Part shown: positions 1 to 64,000 of the stretch, one piece after another
How the letters are laid out: the number at the start of each line of letters is the position of its first letter
Numbering within the stretch: the stretch's first letter is position 1
Assembly (NCBI RefSeq): GCF_019711495.1
Contig: NZ_JAIGNM010000001.1
Location: 1,240,001-1,304,000 of the forward strand
Direction: 5' to 3'
Length of the DNA: 64,000 nt
Origin: Qipengyuania xiamenensis
Lineage (GTDB): Bacteria; Pseudomonadota; Alphaproteobacteria; Sphingomonadales; Sphingomonadaceae
Made by a program: the position numbers and the translations under genes
The notes under the pieces: generated by a model
Told to the model about the DNA's origin: nothing
What the model saw: only the letters and a program-made list of their open reading frames with translations
Databases searched by the model: none

Positions 1-475
1 GGAAGAACATCGCGTGATCGCCGAACAGGAGGCGGACGCCGCGCACGAACAGGTGCGGCCGCGTCAGCAGCGGGGCGTACCAGGTCTTCGCCCAGTTATG
101 GATCGTGGTGCCCCACCGCGTCTTCTCCGGCCCGCGAATGACGGGGGTAAAGCTCGCCAGCGCTATGCGTTCGTCCGCCAGCGTCTCCTCGATCACCGCG
201 ACCATATCGGGAGGCGGGCACGTATCGGCATGCACCACGCAGGCCAGTCTCCCTTCGGCCGCCTCGACCCCCGCGTTGATCTGCCGCGCCCGCCCCTTCT
301 CGCAGGCCATCACGCGCCAGCCTGCCTCGCGCGCAATCGCGCAGGTTTCGTCGCTGCTCCCGCCGTCGACCAGCAGGATCTCGTGCGGCTTGGGATCGAG
401 GCGCTCGAACGCGGCGACAAGCTGCGGCAGCGCCTTGGCCTCGTCGAGCGCGGGGACCAGCAGGGTGACGCTCAT
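1..475 (-). CDS. Family 2 glycosyltransferase, rSAM/selenodomain-associated transferase 2 type (partial)
   Basis: The gene starts at 475 and runs off the window edge, so the C-terminus is missing. Translation of the minus strand gives a GT-A type start (MSVTLLVPALDEAKALPQ), then the nucleotide-sugar motif LLVDGGSSDET and an acidic HADTCPP segment. These match the TIGR04283 group (rSAM/selenodomain-associated transferase 2, also listed with arsenosugar biosynthesis). Its ATG overlaps the stop of the upstream gene by 4 bp (ATGA), so the two are translationally coupled. TIGR04282 and TIGR04283 proteins commonly sit side by side, which supports the call. The acceptor and sugar are unknown. Confidence 0.85.
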   Translation of the reverse strand, partial: MSVTLLVPALDEAKALPQLVAAFERLDPKPHEILLVDGGSSDETCAIAREAGWRVMACEKGRARQINAGVEAAEGRLACVVHADTCPPPDMVAVIEETLADERIALASFTPVIRGPEKTRWGTTIHNWAKTWYAPLLTRPHLFVRGVRLLFGDHAMFF

Positions 476-1047
476 TGCAGTTCGGGCCACTGGGCGAGGT
501 CTTCGGCGGTGTCGATATCAGCCAGTTCGGGCAACACCGCCGGGCCATAGCCATGCGCCGCCAGGCGGGCGAGCGTTTCGGGCAGTACTTTCGGCGTGCT
601 CCATTCCATGTCGTCGAACAGGAAGGGCACTGGCTCGGTGAAGCCGATAAGATAGTAGCCGCCGTCATTGGCAGGGCCGAGCACGACACGGCGATCATCC
701 AGCGCGCCTGCAGCTGCCTGCAGCAGCGGCACTGAGATCCCCGGACAATCGCTGCCGATCAGTAAAGCGGGTGCCTCGACCCGCCCCATCTTCTCGCCGA
801 GGTCGCCCCCTCCCTGATCGACCACCTTGGTGTCGGCGCCGAACAGGTCATGGAAAGCCGCGATCTCCCCGCCGGTCACGCGCAACTCGAAGTCCAGCCC
901 GCTCGCGCGCGCAACCTCGACCGTATGAGCCAGCAGGCGGGCATAGATTCGCGCCGCGCCCTCTTCGCCCACGGCCGGTATGAGGCGCGTCTTCACCTTG
1001 CCCGGCACGGGCAGGCGAGCGAATATCGAAAGTTTCGGGGAAGCCAT
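472..1047 (-). CDS. DUF2064 / TIGR04282 family glycosyltransferase
   Basis: The 191-residue protein opens with LSIFARLPVPGKVKTRL, the nucleotide-binding start of DUF2064 (TIGR04282, rSAM/selenodomain-associated transferase 1), a GT-A like nucleotidyl/glycosyl transferase fold. LLIGSDCPGIS (about residue 95) and GPANDGGYYLIG (about residue 123) are the other family motifs. It is full length for the family. It precedes and overlaps the family 2 transferase by 4 bp, the usual pairing. The substrate is not established; a role in arsenosugar or another modified glycolipid pathway is inference from family naming. No radical-SAM partner is visible in this window, but the cluster continues beyond the left edge. 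Confidence 0.88.
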   Translation of the reverse strand: MASPKLSIFARLPVPGKVKTRLIPAVGEEGAARIYARLLAHTVEVARASGLDFELRVTGGEIAAFHDLFGADTKVVDQGGGDLGEKMGRVEAPALLIGSDCPGISVPLLQAAAGALDDRRVVLGPANDGGYYLIGFTEPVPFLFDDMEWSTPKVLPETLARLAAHGYGPAVLPELADIDTAEDLAQWPELQ

Positions 1048-1102
1048 CGCAGCGCAGGATAGCGCGCTTGTCGCAAGGCGAAAGAGGCGATGGGAAGAAA
1101 GG

Positions 1103-1179
<77 letters not shown>

Positions 1180-1269
1180 ACCACGGGCGCTCCCCTAGGC
1201 AGGTGAGCGATGGGGGTCAAGCATGCTTTGGCTTGCCATTCGCCCCATCCGCCACTTAGGTCGTTTCGG

Positions 1270-1863
1270 ATGTCTGACAAGGGATCAATTTCGCAGCCGC
1301 TCGATGCGAAAGGCGCAGACAGCGCCAGCGGTGGGCCGTCCTTTTCGCTGGCGGACAGGATCGCCCGCGTAGTGTGGCAGGTCGCCTGGCTGGTGCTCGC
1401 ACGCTGGACCCCTCCGCCGTTCCATGGCTGGCGCGCCATGGTGCTGAGAATGTTCGGGGCGAAGCTGGGAGACGGCTGCCGCGTGCACGCGAGCGTCCGC
1501 ATTTGGCTACCGGCCAATCTCGAACTGGGCGACAACGTCCTGATCGGTCCGGGAGCAATCCTCTACAATCAGGGCCGTATCGCGATCGACAGCGATGCCG
1601 TGGTGTCGCAGCGCGCGCATCTTTGCGCCAGCACGCATGATGTCTCGGACAGCAATTTCCAACTGGTCCTGCGGCCGATCAAGCTGGGGCCGAAGTCCTG
1701 GGTAGCGGCAGAGGCCTTCGTCGGCCCGGGCGTGACCATGGGGGAAGGCGCGGTCCTCGCAGCGCGTGGCGCGCTGTTCGACGATGCGGAAAGCTGGTCG
1801 ATCTATCGCGGCAATCCGGCCGCGAAACTCAAGCCCCGCGTGCTGCGAGCTGACGAAGCGTAA
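1270..1863 (+). CDS. Putative colanic acid biosynthesis type acetyltransferase (left-handed beta-helix)
   Basis: The 197-residue protein (start at MSDKGSIS) has hexapeptide-repeat acyltransferase features. An N-terminal segment contains WTPPPFHGWRAMVLRMFGAK. It is followed by left-handed beta-helix turns (GDGCRVHASVRIW, LGDNVLIGPGAILYN) with the catalytic-type histidine in CASTHDVSD, and ends in YRGNPAAKLKPRV. This is the WcaF-like family that O-acetylates sugars during exopolysaccharide or lipid-linked glycan synthesis. The reading frame stays open to 1210, but the conserved part begins at the chosen ATG. Its 3' end overlaps folK on the other strand by 35 bp. The sugar substrate is unknown. 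Confidence 0.82.
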   Translation: MSDKGSISQPLDAKGADSASGGPSFSLADRIARVVWQVAWLVLARWTPPPFHGWRAMVLRMFGAKLGDGCRVHASVRIWLPANLELGDNVLIGPGAILYNQGRIAIDSDAVVSQRAHLCASTHDVSDSNFQLVLRPIKLGPKSWVAAEAFVGPGVTMGEGAVLAARGALFDDAESWSIYRGNPAAKLKPRVLRADEA

Positions 1864-2314
1864 GCCCGGTCGCGGGATCGCGCCAGCGCGGCGCGACTTC
1901 TGCCGCAGGAACGAGGACGAAGTCGCGGCCGCGAAATTGCGGATGGGGTATCGTCAGGTTGGGCGCGTTCCACACCCCGCCGCTCCACAGGACGATATCG
2001 AGATCGAGGGTACGCGCGCGCCATTCGGCTCCCCGGCGGCGGCGGCCGAAGGCATCCTCTACCGCTTGCAGAAGTGCCAGCATCTCGCCGGGCGCGTGCC
2101 TCGAGGCGACCAGCGCGGCGCCATTGGCATAACGCCTTTGCGAAGGGCCGACCGGCAGGCTCGAGCGTATGCGCGAAATGTCACGCAGCACCACGCCCTC
2201 GGCATCGAGCGTGTCGAGCGCTGCACGCAGCACTGCCCTAGGGCCGCCGATCCGCGGCACGCGCATGTTCGATCCCAGCGCGATGACATAGCTGTGGCTG
2301 CTTGCGCCCGTCAT
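1829..2314 (-). CDS. folK: 2-amino-4-hydroxy-6-hydroxymethyldihydropteridine diphosphokinase
   Basis: FolK transfers pyrophosphate from ATP to 6-hydroxymethyl-dihydropterin in cytosolic folate synthesis. The 161-residue protein has YVIALGSNMR at its start, the central GPSQRRYANGAALV segment, and the signature RWRARTLDLDIVLW (here EWRARTLDLDIVLW, about residues 97-110), which carries the magnesium-binding aspartates, then IPHPQFRGRDFVLVP. Length and motifs are normal for the family. It is divergent from the M20 peptidase (48 bp between the starts) and convergent, with a 35-bp overlap, with the acetyltransferase. Confidence 0.96.
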   Translation of the reverse strand: MTGASSHSYVIALGSNMRVPRIGGPRAVLRAALDTLDAEGVVLRDISRIRSSLPVGPSQRRYANGAALVASRHAPGEMLALLQAVEDAFGRRRRGAEWRARTLDLDIVLWSGGVWNAPNLTIPHPQFRGRDFVLVPAAEVAPRWRDPATGLTLRQLAARGA

Positions 2315-2362
2315 GCCCCGCGCCTAGCCTTGCGCCGCAGCAAAGCAAAGGGAGGATGAGCG

Positions 2363-3778
2363 ATGCGGCTTGCAGGATTATTGGTGGCTGGCGCAGTCGC
2401 CTTGTCGGGAGCACCCGCATTCGCACAGGATCGCGAACGGTCGGAGCACGAGCAACGGGTCTACGACATCTACCGCGACATCATCGCCTTCCGCACCGCC
2501 AAGGGGCACGGGCAGGTGGACGACATGGTCTCCTACCTCACCGCCCGCCTGTCGGAGGCCGGTTTTGCCGATGAAGACATCATGGTCACAGATTACGACA
2601 GCGACGGTGATCCGACCCAAGGGCTGATCGTGCGATACCGCGGTAACGGGTCTTCAGGCGAAAAACCGATCGTGCTGCTCGCGCACATGGACGTCGTCGA
2701 CGCCCTGCCGGAAGACTGGGTGCGCGATCCTTTCACGCTGACCGAGGACAATGGCTATTTCTACGGTCGCGGGACGATGGACAACAAGTACGGGGTCGCC
2801 AATCTGACCGGCACTTTCATCCGCCTCATGGAAGAAGGCTGGACTCCCAATCGCGACCTCTACCTCGTCTTCTCCGGTGACGAGGAGACCGGCATGGTAT
2901 CCACCCGCGCGCAGGCGAAGTGGGTTGCGGAGAACGTCGATCCGGACTTCGTACTCAATTCCGATGCCGGGGGGATCGGTCTGAGAGACGATTTCGAGCC
3001 GCTCGCCCAGCGCGTTCAGGCTGCCGAGAAGACCTTCGTTACCTACGAGCTGACCGTCACCAATCAGGGCGGTCATTCTTCGCGGCCGCGCAAGGACAAC
3101 GCGATCTACGAACTCGCCGATGCCCTACAAAAGGTGCGCACCTACGAGTTCCCGGTTCGCGCGACGCCGCTCACGCGCAGCTATTTCGCAGCCCTCGGGC
3201 AGGCAGTGCCCGGCGAGCTCGGCGCGGCCATGCGGACCTTTGCGGAGAACCCCGAGGATGCGGCAGCGGTTACCACGCTACGGTCGGTGCCCGAATTCCT
3301 CGGCACCACGGGTACGACTTGTATCGCGACCATGCTCAGGGCCGGTCATGCCGAGAATGCCCTGCCACAGACCGCAACGGCGACCGTCAATTGCCGCGTC
3401 TTTCCCGGAGAGGGCGTCGAGCTGACCGCGCAGCGCCTCGCTGAGGCGATCGGCAATCCGGATGTCGGCATTACAATGCTGGGCGACCCGACCGAGAGCC
3501 CCGAAAGCACCCTGCGCGAGGATGTCGGCGCCGCTCTCGAAAAGTCGCTCATGACGCGCTTCGGGCGGCCCCTTCCCATCGTCCCCTACATGGAATCGGG
3601 CGGGACCGATGGCATGCATTACCGCACGCTTGGCTACAACACCGTGGCGATCAGCGGCGGTGCCAGCAGGCCGCAGGACGTGTACGCCCACGGGCTGGAC
3701 GAGCGGATGCGGGTCGATGCCTTCTACGCCGGCCTCGACCACTGGACGATCATCCTGAAAGTGCTTGCCGGCAGCTAG
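2363..3778 (+). CDS. M20/M25/M40 family metallopeptidase, exported
   Basis: The 471-residue protein has a cleavable signal peptide (MRLAGLLVAGAVALSGAPAFA), so it acts in the periplasm. The M20 di-zinc peptidase core is complete: HMDVVDALP (about residue 108), GRGTMDNKYG with the bridging aspartate, then DEETGM with the catalytic glutamate. The dimerisation domain contains NQGGHSSRPRKDNAIY, and near the end ESGGTDGMHYR supplies the last metal-ligand region. The substrate is probably a peptide or N-acyl amino acid, which is inference. The start is well supported by GGGAGGA seven bases upstream. Its stop overlaps the end of the convergent small gene by 4 bp. Confidence 0.9.
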   Translation: MRLAGLLVAGAVALSGAPAFAQDRERSEHEQRVYDIYRDIIAFRTAKGHGQVDDMVSYLTARLSEAGFADEDIMVTDYDSDGDPTQGLIVRYRGNGSSGEKPIVLLAHMDVVDALPEDWVRDPFTLTEDNGYFYGRGTMDNKYGVANLTGTFIRLMEEGWTPNRDLYLVFSGDEETGMVSTRAQAKWVAENVDPDFVLNSDAGGIGLRDDFEPLAQRVQAAEKTFVTYELTVTNQGGHSSRPRKDNAIYELADALQKVRTYEFPVRATPLTRSYFAALGQAVPGELGAAMRTFAENPEDAAAVTTLRSVPEFLGTTGTTCIATMLRAGHAENALPQTATATVNCRVFPGEGVELTAQRLAEAIGNPDVGITMLGDPTESPESTLREDVGAALEKSLMTRFGRPLPIVPYMESGGTDGMHYRTLGYNTVAISGGASRPQDVYAHGLDERMRVDAFYAGLDHWTIILKVLAGS

Positions 3779-4197
3779 AACAGCTCGTTCGGCACTTCGC
3801 GAGCGGCAAACTCGCCCAGAGAGAGCCTACGCTTGAGCTTGAGGAAACCCTTGCCCTCTTCAGTGTAGGGCACGGCGATATTGGCCGAGAAATTCGGTGC
3901 CCGCAGCAACACCGCGACCTCGGCATCATCATGCCGGTCGAGCGCGATGGCACAGGCCTTCACCCTTCCCTCCGCCACGCGCGGGCGCAGGATGGCGAAG
4001 AGGCGGTCTATCACGGTGCGCCTCCCGTCGATCGTATCGGTATCGAGCACTGCGACATTGTGGATCGCGCCGTTGCCGCGCAGCTCGAAGACCAGCGGGT
4101 GGAAATGACCGTCCTTTTCGATCCGCCCCACGGCGGCTTCGAGCGCCGCGGTGAAGAGGTGATCGAGCTGGTCCTGTGTAATCGCGCGACCCTGCAC
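3775..4197 (-). CDS. Conserved hypothetical protein, last gene of the SIMPL-amidase operon
   Basis: The protein is about 140 residues. An ATG at 4332 would lie deep inside the amidase gene, so I prefer the GTG at 4197, 4 bp after the amidase stop and with GAGGA about 11 bases upstream. The resulting protein begins VQGRAITQDQLDHLFTAALE and contains HFHPLVFELRGNG, RVKACAIALDRHDD and ANIAVPYTEEGKGFLK. It is predicted to be soluble, with no signal peptide or membrane segment. I do not recognise a named domain. Coupling to the N-carbamoylputrescine amidase suggests a shared transcript; function is unknown. Confidence 0.7.
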   Translation of the reverse strand: MQGRAITQDQLDHLFTAALEAAVGRIEKDGHFHPLVFELRGNGAIHNVAVLDTDTIDGRRTVIDRLFAILRPRVAEGRVKACAIALDRHDDAEVAVLLRAPNFSANIAVPYTEEGKGFLKLKRRLSLGEFAAREVPNELF

Positions 4198-4201
4198 GGT
4201 G

Positions 4202-5065
4202 CTAGATATCCTCGCAGATCCGCCCGTAGAGTTGCGGGCGTCGATCGCGGAAGAAGCCCATGCCCGCACGATGCTTCGCCGCGCGGTCGAGGTCGAGCGT
4301 CGCGACAAGAGCCCCGGTGTCCGAAGCGCCATATTCCTCGATCAGGTCGCCCCATTCGTCCGAAATGAAGCTATGCCCGTAGAAGCTCTGCTGGCGGTCG
4401 GCCGGACCTTCATGGCCGATACGGTTGGCAGCACAGACAGGCATGCAGTTCGACACCGCATGGCCGATCATCGCACGACGCCACATGCGGCTGGTGTCGA
4501 GATCGGCATCATAGGGCTCGGAGCCGATAGCAGTCGGGTAGAACAATACTTCGGCGCCCTTCAGTGCCATCACGCGGGCGCATTCGGGATACCACTGGTC
4601 CCAGCAGACGCCGACACCGATGCGTGCACCGAACACGTCCCACACCTTGAACCCGTCATTCCCGGGGCGGAAATAGTATTTTTCCTCATAGCCCGGGCCA
4701 TCGGGAATGTGGCTCTTGCGGTAGGTGCCCATGATCTCGCCATCGGGTCCGACCATGGCGAGCGTGTTGTAATAATGGTGGCCGTCGCGCTCGAAGAAGC
4801 TGGTCGGGATTGCGACGCCCAGCTTCTTCGCAAGCTCCTGCATCGCCCTGACGCTAGGGTCATCCGCCAGCGGCCTGGCGCGGGCGAAAAGTTCTTCCTC
4901 CTCCTCGCGGCAGAAGTAGTCGCCGGCGAAAAGCTCGGGCGGCAGGATCACCTGCGCACCCTTGCTCGCGGCCTCTTCGACCAGCGCGGACACGGCAGCG
5001 ATATTGTCGGCCTCGTCCGGTCGGGCGAGCGGCAATTGCAGGACGGAAACGGTCAGTTCTCTCAT
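4202..5065 (-). CDS. aguB: N-carbamoylputrescine amidase
   Basis: This is a 287-residue carbon-nitrogen hydrolase of the nitrilase superfamily that converts N-carbamoylputrescine to putrescine, CO2 and ammonia in the agmatine route of polyamine synthesis. The catalytic triad is visible: Glu44 in LPPELF, Lys117 in YRKSHIPDG and Cys154 in GVGVCWDQWYPE. The family-typical GYEEKYYFRPGN and CAANRIGHE segments are present. Length is normal. No agmatine deiminase gene (aguA) is visible nearby, so the partner step must be encoded elsewhere. It lies 12 bp downstream of the SIMPL gene in the same direction and 4 bp before the small unknown gene. Confidence 0.93.
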   Translation of the reverse strand: MRELTVSVLQLPLARPDEADNIAAVSALVEEAASKGAQVILPPELFAGDYFCREEEEELFARARPLADDPSVRAMQELAKKLGVAIPTSFFERDGHHYYNTLAMVGPDGEIMGTYRKSHIPDGPGYEEKYYFRPGNDGFKVWDVFGARIGVGVCWDQWYPECARVMALKGAEVLFYPTAIGSEPYDADLDTSRMWRRAMIGHAVSNCMPVCAANRIGHEGPADRQQSFYGHSFISDEWGDLIEEYGASDTGALVATLDLDRAAKHRAGMGFFRDRRPQLYGRICEDI

Positions 5066-5077
5066 GGGAGAGATGCG

Positions 5078-5845
5078 TTATTTCTCCCGAAGCGCGAAGT
5101 CTACCTGGATATAGACGTAGGAGCGCGTGGTACCGACCATCATGCCGGGCGATCCGCTCTCGGGACGCGGGCTGATCGCCAGCGGCGGAGGCGGGGGCGC
5201 GACAGGGGCGGTCCGCTGGACCATGGCCTCGTTCATCACCTCGGCACCGCGCAGCCAGGTGTTCCCCTGCTGCCCGCCAGCATCGCGAATATAGAGCACG
5301 CGGCTGATCTCCATGCCGGCGGCTTCGGCATAGGCCTCGGCACGGGTGCGCGCCGCCTTGTAGGCATCCGCATAGGCAAGGTTCGCCACCGCTTCGGGAT
5401 CGCTCATCGTCAGGCTCGGCCCGCCGAGGACGTTGGCGCCGGCTTCGGTCACGGCGGTCACTGCAGCGCCTGCTGCATCGGGATCGTCCATTTTCACCTG
5501 GAAGACATTGCTGGCTTGGTACTGGCCCTTGCGGTCTCCCCATTCCACCCGGCGAACGGAGACATTCTGCGTCTGGATGTCCTCTTCGGCCACGCCCATT
5601 TCGCGCAGGGCCGCAACGATCTCGGCCAGCTTTTCCGCATTGGCTTCGCTGGCGGCCGTGGCGCTGCGCGAGAAAGTTTCGACACCCGCATTGAACTGCG
5701 CACGGTCGGGGCGGCTCTCGGCCTGACCGCTGGCGCTGACCGAGAGCAGCGTTTCGCCATGATCGACGCCGCGCGCCTCGTCCGCGCGGTCGCTGCAGGC
5801 GGCGAGCACGAGCGGGGCGGCCGCGGCAAGAATTAGTTTTTGCAT
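5078..5845 (-). CDS. SIMPL domain (DUF541) lipoprotein
   Basis: The start at 5845 is chosen because GGAGGGA lies seven bases upstream. The 255-residue protein begins MQKLILAAAAPLVLAACSD, a lipoprotein signal with lipobox LAAC, so it should be anchored in an envelope membrane. The body is DUF541/SIMPL: LLSVSASGQAESRPDRAQF, alternating helix and strand, and the region ending in YVYIQVDFALREK. Related proteins (for example Brucella BP26) are oligomeric periplasmic proteins of uncertain role. The ribosome binding site sits in the 3' arm of a perfect hairpin (see 5851-5887). It heads the operon with the amidase. Confidence 0.88.
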   Translation of the reverse strand: MQKLILAAAAPLVLAACSDRADEARGVDHGETLLSVSASGQAESRPDRAQFNAGVETFSRSATAASEANAEKLAEIVAALREMGVAEEDIQTQNVSVRRVEWGDRKGQYQASNVFQVKMDDPDAAGAAVTAVTEAGANVLGGPSLTMSDPEAVANLAYADAYKAARTRAEAYAEAAGMEISRVLYIRDAGGQQGNTWLRGAEVMNEAMVQRTAPVAPPPPPLAISPRPESGSPGMMVGTTRSYVYIQVDFALREK

Positions 5846-5850
5846 AAGAA

Positions 5851-5887
5851 AATCCCTCCGATGTAACACTATTACATCGGAGGGATT
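5851..5887 (-). terminator. Perfect 16-bp inverted repeat: intrinsic terminator whose 3' arm contains the SIMPL ribosome binding site
   Basis: On the minus strand the arm AATCCCTCCGATGTAA, a 5-nt loop, and its exact reverse complement TTACATCGGAGGGATT are followed by TTCTTATG. The stem plus the TTTTCTT stretch fits a rho-independent terminator for the upstream methyltransferase gene. The GGAGGG in the 3' arm is also the ribosome binding site of the SIMPL gene, seven bases from its ATG. Read-through RNA would therefore both tend to terminate and hide the start site. The dyad centre (TGTAACACTATTACA) could instead be a DNA operator. Confidence 0.8.
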
Positions 5888-5919
5888 GCAGGGTTCGGAT
5901 TAACGCCGGATGGACGCCC

Positions 5920-6744
5920 TCAGTCTGCCTTCTTGAAGAGCAGCGTCATGCGGTCGCTCTCGCCGATGGCGAGATAGCGGTCGCGGTCCTGGTCGCCGTA
6001 ACGAAGCACGGGAGGCAGCGTCCATACGCCACCTTCCCAGTTCGCCGGATCGTTAGGATTGGCATTGATCTCGCTTTCGGCAGCCAGTTCGAAGCCGTTG
6101 GCCTCGAAGATCGCCACCACGTCCTGTGTGCGCATGTAGCCGCGCTGGCGCGCGCCATAGTCATCATAGCTCGCGCCTTCGGGCGCGCGGTGCTGGACCA
6201 CGCCGACCATGCCGTCATCCTTGAGCATGACGCGCGCGGCCTTGAGAACCGTGTCCGCTTCATTGCCGATGTTGAGGCCGTGCATCGAGCGGAAGATCAG
6301 CACGCGGTCGACCGTGCCGACGACATCTTCAGGCATCTCGTCGATCTCGAAGACCTTCACATTGTCGCCGTTGACGCTTTCCTGGCTGGTGGCGGCTTCG
6401 AAGAACCGTTCCGTCCAGCCCTTTGCGCGCGCTTCCTGTGCGCGGTCGCGATAGGTGCCGCCGTCGCTGTCCTGGTCGAAGGCGATATAGGTACCCGCCT
6501 GCGAGATATAGGGCGCGAGGACGCGGCTGTACCAGCCTCCGCCCGGGCCGTATTCGGCAACTGTCATGGTCGGTTCGACGCCGAAGAATTCGAGCGTTTC
6601 CGCGGGGTGGCGATACTGGTCGCGCGCACGGTCGTCATCGCGCAGGTCGGCGGCGAGGACTTCTTCCAGGTCGGGTGCATGATCGTCGGCAGCAAGCGGG
6701 GAAGCAATTATCGCGGCAGCCGCGACAGAAAGGAACAGACGCAT
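5920..6744 (-). CDS. Exported class I SAM-dependent methyltransferase-like protein
   Basis: The start at 6744 has GAGGAGA seven bases upstream, and the frame remains open above it. The 274-residue protein begins MRLFLSVAAAAIIASPLAADD, a Sec signal peptide, then shows the methyltransferase nucleotide-binding loop VAEYGPGGGWYSRVLAPYI and VDRVLIFRSMHGL. It belongs to the sphingomonad and proteobacterial group of predicted periplasmic methyltransferases. An S-adenosylmethionine enzyme outside the cytoplasm is hard to explain, so the real ligand may differ; this is inference. It is followed by the hairpin terminator at 5851-5887 and is divergent from msrA. Confidence 0.8.
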   Translation of the reverse strand: MRLFLSVAAAAIIASPLAADDHAPDLEEVLAADLRDDDRARDQYRHPAETLEFFGVEPTMTVAEYGPGGGWYSRVLAPYISQAGTYIAFDQDSDGGTYRDRAQEARAKGWTERFFEAATSQESVNGDNVKVFEIDEMPEDVVGTVDRVLIFRSMHGLNIGNEADTVLKAARVMLKDDGMVGVVQHRAPEGASYDDYGARQRGYMRTQDVVAIFEANGFELAAESEINANPNDPANWEGGVWTLPPVLRYGDQDRDRYLAIGESDRMTLLFKKAD

Positions 6745-6847
6745 ATTTTCTCTCCTCGGGGAAATGCGAAGCTGTCCCTGCCCGTGCAGCGCACGGATGA
6801 CAAGGTGGTTACCGCTTCCTACATGGGGCGCCGAGAAGGAGATTTGC

Positions 6848-7384
6848 ATGGCTCAGGAACAGGTAATCGTCGCAGGCGGATGCTTCTGGTGCACCGAGGC
6901 GGTGATGAAGGACGTGATCGGCGTGAGCGAGGTCGAAAGCGGCTATATCGGCGGCGACAAGCCCGACCCGACCTACAAGGAGGTCTGCACCGGCAGCACC
7001 GGCCATGCCGAGGGCGTGCGCGTCACTTTCGACAGCGAGAGCATCACGCTCGACCAGATCCTCGACGTCTTCATGGGCACCCATGATCCGACCCAGCTCA
7101 ACCGCCAAGGCAACGATGTCGGCACCCAGTATCGCAGCGCAATCTTCCCGACCGAGGATCAGCGCGGGGCGGCAGAGGCAGCCATCGCTCGGTGGAACGA
7201 GGAACACCCCGGCCAGAGCGCGGTGACCACCATCGAAACCGGCGAGTGGTATCCTGCAGAAGACTACCATCAGGAGTATTGGGAAGGCGAAGGCCAGCGG
7301 AATCCCTATTGCCAGGCGGTGATCCCGCCCAAGCTCATGAAGCTGCGCAAAAGCTTCCAGAAATACCTGAAAGAAGACGCCTGA
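6848..7384 (+). CDS. msrA: Peptide-methionine (S)-S-oxide reductase
   Basis: MsrA reduces methionine-S-sulfoxide in proteins and as the free amino acid. The 178-residue protein has the catalytic motif GGCFWCTE, with the nucleophile at Cys12. It is followed by GYIGGDKPDPTYKEVCTGSTGHAEGV (split here as GYIGG and TGHAEGV), HDPTQLNRQGNDVGTQYRS and EDYHQEYW, all diagnostic of MsrA. The start at 6848 has GAAGGAG upstream; an in-frame extension to 6764 lacks family similarity. The MsrB enzyme for the R epimer is encoded separately at 22870-23274. The flavoprotein gene follows 23 bp later, probably in one transcript. Confidence 0.97.
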   Translation: MAQEQVIVAGGCFWCTEAVMKDVIGVSEVESGYIGGDKPDPTYKEVCTGSTGHAEGVRVTFDSESITLDQILDVFMGTHDPTQLNRQGNDVGTQYRSAIFPTEDQRGAAEAAIARWNEEHPGQSAVTTIETGEWYPAEDYHQEYWEGEGQRNPYCQAVIPPKLMKLRKSFQKYLKEDA

Positions 7385-7407
7385 GCGTCGGGTACGCAGG
7401 CCAATTG

Positions 7408-8355
7408 ATGACCATCGCGATCATCGGCGCCGGCATGGCCGGCCTCAGTTGCGCCATGCGCCTGCGCGAAGGCGGACATGCCGTTACGCTCTTCGACAAG
7501 GGGCGCGGCCCCGGCGGGCGCATGTCGACGCGCCGCATGGAAGTGGACGGCGAGACGGTGCGCTTCGATCACGGCGCGCAATATTTCACCGCCCGTGATC
7601 CCGGCTTCAAGGAGCAGGTCCGAGCATGGCACGCGGCCGGCATCGTGGCCCCGTGGAAGGCCGGCGGTGAGGATGCCTGGGTCGGCACACCCGGCATGAA
7701 CGCCCCGATCCGCGGGATGGCCGAAGAACTTGGCGTACGCTTTTCCAGCCGCATCGAGAGCATCGCGATCGATGATGGCGGCTGGCGGCTTGAGGGCGAT
7801 GACATCGAACCAGCATCATACGATGCGGCAATCATCGCCGTTCCCGCCGAACAGGCCGCTCCGCTGCTCGCCCCGCATCGCCCCGAATGGAGCGAACTTG
7901 CGGAAGGAACGGTCTCCGACCCCTGCTGGACACTGATGCTCGCCTTCGATCAGCGCGTCGCGCACGAAGCCGACGCCGTTCGCGAGGCCGGACCGATCGG
8001 CTGGGCCGCAAGGGACAGCGTCAAGCCGGGACGCGGAGAGGGCGAGCGCTGGGTTATCCAGGCCGATCCGCACTGGTCCGCCGACTATCTGGAAGTCAAT
8101 GCCGACGACGTCTCGAAACTCCTGCTGCAGGAATTCGCATCGGCGATCGGGAAGGACCTCCCCGCCATCGCGGCCAGCAGCGCGCACCGCTGGCGCTTCG
8201 CCAAGTCGGGGCGAGCAGGCGCGGAAAAGCTGTGGGACGCAGACTTGCGCCTCGGGGCATGCGGCGACTGGCTGATCGCGCCGCGGGTCGAGGCGGCCTT
8301 CATGTCGGGCCGCGCGCTTGCCGACGAGATCCTCGCCGAAGCCGGACCGGCATAA
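7408..8355 (+). CDS. NAD(P)/FAD-dependent oxidoreductase, renalase-like amine oxidase family
   Basis: The 315-residue protein starts MTIAIIGAGMAGLSCAMRL, a Rossmann FAD-binding GxGxxG motif at residues 7-12, followed by TLFDKGRGPGGRMSTRR, the hallmark of the renalase-like (COG3380) family. FDHGAQYFTARDPGF and the C-terminal LRLGACGDWLIAPRVEAAF segment complete the FAD domain. Bacterial renalases oxidise aberrant dihydronicotinamide isomers, but the substrate here cannot be read from sequence. The upstream frame extends into msrA and is not part of the protein. It ends at the bidirectional terminator shared with the convergent ompA-family gene. Confidence 0.85.
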   Translation: MTIAIIGAGMAGLSCAMRLREGGHAVTLFDKGRGPGGRMSTRRMEVDGETVRFDHGAQYFTARDPGFKEQVRAWHAAGIVAPWKAGGEDAWVGTPGMNAPIRGMAEELGVRFSSRIESIAIDDGGWRLEGDDIEPASYDAAIIAVPAEQAAPLLAPHRPEWSELAEGTVSDPCWTLMLAFDQRVAHEADAVREAGPIGWAARDSVKPGRGEGERWVIQADPHWSADYLEVNADDVSKLLLQEFASAIGKDLPAIAASSAHRWRFAKSGRAGAEKLWDADLRLGACGDWLIAPRVEAAFMSGRALADEILAEAGPA

Positions 8356-8357
8356 AA

Positions 8358-8387
8358 AACGGGGCGGACATCGCTGCCCGCCCCGTT
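8358..8387. terminator. Bidirectional intrinsic terminator
   Basis: The arms AACGGGGCGG and CCGCCCCGTT flank a 10-nt loop. On the minus strand the stem is followed by a run of T, ending the OmpA-family gene. On the plus strand it lies directly after the flavoprotein stop. Confidence 0.85.
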
Positions 8388-8411
8388 CCAAAGTTCGAAA
8401 TTGCCGTTGGC

Positions 8412-9296
8412 TTAGCCTTCAGCTTCCTCGGTAGCCTTGCTGACGAGGATGTTGATCGAGACGCGGCGGTTCTGCGCCTTGCCTTCGGGCGTGCTGTTGT
8501 CAGCTGCCGGATCCGATTCCGACATGCCGGTCGGGGTCAGCATGCGCCAGGGCTGCCAGCCGCACTTCTGCTGCAGGTAGTTCACGACGCGGCCTGCACG
8601 GCGCTCGGACAGGACCTGGTTGTAGTCTTCGTCACCATCGGAGTCGGTGTAGCCGACCACGAGCAGGAGAGCGTTGTCCATGGCTTCGGCCTGCGAAGCG
8701 ATGTCGCAGATCTCGCGCTGGCCGTCAGCCGAGATGTTCCACTTGCCGCTGTCGAAGTAGACGTTGGTCACGCCACGGACGTTGTACTGGTCGATGTTCG
8801 CCATGCGGCCGCGCAGTGCTTCTGCCGCAGCAGCGTTGGCGTCGATGTCGGTGCGGTGCTCGGCAAACTGCTGAGCGGTTGCGCCACGGATCATGGCTGC
8901 GGTTTCGAGATCGCTTGCCTTGAGCTTGATCTGGCTGGCGACGAGGCCACCCGAGAATTGGAGCGTTTCGACTTCGACCGGGAGGCCATTCAGCAGCTGG
9001 CGCGAGGTCAGCTTCTTGCTGCTCAGGCCGAGGAAGCCGCCGGTTGCCTTGATCTCGGTACCATCGTCAATGATGATATCGGTGCGGGTGCCGTTTTCGA
9101 GCGTAACGGTCATCGTGTCGCCGGTGCGAGCGGTGATGATGCCTTCGACTTCGGGGCCTTCGGTCATGGCCTGGCCGTAGACGTCGATGTTGGTGTCTTC
9201 AGGTGCAGTTTCCTGCGCCGAAAGCGTCATCGGAAGCGCCAGCGCGCCAAGCAGGAGGGGGATCCCTGCGGTCTTCTTAAATGCAGTCACTTTCAT
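8412..9296 (-). CDS. OmpA family peptidoglycan-associated outer-membrane protein
   Basis: The 294-residue protein has a signal peptide ending in TLSA-QE, a predicted N-terminal beta-rich domain of about 150 residues containing VEGIITARTGDTMTVTLENG, and a C-terminal OmpA-like domain. The latter shows VYFDSGKWNISADG, VVGYTDSDGDEDYNQVLSER with the peptidoglycan-contact aspartate and arginine, and GMSESDPAADN. It probably links the outer membrane to the wall. The N-terminal part is not an OmpA barrel; it resembles the DUF5666-type small beta domain, which is a tentative reading. AGGAG lies directly before ATG, so GTG two codons later is a possible alternative start. Confidence 0.9.
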   Translation of the reverse strand: MKVTAFKKTAGIPLLLGALALPMTLSAQETAPEDTNIDVYGQAMTEGPEVEGIITARTGDTMTVTLENGTRTDIIIDDGTEIKATGGFLGLSSKKLTSRQLLNGLPVEVETLQFSGGLVASQIKLKASDLETAAMIRGATAQQFAEHRTDIDANAAAAEALRGRMANIDQYNVRGVTNVYFDSGKWNISADGQREICDIASQAEAMDNALLLVVGYTDSDGDEDYNQVLSERRAGRVVNYLQQKCGWQPWRMLTPTGMSESDPAADNSTPEGKAQNRRVSINILVSKATEEAEG

Positions 9297-9567
9297 ACTC
9301 CTTCAATCCGCGACGGTCGGCTGGTGCGATACTACGGCTTCTTGCCCGGCCGCTCTTTGGTTGGAGCATGCCGGCCGTCGGTGTTCAAATCGGTTGGCTT
9401 GTCTTGGTTAGGCGGCGCTGGAGGCCGCACATTCGTTCGATGACAAGCTGATTGTTGCCCTGATGCTTTCTAAAAAGTGAATGGCAAGCTTGGGGGCAGC
9501 GCAAGGGGGGCGGTTCGGCCCGCTGGTGCGATGAACCGTTTAAATCCTGCCTTTTTTCTGCCCTTTT

Positions 9568-10806
9568 TTAGTCGGGCCTGCGCATCCTCGCGATGAAGAA
9601 TCCGTCGATTCCCCCGTTTTCCGCCAGCATTCCGGGGTCGGTCCTGACCCAGCCGGAATCGTCCGGCAGGATACCATCGGGCAGTTCGTCGACGGCAATC
9701 GGTGCGGTCGGCAGCGAACTTTGCGCGGCGCGCTCCTCGCCTTCCTCGCGTTCGAGAGAGCAGGTTGCATAGACGATCCGCCCACCCGGCTTGAGCCAGC
9801 CAGATGCCTTCTCGAGCAGGGCCGCCTGAAGTTCGGCCATCTCCTCTATCTGTCGTTCGCCGATCCGGTGGAGCACATCGGGATGGCGACGCGCGGTACC
9901 GGTCGCAGTGCAGGGTGCATCGAGGAGGATGGCGTCGAACATGTGCTTCGGCTCCCACTCCAGCGCATCGGCGCGCACCGTGCTCGCTTTAAGGCCGGTG
10001 CGCTTGAGATTGGCCTTGAGCAGGTCGAGCCGCCGCTTCGAGATGTCGAGCGCGGTCACCTTCCAGCCCTGCGCTGCCAGCTGCAGCGTCTTTCCGCCCG
10101 GTGCCGCGCACAGGTCGAGCACGTGCCGCCCCTCGCCAGCCCCGAGCAGGCGCGCGGGCAGCGAGGCGGCAAGGTCCTGCACCCACCAGGCCCCCTCTTC
10201 GAAACCGGCGAGCTTCTCGATATTCTCCCCGCGCGCGAGACGCAGGTGGCCGGGCATCAGGCTGTCGGCGGCAAGCTTCGCCTTCCATACCTCGGTATCG
10301 TCCGGATTCTTGAGCGTCAGGTCGAGCGGAGGCGGTTCGGCAAGACCGCCTGCAATCGCCTCGGACCGCTCGCCCCAGCGCTCCGCCACATCGGCCGGCA
10401 GCGTAGGCGCTGCGGGCAGCGACACCTCGCGCTTGGTCAGGGTCGAGAAGACGCCGTGCGCCAGCCTGCGCGGACCGCCAGCCAGGAGCGGGAGGCAAGT
10501 CGCGATGACTGCATGCGGCGGCGTGTCGAGCCGGAGCCACTGGGCCAGCATCATGCGCAGCACCGTGCGGGCCTTGGCATCATCCGGCAGCGGCTTCTTC
10601 GTCGCGCTGTCTATCAGGCCGTCGAGATCGACCAGCCACCGCAGCACTTCGCTGGCGATTGCGCGGGCGAGAGCCTTGTCCTCGAACTTGCGCACATCCT
10701 TGGTGGCAGGCCCGAAGGCGATGTCGAGCATCTCGCCGCGGCGCAAGACCGCATCGAGCAGGCGTAGCGCGGCGCGGCGCGCGTGGATTCCGGGAGGCTG
10801 TGCCAT
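9568..10806 (-). CDS. RsmB/NOP family class I SAM-dependent RNA methyltransferase
   Basis: The 412-residue protein has an N-terminal NusB-like RNA-binding region (ARRAALRLLDAVLRRGEMLD) and a C-terminal methyltransferase domain. The domain shows VLDLCAAPGGKTLQLAA (SAM loop), ILLDAPCTATGTARRHPDV with the PC cysteine, and IVYATCSLEREEGEE with the TC cysteine, the two cysteines of m5C RNA methyltransferases. The 16S rRNA C967-type target is likely, but the sequence does not decide between RsmB and related enzymes. It lies divergent from the SDHAF4-like gene with 57 bp between starts. The 271 bp between it and the OmpA gene hold only an ill-defined hairpin and T-rich tracts after the stop. Confidence 0.9.
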   Translation of the reverse strand: MAQPPGIHARRAALRLLDAVLRRGEMLDIAFGPATKDVRKFEDKALARAIASEVLRWLVDLDGLIDSATKKPLPDDAKARTVLRMMLAQWLRLDTPPHAVIATCLPLLAGGPRRLAHGVFSTLTKREVSLPAAPTLPADVAERWGERSEAIAGGLAEPPPLDLTLKNPDDTEVWKAKLAADSLMPGHLRLARGENIEKLAGFEEGAWWVQDLAASLPARLLGAGEGRHVLDLCAAPGGKTLQLAAQGWKVTALDISKRRLDLLKANLKRTGLKASTVRADALEWEPKHMFDAILLDAPCTATGTARRHPDVLHRIGERQIEEMAELQAALLEKASGWLKPGGRIVYATCSLEREEGEERAAQSSLPTAPIAVDELPDGILPDDSGWVRTDPGMLAENGGIDGFFIARMRRPD

Positions 10807-10863
10807 TGGCTTTGTCGCCTAGCGATGGTTGAAACTTCGCGCCAGCCTGCGCATTTTAAAAGC

Positions 10864-11022
10864 ATGACCAAACGCGCGACAAAGCGGCCCGAGAAATTCG
10901 AGAAGCCCGAACACTGGAGCAGCGAACCGCCGCCCGAGCCGAAAAAGAGCGACGACGACGAGGAGCTGAGCCCGACGCGCTACGGCGACTGGGTCAAGGA
11001 CGGCATCGCGATCGACTTTTGA
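10864..11022 (+). CDS. DUF1674 / succinate dehydrogenase assembly factor 4-like protein
   Basis: The 52-residue protein starts MTKRATKRPEKFEKPEHW, has an acidic central stretch, and ends in the family signature SPTRYGDWVKDGIAIDF, seen in mitochondrial SDHAF4/Sdh8 and its alphaproteobacterial homologues. SDHAF4 binds flavinylated SdhA and limits its autooxidation before complex II assembly; by homology this is the likely role. The start at 10864 removes an unrelated N-terminal extension. No sdh genes lie in the window. It is convergent with the P450 gene, the two stop codons abutting inside TGATCA. Confidence 0.85.
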   Translation: MTKRATKRPEKFEKPEHWSSEPPPEPKKSDDDEELSPTRYGDWVKDGIAIDF

Positions 11023-12411
11023 TCAAATCGCCTTGAGCGAGATCTTCAGGCCGTCCTTCGGCTTAGGGATCGGCCAGGCCTGCCAGTCGGGCTGCTGCTC
11101 GAGGCTGATTTCGTAGCGCGGCAGCAGCTGCGCCATCAATACCTTCACCTGCATATAGGCAAAGTGCAGGCCGAGACACATGTGCGCACCGCCGCCAAAG
11201 GGAACCCACGCATATTTGTGCCGCGCCTTCACCTTTTCAGGCGTGAAGTGCATCGGATTGAATTCGTGCGGGGTATCCCAGTGCGCTTCCTCATGATGCA
11301 CGAAATGGGCATTGATCCCCACGTGCTGGCCAGCCGGGATGCGGTAGCCGCCATATTCGAACTCGCGAAGCGCGCGGCGCGGTGTCGAGGGGACCGGGGG
11401 CACCATGCGGAGCGCTTCCTTGAACGCCATCTCGGTGAGTTCGAGCTTGCCCATATCCTCGTAGGCGAGGTCGCGCGGACGGCCGTTCGCATCGCAGCCA
11501 CCGGTCACGCTTTCGATTTCCTGGCGCAGCTTTTCCTGCCACTCCGGATGCTTGGCCAGCAGCCAGACGAGCGAGGTCGCCGAACTGGTGATCGTGTCAT
11601 GCGCTGCCATCATCAGGAAATTCATGTGATCGACGACCTCGTCGACCGGCATGAGGCTGCCATCCTCGTATTCGGCTGTCGCAAACTGGCTGAACATGTC
11701 TTGCCCGCCACCTTCGGCACGTCGGCGATGCGTTTCCTTGGTGAAGAAGTCGACGAGGAATTTCCGGCCATCGACGCCCCGCTTCATCTGGGTGAACGGT
11801 AGCGGATGACGTACGGGTGCGACACTTGCCTGCACCATATCGATGAAGGCCGTATTGATCTTGTCGGCCTCAGGACCCCATTCGATGCCGATGAAGCTGT
11901 CGGCAGCAAGATCGAGAGTGAGCGTCTTGATCGCCGGGTAGAATTGCATCTGCCCCTCGCCCCAGCTTTCTACCGTCTGCGCGATCCCGCGGTTCAGGCT
12001 GCCCGAATAATGGCGCATCGGCCCCGGCTTGAAAGCAATCGAAAGCGCACGGCGATCAGCGCGGTGATGATCGAAGTCCATCAGCATCAACCCGCGCGGG
12101 AACAGCTGGTCCAGGATAGGGCCCCAGCCCTGTTCGGAAGAAAAGTTCTTTTCCTTGTCGAACAGCACCAGCTCGTTCGCGTCGGCCCCGATCAGCGCAA
12201 CGACCCAGCCGCCGAAGGCGCGGTTCTTGTAAACACGGCCATAGGTTTCGACCATGCGCTGCGCGAAGGCATGCGGATCCTTGAGCATCTTGAAGGTATT
12301 GCCGACCAGCGGCAGCCCGCCCTCGCCCGGAATGTGCGCGAGGTCGGCAGGGCTCGGATTTCCTTCGGTCCAATGGGTCGGGATCGGATCGTGTGCGGCG
12401 AGGGTGGCCAT
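11023..12411 (-). CDS. Cytochrome P450
   Basis: The 462-residue soluble P450 shows all core motifs: I-helix MMAAHDTITSSAT (about residue 270), the K-helix ExxR as EALRMVPPVP, the PERF-like segment FNPMHFTPEK, and the heme loop FGGGAHMCLGLHFAYMQ with the thiolate cysteine. Bacterial P450s of this length use a separate ferredoxin and reductase, none of which is visible nearby. The substrate is unknown; fatty acid, terpenoid or xenobiotic hydroxylation are all possible. It follows hemH by 38 bp in the same direction, with AGGAG before ATG and an operator-like palindrome between the genes. Confidence 0.94.
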   Translation of the reverse strand: MATLAAHDPIPTHWTEGNPSPADLAHIPGEGGLPLVGNTFKMLKDPHAFAQRMVETYGRVYKNRAFGGWVVALIGADANELVLFDKEKNFSSEQGWGPILDQLFPRGLMLMDFDHHRADRRALSIAFKPGPMRHYSGSLNRGIAQTVESWGEGQMQFYPAIKTLTLDLAADSFIGIEWGPEADKINTAFIDMVQASVAPVRHPLPFTQMKRGVDGRKFLVDFFTKETHRRRAEGGGQDMFSQFATAEYEDGSLMPVDEVVDHMNFLMMAAHDTITSSATSLVWLLAKHPEWQEKLRQEIESVTGGCDANGRPRDLAYEDMGKLELTEMAFKEALRMVPPVPSTPRRALREFEYGGYRIPAGQHVGINAHFVHHEEAHWDTPHEFNPMHFTPEKVKARHKYAWVPFGGGAHMCLGLHFAYMQVKVLMAQLLPRYEISLEQQPDWQAWPIPKPKDGLKISLKAI

Positions 12412-12426
12412 AGGTAGCTCCTGACA

Positions 12427-12444
12427 ACTTACTTCAGTGTAAGT
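12427..12444. promoter_or_regulatory. Operator-like palindrome upstream of the P450 gene
   Basis: ACTTAC-N6-GTAAGT is a perfect 6+6 dyad situated between hemH and the P450 start, about 16 bp before the start codon. This size and spacing are typical of TetR-family operators. No regulator gene sits beside it, so the binding protein is unknown. Confidence 0.55.
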
Positions 12445-12449
12445 AATCG

Positions 12450-13478
12450 TCAGAAGTTAATCCACCCCGAAAGCTCGCGCTTCAAAATCGTCTCGAGCAT
12501 GTCGAGCCCCGCGTCAGAGGTGTTGAGGCAGGAAAGCGCGGCGAACTTCTCGCCCCCTTCTTCTTCGAACTGCTCGCGGCCCTGGATCGCCAGTTCCTCC
12601 AGCGTTTCGAGGCAGTCGGCGGAAAAGCCCGGGGCTGCGATGGCGAGGCGCTTCGTGCCCTTGGCAGCTTCTTCCGAGATGACCGTATCGGTTGCGGGTT
12701 CGAGCCATTTTGCAGGGCCGAATCGCGACTGGAAGGTGACGCGGTAGCGCGGCACCCTGCCTGCCATTTTCTCCTGCAACAGGCGCGCGGTCTTCTGGCA
12801 GTGGCAATGGTACGGGTCGCCCAGTTCCAGCGTCCGCTGGGGCATTCCATGGAAGCTCAGCAGCAGGACCTCCGGCTCGAAATCGAGCGCGTCGAGCTGG
12901 CGTGTCAGGTCCTGTGCCAGAGCATCGATGTAAGCCGGATCGTCGTGATAGGGGGGCAGCGTACGCAGGCTCGCCTGCCAGCGCATCTCGCGCAGCTTGT
13001 CGGCGGCCTTGTCGACCACCGTCGCCGTGGTCGCGCCCGAATATTGCGGGTAGAGCGGGGCGAGCAGGATGCGATCGCAACCGGCATCCATCAGTTTCTG
13101 CATCTGGTCGGGTATCGAGGGGGCACCGTAGCGCATGGCCCAGTCGACAAGCACGCCATCGCCCAACCGAGCCTGCATGGCCTCTGCCTGCCGGCGCGTG
13201 ATCACGGCCAGCGGCGAACCCTCGTCGGTCCAGACCTGCTTATAGGCATGTGCGCTTTTCTTGGGCCGCGTGTTGAGGATGATGCCGCGAAGGATCGGCT
13301 GCCAAGCGATGGCCGGAATTTCGACCACGCGACGGTCGGAAAGGAACTCGGCAAGATAGCGCTTTACCGGTCCTTTTTCGGGCGCCTCGGGCGTGCCGAG
13401 ATTGACGACGAGCACGCCGATACGGCCCGATTTCACCGGCGGATGGTCTGCCGGGAGTGCTTGTTCCTGCCAGGTCAT
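12450..13478 (-). CDS. hemH: Ferrochelatase
   Basis: HemH inserts Fe(II) into protoporphyrin IX, the last step of protoheme synthesis. The 342-residue protein starts with GRIGVLVVNLGTPEAPEKG, has APLYPQYSGATTATV in the middle and LLLSFHGMPQRTLELGDPYH with the catalytic histidine. It also has CHCQKTARLL, the QSRFGPAKWLEP signature and the SADCLETLEEL segment with the conserved glutamates. Length is normal. Its ATG overlaps the stop of the molybdopterin hydroxylase gene by 4 bp (ATGA), and the P450 gene follows 38 bp later, so heme supply may be co-expressed with a heme enzyme. Confidence 0.96.
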   Translation of the reverse strand: MTWQEQALPADHPPVKSGRIGVLVVNLGTPEAPEKGPVKRYLAEFLSDRRVVEIPAIAWQPILRGIILNTRPKKSAHAYKQVWTDEGSPLAVITRRQAEAMQARLGDGVLVDWAMRYGAPSIPDQMQKLMDAGCDRILLAPLYPQYSGATTATVVDKAADKLREMRWQASLRTLPPYHDDPAYIDALAQDLTRQLDALDFEPEVLLLSFHGMPQRTLELGDPYHCHCQKTARLLQEKMAGRVPRYRVTFQSRFGPAKWLEPATDTVISEEAAKGTKRLAIAAPGFSADCLETLEELAIQGREQFEEEGGEKFAALSCLNTSDAGLDMLETILKRELSGWINF

Positions 13479-15775
13479 AATCCCTCCGAAAACAGCGGCA
13501 GCCGCTGCGGTCTCGCACCGGTGCTGGCGTGAATGGCATTGGCGATGGCCGGAGCCGCCACCGCCACACCAAGTTCGCCGGGGTCAAACGGTTCCGCTTC
13601 GCTCGAAATGAAGTCGACGACGATCTCGGGGCAATCGGCGAGGCGCGGCAGGCCCAGCCCTTCGAACCGCTTGGGCACCGGGTGCCCGTCGGCGAAGGCA
13701 AGCGGGCTACCCATAGCCAAGGCGATACCGAACAGAAGCCCGCCCTCAATCTGCTGGCGGGCGATATCGAGATTGACGATCCGACCGATATCGACCGCAA
13801 CGCTGAGGCGCGAAACCCGCACCCGGCCTTCACCGGCACCGACCTGCGCCACACAGGTGATATAGCCGGCGGTCGCCAGGTCATCGCCCATCTTCAGCAT
13901 CGCCACACCTTGTCCGGAGCCTTCTCGTCCGCCGTCCCAATCGCCCAGCCTGGTCGCGCGGCGTAGCGTTTCGGCCATGCGGGGCGATCCGCCCAGCATC
14001 GCCATGCGATAGAGGAAGGGATCGCGGCCTGCGTCTGCCGCCATCTCGTCGATGAAGCTCTCCGTCGCGAAGGCCGTCCAGACATGCGCCCCGCCGCGCA
14101 TCCGGCCCACGGGTAGCGTGATGGTGGCAGGCACGTGCTCGACCGCCACATTGCCGATGCCGTAAGCAGGTACCGCGCCTTCAACCATGAAGGGGTCGGC
14201 CTCGCCACTTGCCTTGTCCTTGGCGGCTTCCGGAACGAGATTGTCGAACATCCGCGCACCCGTTTCGAGCATGGCGGAGGGCGCAATGACGCGGGTACGC
14301 AGGGCCACCGGCTGCCCTTGCGCGCCTCTGGACGCGGACACCTCGACTGAAACCGGCGGACGCGGCGGCACGGCCTGGAAATCCTGCGCGCGGCTCCACG
14401 TGAGCTGGACCGGCCGTCCTACCTGCTCCGCAATCTGCGCGACTTCGATTGCATGCTGCTTTTCCAGCCGCGCGTCGAAGCTGCCGCCCGCTGAGAGCGG
14501 GTAAAGTATGACGTCGCTCGCCGAGATACCGATCGCCTTGGCCGCCGCATCGCGCGCTGCGGCAGGAGCCTGCGAGGCGATCCAGAGCTCCAGCCGCCCG
14601 TCCTCGTAGCGCGCAGTCGCACTCGCCGTTTCCAGAGGCGCATGGGCTGCCGCTGCAAAACCGTAGCGCCGCACGAGATCGGGCTTACCCATCATGCCGT
14701 CAGGGTCGCCGATGGTGACGATCCGCTCTGCCAGATCGTCCGAACTTTCGATCGCCCGCTCCATCTCGGTATCGAGGACGATCTGTTCGAGCGTTCCGGG
14801 GCCCGTGAACTGCGGCCTCATGCGTGCAAGCGCCTGGTCGGCAATCCACCAGCTGTCGGCAACTGCGGCGATCCAGCGTTTCGAGCGCACTACGGTGCGC
14901 AGGCCGCGCATGCCGGCGACCTTGCTTTCATCGAAGCGGAGCAGTTCGGGCAGGCCGACCGGGCCGTGCCGGATCGAGGCATAGACCATGCCCGGCAGGC
15001 GCACGTCGGCAGCGAAGACATGCGTGCCATCGACCTTGGATGGAAGATCGAGCCGAGGGTAGAGCGTCGACCCATCGGCCTCGCCCGGGATCGGTTCCTC
15101 GAAGGCTGCGACGGGGCGGATAGGTGCCGGATCTGGCGGATCGAGCTCCGCAGCTTCTGCAACCAGTTCGCCGAAGGGAAGCCGCGTCTCGCCATTGATG
15201 ACGAAACCCTCGACAACCTCGCATTCCTCCGGTTCGACATCCCAGCGTTCGGCAGCGGCGCGGGTCAGCATGTCGCGCGCGGTGGCTGCGGCCTGACGCA
15301 GCGGCATCTCGAAAGCGGCAAGGCTGGTGCCGCATGCCGTGGCGTTGAAGTCGTTGCGGCGCGCGAAGCGCTCGACCAGCCAGTCGTCCTGGTCCTCTGT
15401 CCAGGACGGCATGCTCGACCACAGCGGAGACCACCGCGCGGCAAGCGGGAGGTTGGCGAAATGTCCGGCGGGCGCGGTCGGTTCGATCCCCATCTGTCGC
15501 CAGTCGGCGCCCAGCTCGGTTGCCGCGACCTGCGCCAGCACCGTGCCGATGCCCTGCCCCATTTCGAGTTGGGGTATGGCGACCGTCACCACGCCGTCGC
15601 GCCCTACCACCAGCCAGCCGCCGAACAGCGCCTCGTCTTCACCAGCGCGCAGGGGACTGGGGTAGCTGCGCGGCCAGAGGGTCCAGGCAACAAGCAGGCC
15701 GCCGCCGGCAGCGGCGCCGATCAGCAGCTTGCGCCGCGATACCTCGATATCCTTCAGCTTCTCGCGGATATCCAT
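13475..15775 (-). CDS. Xanthine dehydrogenase family molybdopterin-binding subunit (isoquinoline 1-oxidoreductase beta-like)
   Basis: The 766-residue protein begins with a twin-arginine type signal (VSRRKLLIGAAAGGGLLVAW), so it is probably exported folded with its molybdenum cofactor. The body is the aldehyde oxidase/xanthine dehydrogenase large-subunit fold, with LEMGQGIGTVLAQVAATELG (about residue 71), SGGSFDARLEKQHAIEVA, GRMRGGAHVWTAFATESF and the C-terminal GVAVAAPAIANAIHASTGAR. This matches IorB-like enzymes, which hydroxylate aldehydes or N-heterocycles. The matching 2Fe-2S small subunit (IorA) is not encoded beside it. It overlaps mrp by 22 bp upstream and hemH by 4 bp downstream. Confidence 0.9.
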   Translation of the reverse strand: MDIREKLKDIEVSRRKLLIGAAAGGGLLVAWTLWPRSYPSPLRAGEDEALFGGWLVVGRDGVVTVAIPQLEMGQGIGTVLAQVAATELGADWRQMGIEPTAPAGHFANLPLAARWSPLWSSMPSWTEDQDDWLVERFARRNDFNATACGTSLAAFEMPLRQAAATARDMLTRAAAERWDVEPEECEVVEGFVINGETRLPFGELVAEAAELDPPDPAPIRPVAAFEEPIPGEADGSTLYPRLDLPSKVDGTHVFAADVRLPGMVYASIRHGPVGLPELLRFDESKVAGMRGLRTVVRSKRWIAAVADSWWIADQALARMRPQFTGPGTLEQIVLDTEMERAIESSDDLAERIVTIGDPDGMMGKPDLVRRYGFAAAAHAPLETASATARYEDGRLELWIASQAPAAARDAAAKAIGISASDVILYPLSAGGSFDARLEKQHAIEVAQIAEQVGRPVQLTWSRAQDFQAVPPRPPVSVEVSASRGAQGQPVALRTRVIAPSAMLETGARMFDNLVPEAAKDKASGEADPFMVEGAVPAYGIGNVAVEHVPATITLPVGRMRGGAHVWTAFATESFIDEMAADAGRDPFLYRMAMLGGSPRMAETLRRATRLGDWDGGREGSGQGVAMLKMGDDLATAGYITCVAQVGAGEGRVRVSRLSVAVDIGRIVNLDIARQQIEGGLLFGIALAMGSPLAFADGHPVPKRFEGLGLPRLADCPEIVVDFISSEAEPFDPGELGVAVAAPAIANAIHASTGARPQRLPLFSEGL

Positions 15776-16719
15776 GTCGCGAGCTTTTCTGCAATCGCAT
15801 GGAAGGCTTCGGCATGTGCGCCGTCGCCTGCTGCCGGCGGATCACCGGCGTCGCTGCCCTGCCTGATATCCATGGCCAAGGGAATGCGGCCGAGGAACGG
15901 CAGTTCGAGCCGTCCGGCCGCGGCCTCGACACCGCCCGAACCGAAGGGATCGGATGTTTCGCCGCAATGCGGGCAGGCATAGCCGGACATGTTCTCGACC
16001 AGCCCGATCACCGGGACCCCTGCCGTATCGAACAGCTGGCCGGCGCGTGCCGCGTCGATCAGCGCAAGATCCTGCGGAGTGGATACCAGCACCGCGCCCG
16101 CCGGCTTGAATTTCTGGACCATGGTCAGCTGGACATCGCCCGTACCCGGCGGAAGATCGATGAGCAGGACCTGCGTATCCTCGCTCCAGTGCGCCTCGAT
16201 CAGCTGGCCGAGAGCACCTGCCGCCATCGGCCCACGCCACGCCAGCGCCTTGCCCGGTGCGACGAGGTGGCCCATCGACAGGTGATCGACGCCGTACTTG
16301 CTTTCCAGCGGGATCGGCTTGTTGTCGCGCGCATCGGGCCTCTGCCCCTGGGTGCCGAAAATGACCGGCTGCGAAGGACCGTAGATATCGGCATCGACAA
16401 GACCGACCTTCACGCCCCTCTTCGCCAGCGCGATCGCAAGATTGGCGGTCAGCGTCGACTTGCCGACACCGCCCTTGCCCGAACCGACGGCAATGATCAT
16501 CGGACCCTTGCGTTCTGCAGTCATGACCACGCGCACGTCTGCGATGTCCGGGACGCCTGCCAGCGACTGCTTCACATCCGCCTCGATTGCCAGCCGCGCA
16601 TCCTCGCCCAGCCCCGCGACATCGAGCACGACCGTTGCGCGGCCTTCATTGATAACGCTCCCCGTCACGCGGGTTGCGATTTCGGGCGGCAGATTGTCGG
16701 TAATTCGGCTTTCGCTCAT
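15754..16719 (-). CDS. Mrp/NBP35 family iron-sulfur cluster carrier ATPase
   Basis: The 321-residue protein has an N-terminal MIP18-like (DUF59) type region of about 85 residues. The P-loop domain follows, with VGSGKGGVGKSTLTANLA (deviant Walker A, about residues 98-116), LVDADIYGPSQPVIFG, LLIDLPPGTGDVQLTM and the ENMSGYACPHCGETSDPFG segment with the CxxC that binds the bridging Fe-S cluster. Proteins of this family (ApbC/Mrp) deliver Fe-S clusters to apo-enzymes. It heads a four-gene minus-strand run with a molybdenum hydroxylase, ferrochelatase and P450, all metallocofactor-related. It is divergent from hflK. Confidence 0.93.
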   Translation of the reverse strand: MSESRITDNLPPEIATRVTGSVINEGRATVVLDVAGLGEDARLAIEADVKQSLAGVPDIADVRVVMTAERKGPMIIAVGSGKGGVGKSTLTANLAIALAKRGVKVGLVDADIYGPSQPVIFGTQGQRPDARDNKPIPLESKYGVDHLSMGHLVAPGKALAWRGPMAAGALGQLIEAHWSEDTQVLLIDLPPGTGDVQLTMVQKFKPAGAVLVSTPQDLALIDAARAGQLFDTAGVPVIGLVENMSGYACPHCGETSDPFGSGGVEAAAGRLELPFLGRIPLAMDIRQGSDAGDPPAAGDGAHAEAFHAIAEKLATWISARS

Positions 16720-16836
16720 GGGCGAAGCTGCTGGCGCATCGAAAAGCGCGCCGCAACCCCTGTTTTTCCTGCGAAGCGTTCCTATAAGACACTTATGAGA
16801 ATTTTTGACGGGTTAGGACAAAGGATCCGCCTCGCA

Positions 16837-17961
16837 ATGGCAGGAAACAATCCTTGGGGTTCGGGGGGCGATGGCTCTTCGGGTTCCGGCAATGACGGTG
16901 ACGGGGCGAAAGGCTCCAGCGGTGGCGACAAGGGGAAAGGTCCCCGCAACCCCTGGCTCCCGCCCGGTTCGGGCGGCGGCGATGGACGCCGTGGTCCCAA
17001 TATCGAAGACATCTTCAAGAACCGCGGCCCCGAAGGTCCGCGCCGCAAGGGTGGCGGTCCGGGTGGCCCCGGCTTCCAGTTCCCGCAGCGCCCCGGCGGC
17101 AAGAGCTGGTTCCCCGTATTCGTGGTCGGCATCATCGGCCTTGGCCTGCTCGCTACCAGCGTCCACCTGATCGGCCCGCAGCAGAAGGCCGTGGTCAAGA
17201 CGCTCGGCAATTACACCCGCACGATGGATTCGGGCCTGCAGTTCAGCGCCCCCTTCCCGTTCGAGACTGTCGACGTCGAGGATGTCGAAGGCGTCCGCCC
17301 GATCCGCATTCCGGGTAACAACAACCAGGCCAAGCTCATCCTGACGGGCGACCAGAACCTTGTCGACCTCAGCTACATCGTGCGCTGGAACATCAAGGAC
17401 CTCGCCGATTACAAGTTCCGCGTGGTCGATCCCGAGGAAACGGTGAACGACGCCGCCGAAGCCGCGATGCGCGCCTCGGTCGCAGAGAAGAACCTCGACG
17501 AGACCTTCTCGGGCCAGGGCCGTGCCGCGATCGAGCTCGACGTGCGCGAACGCATGCAGGCAACGCTCGACGGCTATCGCGCCGGCATCCGCGTGCTCGG
17601 TGTCGAAATCGAAAAGGCCGACCCGCCCAGCCAGGTGGTCGACGCCTTCCGCGACGTGCAGGTCGCAGAGCAGAATGCCGACGCCGCCCGCAACCAGGCC
17701 CGGGGTTATGCGCAGCAGGTACTCTCGCAGGCCGAAGGTGAGGCAGAAGCCTTCGACAAGGTCTACGAACAGTATCGCCTTGCCCCCGAGGTCACCCGCC
17801 AGCGTCTCTATTACGAGACCATGGAACGGGTGCTGAGCAAGACCGACAAGACCATTGTCGAAACGGATGGCGTGACAACCTATCTGCCGCTTCCCGAGGT
17901 CCGCCGACGTTCGCAACAGGCGCAACCGACCACCACCGTAACCGCACCGGGAGGCCAGTAA
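16837..17961 (+). CDS. hflK: FtsH protease activity modulator HflK
   Basis: HflK forms with HflC a large membrane-anchored SPFH assembly that encloses and restrains the FtsH protease. The 374-residue protein has a glycine/proline-rich N-terminal tail (NPWGSGGDGSSGSG), one membrane segment (WFPVFVVGIIGLGLLATSV, about residues 88-107), then the SPFH domain beginning IGPQQKAVVKTLG and a helical C-terminus. I chose 16837 because AAAGGA lies 10 bases upstream; an in-frame ATG at 16795 lacks a binding site and falls just after a TATAAG sequence. hflC follows after one base. The FtsH partner is at 60200-62170. Confidence 0.93.
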   Translation: MAGNNPWGSGGDGSSGSGNDGDGAKGSSGGDKGKGPRNPWLPPGSGGGDGRRGPNIEDIFKNRGPEGPRRKGGGPGGPGFQFPQRPGGKSWFPVFVVGIIGLGLLATSVHLIGPQQKAVVKTLGNYTRTMDSGLQFSAPFPFETVDVEDVEGVRPIRIPGNNNQAKLILTGDQNLVDLSYIVRWNIKDLADYKFRVVDPEETVNDAAEAAMRASVAEKNLDETFSGQGRAAIELDVRERMQATLDGYRAGIRVLGVEIEKADPPSQVVDAFRDVQVAEQNADAARNQARGYAQQVLSQAEGEAEAFDKVYEQYRLAPEVTRQRLYYETMERVLSKTDKTIVETDGVTTYLPLPEVRRRSQQAQPTTTVTAPGGQ

Positions 17962-17962
17962 G

Positions 17963-18796
17963 ATGAACCGTCTTTGGGAAGATCATCGCCTTTCGATCAT
18001 CGTCGCAGCCGTCGCTATCGTCGGCTTGCTGATGAGCGTCTACGTGGTGCCGGAAGAAGAACAGGCAGTTGTGATCCGAACCGGTGAACCGATCCGTACG
18101 GTCAATACGCCGGGCGGACAAAGCGATGCCGGCATCTACCTGCGCATGCCCTTCGTCGACCGCGTCGTACGGGTCGAAAAGCGCCTGCTCGATCTCGAAA
18201 TGAGCGACGAGGAAGTGCTGTCGGCCGACCAGCAGCGCCTGCTCGTCAATGCCTATGCGCGCTTCCGGATTACCGACCCTGTTCGCATGGTGGAGCGTGC
18301 CGGATCGACCGACGGGGTTCGCTCCGCGCTTGAGCCGATCCTCAACTCGGTCCTGCGCCAGGAACTTGGCCGCCGCACCTTCCAGTCGATGCTGACCGCG
18401 GAACGCGGCTCGGCGTTGTCGAACGTCACGGCAAATCTCGACCGCCAGGCCCGCCAATATGGTGCCGAGGTCGTCGATGTTAAGATCATGCGGACCGACC
18501 TTCCCGACGCCCCGCTCCAGTCTGCTTTCCGCCGGATGGAATCGGATCGTGAGCGCGAAGCCCGGGCAATCCGTGCAGAGGGCGGACGCGATGCGCGCAT
18601 CATCCGCGCCGATGCCGACGCAGAAGCTGCGCGTATCTATGCGAATGCCTATGGCAAGGATGCGAGTTTCTACGACTTCTATCGCGCGATGCAGAGCTAC
18701 GATACGACCTTCGCCAGCGAGAACGGTACTGCGGAGAGCAGCATCATCCTTTCGCCGGACAATGAGTATCTGCAGCAGTTCCGCGGGCGCCGTTGA
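17963..18796 (+). CDS. hflC: Protease modulator HflC
   Basis: The 277-residue partner of HflK has an N-terminal membrane anchor (LSIIVAAVAIVGLLMSVYVV). The SPFH/band 7 domain starts VPEEEQAVVIRTGEPI and contains RVEKRLLDLEMSDEEVLSADQ. The long helical tail carries ESDREREARAIRAEGGRDA, the usual HflC helix. It probably builds a hetero-oligomeric ring with HflK in the inner membrane, the bulk facing the periplasm. It starts one base after the hflK stop, so the two are made from one transcript. The 152 bp after it, before the protease gene, show no further gene. Confidence 0.95.
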   Translation: MNRLWEDHRLSIIVAAVAIVGLLMSVYVVPEEEQAVVIRTGEPIRTVNTPGGQSDAGIYLRMPFVDRVVRVEKRLLDLEMSDEEVLSADQQRLLVNAYARFRITDPVRMVERAGSTDGVRSALEPILNSVLRQELGRRTFQSMLTAERGSALSNVTANLDRQARQYGAEVVDVKIMRTDLPDAPLQSAFRRMESDREREARAIRAEGGRDARIIRADADAEAARIYANAYGKDASFYDFYRAMQSYDTTFASENGTAESSIILSPDNEYLQQFRGRR

Positions 18797-18948
18797 CGGT
18801 TCGTCGAAGACCGGCGCGCCCGGATGCGCCCGTTCAAGGCGCATTCAGCGCCGAATTGCAGTCCTGATGCCGGAACCGCGAGCCGGGTCCGGCATAGGAT
18901 ATGCGTGGGACCAAGGTTCGCCGAAATAAAGAGGATTGAGAAGAGGAC

Positions 18949-20487
18949 GTGAAGCCAGTGCGTTATGCCTATTCCGTGACCGCCGCCCTGTTGGCCGGTG
19001 GTGCCGCCCTTTCGCTGGCCGGCTATCCCGCCGGCGCCCAGGTCGCCCAGAACGACGATTCGACCATGGCCCGCGTGGTCCCGCGTGCAGGAGCACCGGA
19101 AAGCTTTGCCGACCTGACCGAGCAGCTGCAGCCTGCCGTCGTCAACATCTCGACCCGCCAGCGCGTCGAGATCGAGCGCAGCACCAACCCGTTCGAGGGC
19201 ACGCCATTCGAAGGCCTGTTCAACCAGCGCCGCGGCCAGCAGGAAGATGACGAGCCGCAGTACCGCGAAGGCCAGTCGCTCGGCTCGGGCTTCATCATCT
19301 CTGCAGACGGTTATGTCGTGACCAATAATCACGTCGTCAGCCCTTCGGGTCGCGCGTCGATCCAGGAAATCACGGTCACCCTGCCCGACGGCACCGAATA
19401 CGATGCCGAGCTGGTCGGTACGGATGCGCAGTCGGACCTCGCCGTTCTCAAGGTCACCCGCCGCGAACCGTTCCCCTTCGTCAAGTTCGGCGATAGCGAA
19501 CAGGCACGCGTCGGCGACTGGGTGATTGCCATCGGCAACCCCTTCGGCCTCGGCGGTACAGTGACGAGCGGTATCGTATCGAGCGTCCTGCGCTCGACCG
19601 GTGGCGGCGCTTATGACCGCTACATCCAGACCGACGCCAGCATCAATCGCGGCAACTCGGGCGGTCCGCTGTTCGACATGCAGGGCAATGTGATCGGCAT
19701 CAACAATGCCATCATCTCGCCCACCGGCGGCAGCGTGGGTATCGGCTTCGCCATTCCCGCAGAAACCGCCGCCCCGATCGTCGACAAGCTAGTCCGCGGC
19801 GTGGAAATCGAACGCGGCTATCTCGGCATCCAGATCCAGCCGGTGACCGAAGACGTCGCGTCCTCGCTCGGCCTGCGCCGCAACCGCGGTGAAATCGTGC
19901 AGATGGTCCAGGCGGGCGAAGCTGCCGAACGCGCCGGCATCGAGCCGGGCGATATCGTGATTTCGGTCAACAACCGTGAAGTCACGCCCGACCAGACGCT
20001 GTCCTTCCTCGTAGCGAATGTCGCCCCGGGCACGACCATCCCGGTCGAGCTGATCCGCGACGGCCAGCGCCGCACGCTCAATGTCACGGTCGGCAAGCGC
20101 CCGAGCGAAGAAGAGCTGCGCCAGCGCCAGATGTTCGATCCGGATGCAGAGCCGGAAGACGACATGGCGCCGAGCGACAACGAGGTCATCCAGGAACGCC
20201 TCGGCCTCCAGGTCCTCGAGCTCACGCCGCAGATCGCGCGCCAGCTCGGTGCGAGCAACGACACCAGCGGTCTCGTGATCGCATCGGTCAACCAGAACTC
20301 GGACGCGGCCCGCAAGGGTCTCCAGCGCGGCGACATCATCCTGACGGCGAACTATCGCCCGATGGTCGAGGTGGCCGATCTGGAGAAGACCATTCGTGGT
20401 GCCGAAGCCGACGATCGCGAAGCGGTCCTGCTGCGCATCCAGCGCCGCGGCGGTTCGCCCCAGTATATCGCGGTGCGCATGCGCTAA
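18949..20487 (+). CDS. Do family serine endopeptidase (DegP/HtrA-like)
   Basis: This periplasmic protease/chaperone has 512 residues. A signal peptide is followed by the trypsin-like domain with catalytic His128 (VVTNNHVV), Asp163 (SDLAVLKV) and Ser237 (RGNSGGPLFD). Two PDZ domains follow, starting at GYLGIQIQPVTED and after LGLQVLELTPQIA. It degrades or refolds damaged envelope proteins, matching its position after hflKC. The start is GTG at 18949; a second GTG at 18958 is 10 bases from AGAGGA and may be the true start. It ends at a strong terminator. Confidence 0.94.
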   Translation: MKPVRYAYSVTAALLAGGAALSLAGYPAGAQVAQNDDSTMARVVPRAGAPESFADLTEQLQPAVVNISTRQRVEIERSTNPFEGTPFEGLFNQRRGQQEDDEPQYREGQSLGSGFIISADGYVVTNNHVVSPSGRASIQEITVTLPDGTEYDAELVGTDAQSDLAVLKVTRREPFPFVKFGDSEQARVGDWVIAIGNPFGLGGTVTSGIVSSVLRSTGGGAYDRYIQTDASINRGNSGGPLFDMQGNVIGINNAIISPTGGSVGIGFAIPAETAAPIVDKLVRGVEIERGYLGIQIQPVTEDVASSLGLRRNRGEIVQMVQAGEAAERAGIEPGDIVISVNNREVTPDQTLSFLVANVAPGTTIPVELIRDGQRRTLNVTVGKRPSEEELRQRQMFDPDAEPEDDMAPSDNEVIQERLGLQVLELTPQIARQLGASNDTSGLVIASVNQNSDAARKGLQRGDIILTANYRPMVEVADLEKTIRGAEADDREAVLLRIQRRGGSPQYIAVRMR

Positions 20488-20508
20488 GGCGGCTCACTCC
20501 GAAACGAA

Positions 20509-20545
20509 AAGGCCCTCCCGGTTCGCGCCGGGAGGGCCTTTTTCT
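20509..20545. terminator. Intrinsic terminator between convergent degP-like and PBP genes
   Basis: The arms AAGGCCCTCCC (20509-20519) and GGGAGGGCCTT (20530-20540) close a 10-nt loop and are followed by TTTCTTT on the plus strand. AAAA precedes the stem, so it can also act on the minus strand. Confidence 0.92.
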
Positions 20546-20565
20546 TTGCCTGCTGTCAGGCCGCC

Positions 20566-22758
20566 CTAAATTCGGGGCCGTGGTTCCGGTCTCTGCGGCC
20601 GTTCGTCACGCCCGATCGCATTGTCGAGGAAGTCATCGTCGATCGCTTGGGGCGCCCCATCCTCGCCGCGCCCCGGGCTCGGCTCGGGCCTCGGTCCGGG
20701 CACGCGTTGCGGACGGCCGCCACGGTTGAACTCGTCATCGAAGTCGCGCTGCACCCCGCCTTCGCCCGGGAAGGGCAGGTTGCCACCAGGCTGGTCGCTG
20801 CGACCGGGCTCGATCAAATTGCCCTGCTCGTCGATGTAGTAATAGTCGTCGGGATCGCCGAAGAAGTAATCGTCTTCCGCATCCATCTGCCATTCGGGCA
20901 GCTGCAGTTCGGTGTCGAACTCCTCGACCGGGCGATCCTTCACTGCATAGCGCATATAGGCGGCAAAGGCCTGCGCAGGCGCGCGTCCACCCTGCAGCCC
21001 GCCGACGCGGCGGTTGTCGTCGCGGCCCATCCATACGCCGGTGGTGATCCCCGAAGAGAAGCCAACGAAATAGCCGTCCTTGTTCGAGCTGGTCGTGCCG
21101 GTCTTGCCAGCAACCGGCCTGCCGATCTGCGCCGCGCGGCCCGTACCCGTCTGGACGGCCGTCTGCAGCAGGTCGGTAATGCCGCGTGCGACATGGTCGG
21201 GCACGAGCTGCGTGCTGCGTGCCTTGCGGTGCTGGTAGAGCAGCTCGCCGTCGGCGGTGGTGACCTTGACGATGCCATAAGGCTCGACCGAGGACCCGCC
21301 AGCCGAAACGGCCGCAAAGGCTCGTGTCATGTCGAGCAGGCGTACCTCGTTCGAACCCAGAACCATCGCCGGATAGGTGTTGATCGGCGTGCTGATGCCG
21401 AAACGCCGTGCCATCGACGCGACCTGCGAGAAACCGACCTCGTTACCGAGCTGCGCTGCAACGGTGTTGATCGAATAGGCAAAGGCCGTGCGCAGGTTCG
21501 TTTCGCCGATATTGCGGCCGTTCGAGTTGCGCGGGCTCCATCCGCCGATGGACACTTCGGTATCGACCACCCGGTCGTTCGGCGTGTAGCCGGCTTCAAG
21601 CGCAGCGAGGTAGACGAAGAGCTTCCAGCTCGAGCCGGGTTGACGCATCGCGTTGGTCGCACGGTTGTAATTGGTCTCGACGTAATCGGTGCCGCCCACC
21701 AGCGCGAGGATCGCTCCGTCGCGGTCGAGGCTGACCAGCGCGCCTTGCGCTCCATCGGGTGCATTGGCCTGGACGGCTGTCGTCGCCGCCTTCTGCATGC
21801 CGGGATCGAGCGTGGTCCAGACTTCGATCGGCTCGAATGTCTCGGGCAGCAGCAGCTCGAGCTGCGGCAGCGCCCAGTCGGTGAAATAACGGACCGAGTT
21901 GGTGCCCTGCTCCTGCTTGAGGTTCACTGCGGACACATCCACCTTGGCCTGATCGGCGGTGATGCGGCCCTGCTCGCGCATGAGGCGGAGCACGACGCTC
22001 GCGCGGCCCACGGCGGCATCGACATCGGCGGTCGGCGAATAACGGCTCGGCGCCTTGACGAGACCGGCGATAATCGCGGCCTCGGCAGTCGAAAGCTCGG
22101 TCGCCGGGTGGCTGAAGAACTTACGGCTCGCCGAATCGATGCCGTAGGCGCCTCCGCCGAAATAGACCTTGTTGAGATAGAGCTCGAGGATCTGTTCCTT
22201 CGAGAACTTCCATTCGAGCGCCATCGCCAGCACCGCCTCGCGCGCCTTGCGATCAAGCGAGCGGTTGGAGTTGAGGAAGACGTTGCGCGCGAGCTGCTGC
22301 GTTATCGTCGAGGTTGCACCCAGCCGGTCTTCGCCCGTTGCCCAGACATAGACGGCACGCGCAAGGCCATAGGGATCGACGCCGGGATGCGAATAGTAAC
22401 GCCGGTCTTCGACCGAGATCATCGCGTCCTTCATCACCTGGGGGATCTCTTCCGAGGAAATCCAGCGACCGTAGCTCGGGCCGAGCTCGACCAGCTCGCT
22501 GCCGTCGCGCGCGCGCACGACAATAGTCTGTGCGGTCTGCGTCGCCTTGAGCTGGTAGAAGCTGGGGAGCGACCGCGCGGCGAATGCCACGGCAATGGCA
22601 AGGAACAGCGCGCCGAGCAGCGCCGCCGCGCCGCCCCAGACGAATATCCGCTTGCTCCACTTCTTGAGCGTGCTGAAGTCCCGCTTGCCTTCCGCCTCAG
22701 CGCGTGCGGCGCGTTCCGCGCGCGTTGCCCCTTTGCGGCGGCTGCCTCGTTTCGTCAT
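20566..22758 (-). CDS. Class A penicillin-binding protein, PBP1A family
   Basis: This bifunctional peptidoglycan synthase has 730 residues. It has a basic cytoplasmic tail, one membrane anchor (about residues 37-60), then the GT51 transglycosylase domain with SVEDRRYYSHPGVDP (catalytic glutamate), GATSTITQQLARNVF and KEQILELYLNKVYFGGGAYG. The transpeptidase domain shows the serine motif QPGSSWKLF, the SxN motif YSINTVAAQ and VAGKTGTTSSNKD. The C-terminal 100 residues are acidic, glycine- and proline-rich and look disordered. It probably works in wall elongation. It has a convergent terminator with the protease gene. Confidence 0.95.
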   Translation of the reverse strand: MTKRGSRRKGATRAERAARAEAEGKRDFSTLKKWSKRIFVWGGAAALLGALFLAIAVAFAARSLPSFYQLKATQTAQTIVVRARDGSELVELGPSYGRWISSEEIPQVMKDAMISVEDRRYYSHPGVDPYGLARAVYVWATGEDRLGATSTITQQLARNVFLNSNRSLDRKAREAVLAMALEWKFSKEQILELYLNKVYFGGGAYGIDSASRKFFSHPATELSTAEAAIIAGLVKAPSRYSPTADVDAAVGRASVVLRLMREQGRITADQAKVDVSAVNLKQEQGTNSVRYFTDWALPQLELLLPETFEPIEVWTTLDPGMQKAATTAVQANAPDGAQGALVSLDRDGAILALVGGTDYVETNYNRATNAMRQPGSSWKLFVYLAALEAGYTPNDRVVDTEVSIGGWSPRNSNGRNIGETNLRTAFAYSINTVAAQLGNEVGFSQVASMARRFGISTPINTYPAMVLGSNEVRLLDMTRAFAAVSAGGSSVEPYGIVKVTTADGELLYQHRKARSTQLVPDHVARGITDLLQTAVQTGTGRAAQIGRPVAGKTGTTSSNKDGYFVGFSSGITTGVWMGRDDNRRVGGLQGGRAPAQAFAAYMRYAVKDRPVEEFDTELQLPEWQMDAEDDYFFGDPDDYYYIDEQGNLIEPGRSDQPGGNLPFPGEGGVQRDFDDEFNRGGRPQRVPGPRPEPSPGRGEDGAPQAIDDDFLDNAIGRDERPQRPEPRPRI

Positions 22759-22869
22759 GCTGGCCCTATGTCCTCAATTCTCTTGGAGCGGCATCTGGCC
22801 CCATATCCGCCACAATCTCGCATGGCGAGACGTAATGGAATGTGAACGCGGCGTCGCGGCCCGCGAAAA

Positions 22870-23274
22870 CTATTCCCCGTCTTCCGGCTCGAAGTCGAGC
22901 GCGGCGGAATTGATGCAATAGCGCAGACCCGTTTCGCCCGGGCCGTCGGGGAAGACGTGGCCGAGATGCCCGTCGCAATTGGAACAGACCACTTCGGTGC
23001 GGATCATGCCATGGCTGGTGTCGCGATGCTCTTCCACCACATCGCCTTCGGCAGGCGCGGTGAAGCTCGGCCAGCCGCAGCCGCTGTCGTATTTGTCGTC
23101 GCTTTCGAACAGGAGCTGGCCGCATGCGGCGCAGTGATATTCCCCTTCGGCCTTGTTCTTGTCGTACTTGCCGGTAAAGGCCCGCTCGGTTCCCTTCTCC
23201 CGCAGGATATGGAACTGCTCGGGCGTCAGCTTCTCGCGCCATTCGGCGTCGGTCATCTCGAGCTTGTCGGTCAA
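22870..23274 (-). CDS. msrB: Peptide-methionine (R)-S-oxide reductase
   Basis: MsrB reduces methionine-R-sulfoxide. I place the start at the TTG at 23274: it gives the usual family N-terminus ([16 protein letters not shown]) and has AAAGGA six bases upstream. The 134-residue protein carries two CxxC zinc sites (CAACG and CSNCDG), SGCGWPSF, and the catalytic RYCINSAAL. The longer open frame up to 23433 is proline-rich and unlike MsrB. The 110 bp between its stop and the PBP start and the roughly 200 bp up to rpsT hold promoter regions only. Confidence 0.95.
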
Positions 23275-23395
23275 TGCAGGTCCTTTCCCTTGTGTGGCAG
23301 CGGTGCGCTTACCATATAGGCAAACAGGAGGCGGAGCGCACGGTTCCGGCTTTAGCTTGACGATTCGCAAGTCGGGGGCTAAGTGCGCCGCTTTC

Positions 23396-23418
23396 CGGCG
23401 GTCCTTCCGCCGCTTTTC
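23396..23418 (+). terminator. Terminator-like hairpin in the region upstream of rpsT
   Basis: CGGCGG-TCCTT-CCGCCG followed by CTTTT lies about 60 bp before the rpsT start on the plus strand. No plus-strand gene ends here, so it could be an attenuator in the rpsT leader, or a chance GC-rich hairpin. Confidence 0.35.
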
Positions 23419-23475
23419 GACACGACCAAACAAGATTTTCGCCGCTCTTTAGTGCGGCCTGCATTGAGGACAGAC

Positions 23476-23736
23476 ATGGCCAACACGCCGCAAGCCAAGA
23501 AGCGCATCCGTCGCAACAACCGCCGCGCCGAAATCAACGGCGCCCGCATGAGCCGCATCCGCGGTTTCGTGAAGAAGGTCGAGACGGCCTGCGAAGCTGG
23601 CGACAAGGAAGCTGCCCAGACCGCGCTCAAGAACGCCCAGCCGGAAATGGCTCGCGGCGTGGCGCGCGGCGTGATGCACAAGAACACGGCATCGCGTAAG
23701 CTGAGCCGTCTGACGAAGCGCGTCGCCGCGCTCTGA
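23476..23736 (+). CDS. rpsT: 30S ribosomal protein S20
   Basis: The 86-residue basic protein starts [19 protein letters not shown], has [18 protein letters not shown], and ends [19 protein letters not shown], all typical of S20, which binds the 5' domain of 16S rRNA early in small-subunit assembly. The ORF is open upstream, but the family start is this ATG. It has AGGA upstream at suitable spacing. It lies directly before dnaA, the arrangement seen in many alphaproteobacteria, with its own terminator. Confidence 0.98.
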
Positions 23737-23772
23737 TTCGCATCCGGCCTGTGCCGGATCGAGACGAAATTG

Positions 23773-23806
23773 AAGGGGTCGTCGCAACCTGCGGCGGCCC
23801 CTTTGT
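23773..23806 (+). terminator. rpsT intrinsic terminator
   Basis: AAGGGGTCGTCGC, a short loop, and TGCGGCGGCCCCTT form a long stem with G-U pairs, followed by TTGT. A smaller stem ATCCGGC/GCCGGAT lies just before it, immediately after the stop. Confidence 0.8.
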
Positions 23807-24178
23807 CATGCTGCAACTGCACACCTGCACTGCAACACCGGTTACCCCTTCACATAAGTGACGCAATTCTCGCGATTCGCACCGGGAAATGAGTGCTTTT
23901 CGTTGTAATTCAATCACATGAACGAAGGTCTGCGGGGTAGCGGTGAGTCAACAAGTTTATTTCGACTTTTTTACAGTTATCCCCCTTGCGACTCATCCCG
24001 AGCGCGACCTACACAATGGGAACTCTCGGGGGGGACAGCCCGGGTTTTCACATCGATGGCAATAGGGGGGAACTCGCGGACACCGATTCTGCGAGACGGC
24101 GGAGCCGTGCCGAACCTCCTGGCGCTACACAAAATATGGATTAGCCCTTGGACGGGCTGCTCGGGGGATTGAAGCACG
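23807..24178. other. Gene-free region upstream of dnaA
   Basis: No coding sequence is supported here. The stretch has an AT-rich patch (about 23950-23980, with TTTTTTACAGTTAT) and three G-runs of five to seven bases near 24027, 24064 and 24165. Several short dyads are present, such as CTCGC/GCGAG near 24075-24095 and ACGGC/GCCGT just after. It must contain the dnaA promoter and a probably structured leader. I searched for DnaA boxes (TTATNCACA) and found only poor partial matches, so an origin here is not supported. Confidence 0.5.
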
Positions 24179-25636
24179 ATGGCAAAAGCGGGCGACATGG
24201 CCGGTAAACGGAAAGCGACTGACGATATGGAAGATCTCGATGCGGTGAATCTGGCTGCAGATTGGGCCGACATCAGCCAGGGTCTCCGCAAGGATCTGGG
24301 TCACCAACTTCACAGCCAGTGGATCAAGCCGATCCAGCTGGGCAAGATCGACTCGGAAACCGGTACGCTGGACCTCTTCCTGCCGACCGAATTCAGCGCG
24401 AACTGGGTCAAGGATCGATTCGCCGATCGCCTGAGCCTCGCCTGGAAGATCGCGCGCAGCGAAGTGCGCAAGGTCGCCATTTCGGTCCACCCGGGACGCC
24501 GCCAGGTCGCAGACCTGCAGCTGCACACCGACGGCCGCCGTCCAGCCAATGATGCAGACACCTCGATGATGGCGATCGGCGCCGACACGCTGGGCGATTC
24601 GGGCTTCACCTCGAGCGTCGGCCTCGATGCCTCGCTCACCTTCGCGGCCTTCGTCACCGGCGAAGCCAACGTGCTGGCCTTCAACGCCGCGCAGCGCATG
24701 GCCGCCGTCGAAAAGCCGCAGTTCAGCCCGCTCTACCTCAAGGCCGCCACCGGCCAGGGCAAGACGCACCTGCTGCACGCCATCGGCCACACCTTCCTCC
24801 AGACGCACAGCCGCAGCCGCATCTTCTATTGCAGCGCAGAGCGTTTCATGGTCGAATTCGTCCAGGCCCTGAAGGCCAACCGGATGATCGAATTCAAGGC
24901 CCGCCTGCGCAGCTTCGACCTGCTGCTGGTGGACGACATCCAGTTCATCATCGGCAAGGCTTCCGCGCAGGAAGAACTGCTCTACACGATCGATGCGCTG
25001 CTGGCCGAGGGCAAGCGCCTCGTCTTCGCTGCCGATCGCGCACCGCAGGCACTCGACGGTGTCGAGCCGCGCCTGCTCAGCCGCCTGTCGATGGGCCTCG
25101 TCGCCGACATCCAGCCGGCCGATATCGAGCTGCGCAAGAAGATCCTTCACTCCAAGCTCACCAAGTTCGCGCCGCTGGCCGTGCCTGAAGACGTGCTCGA
25201 CTTCCTCGCCCGCACCATCACGCGCAACGTGCGTGAACTGGTCGGCGGCCTCAACAAGCTGATCGCCTATGCCCAGCTGACGGGCCAGGAAGTCTCGCTC
25301 CAGCTGGCCGAAGAACAGCTGACCGACATCCTTTCGGCCAACCGTCGCCGCATCACGATCGACGAGATCCAGCGTACGGTCTGCCAGTTCTACCGCATCG
25401 ACCGCAGCGAAATGTCGAGCAAGCGGCGCGCGCGTGCCGTCGTTCGCCCGCGCCAGGTAGCGATGTACCTTTCCAAGGTTCTCACGCCGCGCAGCTATCC
25501 CGAAATCGGCCGCAAGTTCGGCGGACGCGACCACTCCACCGTCATCCATGCCGTGCGCCTAATCGAGGACCTGCGCCAGCGCGATGCGGACATGGATGGC
25601 GACGTTCGCAGCCTGCTGCGCCAGCTCGAAAGTTAA
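24179..25636 (+). CDS. dnaA: Chromosomal replication initiator protein DnaA
   Basis: The 485-residue initiator has an N-terminal DnaB-interaction domain (residues 1-90), a linker rich in polar residues, and the AAA+ domain. The AAA+ domain shows Walker A ATGQGKTHLLHAIG (about residues 190-203), Walker B LLLVDDIQFI and sensor LLSRLSMGLVADI. The C-terminal helix-turn-helix domain carries the DnaA-box-reading signature RKFGGRDHSTVIHAVR. The Walker A residue before TGQGKT is alanine rather than the usual glycine, which still fits a P-loop. The start has GGGGGA upstream. Length is normal for alphaproteobacteria. Confidence 0.97.
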   Translation: MAKAGDMAGKRKATDDMEDLDAVNLAADWADISQGLRKDLGHQLHSQWIKPIQLGKIDSETGTLDLFLPTEFSANWVKDRFADRLSLAWKIARSEVRKVAISVHPGRRQVADLQLHTDGRRPANDADTSMMAIGADTLGDSGFTSSVGLDASLTFAAFVTGEANVLAFNAAQRMAAVEKPQFSPLYLKAATGQGKTHLLHAIGHTFLQTHSRSRIFYCSAERFMVEFVQALKANRMIEFKARLRSFDLLLVDDIQFIIGKASAQEELLYTIDALLAEGKRLVFAADRAPQALDGVEPRLLSRLSMGLVADIQPADIELRKKILHSKLTKFAPLAVPEDVLDFLARTITRNVRELVGGLNKLIAYAQLTGQEVSLQLAEEQLTDILSANRRRITIDEIQRTVCQFYRIDRSEMSSKRRARAVVRPRQVAMYLSKVLTPRSYPEIGRKFGGRDHSTVIHAVRLIEDLRQRDADMDGDVRSLLRQLES

Positions 25637-25684
25637 GCACTCAATTCCCAAGCCCTTCGGATCGCCCTTTGGGGAGGGAGGCGC

Positions 25685-25715
25685 GTCGACAGGCTCATCG
25701 CAGAGGCCTGTCGAC
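25685..25715. repeat. Inverted repeat after dnaA
   Basis: GTCGACAGGC and GCCTGTCGAC form a perfect 10-bp dyad with an 11-nt loop, about 50 bp after the dnaA stop. No T-run follows on either strand, so it is a weak terminator candidate or a protein or intergenic repeat site. Confidence 0.6.
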
Positions 25716-25746
25716 AGCTTGACCACATGATGCCAACAGGCTCTCC

Positions 25747-26178
25747 ATGAGCTTGCCCACCGACAATCCGGATACCGCCGGGAAGGCCTATGACCTGCCC
25801 GGCAGTTTCGCGCGCGCGCTGTGGCGCGGCGTCCTCTGCAAATGCCCGCGCTGCGGGGAGGCGAAGCTTTTCAGGCGCTGGCTGAAGCCGGTGGACACCT
25901 GCCCGAACTGCTCGCTCGACATTTCGGGCCAGCGTGCGGACGATTTGCCCGCCTATGTCGGGATTTTCGTCACGGGCCATCTCCTCGCCCCGGTCATTAT
26001 CGCGCTGGTCACGGGCTATACGCTGTCGCCCTTCGCGCTGCTCGCCATCATCATCCCGCTGGCACTGGTCATGCTGATCGGCCTGCTCCAGCCATCGAAA
26101 GGCGCGGTGATCGCGCTCCAATGGTGGAACGGCATGCACGGTTTCCGGAAAGAGCGGATCGAGGACCGCAGCACGTGA
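25747..26178 (+). CDS. DUF983 family membrane protein
   Basis: The 143-residue protein has an N-terminal zinc-ribbon-like part (CKCPRCGEAKLF and CPNCSLDISG, two CxxC pairs about 20 residues apart) followed by two predicted membrane segments (GIFVTGHLLAPVIIALVTGY and LLAIIIPLALVMLIGLL). This is the DUF983 family, common in alphaproteobacteria and sometimes found near cytochrome oxidase genes; its function is unknown. The stop overlaps the GTG start of the ThiF-like gene (GTGA), so the two are translationally coupled. Confidence 0.88.
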   Translation: MSLPTDNPDTAGKAYDLPGSFARALWRGVLCKCPRCGEAKLFRRWLKPVDTCPNCSLDISGQRADDLPAYVGIFVTGHLLAPVIIALVTGYTLSPFALLAIIIPLALVMLIGLLQPSKGAVIALQWWNGMHGFRKERIEDRST

Positions 26179-26942
26179 GCCTGTCCCCCGAACGCCTCGA
26201 ACGATTCGCACGCCATATCGTCCTGCCCGAAGTCGGCGGTGCGGGGCAGGCCGCGCTCGCCGGCAAGCATCTCGTGCTGGTCGGGCTCGGCGGGATCGGC
26301 AGCCCCGCGCTGCAGTACCTCGCCGCCTCGGGGATCGGGAAGCTGACGCTGGTCGATAACGACAAGGTCGACGCCAGCAACCTCCAGCGCCAGACGCTTT
26401 ATAACGAGCGCGACATCGGTCACGGCAAGGCGGTTTCAGCCAAGCGCTGGGTCAAGCTGTTCGACCCCGAGCTGGATGTCGAAATCAGCGACCGCAGGAT
26501 CGATGCAGAGCGAGCAGCCTCGCTCGTGGAAGGCGCGGATCTCGTGCTCGACGGGACCGACAATTTCGCCACCCGCCTCGCGGTGTCCGATGCCTGCGTT
26601 GCCGCAGGTGTACCGCTGCTATCGGCCGCGGTCGGCCGCTTCCAGGGACAGGTCGGCGCATTTGCCGGACACTTGCACGACGAGGCCTGCTACCGCTGTT
26701 TCGTGGGCGATGCCTTCGATGCCGAGGATTGCGACACCTGCGCAGAAGACGGCATGCTCGGCGCGATGGCGGGCTGGGTCGGCAGCTTCGCCGCCCTTCA
26801 AGCGGTGCGCATCCTGCTCGACGGTGTGAGCGCTTATGGCGACCCGCAATGGGGCCGCGTGAACCTGCTCGACGGGATGAAGCCCGGCATGCGGCAATTC
26901 ACCATCGCCAAGGATCCTGAGTGCAAGGGCTGCGGCAGCTAG
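26175..26942 (+). CDS. HesA/MoeB/ThiF family adenylyltransferase
   Basis: The 255-residue E1-like enzyme starts at GTG 26175. It shows RFARHIVLPEVGGAGQ, the nucleotide-binding LVLVGLGGIGSPALQYLAASG (motif GxGGxG at about residues 36-41), VDASNLQRQTLYNERDIG and DGTDNFATR. These adenylate the C-terminus of a sulfur carrier protein such as MoaD or ThiS. Cysteines at YRCF, DTCAEDG and CKGCGS could bind zinc. Which carrier it serves (molybdopterin or thiamine) cannot be decided. A molybdopterin hydroxylase is encoded about 10 kb away, a circumstantial link. Confidence 0.92.
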   Translation: MSLSPERLERFARHIVLPEVGGAGQAALAGKHLVLVGLGGIGSPALQYLAASGIGKLTLVDNDKVDASNLQRQTLYNERDIGHGKAVSAKRWVKLFDPELDVEISDRRIDAERAASLVEGADLVLDGTDNFATRLAVSDACVAAGVPLLSAAVGRFQGQVGAFAGHLHDEACYRCFVGDAFDAEDCDTCAEDGMLGAMAGWVGSFAALQAVRILLDGVSAYGDPQWGRVNLLDGMKPGMRQFTIAKDPECKGCGS

Positions 26943-27277
26943 AAGCTGGCGCCGTCGACGAACTTGCGCGGCAGATCCTGCCATACCACCGGCTCGAACA
27001 TCCGCATGTTCACTCCGACGCGGTCGTAATCGGGATCGACTGCCGTCCAGTGGGTGACGCAACCGCAGACTTCGCAATGCCACGTATCGAGCGAGCAATC
27101 GCCCTGCCGGTATGCGACGGCGCTTCCCGTCACCTTTAGCTTTTCTGGCGCGCAGTAATGCCACAGGCCGCCCACGCGGCGGCAGAGCGAACAATTGCAC
27201 TCGCTCACTTCCGGCACGTTATCGTGTAGGGCAAGCTGGACTCTCCCGCAGTGACAGCTTCCGTCCAGCCCGCTCAT
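26939..27277 (-). CDS. GFA family (glutathione-dependent formaldehyde-activating type) protein
   Basis: The 112-residue protein starts at 27277 (MSGLDGSCHCGRVQLAL). It has the GFA/CENP-V zinc-binding pattern: CHCG near the start, CNCSLCRRVGGLW about residue 31, and WHCEVCGCVTHW. Members bind zinc through these cysteines; a formaldehyde-glutathione activity has been proposed for the founder only, so the function is uncertain. Its ATG overlaps the sirtuin stop (ATGA), showing translational coupling. The 3' end overlaps the convergent ThiF gene by 4 bp. Confidence 0.87.
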   Translation of the reverse strand: MSGLDGSCHCGRVQLALHDNVPEVSECNCSLCRRVGGLWHYCAPEKLKVTGSAVAYRQGDCSLDTWHCEVCGCVTHWTAVDPDYDRVGVNMRMFEPVVWQDLPRKFVDGASF

Positions 27278-27972
27278 CCCAGCATCTCTGCAACCCATTC
27301 GGGGACCAGCTTGCTCGCCCGACCCTGCCGCGATTCCTCGAACCAGTATGATCCCTCGCTGCGTTCGAGATTGAGCTCGAGCGTCTTCGCTCCCATTTCG
27401 CGCGCATCGCGTACGAAGCCTGCGGCGGGATATACCGCCCCGCTCGTACCGATGCTGACGAACAGGTCAGCGCGCCGAAGCGCCGCATAGATACGGTCCA
27501 TCTGGTAAGGCATCTCGCCGAACCAGACGACGTCGGGCCGCAGTGCCTTTTCGCCGCATCCGGGACAGGCCGGTTGTCCCAACAGGGACTCGCTCCACTT
27601 GTGCCGCGTCTCGCACCGCGCGCACAGCGCGCTCAGCAATTCGCCATGCATATGGAGCACGCGGCTCGCCCCGGCCCTTTCGTGGAGGTCATCGACATTC
27701 TGCGTGACGATCAGCAGCTCGCCCTCCCACCGCTGGTCGAGCAGCGCCAGCGCATCGTGCGCAGGGTTCGGATCGACCTGCTGCACAGCCTCGCGGCGGG
27801 CATCGTAAAAGCGCTGGACCAGCTGCGGATCGCGGGCAAAGCCCTCGGGCGTTGCCACGTCCTCCACCCGATGCTGTTCCCACAGGCCGCCGGCGTCGCG
27901 GAAGGTGTCGATCCCGCTTTCTGCCGAAATGCCTGCGCCGGTCAGGACGATGATGTTGCGGATGCTCTCCAT
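27274..27972 (-). CDS. cobB: NAD-dependent protein deacylase (sirtuin)
   Basis: The 232-residue sirtuin removes acyl groups from lysine using NAD. It has the motifs GAGISAESGIDTFRDAGGLW, TQNVDDLHERAG and HMHGEL (catalytic histidine), and the zinc cysteines in CARC and CPGCGEKALRPDVVWFGE. FYDARRE holds the Tyr-x-x-Arg pair that selects succinyl or malonyl groups in SIRT5/CobB types, so it is probably a desuccinylase/deacetylase. It is divergent from dapB, 35 bp apart, and coupled to the GFA gene downstream. Confidence 0.93.
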   Translation of the reverse strand: MESIRNIIVLTGAGISAESGIDTFRDAGGLWEQHRVEDVATPEGFARDPQLVQRFYDARREAVQQVDPNPAHDALALLDQRWEGELLIVTQNVDDLHERAGASRVLHMHGELLSALCARCETRHKWSESLLGQPACPGCGEKALRPDVVWFGEMPYQMDRIYAALRRADLFVSIGTSGAVYPAAGFVRDAREMGAKTLELNLERSEGSYWFEESRQGRASKLVPEWVAEMLG

Positions 27973-28007
27973 TCAAGCCATGAACCACACAAATGCAAGG
28001 AGGGGCA

Positions 28008-28736
28008 ATGGCCAACATAGGTGTCATCGGCAGCAAGGGCGCAATGGGCGAGGCCCTGCGGCGCGTCATCGAGGCATCGGGCCACGACTATGCGGGCGGT
28101 GCCGACAAGGGCGACGATGTCGGTGCGCTGGCGGATGTCAGCGACGTGCTGGTCGACTTCTCCGCACCGGCTGCTCTGCAATCGAACCTGCATGCCGCGA
28201 TCGGCGCGGGGATTCCGATCGTCATCGGCACCACCGGGCTCGGCTCGCAGCATCACCAGGCGATCGACGATGCGTCGCGCGCGGTACCGATCCTGCAGAC
28301 TGGAAATACCTCGCTCGGCGTGACCCTGCTGGCGCATCTGGTGCGCGAAGCCGCCTCGCGACTGGGCGACGACTGGGATATCGAGATTCTCGAGATGCAC
28401 CACCGCCGCAAGGTCGATGCCCCTTCGGGTACGGCGCTGCTGCTCGGCGAAGCTGCGGCCCAAGCGCGCGGGATAGAGCTTGCAGAGAACTCGGAAAGCG
28501 GCCGCGACGGGCAGACCGGCCCAAGACAGACCGGAGCCATCGGCTTTGCCGCACTTCGCGGAGGAACCGTTGCCGGCGAACACAGCGTGATCCTCGCCGG
28601 TGAACAGGAACGCATTACCCTGTCACACAGCGCGGAGAACCGCGAGATCTTCGCTCGCGGGGCAGTCCGCGCGGCCAGCTGGCTGCGCGAACAGGAGCCG
28701 GGCAGGTACACGATGGAAGAGGTGCTGGGGATCTGA
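28008..28736 (+). CDS. dapB: 4-hydroxy-tetrahydrodipicolinate reductase
   Basis: DapB makes tetrahydrodipicolinate with NAD(P)H in the lysine/diaminopimelate pathway. The start at 28008 has AAGGAGG seven bases upstream. The 242-residue protein has the nucleotide-binding start IGVIGSKGAMGEALRRVI, VLVDFSAPAALQ, GTTGL, then EILEMHHRRKVDAPSGTALL with the catalytic His-His and Lys, and GGTVAGEHSVILAG. The nucleotide loop is GSKGAMG where GAxGRMG is common. dapE, later in the same pathway, is at 32564-33697. An ion-channel gene follows 4 bp later. Confidence 0.96.
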   Translation: MANIGVIGSKGAMGEALRRVIEASGHDYAGGADKGDDVGALADVSDVLVDFSAPAALQSNLHAAIGAGIPIVIGTTGLGSQHHQAIDDASRAVPILQTGNTSLGVTLLAHLVREAASRLGDDWDIEILEMHHRRKVDAPSGTALLLGEAAAQARGIELAENSESGRDGQTGPRQTGAIGFAALRGGTVAGEHSVILAGEQERITLSHSAENREIFARGAVRAASWLREQEPGRYTMEEVLGI

Positions 28737-28740
28737 CACC

Positions 28741-29532
28741 ATGAGCTTGCGCGAATATCTCCATCACCAGATCACCATCGGTTCGTGGCCCGACGGCAAG
28801 CTGACGGGGATGAACGTCCTCCTGATATGGGTGATCCTCGCGGCGGTCATCGTGGGTGTGATCTCGACCGAGCCCACGATCCTGAACCAGTACCGCCAGG
28901 AAATCCTTTGGGCCGAAATCACCTTCGGCGCTTTCTTCCTGATCGAGTATCTTGCGCGGATCTATGCGGCTCCGGAAACGGAGGGCGAGGGTTCCGACTG
29001 GGCCAAACGCTGGCAGTTCATCCGTTCGCCGATCGGTCTCGTGGACCTTGCGGTCGTTATCGTCAGCCTCGCACCCTTCTTCATCGCCAATGCGGCGGCC
29101 TTGCGCCTGTTGCGCCTCTTGCGGGTCTTTGCGCTGGCGAAGCTCGGCCATTTCTCCGCCGCCATGCGCGAGATTCTCGGCGCCTTGCGCGAACGCAGCT
29201 ACGACCTGCTGGTCTGCGCAGCGCTCGCCTTCAGCCTCCTGCTGGTCGGCGCGAGCGGACTCTACTGGCTTGAGGGCCATCTCCAGCCCGACAATTTCGG
29301 CAGCATCCCGCGCGCGCTCTGGTGGGCCGTCATCACGCTGACCACAGTCGGTTATGGCGATGCCTATCCCGTCACCGTTGCCGGCAAGCTCGTCGGCTCG
29401 CTCGTCGCAGTGGGAGGCGTCCTGCTGGTGGCGCTGCCGACCGGCATTTTCGCCGCGGCATTTTCCGACGCAATGCAGCGCCGGCGCGAGGCGCTGGCGA
29501 AAGCGCTTGCCGAAATGGAAGAGATCGGCTGA
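28741..29532 (+). CDS. Voltage-gated potassium channel family ion transporter
   Basis: The 263-residue inner-membrane protein has six predicted membrane segments. S1 is about residues 23-42, followed by acidic S2. S4 (AALRLLRLLRVFALAKL, about residues 118-134) carries regularly spaced arginines and is the voltage sensor. The pore helix and selectivity filter are in WWAVITLTTVGYGDAYP, where TVGYGD is the potassium signature, followed by S6. It is a KvAP-like tetrameric channel. The ATG is 4 bp after dapB, and nth follows 10 bp later. Confidence 0.92.
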   Translation: MSLREYLHHQITIGSWPDGKLTGMNVLLIWVILAAVIVGVISTEPTILNQYRQEILWAEITFGAFFLIEYLARIYAAPETEGEGSDWAKRWQFIRSPIGLVDLAVVIVSLAPFFIANAAALRLLRLLRVFALAKLGHFSAAMREILGALRERSYDLLVCAALAFSLLLVGASGLYWLEGHLQPDNFGSIPRALWWAVITLTTVGYGDAYPVTVAGKLVGSLVAVGGVLLVALPTGIFAAAFSDAMQRRREALAKALAEMEEIG

Positions 29533-29542
29533 TCGCACTCGC

Positions 29543-30193
29543 ATGACCAAGGACCAGATTTTCGAGTTTTTCCGGCGGCTCGCCGAGGACAACCCCTCGC
29601 CCGAAACCGAGCTGGAATATGGCAATTGCTACCAGCTGGTGGTGGCCGTCGCGCTATCGGCGCAGGCGACAGATGTGGGCGTGAACAAGGCCACGCGCGC
29701 GCTGTTTCGCGAGGTCGAGACGCCGCAACAAATGCTTGAGCTGGGCGAGGATGGCCTCAAGGAACACATCAAGACGATCGGCCTGTTCAATTCCAAGGCC
29801 AAGAACGTGATTCTCCTGAGCCAGCTGCTCGTCGACGAATATGGCGGCCAGGTGCCCGACACTCGCGAAGACCTCGTGCGGCTGCCCGGTGTGGGTCGCA
29901 AGACCGCCAATGTCGTGCTCAACTGCTGGTTCGGTCAGGAGACCTTCGCGGTCGACACGCACATCCTGCGTGTCGGGAACCGCACCGGTCTCGCCAAGGG
30001 CAAGACGCCCGAACAGGTCGAGGCGAAACTGGAAAAGCGCGTGCCCCAGCCCTTCCGTCTCGGCGCACATCACTGGCTGATCCTGCATGGCCGTTATGTC
30101 TGCAAGGCGCGCACGCCCGAATGCTGGCGCTGCCCGGTGGTGGACCTTTGCAGCTATCGCAAGAAGGTGATGGAAAAGCCGAAAGGCAGGTAA
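29543..30193 (+). CDS. nth: Endonuclease III
   Basis: This is a base-excision-repair glycosylase/AP lyase for oxidised pyrimidines. The 216-residue protein has ALSAQATDVGVNKATRALF, the helix-hairpin-helix LPGVGRKTANVVL with the catalytic lysine, and FAVDTHILRVGNRTG with the catalytic aspartate. The C-terminal 4Fe-4S site is C-x6-C-x2-C-x5-C (CKARTPECWRCPVVDLC). All key residues are present and length is normal. It is the third gene of the dapB-channel-nth run. Confidence 0.97.
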   Translation: MTKDQIFEFFRRLAEDNPSPETELEYGNCYQLVVAVALSAQATDVGVNKATRALFREVETPQQMLELGEDGLKEHIKTIGLFNSKAKNVILLSQLLVDEYGGQVPDTREDLVRLPGVGRKTANVVLNCWFGQETFAVDTHILRVGNRTGLAKGKTPEQVEAKLEKRVPQPFRLGAHHWLILHGRYVCKARTPECWRCPVVDLCSYRKKVMEKPKGR

Positions 30194-30255
30194 ATCCGGC
30201 GCCTCTTGATGACCACGCGTAACTGCGGCAAATTCGTCATCGAGGGGAAGAGGGT

Positions 30256-31017
30256 ATGGACACCAAGGCGAATGGCCACAGCGTTCCTGTCGCCGGCGAC
30301 CTGACTGCCGGAGACCTGATAGCAGTGGTCAGGCAAGGCTGGCGGGATTTCATCGCGCGGCCGCAATACGGGCTGTTCTTCGCGTCATTCTATGTCGTGG
30401 TTGGCGCGGCCCTCTACTACCTGCTCATGGTTCGCGGCGAGACCCGCTGGCTGATCGCCTCGGTCGCCGGTTTCCCGCTGTTCGCGCCATTCGCGGCGGT
30501 CGGTCTCTACGAAGTCAGCCGCAGGCTCGAACAGGGACTTCCGACCAGCTGGAGCACGATCCTCGGCGCATTGCGCGGCCGCGGCGACGAGCAATTGTTG
30601 CTGATGGGCGGGATCATCTTCGTCGGTTTCAGCTTCTGGGTGATCATCGCCCATATGATCTTCGCCATCTTCGCATCGGCCGCAGGGCTTGGCGAAGGCA
30701 TGGCCTTCCTGACTTCGCAGATGGGCCTGACCATGCTCGCAGTCGGCGGCGCGATTGGCGCGGTGATCGCCTTCGTCTTCTACGCAATCACGCTGATGAG
30801 CCTGCCGATGCTGGTCGATCGCGACGTCGATTTCATCACCGCGATCATCACCAGCTTCAGGACGCTGAGCGCCAATTTCGGCGTGTTGCTGCTGTGGGCC
30901 TTCGTGATCGCGCTGGCACTGTTCGCTGCGATCCTGCCCTTCTTCATGGGGCTGTTCGTGGTGCTGCCGGTGCTGGGCCATGCGACATGGCACTTGTACC
31001 GGCGGGCCGTGGGCTGA
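30256..31017 (+). CDS. DUF2189 family membrane protein
   Basis: The 253-residue protein is DUF2189. A soluble N-terminus holds LIAVVRQGWRDFIARPQYGL, then six predicted membrane segments, among them FFASFYVVVGAALYYLLMV, FPLFAPFAAVGLYEVSRRLE, VIIAHMIFAIFASAAG and LLLWAFVIALALFAAILPFF, ending VLGHATWHLYRRAVG. The family is a widespread inner-membrane group in Proteobacteria near respiratory genes; no function is proven. A minus-strand ORF (30780-31307) overlaps its 3' third on the opposite strand. Confidence 0.88.
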   Translation: MDTKANGHSVPVAGDLTAGDLIAVVRQGWRDFIARPQYGLFFASFYVVVGAALYYLLMVRGETRWLIASVAGFPLFAPFAAVGLYEVSRRLEQGLPTSWSTILGALRGRGDEQLLLMGGIIFVGFSFWVIIAHMIFAIFASAAGLGEGMAFLTSQMGLTMLAVGGAIGAVIAFVFYAITLMSLPMLVDRDVDFITAIITSFRTLSANFGVLLLWAFVIALALFAAILPFFMGLFVVLPVLGHATWHLYRRAVG

Positions 31018-31307
31018 CTCCTATCGTCGCCGTTTATATCAGGGTCGGCGCAGACGTCGCGCTCAAATTTGCGCTCCATTTCGTCGCAAATAAATTCCGC
31101 TCCGGCTTCAAAATCACGTTCAAGATACTCAGGATCGCCTGGGCGGAAACTCTGCGGGTACATTTCGACCATCAGCTCATTGCTAATGATTTCGCCTTCA
31201 GCCTCGGCTTCTTTTGCGTTCTCAGCGATCGGCGAATTGCATGACCAAAGCCAAGCAGGTGCGGCGCACACAAGAACAAGTCTATTGTGGCGACGGAGGC
31301 TAAACAT
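30780..31307 (-). CDS. Possible small lipoprotein gene with an anomalous C-terminal extension (uncertain)
   Basis: The first about 95 residues look coding. They begin MFSLRRHNRLVLVCAAPAWLWSC (a lipoprotein-like signal with the lipobox cysteine, given here in part), followed by SPIAENAKEAEAEGEII and ICDEMERKFERDVCADPD. The remaining about 80 residues lie antisense to the DUF2189 gene and read as a shadow sequence, so the original end may have been lost. The ATG overlaps the end of the SDF symporter gene (8 bp). The 282 bp between the two good genes is AT-richer than its surroundings. It could be a decayed gene or just an open frame. Confidence 0.4.
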   Translation of the reverse strand: MFSLRRHNRLVLVCAAPAWLWSCNSPIAENAKEAEAEGEIISNELMVEMYPQSFRPGDPEYLERDFEAGAEFICDEMERKFERDVCADPDINGDDRSQPTARRYKCHVAWPSTGSTTNSPMKKGRIAANSASAITKAHSSNTPKLALSVLKLVMIAVMKSTSRSTSIGRLISVIA

Positions 31308-32538
31308 CGTCCGCCGAGATCATCTCGGCCGTATCGATCTCGCCCGTCATCACGGCCACCGTCGTTGCTACGGCAGCATCGCCGCTGACATTGGTGGTGG
31401 TGCGCATCATGTCCATGATCCGGTCGACACCGGCCACGAAGGCGATCGTTTCGAGCGGCACGCCGACCGCGCCGAAGACCAGCGCCATCATGATCAGGCC
31501 TGCGCCCGGGATACCTGCAGCACCGACTGCGCCCAGCGTCGCGAGGATCGAGATCAGGAAATAGTCGCCCATCGTCAGATCGACGCCGAAGATCTGCGCG
31601 CCGAACAGCGTGGCGAGGCCGAGATACATCGCGGTGCCGTTCATGTTGATCGTCGCGCCGAGGCTGATCACGAAGCTGGCGACCGAATTCGACACGCCGA
31701 GGTTGCGCTCTGCGCAGCGCAGCGTCACCGGCAGCGTCGCGTTGGACGAAGCGGTCGAATAGCTCACCGCCATCGCGTCCACGATGCCGCGGAAGAAATC
31801 GCGGACCGGGAGCTTGGCGAGGAACTTGATCATGCTGCCGTAGATCAGCGCAATGATCAGCAGGCAGCCGAGGTAGTTGAGGCCCACCAGCTTGGCGAGG
31901 CTGACCAGAGCATCCATGCCGAGCGTGCCGGCCACCCATGCCATCAGCGCGAAGACGCCGAAGGGGGTCAGCTCCATGACGATCATGGTGACCTTCTGCA
32001 TCACGACAGCGCCGCTATCGAAGATCTTCTGGACCGGTTCGCCGTCCTTGCCCGCCATCAATATGCCGATACCGATCAGCATGGAGAAGACGATCAGCGG
32101 CAGCACCGCGACGTCCGCCATCACCTGTACCGGGCTTTCGGGCACGATCGACAGGATCATGTCGACTGCCGTCGTCGGATTGGGTTCGGGCGTCGCGCCC
32201 TTGGAAATCGCCGAGGTGTCCACGCCCGCGCCGGGCTGGACGAAAGTACCGAGCGCTAGACCCAGCCACACGGCGATCTGGCCGGTGACGAGGAAAAGCA
32301 GCATCGCCCGTCCGCCGACTGCGCCGAGCTTGCGCAAATCGCCGATGGCCGCGACGCCGGAAACAAGGCTGAAGAAGATCAGCGGGACGACCAACATCTT
32401 GATCGACTTGATGAAGAAGTCGCCGATCCACTTGATGCTTTCCGCTTCGGGACCCCAGGCATAGCCGGTCAGCACGCCGAGGATGAGCGCAGTCAGCACG
32501 CGCTGCCACAGCGGAATTTCGAACCAGACCTTCAGCAT
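31300..32538 (-). CDS. Dicarboxylate/amino acid:cation symporter (SDF family)
   Basis: The 412-residue secondary transporter of the GltP/DctA fold has eight membrane segments and two re-entrant hairpins. The first hairpin region has STASSNATLPVTLRCAERN. GATINMNGTAMYLGLATLFGAQ (split: GATINMNGTA and MYLGLATLF) is the NMDGT-type cation motif with asparagine in the middle position. GIPGAGLIMMALVFGAVGVP is the second hairpin. It takes up C4-dicarboxylates or acidic amino acids with sodium or protons. The exact substrate is not readable. Confidence 0.9.
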   Translation of the reverse strand: MLKVWFEIPLWQRVLTALILGVLTGYAWGPEAESIKWIGDFFIKSIKMLVVPLIFFSLVSGVAAIGDLRKLGAVGGRAMLLFLVTGQIAVWLGLALGTFVQPGAGVDTSAISKGATPEPNPTTAVDMILSIVPESPVQVMADVAVLPLIVFSMLIGIGILMAGKDGEPVQKIFDSGAVVMQKVTMIVMELTPFGVFALMAWVAGTLGMDALVSLAKLVGLNYLGCLLIIALIYGSMIKFLAKLPVRDFFRGIVDAMAVSYSTASSNATLPVTLRCAERNLGVSNSVASFVISLGATINMNGTAMYLGLATLFGAQIFGVDLTMGDYFLISILATLGAVGAAGIPGAGLIMMALVFGAVGVPLETIAFVAGVDRIMDMMRTTTNVSGDAAVATTVAVMTGEIDTAEMISADDV

Positions 32539-32563
32539 GTGTGTCCCCTCACGTCCCTTGTAT

Positions 32564-33697
32564 TTATGCCAGCGCGTCTTTCGCGATCGCCGTATAGATG
32601 CGGCTTAGCGTGGAAAGGTCCTCAATGGCTACAGCCTCGTCGCGCTTGTGCATGGTCGCGTTGACGAGGCCGAATTCGATCACCGGGCACACGGCGCGCA
32701 GGAAGCGGGCATCCGACGTGCCGCCGGTGGTGGACGGTTCGGGATCGACGCCCGTTTCCGCCTTCACCGCGCGCGCGATAATGTCGCTGAACTCTCCCGG
32801 TGGGGTGAGGAAGGGCTCGCCCGAGATGATCGGCTTGGCGACGCCGCCGTGCCTCTCGGCAATCGCGCCGACCTTTTCGGACAGCGAGGCACCCGAATGT
32901 TGGTCGTTGAAGCGGATCGAGATGCGCGCCTCGGCTTTCGCCGGAATGACGTTATGCGCCATGTTGCCGACTTCCAGATCGGTGATCTCGAGATTGGAGG
33001 GCTGGAACCAGTCGGTCCCCTCGTCCAGCACCAGCGCGTCGAGCTCTGCCAGCATGGCGACGAGCTTGGGGATCGGATTGTCGGCGAGGTGCGGATAGGC
33101 GACGTGGCCCTGCATCCCTTCGACCTCGAGCCAGATATTGACCGATCCGCGCCGTCCGATCTTCATCATGTCGCCCAGCCGGTTCACGCTGGTGGGTTCG
33201 CCCACGAGGCACAAGTCGGGCTGGTGGCCGTGTTCGCGCATGAAGTCGATCAACGCGCGCGTGCCGTGGAGCGCGGGGCCTTCCTCGTCACCGGTGATGA
33301 TGAAGCTGATCGTGCCAGCATCCTGCGGCACGTGCTTCACTGCCTCGACCATGCAGGCGATCGCGCCCTTCATGTCGACCGCGCCGCGTCCGTAGAGCAA
33401 TTCGCCGCGCACTTCGGGGGCGAATGCGTCGGAGGCCCAGCCGCCGCCCGGCGGGACGACGTCGAGGTGTCCTGCAAAGGCGAAGTGCTTAGAGCCTTCC
33501 GGCCCCTTGCGGATTGCGAACAGGTTCTCGACCGGCGCTTCGGGCGTGCCTTCCTCGCCATCGCCGCGAGTGAAGCGGTGAACTTCGAAGCCGAGCGGGG
33601 CGAGCAACGCCTCCATCTCGTCGAACACGCTGCCCGTTGCCGGGGTGACACTTTCGGCACCCATGAGGCGCTTGGCTAGATCAAGGACTTCGGTCAT
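32564..33697 (-). CDS. dapE: Succinyl-diaminopimelate desuccinylase
   Basis: DapE hydrolyses N-succinyl-LL-diaminopimelate in lysine and peptidoglycan precursor synthesis. The start at 33697 has GGAGG upstream; the open frame above it is unrelated. The 377-residue M20 enzyme has FAGHLDVVPPGGGW (zinc histidine), GRGAVDMKGAIACM (bridging aspartate), ITGDEEGPALHGT (catalytic glutamate) and GGTSDARFLRAVCPVIEFG near the end. Length fits the family. It is followed 25 bp later by the symporter, same strand, and is divergent from the cupin gene. Confidence 0.96.
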   Translation of the reverse strand: MTEVLDLAKRLMGAESVTPATGSVFDEMEALLAPLGFEVHRFTRGDGEEGTPEAPVENLFAIRKGPEGSKHFAFAGHLDVVPPGGGWASDAFAPEVRGELLYGRGAVDMKGAIACMVEAVKHVPQDAGTISFIITGDEEGPALHGTRALIDFMREHGHQPDLCLVGEPTSVNRLGDMMKIGRRGSVNIWLEVEGMQGHVAYPHLADNPIPKLVAMLAELDALVLDEGTDWFQPSNLEITDLEVGNMAHNVIPAKAEARISIRFNDQHSGASLSEKVGAIAERHGGVAKPIISGEPFLTPPGEFSDIIARAVKAETGVDPEPSTTGGTSDARFLRAVCPVIEFGLVNATMHKRDEAVAIEDLSTLSRIYTAIAKDALA

Positions 33698-33726
33698 GTT
33701 GCCTCCGCTAGCAGGAGTACGCGCAG

Positions 33727-34194
33727 ATGCCCAAGCTCGATCTCGATGCCATCCCCCAGACCAATGCGACCGGATATCCGCGACCTTATGACGAGGACGT
33801 GACGGGCCGCAATTATCGCCGCCTCGCGCCGGTTGGCGGGCTGACCAAGCTGGGGGCAAGCCATGTCGTGCTCGACCCCGGTGCCTATTCCTCGCAGCGA
33901 CACTGGCACGAGGGGCAGGACGAGCTTGTGATCATGCTCCAGGGCGAGGCGATCCTGATCGAGGACGATGGCGAAATCCCGGTCGGGCCGGGCGATATCC
34001 TCGCTTGGCCCGCAGGCGAGAAGAACGGTCACCGCCTCCACAACCGTGGCGATATCCCTTGCGTATTCATCGCCATCAGTGGCGGAGACCGCGACACGGA
34101 CCGGGGGGAATACCCCGATATCGACATGGTCTTCACGCCCGAAGGCTATTTCAGGAAGGACGGAACGCCCTACCCGACCAAGCGCGTTCCCTAG
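33727..34194 (+). CDS. Cupin domain protein
   Basis: The 155-residue protein has a single conserved cupin barrel. Motif 1 is SSQRHWHEGQDELVIMLQGE, with HWHEGQDE giving the metal-ligand histidines and glutamate. Motif 2 is PGDILAWPAGEKNGHRLHNRG, with a further histidine. The start YPRPYDEDVTGRNYRRL is seen in the AraC-free cupins of Proteobacteria. It probably binds a divalent metal; it may be a small enzyme or sugar isomerase. It is convergent, with a 4-bp overlap, with the nuclease gene. Confidence 0.87.
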   Translation: MPKLDLDAIPQTNATGYPRPYDEDVTGRNYRRLAPVGGLTKLGASHVVLDPGAYSSQRHWHEGQDELVIMLQGEAILIEDDGEIPVGPGDILAWPAGEKNGHRLHNRGDIPCVFIAISGGDRDTDRGEYPDIDMVFTPEGYFRKDGTPYPTKRVP

Positions 34195-35084
34195 TTGCTC
34201 TCCGGTTCGGGCAGAGGTCCGGGCGCGAAGGCCTGTTCGAGATATTCCGCCATACGGATACCCGCCTGCGCGACCCGTTGGCGCGAGATGGGAATCGCAC
34301 GCTCGATGTCTTCCTGCGTCAGCGCGGTTTCGTCGGGCAGGTCCTCGCCCTCGCACGCCGGCCGGTCGAAGGCGTTCGGATAAACGAAATCGCGGCTCGT
34401 CTGCCAGCTTTCGCGGCCCCATTCGTCGGGATTGCCGCCACCCAGTTCCGCACGCTCATCGGCGGAATAGCGGCGCACCATCGGCACGGGCGATGAGGTG
34501 ATCGCACGCTCTGCCAGCGGCCCGTCCCAGATCCAGTGCAGGTTGAGACCGGGCGCAATGCCATAGGCGGTGTCGATGTCGTTGCCGCCGCGATCCTCGT
34601 GGTCGCCCGAATGAAGCGGCATGTGAACATCGCCGATGAAGTGGACCATGAAAGCGAGCGCTTCGAGCCGGATATGCGCAGGCAGGCTTTCGTCGGCCAG
34701 CAGGCGCTGGCTCCGCTCGATCTGCGCGGTCACGCAATTGCCGCCCGAGCAGTTGCGGCGCGGGTTATAGGCCTCGCACACGGGCGCGGTGCGGTAATGC
34801 CAGGCGGCAGTATAGCCCCAGCGCCAGCGGGTCCGGCGCACGCAATCGGGCCAGACGCTCGCATCCTCGAGACTGGCGAGATCGCATTCCGGCGTGCCGA
34901 GTTCGGGCGCCGCACGCAGCAGCCGCTCGATCTTGGCGCGGGTTTCCGGCGTCACGTTCTCCAGCGCAATTTCCGCCGTCGTCCGGTGCGCGAAGAAGCC
35001 CCAGGCCTGCGCCTGTGCCGGAAGCAGCGCGAGCAGCGCCGCACATGCGATCAGGAAACGGTTTCGTATTGCTCGATGACCCAT
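34191..35084 (-). CDS. S1/P1 nuclease family protein, exported
   Basis: The start at 35084 gives a 297-residue protein with a signal peptide ending AQA. The mature protein then begins WGFFAHRTTAEIALENV, whose N-terminal tryptophan is a zinc ligand in S1/P1 nucleases. Further zinc ligands are in LEDASVWPDCV, VHFIGDVHMPLHSGDHEDRGGND (in parts VHFIGDVHMPLH and GDHEDRGGND) and LHWIWDG. It is a trinuclear-zinc, single-strand-preferring nuclease or phosphodiesterase in the periplasm. Its start overlaps the end of the GST gene by 34 bp; AAGA is a poor ribosome binding site, so translation may depend on the upstream gene. Confidence 0.9.
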   Translation of the reverse strand: MGHRAIRNRFLIACAALLALLPAQAQAWGFFAHRTTAEIALENVTPETRAKIERLLRAAPELGTPECDLASLEDASVWPDCVRRTRWRWGYTAAWHYRTAPVCEAYNPRRNCSGGNCVTAQIERSQRLLADESLPAHIRLEALAFMVHFIGDVHMPLHSGDHEDRGGNDIDTAYGIAPGLNLHWIWDGPLAERAITSSPVPMVRRYSADERAELGGGNPDEWGRESWQTSRDFVYPNAFDRPACEGEDLPDETALTQEDIERAIPISRQRVAQAGIRMAEYLEQAFAPGPLPEPESN

Positions 35085-35710
35085 TCTTCGTTTTCCGATG
35101 CTTCGATCCACGCCTTCATCCAGTCGTGCTCCCACACCGCCTGCATATAGGCGGCGGCGAAGCCCGGGACGGGGATCTGGTAACTGATGAACCGCGACAC
35201 GACGGGGGCGAAGAAGATGTCCGCCGCCCCGAAGGTGCCGAAGAGATAGGGCCCGCCGCTGCCGAAGCGGCTACGCGCTTCCGCCCACAGGCCGAGGATG
35301 CGCAGGATATCGGCCTTGCAGGCCTCGCTCGGCTCGAAGCCGTCGAAGCGCTTGCGCACATTCATCGGGCATTCGCTGCGCAGAGCGGCATAGGAGCTGT
35401 GCATTTCGGCAACCATGGATCGCGCCATGCCGCGCGCCGCATCCTCTTTCGGCCAGAAGCGGTCGCGCCCGACCTTGTCGGCGAGGTATTCGAGCATGGC
35501 GAGGCTATCCCACACCACGATCTCGTCGTCCCACAGGAGCGGGACCTTGCCGTGGCTGGGCTGGATGTCGTCGCCCTTCTTGTTGGCTTCCCAGTTTTCG
35601 CCGAACAGCGGCACGACGATTTCCTCGAACGAGAGGCCCGACTGCTTGGCCGCGAGCCAGCCGCGCAGCGACCAGCTCGAATAGTTCTTGTTGCCGATGA
35701 TGATCTTCAT
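35051..35710 (-). CDS. Glutathione S-transferase family protein
   Basis: The 219-residue protein starts MKIIIGNKNYSSWSLRGWLA, a thioredoxin-fold N-terminal domain with a serine (SSWSLR) as the probable glutathione-contacting residue. The domain continues to HGKVPLLWDDEIVVWDSLAM. The alpha-helical C-terminal domain follows, containing PYLFGTFGAADIFFAPVVSRF. The substrate is unknown. It is divergent from the VOC gene (101 bp) and co-directional with the S1/P1 nuclease, whose start lies inside its end. Confidence 0.9.
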   Translation of the reverse strand: MKIIIGNKNYSSWSLRGWLAAKQSGLSFEEIVVPLFGENWEANKKGDDIQPSHGKVPLLWDDEIVVWDSLAMLEYLADKVGRDRFWPKEDAARGMARSMVAEMHSSYAALRSECPMNVRKRFDGFEPSEACKADILRILGLWAEARSRFGSGGPYLFGTFGAADIFFAPVVSRFISYQIPVPGFAAAYMQAVWEHDWMKAWIEASENEEWVIEQYETVS

Positions 35711-35811
35711 GAACCCACCTTTCGGATGCGCGGGTTAGAGGTTCAGGATTACACTGTCGAGGCTGAACAACACGACTTTCCGTGAGTGGCCGATGGAGCT
35801 AGTCAGGCGCC

Positions 35812-36228
35812 ATGACCCTGCGCCCCTTCCACCTCGCCTTTCCCGTCCGCGATCTTGCAGAAGCCCGCGCGTTCTACGGCGGCTTGATGGGCTGCGCGGA
35901 AGGGCGGTCCTCGGACGAATGGATCGACTTCGATTTCTACGGTCACCAGATCGTCGCGCATACCGGCGGCGAGAGCGGCGACCGCGCGAGCAACCCGGTC
36001 GACGGGCACGATGTCCCGGTCCCGCATTTCGGCGTGGTCCTGACGATGGAGGACTGGCAGGCGCTGGCCGACCGGCTGACCGCTGCGGGGGTGGAGTTCG
36101 CGATCGAACCCACGATCCGCTTCAAGGGCCAGCCGGGCGAACAGGCGACGATGTTCTTCCGCGACCCGAGCGGCAATGCGCTGGAGATGAAGGCCTTCGC
36201 CGACGACGCGATGCTGTTCGCAACTTAG
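35812..36228 (+). CDS. VOC family protein (glyoxalase/bleomycin-resistance/dioxygenase fold)
   Basis: The 138-residue protein has the paired beta-alpha-beta-beta-beta modules of the vicinal oxygen chelate fold. [20 protein letters not shown] opens the first module, and [15 protein letters not shown] with [16 protein letters not shown] close the second. Histidine in FHLAF, histidine in PHFGV and glutamate in LEMKAF fit metal ligands. Substrate unknown. The AraC-type gene follows 41 bp later. Confidence 0.9.
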
Positions 36229-36269
36229 GCCGATACCAAAGGGCGCCGCTGCCCGCACCAAGGCATAAA

Positions 36270-37298
36270 TTGCCCATCCGGCTGCAAGAGAGTAAAGACG
36301 TCTGCGAGTGGTCGCGTGCGCAGGGGCAAAACGCGATTCACAACGAGCAAACAACTCTCGAACCCAAGACCGGAGCCACCGAAGACGGCGTTCCGCTCGC
36401 CTTCAACCGGCCGGCGGTCGAGCGTCTCGAACCGTGGGTCGGCAGGGCGATCGTCGCGGTCGCGGAAGGCCCTCGCGACACCACCCTGCATGGCCTGCTG
36501 TGCAATGACGCTTCCTACCTGCGAAGCGCGGTCGACGTGGACTGGAGCGTCGAAACGGCTGACGGACTGCTCGCCATACGCGACGCGACCTTCCTGTGCG
36601 GCCAGCACTCGCGGGCAATGCCGCTAAGCTATTGCGGCGGTATCAAGGTCGCCGGCCTCATGCTTCGCCCGGGCGCCTTGCACACGCTCTTCGGCTTGGA
36701 GGAAGCAGCCATGGTCGACCGGATCCAGACGATCTCGTCGACCGGCATCCGCGACGAGGAAGTTACCGGCCTGTATTCGCCGGATATCACCCCGCAACAA
36801 TGGCTCGAACGGCTCGAGGACTGGCTTGCCACCCGTATCGCGGTAATCGACCCGCCTCCGCCAGACCCCTTGTCGCAGGCCTTCGAATTGCAGGCATTCG
36901 AAGACCCGAATGAAAGCATCCATGACTTCGCCGAGGCACATAACGTTTCGGTCCGGACGCTCGAACGCGCGGTCAAACGGGATTTCGGTCTGAACCCCAA
37001 GCAGGTCATGCGCCGCGCACGCATTCTCGACCTGGCCGCCCGGCTGTGCGGCGTCGCCGACAAGGAGGAAGAGGACATCCTGCTGCGCTTTTTCGACGAG
37101 GCGCACCGGATCAGGGAGTTCAAGGCCTTCTTCGGAATGACGCCGGGCATCTTCAAGCGAAATCGCTCGGGGCTGCTGACACTCAGCCTCGAAATCCGGC
37201 AGGCGCGCCGGCTGGAACTGCTGGAAAAGATCAAGCCGGGTGCCGTTCGCCCGTGGATGCGGCGCGCCTTCCAACCGGCGCCCGACGCAGAAGAGTAG
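36270..37298 (+). CDS. AraC-type helix-turn-helix protein with DUF6597-like N-terminal domain
   Basis: I place the start at TTG 36270: the frame is open above it, but here AAGG lies 6 bases upstream and the conserved part follows. This yields about 342 residues. An N-terminal sensing region (about residues 40-180) contains SYCGGIKVAGLMLRPGALHTLFG and PLSQAFELQAFEDP. The C-terminal DNA-binding region contains HNVSVRTLERAVKRDFGLNPK and FFDEAHRIREFKAFFGMTPG, the two helix-turn-helix parts of AraC. Effector and targets unknown. Confidence 0.8.
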   Translation: MPIRLQESKDVCEWSRAQGQNAIHNEQTTLEPKTGATEDGVPLAFNRPAVERLEPWVGRAIVAVAEGPRDTTLHGLLCNDASYLRSAVDVDWSVETADGLLAIRDATFLCGQHSRAMPLSYCGGIKVAGLMLRPGALHTLFGLEEAAMVDRIQTISSTGIRDEEVTGLYSPDITPQQWLERLEDWLATRIAVIDPPPPDPLSQAFELQAFEDPNESIHDFAEAHNVSVRTLERAVKRDFGLNPKQVMRRARILDLAARLCGVADKEEEDILLRFFDEAHRIREFKAFFGMTPGIFKRNRSGLLTLSLEIRQARRLELLEKIKPGAVRPWMRRAFQPAPDAEE

Positions 37299-37319
37299 CG
37301 CGCCTCTACCGCCCGAAGG

Positions 37320-38252
37320 TCAGCGCCAGTCGGGCCCGAATATCTCGAAGCCGCGCGTTTCGAGCTGGTCGAGGACACCGCCCTCTTCTGCCAGCACGCG
37401 GAGCGGCACGACCGCGAGGGTCACGCCCGTATCGGCAGCCGCATCCGCGATCATCCCGGTCCACTGGTCGCGGATTTCCTCGCCGAGATCGTCATCGGTC
37501 CACGGCCAGCACGTGCCGAGCGCGATTTCCAGCGGGTTCGCCATTACGCCTGCAACGTCGAACTTGCGCCATGCATTGCCACGCGCCTCGATGACTTCCG
37601 GCCCCGCTTCGACCGCGTTCATCGCCGCCATCAGGCACGGGATGTGGCTCGCCGGTTCAGCCTCGGCCAGATCGTCGAGCAGGTCCTCGCCGCGAAACCG
37701 CTCGGGCCGCGTGATCGGAACATCGGCCCGCTTCGCCGCCTTGCGCACGATTTCGGTCGCGTCCTTGGTGGTATCGTCATCGAAATCGAGACGCCTCGCG
37801 AGCAGGTCGAAGGAAGTCATGAGGAAGCTGCGCCGGTCGTAGTCGATGTCGTACTCGGCTTGGAGCGCCGCCAGCCTCTCACGCTGGTCGGCAGAAAGGT
37901 AATCGCCGGCAGTCGTGCGATCGGGCAGCTTGGTGATCTTGCCGCCACTGAAGATCATCCGGAAGACATCGCCGGGCGAGAACTTCGGTGCCGCGCGCAG
38001 GATGACCCGGCTGGATTCGGCAGTGGCTTCTTCCAGCCGCTCGGGTTGCCATGGCGTGGCCTTGGGGACAGCAGCGATCTCGCCGACGAGGATGATCGTG
38101 CCGGTCGGCGTGTCGATGGTCCACATCGGCGCGCCCGAACGCTGCGCGGTAACGACGATCTCGTTCTGCGGAGAAGGGACCTGCGAAGCGGCAGGGACCG
38201 CGAAGAGCGAGACGGCAGCAAGACCTGCAACGGCGAATGACTTGGAGATCAT
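37320..38252 (-). CDS. TraB/GumN family protein, exported
   Basis: The 310-residue protein has a signal peptide (MISKSFAVAGLAAVSLFAVP) and the TraB/GumN core: WTIDTPTGTIILVGEIAAVP, then DYLSADQRERLAAL, DLLARRLDF, CLMAAMNAVEAG and the C-terminal VVPLRVLAEEGGVLDQLETRGFEI. The first motif usually reads GxxH with a metal-binding histidine (for example GTIH); here it reads GEIAAV, so the histidine is missing and a protease-type activity is doubtful. Function unknown. It lies between the AraC-type gene and engB, on the minus strand. Confidence 0.85.
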   Translation of the reverse strand: MISKSFAVAGLAAVSLFAVPAASQVPSPQNEIVVTAQRSGAPMWTIDTPTGTIILVGEIAAVPKATPWQPERLEEATAESSRVILRAAPKFSPGDVFRMIFSGGKITKLPDRTTAGDYLSADQRERLAALQAEYDIDYDRRSFLMTSFDLLARRLDFDDDTTKDATEIVRKAAKRADVPITRPERFRGEDLLDDLAEAEPASHIPCLMAAMNAVEAGPEVIEARGNAWRKFDVAGVMANPLEIALGTCWPWTDDDLGEEIRDQWTGMIADAAADTGVTLAVVPLRVLAEEGGVLDQLETRGFEIFGPDWR

Positions 38253-38324
38253 GCGCGCCGGCCTAGCGAGCGGCGGATAGACGGTTTGTGAATGGAAACA
38301 GGCTGGTGGCGATCCGGACCCGGA

Positions 38325-38978
38325 TCAGACGCCCGCATCCTGCAGCAGCGCGGCGCGCAGTTCGCCGATCCCCATGCCTTTCTCACTCGAGGTCACGTGG
38401 ATGTGCGGAAAGGCAGCGACGTGCTTCTTCGCTTCGGCCTCGACTGCAGCGACGGTCTTTTCCAGCTCGCTCGCCTTGATCTTGTCGGCCTTGGTCATGA
38501 CGATGCGGTAGCCGACGGCGGCCTCGTCGAGCATCTTCATCATCTCGCGGTCCACATCCTTCAGCCCGTGGCGGCTGTCGACCAGCACGAGGTTGCGCAC
38601 CAGCACCTGACGTCCGCGCAGGTAGGTGCGCACGAGGTTCTTCCATTTCTCGACAACCTTCACCGGCGCCTTGGCGAAGCCGTAGCCGGGCATGTCGACG
38701 AGGCGGAAAAGCGTGGGTTCGCCGACCTCGAAGAAGTTGAGTTCCTGCGTGCGGCCAGGCGTCACCGAAGCACGCGCGATCTTCTTGCGGCCGACAAGTG
38801 CGTTGAGGAGCGAGCTCTTGCCCACGTTCGAACGGCCCGCGAAAGCGATCTCGGGCACGGTGGGGTCGGGCAGGAACTTGAGCTGCGGGGCCGAGAGGAG
38901 GAACTCCACCCGCCCCGAAAACAGCTTGTTCGCGCGCCGCTCCAGCTGGGCCAGTTCGGCGGCTTCTTCTTCGGTCAC
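38325..38978 (-). CDS. engB: YihA/EngB family ribosome biogenesis GTPase
   Basis: The 217-residue GTPase has the G1 motif AFAGRSNVGKSSLLNALVG, RASVTPGRTQELNFF (switch), VDMPGYGFAKAP (G3), VMTKADKIKASEL (G4) and HVTSSEKGMGIGEL (G5). It acts in late assembly of the large ribosomal subunit. The start is a GTG at 38978 with AGGACGAG upstream in the tail of yidC. It is the last of the rpmH-rnpA-yidD-yidC-engB run, 10 bp after yidC. Confidence 0.97.
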   Translation of the reverse strand: MTEEEAAELAQLERRANKLFSGRVEFLLSAPQLKFLPDPTVPEIAFAGRSNVGKSSLLNALVGRKKIARASVTPGRTQELNFFEVGEPTLFRLVDMPGYGFAKAPVKVVEKWKNLVRTYLRGRQVLVRNLVLVDSRHGLKDVDREMMKMLDEAAVGYRIVMTKADKIKASELEKTVAAVEAEAKKHVAAFPHIHVTSSEKGMGIGELRAALLQDAGV

Positions 38979-38988
38979 TGGTCTCGTC

Positions 38989-40749
38989 CTATTTCTCGGC
39001 CTTGGCTGCCGCAGCGGCCTTCTCGGCCTTCTCCTTCTCGGCCGCCGCCTTCAACTGCGGATGCTTCGAATAGAGATATTTCTGCTGCGCGAGCGTGAGG
39101 ATGTTCGAGGTTACCCAGTACAGCAGCAGACCTGCTGCGAACGGGGCCATGATGAACATCAGCACCCAGGGCATGATCGCGAAGACCTGCTGCTGCACCG
39201 GGTCCATCGCGGACGGGTTCAGCTTGAAGGTCAGCCACATCGTCACACCCAGCAGCACCGCGAGCACGCCGATGGCGAGGAAGCTCGGCGGGGTGAACGG
39301 CAGCAGGCCGAACAGGTTGAGGATGGTCGCCGGATCGGGGGCGGAAAGGTCGCTGATCCAGAGGAAGTTCTGGTGGCGCATCTCGATCGCGAGGTAGAGT
39401 ACCTTGTAGAGCGCGAAGAAGATCGGGATCTGCAGGATCAGCGGCAGGCAGCCCGCCAGCGGATTGACCTGCTCTTCCTTGAAGAGCTTCTGCATTTCCT
39501 GCTGCTGCTTGACGCGGTCGTCCTTGTACTTCTCCTGCAGTGCTTTCATCTTCGGCTGGATCGCCTTCATCCCCGCCATCGAAGCAAACTGCTTCTGCGC
39601 GATGGGGAACATCAGGCCGCGCACGATGATCGTCAGGATGATGATCGCGACACCGAAATTGCCGACCAGTTCGAAAATGTTCTTGAGCAGCCACAGCAGC
39701 GGCTTTTCGAACCAGCGGAACCAGCCCCAGTCGATCGCGAGACCGAACTGCGGAATGCCCGCATCCTGGTAGGCATCGAGGATTTCGCTGTCCTTGGCAC
39801 CTGCATAGAGGCGCGAGGTGGTGGTGACCTTGCGACCGTTGGGAATGGTGATCGGGTCGTAGATCATGTCGGCGCGGAAAAGGTTACCGCCGAGCGAACG
39901 GAAGGTCGCATCGGGCGCAGCACCCTCCTGCGGGACCATGGCTGCAAGCCAGTAGATATCGGTGAAGCCGACCCAGTCGGTCTTGCCCGCAAGCGAGACG
40001 GTCTTCTCGTCTTCCACGTCGTCATAGTCGTAATCGTAGTCGACGCTCTGGTCGAAGCTGCCGATGGGGCCCGAGTGCGCGATGAAAAAGTCGGCGCTGG
40101 CGGTGTCGCTGGTGCGGCTTACGAGGCCGTAGGGCTGCACGACCACGGGGACGCCGCTGGTGTTGCTGACCGCCTGGTCGACGGTGAGCATGTAGTTTTC
40201 ATCGATCGACCAGGTCTGTTCGAGCGTGAGGCCATCGCCTGCGACATGCGTCAGCGTAACCGGGTTGTCCTGCGAGAGCACACCGCCCGAGCTTTCCCAG
40301 ACCGTGTCGTCCGAAAGCTTCTCGCCATTAACGAGAAAGCCGAACTGCGAAACCTGCTGCGCGGGCGTTCCGCGCGGCGAGAAGATGCGAACCGGCTCAT
40401 CGTCCGAATCATCGGCGGTTGCCGCGTAATCCTTGAGCACGACATCGTCGAGGAACGCGCCCTGCAGGTTGATCGAACCGGCGACCTTGGGCGAATCGAT
40501 CGCAACGCGGTCGGGCGAGGCGAGCGACGTTTCGAGATCGGCCGCTTCCTGCGCGATGGCGTTGGCGTCCTGCAAACCGCCGGTGCGCGAATGCGCGACT
40601 TCGGCCTGTTCGGCAGGCGTGTCGACCTTCTCGGCAGTGACGGGGACTTCTTCCGGCTGCGGATAGAAATAGTCCATCGCCCACTGCCAGCCGATCAGGA
40701 CGGCCAGCGACAGGGTGAGGACGAGCACGAAATTGCGTGAATTTTCCAA
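38989..40749 (-). CDS. yidC: Membrane protein insertase YidC
   Basis: YidC inserts and folds inner-membrane proteins, alone or with SecYEG. The 586-residue form has a membrane segment at its start (NFVLVLTLSLAVLIGWQWAM), a large periplasmic beta domain, and then the five-helix core with FASMAGMKAIQPKMKALQEKY, LPLILQIPIFFALYKVLYLAI and PWVLMFIMAPFAAGLLLYWV. The start codon is TTG (40749); GGGATC lies before it and no in-frame ATG exists upstream of the membrane segment. The C-terminal tail is Lys/Ala rich. The gene follows yidD by 69 bp. Confidence 0.97.
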   Translation of the reverse strand: MENSRNFVLVLTLSLAVLIGWQWAMDYFYPQPEEVPVTAEKVDTPAEQAEVAHSRTGGLQDANAIAQEAADLETSLASPDRVAIDSPKVAGSINLQGAFLDDVVLKDYAATADDSDDEPVRIFSPRGTPAQQVSQFGFLVNGEKLSDDTVWESSGGVLSQDNPVTLTHVAGDGLTLEQTWSIDENYMLTVDQAVSNTSGVPVVVQPYGLVSRTSDTASADFFIAHSGPIGSFDQSVDYDYDYDDVEDEKTVSLAGKTDWVGFTDIYWLAAMVPQEGAAPDATFRSLGGNLFRADMIYDPITIPNGRKVTTTSRLYAGAKDSEILDAYQDAGIPQFGLAIDWGWFRWFEKPLLWLLKNIFELVGNFGVAIIILTIIVRGLMFPIAQKQFASMAGMKAIQPKMKALQEKYKDDRVKQQQEMQKLFKEEQVNPLAGCLPLILQIPIFFALYKVLYLAIEMRHQNFLWISDLSAPDPATILNLFGLLPFTPPSFLAIGVLAVLLGVTMWLTFKLNPSAMDPVQQQVFAIMPWVLMFIMAPFAAGLLLYWVTSNILTLAQQKYLYSKHPQLKAAAEKEKAEKAAAAAKAEK

Positions 40750-40818
40750 GGTCGATCCCGTTGAAAGCTGTATTCGTTAGGTGGGAAGGGTGTGTTGCTA
40801 CGTCAAGACAGCGATGCT

Positions 40819-41028
40819 TCAGGGCACCGGATCATGGCCGCAGCCCCCCCATGGTTGGCAGCGCAATAGCCGCTTGAAGGCCAACCATCCACCCTTGATT
40901 GCCCCGTATTTCTGAAGGGCCTCGATGGCGTACTGGCTGCACGACGGGGTGTAGCGACAGGTCGGCGGCAATATGCGGCTCGGGCCGAGCTGCCACAGGC
41001 GCGCGATCCAGATGAGCGGATACTTCAT
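40819..41028 (-). CDS. yidD: Membrane protein insertion efficiency factor YidD
   Basis: The 69-residue protein has the family pattern of cysteines and basic residues: [38 protein letters not shown] and [12 protein letters not shown]. It is peripheral to the inner membrane and helps YidC-dependent insertion. It starts inside the end of rnpA (4-bp overlap, ATGA) and precedes yidC, the conserved order. Confidence 0.96.
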
Positions 41029-41420
41029 GCGCGGTGCGATCGCTTGTTATCGCGCTTGTGCCGGGGACGGCGAGGCCGGTCGCCCTCGCCCCTGGCGGCA
41101 CGAGCCAGCGCGGCATCAAGCTCCTCGGTCATCGCCGCGAAATCGCGTTCGATCCCGCCTTCGCGGCCTATGAGGATGTAGTCGTGGTCGGGCAGGCCGC
41201 CCTCGGGAAGCGCCGCCCACAGCAATTCACGGAAGCGCCGCTTCATGCGGTTTCGCACGACGGCATTGCCGATCTTCTTGGTAACCGTGATGCCGTAGCG
41301 CTTGCCGTGACCTTCGTTCGGACGCGTCAGCAGGACGAAACCCGGCTTGGCATTGCGCACACCGCGATTGGCGGCGACGAAATCGCTACGCTTGCGGATG
41401 ACGGACAGGCTCGGGTGCAT
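41025..41420 (-). CDS. rnpA: Ribonuclease P protein component
   Basis: The 131-residue basic protein binds RNase P RNA and helps cleave the 5' leader of precursor tRNA. The N-terminal part [19 protein letters not shown] and the family signature [15 protein letters not shown] (about residues 56-70) are clear. The C-terminus is rich in Arg/Asp. rpmH lies upstream, and a strong hairpin sits between the two. Confidence 0.95.
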
Positions 41421-41436
41421 GGAATGCAGATACGCA

Positions 41437-41463
41437 AAACGGGCCCCCGATGGGAGCCCGTTT
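41437..41463 (-). terminator. Terminator between rpmH and rnpA
   Basis: On the minus strand AAACGGGC and GCCCGTTT are a perfect 8-bp dyad, with further pairing inside, followed by TTGCG after a run of four T. It may end or attenuate rpmH transcription before rnpA, which gives the ribosomal protein a higher mRNA level. Confidence 0.75.
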
Positions 41464-41508
41464 GATTATCGCGATCGAAGCCGCGCCGGAGCGCGACCGA
41501 TCAGGCGA

Positions 41509-41643
41509 TTACGCGCAAAGGTTCTTGCGGCCGCGGCTGCGACGTGCACGGAGAACCTTGCGGCCACCCGGGGTGGCCTTGCGTGCGAAGAAACCGTGGC
41601 GACGGGCGCGCACGAGGTTCGAGGGCTGGAAAGTCCGCTTCAT
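41509..41643 (-). CDS. rpmH: 50S ribosomal protein L34
   Basis: The 44-residue protein starts [18 protein letters not shown] and ends in [17 protein letters not shown], the standard L34 sequence. AAGG lies before the ATG at 41643; the open frame above it is unrelated. It heads the rnpA-yidD-yidC cluster. Confidence 0.98.
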
Positions 41644-41841
41644 GGGAACACCTTCAGTTAAATTCGTTTTATGCCGGGCGAATCGCTCCGACGAAAAAAG
41701 GGCCGCCGCACGGGCGACCGCTCTCGTGGGGGCGCGCTTAAGGAAAACGGGCTGGAAGGTCAAGCCTGAAGCCTACCTTCTCGAAAGCAGCTCAACCACG
41801 ATTGTTTCTGGGAACGACTGTAGGAAACTGAACCTGAAAAC

Positions 41842-41879
41842 ATTGGAGGGGCGCTGGGTCATTCCAGAGCCCCTCCAAT
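41842..41879 (-). terminator. Intrinsic terminator of the frameshifted lipoprotein gene
   Basis: ATTGGAGGGGC and GCCCCTCCAAT form a perfect 11-bp stem with extra inner pairing (CTGG/CCAG). On the minus strand it is followed by GTTTTC just after the lipoprotein stop. Confidence 0.85.
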
Positions 41880-41885
41880 TAGGAA

Positions 41886-42402
41886 TTATTCGGCGTCCAT
41901 GTCATCTTCGAGACCAGCCAGCTTCGGGCCGATCGTCTTCGCTACGTCAACACGCACTTCATTATTGTGCTGCTCGACGGTCATGGTGACATTGCCGTCC
42001 TTATCGAGGAGAACGGCTTCTTCGCCAGAGCCAAGCGGAGCAAGCTGAACGATCAGCGGCTTGGGATACAGGCGATTGCTTGCGCCGTTGCTACCATCGA
42101 CGACTGCCCCGACGCCGCCACCAAGAAGGATGTTGCCGAAAGCCGAACCGCCGAGTTTCGACTGGATCAGGATGTAAGTCGGCTCGTAACCTTCCAAGCT
42201 AATGTCAGCGCGCAGATCGTCCTTCCGACGAAGCTCCAAATTGCACGGCGTGGTGCAGCTTGCTCCATTGCTGAATTCGACCAGCGCGCCATCAGGTCGC
42301 GTGTTTGTGGAGTAGTCAGTGTTGGTACCGTTCAGCACGGTTGCACAGCCACCAAGGGCCAAGCGACGCCGCAGCAGTTGCGACCACAACAAACTTATTC
42401 AT
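41886..42402 (-). pseudogene. PEGA-like lipoprotein gene with a one-base frameshift in the signal peptide
   Basis: ATG at 42402 (AGAGGGG upstream) begins a normal signal, MNKFVVVATAAASL, but after about 14 codons the frame moves. Removing one C near 42359-42360 on the plus strand restores LALGGCATVLNGTN, a lipobox with cysteine. The rest (about 155 residues) is intact: FSNGASCTTPCNLELRRKDD, VSLEGYEPTYILIQSKLGG-like ISLEGYEPTYILI, and a glycine-rich turn IGGGVGAVVDGSNGASNRLYP type region. It resembles PEGA-type envelope lipoproteins. Without frame correction it would start from an unusual TTG at 42392. Real mutation or sequencing error cannot be told apart. Confidence 0.7.
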
Positions 42403-42521
42403 TGATGTAAAACCCCTCTGTTGAGGCGTCCTGATTAGCGGGATTTCTGTTCAACAAAAGGGGCGCAAACTATTAACCAACAGGTGTTGCAATTCGGCCA
42501 ATAAAGTGGTCGGAACTCTGA

Positions 42522-42953
42522 ATGATATTACTATACCTGATCGCCGCATCAATTGTGCCCTCTGGCGAGACATTTTCATGCACGCCAACCGCGGTATGGG
42601 ACGGAGACGGTCCGGTTTGGTGTGAAGAAGGGCCTAGGATTCGCATCGCAGGTATCGCCGCGCGCGAACGGGACGATAGCTGTCGGTCGGGGCACCCTTG
42701 CCCCGATGCAACTGGCCTTGAGGCAAGAGACAGGCTTGTTGCGCTTGTCGGCAAGCCTATCGGGAAAAATGGCCACGGGCATGTGCTTGTCGAGGGCCCA
42801 ACGATGCGCTGCCTCTCTACGGGCTCGGCGGGAGGTAAACGTACTGGCGCTTGGTGCATATCTCCGGTTGGCGGCGATCTATCTTGTGAAATGGTTCGAG
42901 GGGGGCACGCGGCCAAATGGGACCGCTACTGGGGAGATCATAAATGTCGTTGA
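42522..42953 (+). CDS. Thermonuclease (SNase)-like protein
   Basis: The 143-residue protein begins with a signal peptide (MILLYLIAASIVPSGETFSC) and has a divergent staphylococcal nuclease-like fold. RIRIAGIAARERDDSCRSGH aligns with the RLxGIDAPE region (the usual Asp is replaced by Ala), and GLEARDRLVALVGKPI and AWCISPVGGDLSCEMVRGG follow. Cysteine pairs suggest a secreted, disulfide-bonded form. Nuclease activity is uncertain, given the altered motif. The next gene overlaps its end by 10 bp. Confidence 0.75.
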   Translation: MILLYLIAASIVPSGETFSCTPTAVWDGDGPVWCEEGPRIRIAGIAARERDDSCRSGHPCPDATGLEARDRLVALVGKPIGKNGHGHVLVEGPTMRCLSTGSAGGKRTGAWCISPVGGDLSCEMVRGGHAAKWDRYWGDHKCR

Positions 42954-43315
42954 GGGAATGGGAGGACACCGAGGGCGAAGAAGATAGAGGCATCCTTCTG
43001 GAGTTTGGCTTCTGGATTTTCGTCCTAGTCGGGGGAATTTTGCTCTTGGTCGCGAGCGTCGCCTTGCCAACAAAAGCGAATGCGCACCCGGGCGGCCTCG
43101 CGGCTGACGGATGCCATAATGACCGGAAGAACGGCGGGCGGCATTGCCATAGAGGGCCAAAGGCAGGTCAACCTGACCGCACTTCCAGATCGGGTAGAGT
43201 CTATTACGCGAACTGTGATGCTGCACGTCGTGCTGGCGCCGCACCAGTTCGCCGTGGAGAACCCGGCTATGGGCGCCACCTAGATCGAGATAACGATGGA
43301 ATTGGCTGCGAATAG
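42944..43315 (+). CDS. Membrane-anchored YHYH/excalibur calcium-binding domain protein
   Basis: The 123-residue protein has one membrane segment (FWIFVLVGGILLLVASVAL, about residues 23-41). It then has a YHYH-like motif GCHNDRKNGGRHCHRGPK, and a C-terminal excalibur domain ending RHLDRDNDGIGCE (DxDxDGxxCE calcium loop). Excalibur domains are often attached to or next to secreted nucleases. It overlaps the SNase-like gene by 10 bp, so the two probably act together at the cell surface. Confidence 0.8.
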   Translation: MSLREWEDTEGEEDRGILLEFGFWIFVLVGGILLLVASVALPTKANAHPGGLAADGCHNDRKNGGRHCHRGPKAGQPDRTSRSGRVYYANCDAARRAGAAPVRRGEPGYGRHLDRDNDGIGCE

Positions 43316-43440
43316 CTTCCGCCGCATCCATGTCGCCGAGGCGCTGAGCTATCGGAGGCAGCCTCCGCGCGCCTGATTGACCACCGCTTTGCTGCCATGC
43401 AGACTAAGGCACAATAAAAGGCCGGTTCGGGGAGGGACTT

Positions 43441-44277
43441 ATGCCTTACAAGAAAGCCTATATGTGGGTCGTATTCGCGACCCTGCTCACGATCCCTGCA
43501 TTCTGGCGGGGCTATTTCGGCCGCATATCGGAGGCCGGATGGGAGCTGCATTTCCACGCCTTCACCGCCACCGGATGGATGCTGCTGCTCGCCGCGCAGG
43601 CCTGGGCCGCCCACCGCAAGGACCGGCTGGCGCTCCACCGGACACTGGGCAGGGCCAGCCTCTTCTACTTCCCGATATTCTTCGCCAGCGCTCTGCTGAT
43701 CGTGTGGTCGATGGCCTTCAATACCGCTTTCGGCGACAGCATCATCTACGAAGCACATGGCGAAGGGCTTGGCGCCTACGATTTGCTCTCCGTCGCGGGA
43801 ATGGGCGCTTTCTACTACCTTGCCCTGAAGGAGCGCCGCAGTGTCCACGTCCACGCGCGCTGGATGATCGGGACGCTGTTCCCGCTCATCGGCCCGATGC
43901 TGGCGAGACTGTTCGCCATTCCCCTGTTCATCGCTTTCGGCGAGACACAGGCAGTGACCGACATCTTCTATGCCGCGTTGATCGTCGCCCATGTCTTCGC
44001 CACCGCGATCGCCGTCTGGCTTTGGCGCGGCGCCCCCATCGCGGGCAAGCAGCCGATGAAGTGGGTCGCCCTGCTTACTGCGGGCCAGGCGGGCATCTTC
44101 GCCGTGGCGCGCCTTTCCGACGGCTGGCGCGAGGCGTTCATGGCGATGGGCCGGACCGATGCCATGCTGTGGGCCGGTCTGGGGCTGATCATCGGCGCCG
44201 CGCTGACCTGGGCCGGCTGGCAGGCTGGCAAGAGGCCAACGCCGCAGCCTGCCGGAGAAGTCGCTAGCGCAACCTAA
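43441..44277 (+). CDS. Conserved membrane protein, function unknown
   Basis: The 278-residue protein has about seven predicted membrane segments, starting MWVVFATLLTIPAFWRGYF. It has histidine-rich loops LHFHAFTATGWMLLLA, LALHRTLGRASLFYFPI and RRSVHVHARWMIGTL. Conserved-looking histidines in or near the membrane (about residues 37-39, 66, 136-139) suggest metal or heme contact, as in several small membrane oxidoreductase families, which is inference. GGGAGGG precedes ATG. I do not recognise the family with certainty. Confidence 0.7.
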   Translation: MPYKKAYMWVVFATLLTIPAFWRGYFGRISEAGWELHFHAFTATGWMLLLAAQAWAAHRKDRLALHRTLGRASLFYFPIFFASALLIVWSMAFNTAFGDSIIYEAHGEGLGAYDLLSVAGMGAFYYLALKERRSVHVHARWMIGTLFPLIGPMLARLFAIPLFIAFGETQAVTDIFYAALIVAHVFATAIAVWLWRGAPIAGKQPMKWVALLTAGQAGIFAVARLSDGWREAFMAMGRTDAMLWAGLGLIIGAALTWAGWQAGKRPTPQPAGEVASAT

Positions 44278-44317
44278 TCGCGGATTGGGCGTTGTGCGAG
44301 CTGAAAGGGGTTCGCCT

Positions 44318-45535
44318 ATGCCTTTGATCCGCAACGCTTCTCACCTGTTCTTGGCCGCTGCCGGCCTCACGCTCGCCGCCTGCTCCGCGCAGACCGAGGG
44401 GCCGCAGTCTGCGGGTCCTTCGGGGACGGGTGGCGGTGGAGGGGCACTGGCGCTCTTCCCGATCCTCGATGCCGAGGCGGAGCCGGACGAGAACGTCGTC
44501 ATCTCGCCGGTGAGCATCGATCTTGCATTCGGCCTGCTCCACGCCGGCGCGCGCGGCGAGACCCGCACGCAGCTGGAGCAATACCTCCCGCCGCTGGCCG
44601 ATCCGATGGGCTACGAGACTGACAAGGACGACGTGAAGGTCGCCATCTCGAACGCGCTGTTCCTCGATGACCGCTTCCGTTTCCGCGACAGCTATGTCTC
44701 CCAGCTGCGCCGCGAGTACGAGGCCAAGGCGATCGCCACCGACTTTACCGACAAGCAGGGTGCTGCCGACACGATCAACAGCTGGGCGGACGATGCCACG
44801 GAAGGGCTTATCCCGGAGGTCATCCCTCCCGCGGCGATCACTCCCGACATGATCGCGGTCCTCGCAAACGCGCTCTATTTCGACGGGCTGTGGGAAACGA
44901 AGCTGATGTCGAGCAGCCAGCATCCCTTCCTCTTCGGTAGCGGGAGGGAAGCGCCCTTCACCTTCGTCGGCGAGACCTTCGAGACGCCCTATGCACGCGT
45001 GAAAGGCTGGAAGAGTGTGCGCCTGCCATACCGCAACGATCGCTATGCCATGGACATACTGATGCCGAGCGATCGCGAGATCATGGCGGCTGCCCCGCCG
45101 CTCGAACTGATCGAGCGCCTCAAACAGGAACTGGACGGCGACGAGACGGAACTGGTGCGGGTGGAGATACCCCAGTTCGAAACCGACTTTGCCATCTCGC
45201 TCAACGATACGCTGATGTCGCTGGGAGTCACCCTTCCCTTCGACGAGGTCAGGGTCGATCTGAGCGGATTGGCAGAACCCGGACAGCGCCCGATCGTGGT
45301 CAGCGACGTTCGCCACGTGACCAAGCTCCAGGTCTATGACGAAGGCACCAAGGCCGCCGCGGTGACGACAATCAGCATCGTGCTGACCGGAGGGCGCGTC
45401 CTGCCCAAGGACCCGATCCTGTTCCGGGCAGACCGGCCCTTTATCGCGGTATTGCGCGACCTCGAACGCGATGCGGTTCTGTTCATCGGCCGGATATCCG
45501 ATCCCCAGCCATTCGATCCCGAAGTGGCCGAGTAG
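44318..45535 (+). CDS. Serpin family protein (serine protease inhibitor), lipoprotein-like
   Basis: The start at 44318 has AAAGGGG upstream. The 405-residue protein starts with a lipoprotein-type signal (FLAAAGLTLAACSAQ, lipobox LAAC), then the serpin fold: ENVVISPVSIDLAFGLLHAG, NALFLDDRF, NSWADDATEGLIPEVI, LANALYFDGLWETKL, and the hinge YDEGTKAAAVTTISI. The hinge keeps the small-residue pattern of inhibitory serpins (EGTxAAA), and FRADRPFIAVLRD is the conserved end. It probably traps a protease outside the cytoplasm; the target is unknown. Serpins are rare in alphaproteobacteria. Confidence 0.92.
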   Translation: MPLIRNASHLFLAAAGLTLAACSAQTEGPQSAGPSGTGGGGGALALFPILDAEAEPDENVVISPVSIDLAFGLLHAGARGETRTQLEQYLPPLADPMGYETDKDDVKVAISNALFLDDRFRFRDSYVSQLRREYEAKAIATDFTDKQGAADTINSWADDATEGLIPEVIPPAAITPDMIAVLANALYFDGLWETKLMSSSQHPFLFGSGREAPFTFVGETFETPYARVKGWKSVRLPYRNDRYAMDILMPSDREIMAAAPPLELIERLKQELDGDETELVRVEIPQFETDFAISLNDTLMSLGVTLPFDEVRVDLSGLAEPGQRPIVVSDVRHVTKLQVYDEGTKAAAVTTISIVLTGGRVLPKDPILFRADRPFIAVLRDLERDAVLFIGRISDPQPFDPEVAE

Positions 45536-45544
45536 CCCTGCGGA

Positions 45545-45895
45545 TCAGGTCTCTTCGCTGATGTCGAGGTTGAGGTGCACGGTTTCGTGCTCTTCCTCGC
45601 CTTCGAACTTGGCGAGGAAATCGGCGATCGGCATCGATTGGTCGGGCACGGTCGGCATGGCAGCCACCGGGCCCTGGTCGACATTGCCGGCGGCCGGCGT
45701 GGTGCGGACGTGGAGATACGGCACCCAGACTTCGCCGTAATCGGCCTGCTGGTACCATACGTCGAGCACGTCGTAGCTCGCCCAGCTGTCGTCGGGCTCC
45801 TTCAGGCGGATGCCTTCGCCAATGCGCGGCACCGCCATCGCCTTGATGCGAAACTGCGTCTGGTGCGTCTCGTTCTGGACTTCGATTTCGATCAC
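45545..45895 (-). CDS. Hypothetical protein
   Basis: The 116-residue protein is soluble, with no signal or membrane segment. It starts MIEIEVQNETHQTQFRIKAM and contains DSWASYDVLDVWYQQADYGE and VPYLHVRTTPAAGN, then an acidic C-terminus. No domain is recognised. The start is a GTG at 45895 with a weak GGAAA upstream. It is convergent with the serpin gene, 9 bp apart. The 220 bp to the next gene upstream shows no gene. Confidence 0.65.
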   Translation of the reverse strand: MIEIEVQNETHQTQFRIKAMAVPRIGEGIRLKEPDDSWASYDVLDVWYQQADYGEVWVPYLHVRTTPAAGNVDQGPVAAMPTVPDQSMPIADFLAKFEGEEEHETVHLNLDISEET

Positions 45896-46115
45896 GTCAT
45901 TTTCCGGCTCAGCAGGACTTTCGCCCCCGATTCACACGCGTTTATGCCAGACAGGTGTTGCGATCGTTTTAACGATGACGTCACGAAGTCTGCATCACTG
46001 GCGCCTTTCTACACAAACCGCAGAATTTCAAGCGTTTCGCGTGATACTTTGCGTCTCGGCGGCTGGAAAAAGTGACGTCACTCTGGCGATTTTGGCGCGT
46101 TTTCGAAGGGCCATC

Positions 46116-46436
46116 TTAACCATCTTTGGGCTCGCAGCCGGCATAAGGCGTGTTCTTGAGCAGGTGCCGGTTGTAGTCGGGCGCACCGTCATCCCACCAG
46201 ACAGGACCGCGCTCTCCAAGCGCCAGTTTGGCTGCGTGCACGCGCGACCGCGCGGCCTTCTCAGCGCTCTTGTCGCCGTGCTTCATGGCCGAGCCCACGG
46301 CGCGGCGCGCATCCATCAGTTCGCCGACCAGCCGCTCGCGTTCGGGCGGGTCGAGATCGGGATTGCTGGTGCGCCACAAGCGGCCGCGTACGATGATGTA
46401 GCGGCCGTCGGGCGTCTTTTCTGCAGGGTCGCTCAG
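46116..46436 (-). CDS. Conserved hypothetical protein, apparently started at CTG
   Basis: The 106-residue sequence begins (CTG)SDPAEKTPDGRYIIVRGRLW and contains ERLVGELMDARRAVGSAMKH and GERGPVWWDDGAPDYNRHLL. The frame stays open far upstream, but only inside the HxlR gene and without a normal start codon (no ATG, GTG or TTG in the 20 codons above). The CTG overlaps the HxlR stop as CTGA, the position where ATGA or GTGA is usual, so I infer a coupled CTG start. Family unknown; homologues I recall start at the same SDPAEKT position. Confidence 0.65.
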   Translation of the reverse strand: MSDPAEKTPDGRYIIVRGRLWRTSNPDLDPPERERLVGELMDARRAVGSAMKHGDKSAEKAARSRVHAAKLALGERGPVWWDDGAPDYNRHLLKNTPYAGCEPKDG

Positions 46437-46987
46437 GCGGCGTCGCGCGCCTTGCGCAGCGCTTCGAGGTCGACCACCGAGCCATTGCCCAGCGCTTCGC
46501 CGGCCTCGGCCTTGCTGCCGTCTGCACGGATGCCGAGATTGCTGCGCTCGACGAGGTGTAGATCCTGCGGCCCGAGGATCCGGCCGTCGTGGCTGAGGAT
46601 CGAGGTCGGGCCGATCGGCAGACGGTCGCGCTCGTCGACCAGAACCGGGTTCTCGATGACTTCCTGGCCGTATTTCTGGCCCCACTGGCGCAGGGCGACC
46701 ATGGCGGGAAGCAGGTCGAAACCCTTTTCGGTGAGGCGATATTCGATCTTGCGCCGATCGTCCGGGCACGGGTCGCGGCGCAGGATGCCGTGCTCGACCA
46801 GCTTGGCGAGCCGGTTCGACAGGATGTTGCGCGCAATGCCGAGCTCGCTGAGGAATTCCTCGAAGTGGTGCAGCCCGTTGAAGCTGGCGCGCAGGATCAT
46901 AAAGCTCCAGCGTTCACCCATGACTTCAAGTGCTTGCGGCAGGCCGCATTCGGTCAGTTCGCGCAAAGGTTCGCGGATATCGCCCAT
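46433..46987 (-). CDS. HxlR family winged-helix transcriptional regulator
   Basis: The 184-residue regulator has the HxlR winged helix: CGLPQALEVMGERWSFMILRAS, ELGIARNILSNRLAKLVEHGILRR and YRLTEKGFDLLPAMVALRQW. The conserved cysteine before the helix (Cys14) could be a redox sensor. A C-terminal extension of about 80 residues contains GPTSILSHDGRILGPQDLH. It is divergent from the CC_3452 gene, and operator-like repeats lie between them (47008-47120). The short coupled gene follows its stop. Confidence 0.9.
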   Translation of the reverse strand: MGDIREPLRELTECGLPQALEVMGERWSFMILRASFNGLHHFEEFLSELGIARNILSNRLAKLVEHGILRRDPCPDDRRKIEYRLTEKGFDLLPAMVALRQWGQKYGQEVIENPVLVDERDRLPIGPTSILSHDGRILGPQDLHLVERSNLGIRADGSKAEAGEALGNGSVVDLEALRKARDAA

Positions 46988-47070
46988 AAATTTCAGTCCT
47001 CTTCCGGAAACCTATCTAGCGGATTTTCGGCTGCTGCCAAATTTTTTGCAAAAAAGGGTTGTGGAATGCA

Positions 47071-47086
47071 ACCTATCTAAGTAGGT
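47071..47086. promoter_or_regulatory. Operator-like palindrome between hxlR-type and CC_3452 genes
   Basis: ACCTA-TCTAAG-TAGGT is a perfect 5+5 dyad. Related half sites ACCTATCTA and ACCTATATT recur near 47010 and 47113, so three copies of ACCTAT lie in the 189-bp divergent region. The second dyad GCAAC-CA-GTTGC lies at about 47094-47105. The likely binder is the adjacent HxlR regulator. Confidence 0.6.
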
Positions 47087-47176
47087 AGCGATTCGCAACC
47101 AGTTGCAAAAAGAAACCTATATTGCTCTTTTCGCAAGTGGTGTTGTAAAAATTGCACCAACCGAAAGGTACGATCG

Positions 47177-47518
47177 ATGACCCTCTCCCTCTCCCTCCGC
47201 GCAAAGCTCGGCGTCCTTGGCGCTGCCCTCGCTTACACCACCGTCGGTTTCGGCACGCTGGCCATGCCCGCAGTTGCAGAAGCACGCGACACCGGCCCGT
47301 TCTACACCGCACAGCTTGCAGCTCCGGCTGAAGAAACCACCGTCATCGCTGGCGGCGTCGCCTGGAAGTGCCAGGACACGACCTGTGTCGCCGGCAAGGG
47401 CACCTCGCGCCCGCTGCGCATCTGCCGCGAACTCCAGCGCGACCTCGGCGAAGTCGTCGCCTTCACCACCAAGGGTGAAGCGCTGGAAGAAGCCAAGCTG
47501 GAAAAGTGCAACCGCTAA
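47177..47518 (+). CDS. CC_3452 family protein
   Basis: The 113-residue exported protein has a signal peptide (LRAKLGVLGAALAYTTVGFG and a following AEA site). The mature part has GVAWKCQDTTCVAGKGTSRP and LRICRELQRDLGEVVAFTTKG, with four cysteines that likely form two disulfides. It is the CC_3452 family found across sphingomonads and Caulobacter; no function is known. It is divergent from the HxlR regulator and followed by a terminator. Confidence 0.85.
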   Translation: MTLSLSLRAKLGVLGAALAYTTVGFGTLAMPAVAEARDTGPFYTAQLAAPAEETTVIAGGVAWKCQDTTCVAGKGTSRPLRICRELQRDLGEVVAFTTKGEALEEAKLEKCNR

Positions 47519-47567
47519 GCGCTTGCCGACCCAATCCCCCACCCCCTCTCCATCAGGGTGGACCTTC

Positions 47568-47600
47568 AAGCCCCGGCGCGACCCGCCGGGGCTTTTTTGT
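47568..47600 (+). terminator. Intrinsic terminator of the CC_3452 gene
   Basis: AAGCCCCGGCG and CGCCGGGGCTT form a perfect 11-bp stem with a 5-nt loop, followed by TTTT. It stands between two convergent genes. Confidence 0.92.
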
Positions 47601-47606
47601 TGCGCC

Positions 47607-48221
47607 TCAGATCAGCCCGCGTGCGGCAAGATCGTTTTCCAGCGATGCCGCCTCGGTGAAGTGGTGCACCTGCCAGCCGCACTTGCGCGCCGATTCGATA
47701 TTGGCCGGGTTATCGTCGATGAAGAGCATCGCTTCCGGCGCGTGACCGAAACGTTCGGCAGAAAGGCTGAAGATCGCCGGATCGGGCTTTGCGATCCGCT
47801 CTTCGCCCGACACGACAATATCGCGGAAGCGGTCGAAGATGCGCTCTTGGGGGCGGAAACCAGCCCAGAATTCCGCTCCGAAATTGGTGATCGCGAACAG
47901 CGGCACGCCGCGTTCGTCAAGCCGTTCGACCAGCGCGTGACTGCCCTCTACCGGCCCCGGAATGGTCTCGTTGAAGCGCGTGGCGTAGGCGCGGATTTCC
48001 TCGGCATAGTCGGGAAAGAGCGCGATCCGTTCGGGCACCATCTGCGAAAGCGGACGGCCCGCATCATGCAGGAAGTGCCATTCCTCGGTCACCACCTCGC
48101 CGAGTACCTTCTCGAGGCGGGCGGGATCGTCGATCATCTTTTCGAACAGGGCAGACAGCTGCCAGTGGTAGAGCACACGCCCCACATCGAAGACGACTGC
48201 ATCGACCGGAGTATCCGTCAT
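47607..48221 (-). CDS. HAD family (IA) hydrolase
   Basis: The 204-residue protein has the HAD motifs: VVFDVGRVLYHW (motif 1, where DVG replaces the usual DxD, as in the haloacid dehalogenase-like group), FAITNFG (motif 2), EERIAKPDPAIFSL (motif 3 lysine) and MLFIDDNPANIESA (motif 4). A helical cap lies between motifs 1 and 2. It is a phosphatase or dehalogenase type of unknown substrate. It is followed by a terminator on its far side and faces rpmJ upstream. Confidence 0.9.
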   Translation of the reverse strand: MTDTPVDAVVFDVGRVLYHWQLSALFEKMIDDPARLEKVLGEVVTEEWHFLHDAGRPLSQMVPERIALFPDYAEEIRAYATRFNETIPGPVEGSHALVERLDERGVPLFAITNFGAEFWAGFRPQERIFDRFRDIVVSGEERIAKPDPAIFSLSAERFGHAPEAMLFIDDNPANIESARKCGWQVHHFTEAASLENDLAARGLI

Positions 48222-48242
48222 CGCTGAATTCCCAAATGCGAA

Positions 48243-48271
48243 CGGCCCGCACTCCTTGCGGAGTCGGGCCG
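48243..48271 (-). terminator. Hairpins downstream of rpmJ
   Basis: CGGCCCG and CGGGCCG enclose ACTCC/GGAGT. A second stem GCGGAAG/CTTCCGC (48286-48303) lies nearer the rpmJ stop. Neither is followed by a long T-run on the minus strand, so they are terminator candidates only. Confidence 0.5.
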
Positions 48272-48314
48272 GTCGGTAGACATTCGCGGAAGGAGCCTTC
48301 CGCGCAGCCGAAGC

Positions 48315-48440
48315 TTAGCCCTGGCGGGCCTTGAAGCGACGGTTGGTCTTGTTGATGACGTAAGTGCGGCCGCGACGACGGATCACGCGGCAATCGCGGT
48401 GACGGCTCTTGAGCGACTTGAGGCTGTTGCGGATCTTCAT
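48315..48440 (-). CDS. rpmJ: Type B 50S ribosomal protein L36
   Basis: The 41-residue basic protein [18 protein letters not shown], then [21 protein letters not shown] (in parts [16 protein letters not shown]), matches the longer L36 (YkgO/C+ type without the zinc cysteine set). It has a single cysteine, so it lacks the CxxC zinc ribbon. The start at 48440 follows GAGAGAA. It is normal for sphingomonads to carry this form. Confidence 0.95.
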
Positions 48441-48531
48441 CGTTTCTCTCTGATCAAATAAATGCGCGCCGGAGATGGTGCCCCGACGCGCCAATTTCAA
48501 GCGCGCCCGTTAGCGAGCGCGGTGATTCTGG

Positions 48532-49545
48532 TCAAGCATTTCCCCGAATTTCGGAGAGTTTGCGTTCCCATTGCAGCGCATGGCTGATGATTTCGCCCAG
48601 ATCGTCGTGTTTCGGCTGCCAGGGCACGGTGGCGCGAATACGGCTCGGGTCCGACACCAGCTCAGCCGGATCGCCTGCCCTGCGCGGTTCCATCCGGCGT
48701 TCGATCTTCGTGTTGGTCACGCGGTCGACGGCATCGAGAACCTCGAGCACCGAGAAGCCCTTGCCGTAGCCGCAGTTCATGGTGAGCGAGCGATCATCCT
48801 GTTCGATCAGCGCCTCAAGCGCGAGCAGATGGGCATTCGCGAGGTCGCTGACATGGATGTAATCGCGCACGCCGGTGCCGTCGGGCGTGTCGTAATCGGT
48901 GCCGAAGACCGACACGCCGTCACGCTTGCCGGTCGCCGCCTCGCAGGCAACCTTGATGAGGTGCGTCGCCCCGGCAGTCGACTGCCCACTCCGCGCCTGC
49001 GGATCGGCGCCCGCCACGTTGAAATACCTCAGCGCACAGAAATTGAAGCCATGCGCGGCGCTCGCATCGGCGAGCATCTGCTCGGTCATCAGCTTCGACC
49101 AGCCATATGGATTGATCGGGCTCTTGGGCGAATCCTCGGTGATCGGCGAGCTTTCGGGAATGCCGTAGGTCGCAGCCGTGCTGGAGAAGATGAAGTGCTT
49201 CACCCCGCCGTTGACCGCCGCCTCGATCAGCGCGCGGCTCTTTACCGTGTTGTTCTCGTAATAGGCGAGCGGCTGCTCCACCGATTCGGGCACGATGATG
49301 GATCCGGCGAAATGCATGATCGCCTTGGTGCCCTGCTCGGCAAAGATGCGCGCGAGCAGGTCCGCATCGGCGATGTCCCCCTTATAAAGGGGAACACCAT
49401 CGGGAATGGCGAATTCGAAACCGGTCGAAAGGTTGTCGATGACCGCCACCGGCCAGCCTGCATCCTTCAGCGCGAGCACCGCGTGGCTGCCGATATATCC
49501 CGCCCCGCCGGTTACCAGCACAGGCACTTTTGTGTCTTGTTCCAT
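48532..49545 (-). CDS. galE: UDP-glucose 4-epimerase
   Basis: GalE interconverts UDP-glucose and UDP-galactose with tightly bound NAD. The 337-residue protein starts MEQDTKVPVLVTGGAGYIGS (Rossmann GxxGxxG), then VIDNLSTGFEFAIP, FIFSSTAATYGIPESSPI (catalytic Ser/Thr), NPYGWSKLMTEQML with the YxxxK motif, ALRYFNVAGADP and RRAGDPAELVSDP. The ORF is open well above the ATG at 49545; that extension is unrelated. It supplies galactose units for exopolysaccharide or lipopolysaccharide. Confidence 0.95.
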   Translation of the reverse strand: MEQDTKVPVLVTGGAGYIGSHAVLALKDAGWPVAVIDNLSTGFEFAIPDGVPLYKGDIADADLLARIFAEQGTKAIMHFAGSIIVPESVEQPLAYYENNTVKSRALIEAAVNGGVKHFIFSSTAATYGIPESSPITEDSPKSPINPYGWSKLMTEQMLADASAAHGFNFCALRYFNVAGADPQARSGQSTAGATHLIKVACEAATGKRDGVSVFGTDYDTPDGTGVRDYIHVSDLANAHLLALEALIEQDDRSLTMNCGYGKGFSVLEVLDAVDRVTNTKIERRMEPRRAGDPAELVSDPSRIRATVPWQPKHDDLGEIISHALQWERKLSEIRGNA

Positions 49546-49678
49546 GGCCGCGACGCCTAGCATACGATTTGGTAAGGGCAATTGCCTAAGAGGCCGCCCG
49601 CATGCCTTGCGGAGCCTTGGGCGCGCCTGAGCGTTCAATGGGACACACCCGCCGGATCCGCATCGCATGAAAGGTCGC

Positions 49679-50290
49679 ATGATGAAGCTCACAACCCTCC
49701 TTCCCGCCGCCATGGCCTCGCTCGCACTCGCCGCCTGCGCGACTGCGCCCGGCCCGGTCGAGGTCACGCGCTTCGTCGCGCCCGAAACCGCCGGACAGCT
49801 TGCCCAGGGCACGGTCTTCGTCGCGAGCATGGACGGGAAGGACGACGACAGCCTGTTCCTCGCACCCTACAAGGCAGCGGTCGCGGCGGAACTCGTCCGC
49901 CTCGGCTACGCCGAGAGCGACCGCGAGAGCGCCGACCAGATCGCGACCGTCAGCCTCGAGAAATACGTACTCGAAGCAGGAGGCGGACGCCGTTCGCCGG
50001 TGAGCGTGGGCGTCGGTGGCAGCACCGGCACCTATGGCTCGGGCGTGGGTGTCGGCATCGGCATCAACCTTGGCGGCGGCGAACGCGACAAGGTCGGCAC
50101 CGAACTTGCCGTCACCATCCGCGATGCCGCTACGTCCGCCAGCCTGTGGGAAGGCCGCGCGGACTTCCGAGTGAAAGATAATTCCCCCCTTGCGCAATCA
50201 ACCGCCAACGCGCAGACGGTGGCCGCCGCGCTGTTCAGCGATTTTCCCGGCAACAATGGCGAAACCATAGAAGTAGAGGTCTCCGAGTGA
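49679..50290 (+). CDS. DUF4136 domain lipoprotein
   Basis: The protein of about 203 residues has a lipoprotein signal ([19 protein letters not shown], lipobox LAAC). The body is a DUF4136-like fold, with [35 protein letters not shown] and [16 protein letters not shown] glycine-rich loop with [20 protein letters not shown] lies in the middle. AAAGG precedes two ATGs (49679 and 49682); either may start translation. The end overlaps the GTG of the carboxypeptidase gene by 4 bp. Confidence 0.85.
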
Positions 50291-51426
50291 GCGATATCCG
50301 GATCGATTCAGCTTTCGACAGCGGCAACATCGAAGTCCTGTCGGTGGACGGCGCAACTGCGACGCTCGCCATTCCGCTGGATACGAACAGCGAGTTCAAG
50401 CAGTGGTTCCACTTCCGCGTCGCCGGCGCGAAGGGCCGCGAACTGGTGCTGAAGATCACGCAGCTTTCGGACAGCGCCTATCCCGATGGCTGGCCCGGCT
50501 ATGACGCCTGCGTATCGGAAGACCGCGATTACTGGGGCCGCGCCTCGTCATCCTACGACAAGGACGAGCAGGGCGGCACGCTGACGATCCGCTACACGCC
50601 CGCCAGCGACATCGCCTGGTTCGCCTATTTCGCACCCTATTCGATGGAACGTCACCACGACCTCGTCGCCGAGGCAGCTGCGTCTGAAGGTGTCGACCAT
50701 ATCGCTCTCGGCAATACGCTCGACGGACAGCCGATCGACTGCCTCGAAATGGGCGAAGGCAGCTTCAACGTGTGGCTCTATGCGCGCCAGCATCCGGGCG
50801 AGACGCAGGCGGAATGGTGGATGGAAGGCGCACTCGAAGTGCTCACCGATCCTGCAGACAGCGTCGGCCGCAAGCTGCGCCAGCGTTGCCGCCTGCACAT
50901 CGTGCCCAACTGCAATCCCGACGGCTCGCGCCGCGGCAACCTTCGCGTCAACGCAGCAGGTGCCAACCTCAACCGCGAGTGGGAAAACCCGACCGCCGAA
51001 CGCAGCCCCGAAGTGCTCGCGATCCGCAACCACATGGACAAGACCGGCGTCGATTTCGCCATGGACGTCCACGGTGACGAGGCGATCCCCGTCAGCTTCC
51101 TTGCCGGCTACGAAGGCATCCCCTCGTGGACCGACGAGCATGGCGAGCGCTACTACAGCTACGAGCGCATCCTCGACCGCCGCACCCCCGATTTCCAGAC
51201 CGAGTTCGGCTACACCAAGGCCGCTCCGGGCAAGGCAAATCTCTCGATGAGCACCACGCAGGTCGCCGAACGTTTCGGTGCGACCTCGATGACCCTCGAA
51301 ATGCCCTACAAGGACAACCACGCCGATCCCGAGCCCGAGCAGGGCTGGTCGCCGGAACGCTGCAAGATGCTCGCACGCGACTGCCTTGCGGCGCTGGTCG
51401 TGTGGCTGGACGCGCAGGACGCCTGA
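50287..51426 (+). CDS. M14-type cytosolic carboxypeptidase
   Basis: The 379-residue protein starts at GTG 50287. An N-terminal beta domain (about 120 residues) has [18 protein letters not shown]. The zinc carboxypeptidase domain then shows [20 protein letters not shown] (zinc His and Glu), [38 protein letters not shown] (third zinc ligand) and [11 protein letters not shown] with the catalytic glutamate. It is like the cytosolic carboxypeptidases (CCP/AGBL type) that trim C-terminal or side-chain glutamates; no bacterial substrate is known. It overlaps the DUF4136 lipoprotein gene. Confidence 0.9.
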
Positions 51427-51432
51427 CGCGCC

Positions 51433-52437
51433 TCAGCGCACGATCGGCCTCTTGAGTTCGATCGTGCGCGCGTCCGCATCGATCTCCACATCGCCGCCAT
51501 GCGGCAGGCTCAATTGCCCGCGGTGATGGCCGATATTCGCGCCCACGAATGCGGGAATCCCGAGCGGGGCGAGATACCTGTCGAGCACCTCGTCCAGCGT
51601 CAGTCCGGCATAGTCGGGGTCGTCCGAAGCGCAGTTGCGGCAGCGACCGAAAACCACGCCTGACGCCCTGCCGAGCACGCCTGACAGCGCAAGCTGCTGA
51701 AGCATGCGATCGATGCGGTATTCCTCCTCGTTCACGTCCTCGAGGAACAGGATCGCACCGTCGAAATCGGGCGTCCACGGCGTGCCCATCAAGGTCGAGA
51801 GCACGGTGAGGTTGCCGCCGAGCAGCCTTCCGCGGGCGCGCCCGGAAGTGATCGTCCGTCCGGTCGAGAGCTCGCCATCATCTGCCAGCACCGGTGTCTC
51901 GCCGGTGAAGCCTAGCCGCCAGAGGCTCTCCCAGCTCGCCTTCGGCCACGGGCTGCTCGCATTGGGCGCATGCAGCGTGGCAAATCCCGCCCGCGCAGCG
52001 ATCGCGAGATGCAGCGAGGTCGTATCGCTATAGCCGATGAGCAGCTTGGGATTGCGCGCGATCATGTCCCAGTCGAGCAGTTCGAGCAGGCGCGCGCCGC
52101 CCCAGCCGCCGCGGATCGCGAAGATTGCGGCGATATCGTCGTCGGCGAACATGGCATTGAGGTCGGCCGCGCGTTCGGCATCAGTTCCGGCAAGGTAGCC
52201 GTCGGTGCGTGCGACATTGGCGCCCACCTTCGGAACAAGGCCCATGCCGCTGACATTGTGCTGCGCAAATGCGATCTCGCCTTCCGAAACCGCACTGGCC
52301 GGAGCGATCAGGCCGACCGTGTCCCCGAGCGAAATGCGGCGCGCTATCCTCCGACCTCGCGCCAGCGCAGTCGCCGGTGAACCCAATGCCAAGGAGAAGG
52401 CTGCCATCGAGCCAAGTGCGCCGCGCCGGTCGATCAT
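51433..52437 (-). CDS. LD-carboxypeptidase (peptidase S66 family)
   Basis: The 334-residue protein begins MIDRRGALGSMAAFSLALG, which resembles a twin-arginine or Sec signal. The mature part has GDTVGLIAPASAVSEGEI, MFADDDIAAIFAIRGGWG, LLIGYSDTTSLHLAIAA with the nucleophilic serine, and LFLEDVNEEEYRIDRML with the catalytic glutamate. The histidine is in GANIGHHRGQLSLPHGG. It removes the terminal D-alanine from murein tetrapeptides during wall recycling. It is convergent with the M14 gene. Confidence 0.92.
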   Translation of the reverse strand: MIDRRGALGSMAAFSLALGSPATALARGRRIARRISLGDTVGLIAPASAVSEGEIAFAQHNVSGMGLVPKVGANVARTDGYLAGTDAERAADLNAMFADDDIAAIFAIRGGWGGARLLELLDWDMIARNPKLLIGYSDTTSLHLAIAARAGFATLHAPNASSPWPKASWESLWRLGFTGETPVLADDGELSTGRTITSGRARGRLLGGNLTVLSTLMGTPWTPDFDGAILFLEDVNEEEYRIDRMLQQLALSGVLGRASGVVFGRCRNCASDDPDYAGLTLDEVLDRYLAPLGIPAFVGANIGHHRGQLSLPHGGDVEIDADARTIELKRPIVR

Positions 52438-52478
52438 GCGACCGGTCCTAGCGGGAGGCAGGCAGCTAGGCCAGCGCC

Positions 52479-52652
52479 TCAGCTAGCGGCGAGTTTCTGC
52501 GCTACGCTCTCGGGGGTGCCGGTGACCAGCAGTGGCTGGCTCCCGATGATGCCGACCAGAGTCTGACCATTCTCGCCGATACGCAGCCATGCGACATTGC
52601 TCGCGACGACCATGTAATTGCCGCCGCGGGATTCGAGATGAACGAACTTCAT
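52479..52652 (-). CDS. Small hypothetical protein
   Basis: The 57-residue protein starts MKFVHLESRGGNYMVVASNV and has WLRIGENGQTLVGIIGSQPL. It is a small beta-rich soluble protein with no recognised family. The frame is open above to 52682, but the next ATG is at 52652. It is separated by 64 bp from cdd, same strand. Confidence 0.65.
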   Translation of the reverse strand: MKFVHLESRGGNYMVVASNVAWLRIGENGQTLVGIIGSQPLLVTGTPESVAQKLAAS

Positions 52653-52716
52653 TGGGCTCACTCCGGACGCACTTTGCGCCACGAAATCCAGCTAGCCGAA
52701 ACAAGTGAAGAAAGGC

Positions 52717-53133
52717 TTAGTCGAGGCTTGCGGGGCCGAAGGCGTCGGGCAGCAATTCGCTCAGACGAACGCGGCGCACTTCCTTGGGGCCGACACACAG
52801 GACGAGCGGATCGGTGCCGCCCAGTTGCGCCAGCTCGTTGAGCACCTGGCGGCAGCGCCCGCATGGCGTGATCGGCGCATCGCCGCCCTTGTCGAGCGGG
52901 CCCGTGACCGCGACCGCTTCCAGACCGCCGCGCACGCCATCGGCCATCGCCTTCGACACCGCGACCGTCTCTGCACACAGCGCGAGGCCGTAGCTCGCAT
53001 TCTCGATATTCGTGCCCGTGACCACGCTGCCATCGGAAAAGCGCAGCGCGCTGCCCACGGCAAAGCTGGAATAGGGCGAATAGGAGTTCTCGGCGGCGCC
53101 GCGTGCGGCAGCGATCAGCTCTTCATCGGTCAT
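52717..53133 (-). CDS. cdd: Cytidine deaminase
   Basis: The 138-residue tetrameric type enzyme deaminates cytidine to uridine in pyrimidine salvage. It has YSPYSSFAVGSALRFSDG, NIENASYGLALCAETVAV (zinc cysteine and catalytic glutamate) and TPCGRCRQVLNEL, with the other zinc cysteines, all typical of the short CDA class. It follows the GH25-like gene by 10 bp. Confidence 0.95.
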   Translation of the reverse strand: MTDEELIAAARGAAENSYSPYSSFAVGSALRFSDGSVVTGTNIENASYGLALCAETVAVSKAMADGVRGGLEAVAVTGPLDKGGDAPITPCGRCRQVLNELAQLGGTDPLVLCVGPKEVRRVRLSELLPDAFGPASLD

Positions 53134-53143
53134 GCGCCCACCC

Positions 53144-53851
53144 CTAGGGTCGCACGACCAGCCAGCGCAAGGGCTTCTCTGCCGCTTCGCTGGCGTAGGC
53201 CGAATTGGCGGTCCACACGGTCCATGGCCGCCCGCCGTAATCGGGCTCCGTCATGTTGCCATCGAGCCAGAGCGCGCGTTCGAGCCGGCGTGCCGGGCGA
53301 TAGCGTCGTTCGAATTCTTCGCCAGGAGCAAGCACCACCGGCGCTTCGGTATGCGATTCGATCTGGTTCACTAGCGTCAGCAGCTCGCTCTGGACCGCAG
53401 CCTCCGACACGCGCTCGAAGCACTGGTCGGCGGTCCGCGTGAGGCGGATCGCAGGCGGCAGCAGTTCCGCATCGCGGGGGACGATCGTGACGTAATTGGC
53501 CGATTGCCCGTCTGCGGTTTCGCAAGGGTCGAACAGGTGGACCGCGCCGACCTGCAGTCCGGCTTCTCGGGCAGCTTCGAGATTGCGCGAGAAATTGGCG
53601 TCCTTTCCGCGCGCGCCGCGACTGGCCTCGAGGTAGACGAAGCCCGCACCCAGCCCCTTGAGCACTTCGAAATCGACGGCGCCGTCGCCCTCGCCGACAA
53701 GCGCGCCCTGGTCGGGATAGACCGCCTCGTCGGGCCGCCAGCCGCGCTGTTCGTATTGGAGCCAGAGCCAGTAGCCACCACCGATCAGTGCCAGCAGCAG
53801 CGCCAGCTTCACGATCAGCCCGAGACGGCTCTTCTTCTTCCTGCGCGCCAT
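53144..53851 (-). CDS. GH25 (lysozyme-like) family protein lacking the catalytic acid residues
   Basis: The 235-residue protein has one membrane segment (LGLIVKLALLLALIGGGYWL) and a GH25-type barrel: VDFEVLKGLGAGFVYLEASR, ANFSRNLEAAREAGLQVGAV and ERALWLDGNMTEPDYG. The normal start D-x-S-x-x-Q-G is replaced by YPDQGAL, the KATEG turn by LEASRG, and the D-x-E pair by IRLTRT in the strand PPAIRLTRT. The usual acids are gone, so muramidase activity is unlikely; it may bind the wall instead. It follows the UPF0262 gene by 4 bp. Confidence 0.8.
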   Translation of the reverse strand: MARRKKKSRLGLIVKLALLLALIGGGYWLWLQYEQRGWRPDEAVYPDQGALVGEGDGAVDFEVLKGLGAGFVYLEASRGARGKDANFSRNLEAAREAGLQVGAVHLFDPCETADGQSANYVTIVPRDAELLPPAIRLTRTADQCFERVSEAAVQSELLTLVNQIESHTEAPVVLAPGEEFERRYRPARRLERALWLDGNMTEPDYGGRPWTVWTANSAYASEAAEKPLRWLVVRP

Positions 53852-53855
53852 CGCC

Positions 53856-54359
53856 TCAGCCCTTGATGTGGAGCACGCAGATCAGCGTGAAGAGGCGGCG
53901 CGCAGTCGCGAAATCGGTCTCGACCTTGCCATCGAGCCGTTCGAGCAGGAGTTCGGCGGCGCGGTTGTGAATGCCGCGCCGGGCCATGTCGATCGTCTCG
54001 ATCTCGCCCGGGGTCGCCTTGCGGATCGCCTGGTAATAGCTGTCGCAGATCGCGAAATATTCGCGGATCGGACGGCGGAAACGCGCAAGGCCGAGGAGCA
54101 ATTCCTCGATCACCACGTCGTCCGTATCGGCAATCGTGAGCAAAAGGCGCCCGTCACGCACGGCGAGGCGCAGGTGATAGGGCCCGTTGGCGCCGCGCTC
54201 TGCCGCGCGCACCGGCTTGAAGGTATTTTCCTCGATCAGGTCGAAGATGGCGATGCGCCGTTCCTGTTCGATATCGGCATTGCGCCAGATGATCGTCTCC
54301 TCGTCGAGCTCGATCTTCGCAATGCGCTGGTCGCCGGATGAGGATACGGAATCGGTCAT
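53856..54359 (-). CDS. UPF0262 family protein
   Basis: The 167-residue protein is a single-domain conserved family found only in alphaproteobacteria. It starts MTDSVSSSGDQRIAKIELDE and contains IIWRNADIEQERRIAIFDLI, HLRLAVRDGRLLLTIADTDD, RRPIREYFAICDSYYQAIRK and ARRLFTLICVLHIKG. The frame extends upstream, but the family starts here. It heads a run with the GH25-like gene and cdd. No function has been shown. It is divergent from dnaB. Confidence 0.92.
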   Translation of the reverse strand: MTDSVSSSGDQRIAKIELDEETIIWRNADIEQERRIAIFDLIEENTFKPVRAAERGANGPYHLRLAVRDGRLLLTIADTDDVVIEELLLGLARFRRPIREYFAICDSYYQAIRKATPGEIETIDMARRGIHNRAAELLLERLDGKVETDFATARRLFTLICVLHIKG

Positions 54360-54498
54360 TGTTCGAAGGCTGCTTTCGCAACTGCGAGCATGCGGGGCAA
54401 GGGGGCATGTTTTCATCCCCGATATCCACAAGCGGCTGCGACAAATCCGCACGCCCAACCGCTTGATGCCGGAGTCCGGCTCGGACATGGTGCCGCGC

Positions 54499-56022
54499 AT
54501 GGCCGACACCGATCTCCTTTTTCCCGCTACCGATTCGACTCCTGCCAAGGACGTGCAGGGCCAGACCCTGCCCAGCAACGTCGAGGCAGAGGCCGCATTC
54601 CTTGGCGCGGTGCTGATCGACAACCAGGTCGTGCAGGAGCTCAATACGCCGCTCCAGCCGCATCATTTCTTCGAACCGGTGCACCAGCGCATCTACGAGC
54701 GGATACACAAGCTGATCGATCGCAATTCGGTCGCGACGCCGGTGACGCTGAAGCCCTATTTCGAAAGCGACGAGGCCCTGAAGCAGCTCGGCGGCGTGAC
54801 CTATCTCGCGCAGCTGACCGCCGACGGACAGGGCCTGCTCGCGACCGGCAAGCTGGCCGAACAGATCTACGACCTTGCGCTGCTGCGCGAACTGGTCAGC
54901 GTCGGCCGCAACCTCGTCGAAGGCGCACTGGACACCTCCGAAGAAGTCGCGCCGATGGACAAGATCAGCCAAGCGGAGGCCGATCTCTACAAGGTCGCCG
55001 AGGGCGCAACGACGGGTAGCGAGGCGCAGGATTTCCGCACCGCCGCGCTCGGCGCGCTGAAGATGGTCGAGGCCGCGATCAATTCGGGCGGCAAGTTCTC
55101 AGGCAAGACCACCGGCCTCGAAACGGTCAACGACAAGACCTCCGGCCTGCACAATTCCGACCTTATCATCCTCGCCGGGCGTCCCGGCATGGGCAAGACC
55201 TCGCTTGCCACCAACATCGCGTTCAACGCGGCGCGCCGCCTGATGGACGACAAGAAGATCGGCATCGAGGGCGAGGATTCGCCCGGCGCCGCCACGGCCT
55301 TCTTCAGCCTGGAAATGAGCGCCGACCAGCTGGCCACGCGTATCCTTGCCGAGACCGCAGAGATCTCATCGGAAAAGCTGCGTTCGGGTAAGCTGTCGAA
55401 GGAGGAATTCCAGCGCCTGTCCTTCGCCAGCCAGGAACTGAACGAACTCCCGCTATACATCGACGACACGCCCGGCCTCACCATCGGTTCGCTGCGCACG
55501 CGCGCACGACGGTTGAAGCGCCGGCACGACATCGGCCTCGTCATCGTCGACTATTTGCAGCTGCTGCAGGGTTCGGGCCGCGCGAACGACAATCGTGTGA
55601 ACGAAATCTCGGAGATCAGCCGAGGCCTCAAGACGCTCGCCAAGGAGCTGCACGTCCCCGTGATTGCGCTTTCGCAGCTCAGCCGTGCGGTGGAGCAGCG
55701 CGAGGACAAGCGCCCGCAGCTGTCCGACTTGCGCGAATCCGGCTCGATCGAGCAGGACGCCGACATGGTCTGGTTCATTTTCCGCGGCGAATATTACCAC
55801 AACGCGCTGAAGCCCGACACGCCTGACGAGACCAGCAGCGAGGACGTGCGCCAGAAATATGCCGACTGGGAAGCGCGCCACCTCGAGCTGGTCAACCGCG
55901 CCACTTTGATCGTCGCCAAGCAGCGTCACGGTTCGACCGGCAATGTCCCGCTGCTGTTCCAGAGCGAGTTCACCAAGTTCACCTCGCCCGAAATGCGCGG
56001 CGGCTACGAGGATTACGAATAA
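54499..56022 (+). CDS. dnaB: Replicative DNA helicase DnaB
   Basis: The 507-residue helicase has an N-terminal primase/DnaA interaction domain (LPSNVEAEAAFLGAVLIDNQ, HHFFEPVHQRIYERIHKLID) and a RecA-like ATPase domain. The latter shows ILAGRPGMGKTSLATNIAFN (Walker A, about residues 226-240), ATAFFSLEMSADQLATRIL and IGLVIVDYLQLLQGS (Walker B), with the arginine finger region ALSQLSRAVEQREDKRPQL and ESGSIEQDADMVWFIFRGEY. No intein is present. The start at 54499 is preferred; ATGs at 54487 and 54469 are possible. dnaA is 29 kb away. Confidence 0.96.
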   Translation: MADTDLLFPATDSTPAKDVQGQTLPSNVEAEAAFLGAVLIDNQVVQELNTPLQPHHFFEPVHQRIYERIHKLIDRNSVATPVTLKPYFESDEALKQLGGVTYLAQLTADGQGLLATGKLAEQIYDLALLRELVSVGRNLVEGALDTSEEVAPMDKISQAEADLYKVAEGATTGSEAQDFRTAALGALKMVEAAINSGGKFSGKTTGLETVNDKTSGLHNSDLIILAGRPGMGKTSLATNIAFNAARRLMDDKKIGIEGEDSPGAATAFFSLEMSADQLATRILAETAEISSEKLRSGKLSKEEFQRLSFASQELNELPLYIDDTPGLTIGSLRTRARRLKRRHDIGLVIVDYLQLLQGSGRANDNRVNEISEISRGLKTLAKELHVPVIALSQLSRAVEQREDKRPQLSDLRESGSIEQDADMVWFIFRGEYYHNALKPDTPDETSSEDVRQKYADWEARHLELVNRATLIVAKQRHGSTGNVPLLFQSEFTKFTSPEMRGGYEDYE

Positions 56023-56025
56023 GGC

Positions 56026-57213
56026 CTAGATGCCGAGGTTGGTGCGCCGGGTGACGGTGTAGTCGATTACGGACACCAGCACCCAGCCGAGCGACCAGCG
56101 GATGCGGTTCCACAGGGTCGCGCGCTTGCGGTGCTTTTCCAGCGTAATTTCCTCCGATGCCTCGATGTGCTGCGTGACGAACTCGCGCATCCGGTCGGCC
56201 AGCGCCTTGTCCTCGATCCGCAGCATGATCTCGAGGTTCAAATATAGACTGCGCATGTCGAAATTGGCGCTGCCCATGTAGACGGCATCATCCAGCACCA
56301 GCAGCTTCGTGTGCAGCTTGCAGGGTGAGAATTCCCAGATCTTCGCCCCGCGCTTGAGCAGGTATTTATAGAGTGACCGGGTCGCCCCGATGGTGGCGCC
56401 ATTGTCGCTCTTGGCGGCCATCAGCAGGCGCGTCTCGCCCTGCCTAGCCACTCCCGCGATCCGCTTGAGCAAGGTATAGGGCGGCGAGAAATAGGCCATG
56501 AAGATATCGAGCTTCGAACCTTCCTTCATGTCCTGCGATATGCGCCGCGCCCAGGTCGACAACCCGCGGGTCGGCCCGCCGACGAGCCAGCGCGCGCGGC
56601 CCGATCCGGACTTCCACTCCCAGTTGCGAACCGTCTTGGTAATTGCGCGGAAATGCGCCCGGTCGTCATCGGTCCACTCACGCAGCTTGGCGAACCAGTC
56701 GTTGAGACCCTCGACCCCGTCGCCCTCGATATGGATCGCCAGGTCGTTCCAGCCATTGCGTTCTGGCGGCGCGAAGTAATCGTCCTCGATATTGAAACCG
56801 CCGAACATCGCCCGCTCGCCATCGGCGATGACCATCTTCTGGTGGTTGCGAATGAGGTAGCGCATCGACCAGCGCGGGCTGAAGAAGAGATAGCACCCAC
56901 CACACTCCACCAGCGGCTTGAGGAATTTCTCCGTAGCCGAGGCGCCGAAGCGGTCGATGATCAGCGTGACGTCGACACCGCGCGAGGCCGCCTCGCAGAG
57001 CGCATCGCGCAGTTCGGTCGAGACGTCGTCCTCGGCAAAGATGTAGAAGCAGACATCGAGCGTGTGCTTTGCCGAGCGGACCAGTTCCATCAGCGCTTTG
57101 CGCCGGTCATCGCCTGCCGGATAGAAGGTGAGCGACTGGCCCTGCGCCTCCACCGAAAAGGGCGGCGGATCGCGAAACGCGACCGGTACGGCTTGAGTGG
57201 CTGGCTCTCCCAT
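56026..57213 (-). CDS. Phospholipase D-like (cardiolipin synthase type) protein
   Basis: The 395-residue protein has two HKD motifs: NHQKMVIADGERAMFGGFNI and HTKLLVLDDAVYMGSANFD. GSAN/GGFN follow the motifs, and it has RGVDVTLIIDRFGASATEKF. The fold catalyses transphosphatidylation, as in cardiolipin synthases, but it lacks the two N-terminal membrane segments of ClsA, so it is like the soluble ClsB type. The substrate is probably phospholipids in the membrane. It is convergent with dnaB (3 bp apart). Confidence 0.88.
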   Translation of the reverse strand: MGEPATQAVPVAFRDPPPFSVEAQGQSLTFYPAGDDRRKALMELVRSAKHTLDVCFYIFAEDDVSTELRDALCEAASRGVDVTLIIDRFGASATEKFLKPLVECGGCYLFFSPRWSMRYLIRNHQKMVIADGERAMFGGFNIEDDYFAPPERNGWNDLAIHIEGDGVEGLNDWFAKLREWTDDDRAHFRAITKTVRNWEWKSGSGRARWLVGGPTRGLSTWARRISQDMKEGSKLDIFMAYFSPPYTLLKRIAGVARQGETRLLMAAKSDNGATIGATRSLYKYLLKRGAKIWEFSPCKLHTKLLVLDDAVYMGSANFDMRSLYLNLEIMLRIEDKALADRMREFVTQHIEASEEITLEKHRKRATLWNRIRWSLGWVLVSVIDYTVTRRTNLGI

Positions 57214-57328
57214 GTGCCAGATGCTTTAGCGCGTGCAGCGAAAGGCGCAAATCCTTGACTATTTCGCCCCGCGACCCTATCTGCTCCGCTCTTTCCGAGA
57301 TTCTCGAACTTATTACACCGGAGTGCCC

Positions 57329-57673
57329 ATGGCGCGCGTTACCGTCGAAGATTGCGTAGACAAGGTTCCCAACCGTTTCGATCTCGTCCTGCTGGCTGCC
57401 CAGCGGGCACGTGAAATTTCGGGCGGTGCGGAAATCACGCTCGATCGTGACCGTGACAAGAACCCCGTCGTCGCCCTGCGCGAAATCGCGGAACAGACGG
57501 TCAAGCCGAAGGACCTCAAGGAAGCTGCAATCACCAACCTGCAGAAGATCCTTCCGGACGACGATGACGAGATGGATGAAGTCGGCTCGCTGAGCCAGTC
57601 GGCCGAAGCCCTGCGCATCACCGCATCGGCACCGACCCGTTCGACTTCGATCGGGGCAGACTACGAAGGCTGA
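57329..57673 (+). CDS. rpoZ: DNA-directed RNA polymerase subunit omega
   Basis: The 114-residue protein starts [20 protein letters not shown] and has [40 protein letters not shown], the standard omega core that chaperones the beta' subunit. The C-terminal 30 residues are acidic, then serine- and threonine-rich. It ends at a clear terminator. Confidence 0.97.
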
Positions 57674-57697
57674 TCCTTCGGGCTTGCTGCAAACATG

Positions 57698-57726
57698 AAA
57701 ACCCGCCCCTCACCGGGCGGGTTTTT
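57698..57726 (+). terminator. rpoZ intrinsic terminator
   Basis: AAAACCCGCCC and GGGCGGGTTTT form a stem with a short loop, followed by TCATT. It can also serve the convergent desaturase gene. Confidence 0.92.
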
Positions 57727-57740
57727 CATTTGGCGAACCA

Positions 57741-58523
57741 TTATTTGCGAAACGGAAGCAGCAGGCTCCAGACCAGCGCATAGGGGCGCTTGTCCTGGTA
57801 TTCCTCGAGCCCGATCGTAAGCTCGCCCTGTCCCTTGCCGACGTAAGTACCGAAAAGGCGATCCCAGCCTGACAGCAGCGTGCCGTAATTGCTGTTGGTC
57901 TCGCGCTCGATGGTGGAATGATGGATCCGGTGCATGTCGGGCGTCACCAGTACCGCGCGGACCGGTCCCTCCAATGCGCGGGGCAGCGCGAAGTTCGCAT
58001 GGGTGAAGAGCGTGGCGAGGTTGAAGACCAGCTCAAACAGGAAAACGCCCCAGACCGGCAGCCCCAGCGCGACCACGACCGTCATCTTGAAAACCATGCT
58101 CGCCACGATCTCTATGGGGTGGAACCGCGCCGCGGTCGTCACGTCGAAGGCAGGGTCAGAATGGTGGACCTTGTGCAGGCGCCAGAGCAGGGGGATCCGG
58201 TGGGTCGCCCAGTGCTGGACATAGAGAGCGAGGTCCATAGCCACGATGGCAGCGATGATCCCGGCCCATTGCGGTATGTCGAACTGGTTGAGCACCCCCC
58301 AGCCGCGTTCCTGCGCCAGCGCCGCCGCACCGACCATCAGCAGCGGGACCAGCAGGCGCACCGCCAGCGTGTCGATGGCAAAGAGCGCCAGATTGGTCAC
58401 CCAGCGCTTGCCGCGCGGTGCGCGACGCGCCGGTGCCACGAGCTCGATCCCCGCAAACAGGGCGAACACCCCCGCCATTGCACCAAGGGCGTATAACTCA
58501 GCCGATGTGCCGATGGCGTCCAT
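57741..58523 (-). CDS. Sterol desaturase / fatty acid hydroxylase family protein
   Basis: The 260-residue membrane protein has four or five predicted membrane segments. The three di-iron histidine motifs are HWATHRIPLLWRLHKVHHSD (HxxxH and HxxHH) and HRIHHSTIERETNSNYG (HxxHH). These proteins hydroxylate or desaturate lipids at a di-iron centre in the inner membrane. In sphingomonads relatives act on carotenoids or sphingolipids; the substrate here is unknown. Confidence 0.9.
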   Translation of the reverse strand: MDAIGTSAELYALGAMAGVFALFAGIELVAPARRAPRGKRWVTNLALFAIDTLAVRLLVPLLMVGAAALAQERGWGVLNQFDIPQWAGIIAAIVAMDLALYVQHWATHRIPLLWRLHKVHHSDPAFDVTTAARFHPIEIVASMVFKMTVVVALGLPVWGVFLFELVFNLATLFTHANFALPRALEGPVRAVLVTPDMHRIHHSTIERETNSNYGTLLSGWDRLFGTYVGKGQGELTIGLEEYQDKRPYALVWSLLLPFRK

Positions 58524-58627
58524 GTCCGGCTTTTCGCAAGGCGGCCACGGTGTCGCAAGTCCAATCGTAGCGGTTTGCGTCTGCGCAATGGCGGCCTATG
58601 ATGCATCGGCACGGCAAGGGGGATTTC

Positions 58628-59797
58628 GTGAGCGATATCGGCGATGCAATCGGTACGGCGGTAGAGGGCGGCCTGTTCGCCAAGGCCATCGACGGGCGCG
58701 GCAAGAACGGCACCCCGCTCGAGAAGGGCCACTTCGCCGAAGGAACATGCCTTAATTGCGGCACCGAGCTTCTCGGCCCGCACTGCCACCAATGTGGCCA
58801 GCAGGCGCATCTCCACCGTACGCTCGGCGCTTTCCTGCACGACCTGCTCCACGGCGCGCTGCATTTCGAAGGGCGGACGTGGAAGACGCTCCCCAAGCTT
58901 GCGTTCAAGCCCGGTGAGCTGACCCGCCGCTATATCGATGGCGAGCGGGCGCGCTTCGTTTCTCCCATGGCGCTGTTCCTGTTCTCGATCTTCCTGATGT
59001 TCGCGGTGTTCCAGTTCGCGGGCATCACAGCGCCGACCGACCTGCAGGGAGATACCGGCGCGGACCTGACCGAACGCGCCAGCGAAGGCTTCCAGGCGCT
59101 CGAGGAACGGCTGGCAACTGTCGAGAAGAAGCTCGAAGACGAAGACCTCGGTGAAGCAGAGCGCACGAGGCTCGAAGCCGAACAGGAAGAGCTGTCGCAG
59201 CAGATCTCCGACCTGCGCGAAGCGGGCGAGAACATCCCCTTCCTGAAAGAAATCACCACGGGCGAGGCCTCCACCGCCCCAAGGCCCGAAGTGGACGAGG
59301 ACGGCAACACCATCATTCCGCTCACCAAGGACGCGGACGGCCCGACCATGAGAATGGACGGTTCGGGAATCGACTGGGTCGATGCAGCCATCGGCAAGTG
59401 GCGCAAGAACCCGGGGCTCATGCTCTACAAGCTGCAGACGAACTTCTACAAGTTCAGCTGGCTGCTGATCCCCCTGTCGATCCCGTTCGTGTGGCTGCTC
59501 TTCGCCTGGCGGCGCAAGTTCAAGGCTTACGACCACGCGATCTTCGTGACCTATTCCCTGAGCTTCATGACGCTGCTGATCCTCACGATCACGCTTGCGG
59601 GGCTAGCCGGGGCGCACGAGATCTTCATCGTCTTCGCATCGATGCTGATCCCGCCGATCCACATCTACAAGCACCTGCGCGGCGCTTATGGCCTTTCGCG
59701 CTTCTCGGCCATCTGGCGCCTCGGCGTGCTGTCGCTGTTCATCGCGATCGTGCTGACGATATTCCTGCAGCTAATACTGCTGCTCGGCTCCTTCTGA
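58628..59797 (+). CDS. DUF3667 family membrane protein with zinc-ribbon and coiled coil
   Basis: The GTG at 58628 has AAGGGGG upstream; an ATG at 58598 is an alternative. The 389-residue protein has an N-terminal zinc-ribbon-like CLNCGTELLGPHCHQCGQQA, then DUF3667 (LHRTLGAFLHDLLHGALHFE, WKTLPKLAFKPGELTRRYID). A first membrane segment (MALFLFSIFLMFAVFQFAG) leads to a predicted coiled coil of about 60 residues (LEERLATVEKKLEDE, EQEELSQQISDLRE). Then three more membrane segments follow. Function unknown; the coiled coil suggests binding to a partner. Confidence 0.85.
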   Translation: MSDIGDAIGTAVEGGLFAKAIDGRGKNGTPLEKGHFAEGTCLNCGTELLGPHCHQCGQQAHLHRTLGAFLHDLLHGALHFEGRTWKTLPKLAFKPGELTRRYIDGERARFVSPMALFLFSIFLMFAVFQFAGITAPTDLQGDTGADLTERASEGFQALEERLATVEKKLEDEDLGEAERTRLEAEQEELSQQISDLREAGENIPFLKEITTGEASTAPRPEVDEDGNTIIPLTKDADGPTMRMDGSGIDWVDAAIGKWRKNPGLMLYKLQTNFYKFSWLLIPLSIPFVWLLFAWRRKFKAYDHAIFVTYSLSFMTLLILTITLAGLAGAHEIFIVFASMLIPPIHIYKHLRGAYGLSRFSAIWRLGVLSLFIAIVLTIFLQLILLLGSF

Positions 59798-59798
59798 G

Positions 59799-60098
59799 CT
59801 AGTCGTTCGGATTGGCCTGGTCGCTGTTTAGCTCGTCGCCGAGGATCGGTGCCGGGCCGGGGCTTTCCTTGTCGCCTTCCTCGATATGCTGCTCGAGATT
59901 GGCAGCGCCCTCGCTGACCGCACCGGCGGCATCCTTCGCGCCTTCTTCGATCACTTCGCCGACCACCGCGGCATTGGCTTCGATGTCGTCACCGGCAAGC
60001 TCGGCAGTGCGCGCGGCATCCTCCTGCGTTTCCTGCGAGCAGGCAGCGAGGCCTGAAAACGCGGCGACGGCAATGATGGCAGAGTAGGTGCGGTTCAT
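59799..60098 (-). CDS. Small lipoprotein
   Basis: The 99-residue protein starts MNRTYSAIIAVAAFSGLAAC, with the lipobox GLAAC. Acidic and alanine-rich sequence follows: DDIEANAAVVGEVIEEGAKD, ending PAPILGDELNSDQANPND. It resembles the small entericidin-like or filamentous-helical envelope lipoproteins. No function can be stated. It is convergent with the DUF3667 gene. Confidence 0.7.
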   Translation of the reverse strand: MNRTYSAIIAVAAFSGLAACSQETQEDAARTAELAGDDIEANAAVVGEVIEEGAKDAAGAVSEGAANLEQHIEEGDKESPGPAPILGDELNSDQANPND

Positions 60099-60141
60099 GG
60101 TCTGACCCTCGAAATCGTGGATATACCCGCCACCAACGCAA

Positions 60142-60175
60142 GAAGGGCGCCGAGGGTTTCCCCGCGGCGCCCTTC
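60142..60175. terminator. Terminator downstream of ftsH
   Basis: GAAGGGCGCC and GGCGCCCTTC form a perfect 10-bp stem, with GGG/CCC pairing inside a GTTTCC loop. It sits about 25 bp after the ftsH stop; CGTTTT follows on the plus strand. Confidence 0.8.
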
Positions 60176-60199
60176 CGTTTTCATTGGCTGGTCCGGAAA

Positions 60200-62170
<1,971 letters not shown>

Positions 62171-62253
62171 TGCTGGGTGCAATCCTTTCCTGGAATTGCT
62201 GATGTAGGTGCGGGCGTGTGAATGACAAGTTTAGCACAGGCGCTATTTCGGCG

Positions 62254-62892
62254 CTAATCGCGATCACACTCATCGACTGCGTAGGCCCGGCAGAACACCT
62301 CGACCGCCCCCTCGATACGCTGGCGGTCGCGCACTGGATCGACGGGATGGCCGAAACGCCGCTCGAGGTCGCCCATCCCCTTGCACATGCTGGCAAACTG
62401 TTCGACCGCCAGCTCGATATCGTCGATCTCGACCTCTCCCGCCTCCACCATCGCGCGCATCAGGCCGGCAAAGGCCGCCTTCATGCGGTGCGGACCCGAG
62501 GCCAGGAAAGCAGCGCCGATCTCCGGCTCATGCTCGGTTTCCGCAGCGATACGGCGTTCGAACTGAACCATTTCGGGGCGTGAGAGGAAGGCCATCATGG
62601 CCTCGCCCACCGCCGTCATTCGCTGGCGAAGCGAACCGCGCAGGTCTGGCGTCGTCTGGAACTGCCCGCGCATCTTCTCGCATTCGAGTTCCACTGCCGC
62701 GGCAAACAGGCCGCGCTTGTCGCCGAAGTGATTGTAGACGGTGACCTTGGACACGCCGGCATCTGCGGCGACCTGCTCGATCGAGGTCGCCGCAAATCCC
62801 GAATCGAAGAAGGCACGACCGGCCGCATCGAGGATCGCCTCGCGCTTGGCCTTGTCGGCCGGCCTCCCGGCCTTTTTCACGTCGCTTGACAA
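62254..62892 (-). CDS. TetR/AcrR family transcriptional regulator
   Basis: The 212-residue regulator has the TetR DNA-binding domain: REAILDAAGRAFFDSGFAAT, SIEQVAADAGVSKVTVYNHF and GDKRGLFAAAVE. The C-terminal ligand domain holds GAVEVFCRAYAVDECDRD. The longest start is a TTG at 62892; a GTG at 62880 is possible, with neither having a clear ribosome binding site. It is divergent from the ABC permease gene, and two palindromes at 62895-62928 lie directly before it, consistent with autoregulation. Confidence 0.9.
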   Translation of the reverse strand: MSSDVKKAGRPADKAKREAILDAAGRAFFDSGFAATSIEQVAADAGVSKVTVYNHFGDKRGLFAAAVELECEKMRGQFQTTPDLRGSLRQRMTAVGEAMMAFLSRPEMVQFERRIAAETEHEPEIGAAFLASGPHRMKAAFAGLMRAMVEAGEVEIDDIELAVEQFASMCKGMGDLERRFGHPVDPVRDRQRIEGAVEVFCRAYAVDECDRD

Positions 62893-62894
62893 AG

Positions 62895-62928
62895 TGAACG
62901 GTCCCGTTCAGTTGAACGCCATCGTTCA
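62895..62928. promoter_or_regulatory. Twin 16-bp palindromes, probable TetR operator
   Basis: TGAACG-GTCC-CGTTCA (62895-62910) and TGAACG-CCAT-CGTTCA (62913-62928) are two perfect dyads of the form TGAACG-N4-CGTTCA, with centres 18 bp apart. A third half site, CCGTTCAACG, follows at 62945. They stand immediately in front of the TetR start and before the divergent permease start. Confidence 0.85.
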
Positions 62929-62975
62929 GTAATGGACGAGTCGCCCGTTCAACGCAAGCAGAGGTCGCCAAGGAC

Positions 62976-64000
62976 ATGATCTGGATAGCCATCCGCATGC
63001 TGACGGGTGATCCGCAGAAGTTCTTCGGGCTGGTCTTCGGCATTGCCTTCTCGACCCTGCTCATCACCCAGCAGCTGACGATCTTCGTCAACCTGCTCGA
63101 ACGCGGCGCGAGCGGCGTCTACAATGTCTCGAGCGCCGATGTCTGGGTCATGGACCCGGTCAGCCGCACCACCGATGTCGCCTATGCCATGCCCTCTACC
63201 GCGCTCGACAAGGTGCGCGGTGTGCCCGGGGTAGAATGGGCTGTCCCGCATATCCGTGCGCAGGCCTCGGTCCGCACGAAGGACGGCGATCTCGAAGGCG
63301 TCGCGGTGATCGGCGTGGACGATGCGACCCTCATCGGCCTGCCCAAGAACATGGTCGAAGGCTCGATCGACGTACTCTCGCAGCCCGACAGCGTGATCAT
63401 CGACGATGTCGGCACGACGCGCATGTTCCCCGGCCAGTCGCCTATCGGCGAGCGGCTGGAGCTGAACGACCAGCGCGCGGTCATTCGCGGGATCGCCGAC
63501 GCCGTCCCCAGCTTCACCAGCACGGTCGTCCTCTACACGAAGTACAGTCAGGCGCTGAACTACGTGCCCGGCACACGTAACCGACTTTCCTTCGTCCTCG
63601 TCGGCGCGGAAAACCCGGCGGAAGCGAAGGCTCTTTCCGAAAAGATCGAGGAAGAGACCGGCCTCAAGGCACAGACGCGCGAGGAATTTGCCCGCGACGG
63701 AGTCCAGTTCATCATCGATAACACCGGCATTCCCTTGAACTTCGGGATCACCGTCGCGCTCGGCTTTATCGTCGGCGTGGCGATCGTCGGCCTGACCTTC
63801 AGCCTCTTCATCCGGGACAACATCAAGCAGTTCGGCGCACTGAAGGCGATCGGTGTCACCAATGGCAAGATCCGCCGAATGGTCGCAGCACAGGCGGGGC
63901 TGGTGGGACTGATCGGATACGGTCTGGGCGTGCTCGGCACGGTCGGCTTCATCCAGGCCTTCTCCTCCAATCCGACCTTCAAGGGCTTCTACATTCCCTG
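62976..64000 (+). CDS. ABC transporter permease, DevC/MacB-like (FtsX fold), partial
   Basis: The gene starts at 62976 (GAGGT 10 bases upstream) and runs past the window. The first about 340 residues begin MIWIAIRMLTGDPQKFFGLV and a membrane segment at about residues 17-38. A periplasmic domain follows with YNVSSADVWVMDPVSRTTDV, VIIDDVGTTRMFPGQSPIGE. Then FtsX-like membrane helices appear (FGITVALGFIVGVAIVGLTF). It should pair with an ATPase and a membrane-fusion protein beyond the window. It is probably a lipid or macrolide exporter controlled by the TetR protein. Confidence 0.88.
   Translation, partial: MIWIAIRMLTGDPQKFFGLVFGIAFSTLLITQQLTIFVNLLERGASGVYNVSSADVWVMDPVSRTTDVAYAMPSTALDKVRGVPGVEWAVPHIRAQASVRTKDGDLEGVAVIGVDDATLIGLPKNMVEGSIDVLSQPDSVIIDDVGTTRMFPGQSPIGERLELNDQRAVIRGIADAVPSFTSTVVLYTKYSQALNYVPGTRNRLSFVLVGAENPAEAKALSEKIEEETGLKAQTREEFARDGVQFIIDNTGIPLNFGITVALGFIVGVAIVGLTFSLFIRDNIKQFGALKAIGVTNGKIRRMVAAQAGLVGLIGYGLGVLGTVGFIQAFSSNPTFKGFYIP

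Follow-up and report, generated by a model that had tools for sequence, protein, structure and literature searches.

The 64-kb window (the whole stretch of DNA that was analysed, 64,000 nucleotides) contains, close to one end, a SIMPL gene followed after 12 bp by aguB, with a further reading frame lying upstream on the same strand. The residues of this upstream frame from its likely start on gave no Pfam or NCBIfam match, and "methyltransferase" is the label given to it in the original prediction. Thirty-two nucleotides separate its stop codon from the stem of a hairpin, which is located in the 74-bp intergenic gap between this frame and SIMPL. The positions of the genes, the hairpin and the parts of the hairpin are collected in Table 1.

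Table 1. Features of the SIMPL-aguB locus, with positions counted from the first letter of the window
Feature	Position	Strand	Basis
aguB, N-carbamoylputrescine amidase	4202..5065	-	TIGR03381, 432.8 bits (cut-off 410.25)
SIMPL (DUF541), predicted lipoprotein	5078..5845	-	PF04402, E 6.6e-39; lipobox LAAC by reading
Whole inverted repeat / RNA hairpin between upstream gene and SIMPL	5851..5887	-	Sequence, repeat search, RNA folding
Outer 3' arm with Shine-Dalgarno	5851..5860	-	Sequence, arm pairing, accessibility
GGAGGG, Shine-Dalgarno of SIMPL	5854..5859	-	Sequence; 8 nt before ATG
17-bp core ATGTAATAGTGTTACAT (minus strand), predicted Zur operator, GTNA-N5-TNAC	5861..5877	.	Published-box matrix, genome pattern scan
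Outer 5' arm	5878..5887	-	Pairs kept through two-sided changes in orthologs
Second conserved block, consensus GTMAGC..GTTCAT	5899..5915	-	Column conservation, 29 sequences
Upstream same-strand reading frame	5920..6849	-	List of reading frames; likely start 6744 by reading

The two arms of the repeat (5851-5866 and 5872-5887) are 16 nt long, 100% complementary and 5 nt apart, which confirms the perfect 16-bp inverted repeat with a 5-nt loop that had first drawn attention to the site. Read on the minus strand, the order is AATCCCTCCGATGTAA TAGTG TTACATCGGAGGGATT TTCTT ATG, the last three letters being the SIMPL start codon at 5845-5843. An extra U-G pair closes the hairpin, giving 17 pairs and a 3-nt loop. 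The 16-bp stem is the longest perfect stem (loops of 3 to 8) in the window, the longest in 20 simulated sequences ranged from 9 to 12, and a repeat of this length is far beyond chance. RNA folding yielded z values of -6.5 for a 57-nt piece and -5.5 for 131 nt, with a stem of about -25 kcal/mol in folded RNA that carries both outer arms. The Shine-Dalgarno sequence does lie in the 3' arm, as had been claimed, at 8 bases from the SIMPL ATG instead of the 7 originally counted, and its complement CCCTCC occupies 5879-5884 in the outer 5' arm. The TTTTCTT described as following the stem is present as written, but its first two T's are part of the 3' arm. The next longest stem of the window, a perfect 15-bp one at 20507-20542, runs into TTTTTCTTT between convergent reading frames and is probably an intrinsic terminator.

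A close SIMPL ortholog (E value of 1.3e-70 or better) was found in 20 of 37 same-genus genomes, the window's own included, with G002 and G004 giving fragments only. From 45 SIMPL loci we obtained 29 distinct same-genus upstream sequences, leaving out L020, whose box lies far upstream, and counted pairs without gaps, with the sequences lined up on the core; a MAFFT alignment had gapped the arms. Across the 29 sequences the letters of the inner 17 bp are retained (ATGTRAYRNYRTYACAT), whereas the outer arms vary. Over 8 outer positions, 218 of 232 cells are paired, with two-sided changes at seven of the 8 positions and 20 extra pair types, counts that are inflated and not independent given that the sequences are related (21 distinct arm combinations). 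Reshuffling the 3' arms among the sequences gave a mean of 161 paired cells (sd 5.3, maximum 180 in 2000 shuffles) and slid registers gave 103 to 147, while pairing within the core showed no excess (178 paired cells versus 177 in shuffles). By the pattern of change in these sequences, the outer arms act as an RNA stem would. The original prediction had suggested looking for conservation of the repeat in related species, and the alignment bears it out, with at least 7 of the 8 outer pairs in 27 of the 29 sequences and the core letters kept. The two exceptions, L018 and L019, form 2 and 3 of the 8 outer pairs and have other possible start-site foldings by eye. In L018, the left half of the operator can pair, by our reading, with AATGTCACATG, a stretch that holds the SIMPL start codon, so that the start would be hidden in another manner. 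Also by reading, pairing extends into the start codon in L005, L065, and L138.

We calculated how accessible the Shine-Dalgarno sequence would be in RNAs with different 5' ends. In a long RNA holding both arms, its mean unpaired probability over the 29 sequences is 0.04, with four of them (L007, L018, L019, and L047) already at 0.21 to 0.37. The mean rises to 0.33 for RNA starting at the first base of the core and to 0.40 for RNA starting at the core centre. For the window's own RNA, removal of the 5' arm raises the predicted value from 0.00 to only about 0.23, as the freed Shine-Dalgarno then pairs weakly with the coding region. The compensatory changes in the outer arms and the burial of the Shine-Dalgarno in the modelled long RNA favour the start-site-hiding hairpin of the original prediction.

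The inner 17 bp, on the evidence of motif and gene context, are very probably an operator of the zinc repressor Zur. A 13-bp matrix, built from 11 published Caulobacter and Paracoccus Zur boxes with the weak Paracoccus norC site left out, placed the SIMPL core first among 63,988 window positions at 13.9 bits, a narrow lead of 0.8 bits over the runner-up (13.1 bits, inside another reading frame), followed by a site of 11.5 bits. The third-best position of the window, 23903-23919, carries a Zur-box-like GTAATTCAATCAC and falls, by reading, in the gap between rpsT-like and dnaA-like genes. The merC and ZnuD-like sites described below score weakly with this matrix. PadR, CRP-like and BlaI-type operators were other candidates considered for the core.

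In the 2.8-Mb genome to which the window belongs, the core pattern has two sites with no mismatch, two with one and four with two, compared to one site for the reversed control, and these counts rule out a generic repeat. Both zero-mismatch sites precede genes, SIMPL and a YfbK-like vWFA gene, and the one-mismatch sites belong to a ZnuD-like TonB receptor and a MerC-domain gene. The receptor, a partial protein, has ZnuD as its best NCBIfam match with 202 bits against a cut-off of 950. Among the four two-mismatch sites, one is 115 nt upstream of where a cation-efflux reading frame has its first start, and another precedes an ExbD gene. With at most one mismatch allowed, the pattern was found in 43 of 60 same-genus genomes and its reverse in 6 of 60.

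A matrix trained solely on 27 SIMPL-upstream cores was then applied, with a threshold of 10 bits, to 31 COG0523 loci (the best 30 of the search plus L155), scanned over the 1.5 kb that precede the CobW_C match. Sites above 10 bits were present before 12 of the 31 loci, compared to none in the reversed control and one downstream, and all 12 are among the 18 loci that score best for the family. In L155, one of these 12 and from a genome of the same genus, a two-mismatch site lies 14 nt before a zur-like gene, which is followed by the COG0523 gene. The original prediction had allowed that the dyad may be a protein site; the GTNA-N5-TNAC motif, the COG0523 sites and the matrix rank predict a Zur-type operator, in line with that guess, which had missed the link to zinc and the differing constraints on core and arms.

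The box is also kept before the MerC-domain gene in seven loci (L069, L045, L046, L059, L060, L062, and L064; PF03203 matched in L069, the others assigned by reading). This gene is divergent, by reading, from a ctaA/cox15-like gene, and by eye possible -35 and -10 hexamers flank its box and the start is nearly leaderless. Before the YfbK-like vWFA gene the box is kept in eight loci (L067, L037, L041, L042, L043, L048, L053, and L055), of which L067 has a Pfam match and the others were grouped by similar upstream DNA; judging from the box, this gene is a possible Zur target.

Several results do not fit the Zur assignment as well. No box was found near the genome's own zur-like gene or at the two ZnuA loci, and the box before the ZnuD-like gene occurs with at most one mismatch in a single one of 30 orthologous loci, its own. 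The genome encodes two Fur-family proteins, one of which (L075) is Zur-like: among NCBIfam models it matches Zur PRK11639 best (E 7.4e-18), at 64.8 bits where the curated cut-off is 167. With 64.8 and 64.9 bits, the Zur-like proteins fall far short of the cut-off of the Zur model. ZnuA (PF01297) turned up in just 2 of the 119 genomes of the family and is therefore uninformative as a test of Zur identity. Zinc uptake in Sphingomonadaceae probably relies on carriers other than ZnuA.

The arms do not accompany the box at other genes. Twenty-eight boxes outside SIMPL (7 merC, 8 vWFA, 12 COG0523, 1 ZnuD-like; for L170 the site scored is a stronger one elsewhere in that locus) have 1 to 5 of the 8 outer pairs, and the arms therefore do not belong to the operator. 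The search for SIMPL in other genera gave 27 loci from 35 matches, with a core within 3 mismatches in 14, only within 4 or 5 in 8 and none in 5. The 14 cores lie either close to the start or some 80 nt ahead of it, one half often being TATCAT. The 11 loci with a near box have 8, 6, 8, 3, 6, 5, 2, 5, 4, 3, and 1 of the 8 outer pairs, the two complete sets outside the genus belonging to L077 and L079, and four far boxes have 3 to 6. With arms so patchy outside the genus, it is the operator that extends more widely, and firm retention of the arms is limited to the genus of the window.

The second conserved block, GTMAGC..GTTCAT, sits 22 to 38 nt upstream of the 17-bp core. Of the 29 orthologs, 21 have a GTTCAT-like hexamer at exactly the same place and 6 more have it shifted by one base, as judged by eye; the pattern GTCAG-N5-GTTCA of this block gave no match in the 64-kb window. 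The block is possibly a promoter element or an activator site. A scan with consensus promoters found none at SIMPL, where no convincing -10/-35 pair could be picked out by eye. Sigma-70 hexamers could be placed by eye at merC and vWFA and not at SIMPL, for which we therefore claim no start site.

We think it likely that the locus holds a Zur operator nested in an RNA hairpin that hides the Shine-Dalgarno sequence, with the transcript starting inside the palindrome and read-through RNA remaining silent. The hairpin, the conservation of its pairing, the Zur-type motif and the company of zinc genes are supported by the comparisons above. We infer, in addition, Zur binding to the core, a transcription start within the palindrome and read-through as far as the hairpin. 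With ample zinc, Zur on the 17-bp core would block the SIMPL-aguB promoter, and any read-through RNA from the upstream gene, holding both outer arms, would fold so that SIMPL is poorly translated. Under zinc shortage Zur would leave and transcription would begin inside the palindrome, producing an RNA that lacks the 5' arm and has its Shine-Dalgarno free. The state of the promoter, and not stray read-through, would thus set whether SIMPL is made; the original prediction had likewise proposed a start in the loop and insulation from upstream transcription.

The hairpin could instead be mainly the intrinsic terminator of the upstream gene, its overlap with the ribosome site being a by-product of the short intergenic gap, but we consider this unlikely. 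The stem of the window does run into TTTTCTT, the hairpin has the most pairs of 14 terminator-like sites in a 20-kb scan (a number of sites that does not exceed chance, with 12.6 in shuffles), and many orthologs have a T-rich spacer, with at least 5 T among the 8 bases that follow the arms in 15 of 29 and a mean of 4.2. The arms, however, pair in nearly all orthologs, yet a run of at least 4 T follows them in only 9 of 29, and 9 of 29 have at most 3 T among those 8 bases. The clear terminator of the same window at 20507-20542 runs into TTTTTCTTT. At SIMPL the tail would be the spacer, placing termination at the start codon. As the T-run is not kept, we rejected termination as the main conserved function, and this part of the original prediction is not supported in that role; termination may still take place in some species, that of the window included.

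Two other readings each keep one half of the element. The palindrome could be a Zur operator only, with outer arms that lengthen the DNA site to take additional Zur dimers; by the COG0523 sites and the published-box matrix, the core is a box of the Zur type, and E. coli Zur reportedly binds as more than one dimer. This seems to us distinctly improbable given that the letters of the arms change while their pairing stays and that the arms are missing from the 28 boxes found at other genes. We give as little credence to a cis-acting RNA switch, in which the whole hairpin would be present on all SIMPL RNA and a ligand, heat, a helicase or coupling to upstream translation would open it. The conserved block upstream of the hairpin could be a promoter, and GTTCAT as part of a promoter starting before the hairpin could count against our model. 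Against a switch, the hairpin has no Rfam family match at the gathering threshold, the letters in the loop conform to the operator, the stem is highly stable and the upstream stop codon is probably too far away for a terminating ribosome to melt it. An Rfam riboswitch or leader was also sought over the whole window, which gave only a tRNA at the gathering threshold. A stem present on all SIMPL RNA would mean that the Shine-Dalgarno and its complement are both kept for a gene that can barely be translated.

The nested operator and hairpin lead to a bolder proposal, which we hold to be plausible though somewhat short of evenly balanced. The locus would be a composite element in which the operator is the loop end of the hairpin, the DNA form repressing transcription and the RNA form erasing translation of transcripts started elsewhere, and Zur would control SIMPL-aguB as an envelope/polyamine operon whose expression is strictly confined to zinc shortage. 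If true, a tightly repressed gene right behind another one could be kept silent without a terminator by reusing its operator palindrome as RNA, and palindromes made of an operator plus arms may be a general means of making repressed genes blind to read-through. Such elements would have a searchable signature: core letters conserved, arms conserved as pairs, and a Shine-Dalgarno in the 3' arm. The model also proposes a role in zinc starvation for the SIMPL lipoprotein and aguB, and extends the predicted Zur targets of Sphingomonadaceae to the MerC-domain genes and the YfbK-like vWFA genes.

The SIMPL core shares the GTNA-N5-TNAC architecture with the boxes of Caulobacter znuGHI, znuK, and znuL and of Paracoccus znuA, zur, and aztA. 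The extracts of the two reports give the Caulobacter box as GTTA-5N-TAAC (PMC4176598) and the Paracoccus boxes as GTAACGTAATAACAT and kin (PMC5387054). Like known Zur boxes, the motif precedes COG0523 genes and a zur-like gene in Sphingomonadaceae. Unlike the published boxes, SIMPL-type half-sites favour GTGA/GTAA and TCAC/TTAC, sometimes TATC, and their target is SIMPL-aguB. Word searches found neither "SIMPL", "DUF541" nor "aguB" in the Caulobacter paper (PMC4176598), no DUF541 in the Paracoccus paper (PMC5387054), where the two matches to "simpl" are the word "simple", and neither "SIMPL" nor "DUF541" in a Zur review (PMC6103462); in PMC9548881, a SIMPL protein and Zur are named in unrelated places. 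The arrangement of an operator within a hairpin was not found among the listed titles and abstract openings of open-licence literature on Zur with MerC, SIMPL or sphingomonads, on Zur with ribosome-site hairpins, or on operator palindromes with Shine-Dalgarno and read-through, and may be published elsewhere.

An operator palindrome and a read-through-silencing hairpin each have precedent, and their combination is not known to us. In the IS10 and IS50 transposase genes, transcripts from outside fold over the translation start and those from inside do not; the likeness to SIMPL is protection from outside transcription, and the differences are that the repeats are the terminal ones of a mobile element and that the palindrome holds no operator. 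CIRCE, the operator of HrcA, is a DNA palindrome that also forms an RNA hairpin before the start codon, but it is conserved as letters, whereas the outer arms at SIMPL are conserved as pairs. A precedent for the RNA half is provided by the hairpins of phage T4 gene e (lysozyme) and I-TevI, which, in the extract of PMC3014915, bury the ribosome binding site in RNA started far upstream, as we propose for SIMPL. An internal start is demonstrated for T4, whereas at SIMPL it is proposed. T4 uses late promoters for timing, whereas at SIMPL the core of the palindrome would be the operator of a zinc-sensing repressor.
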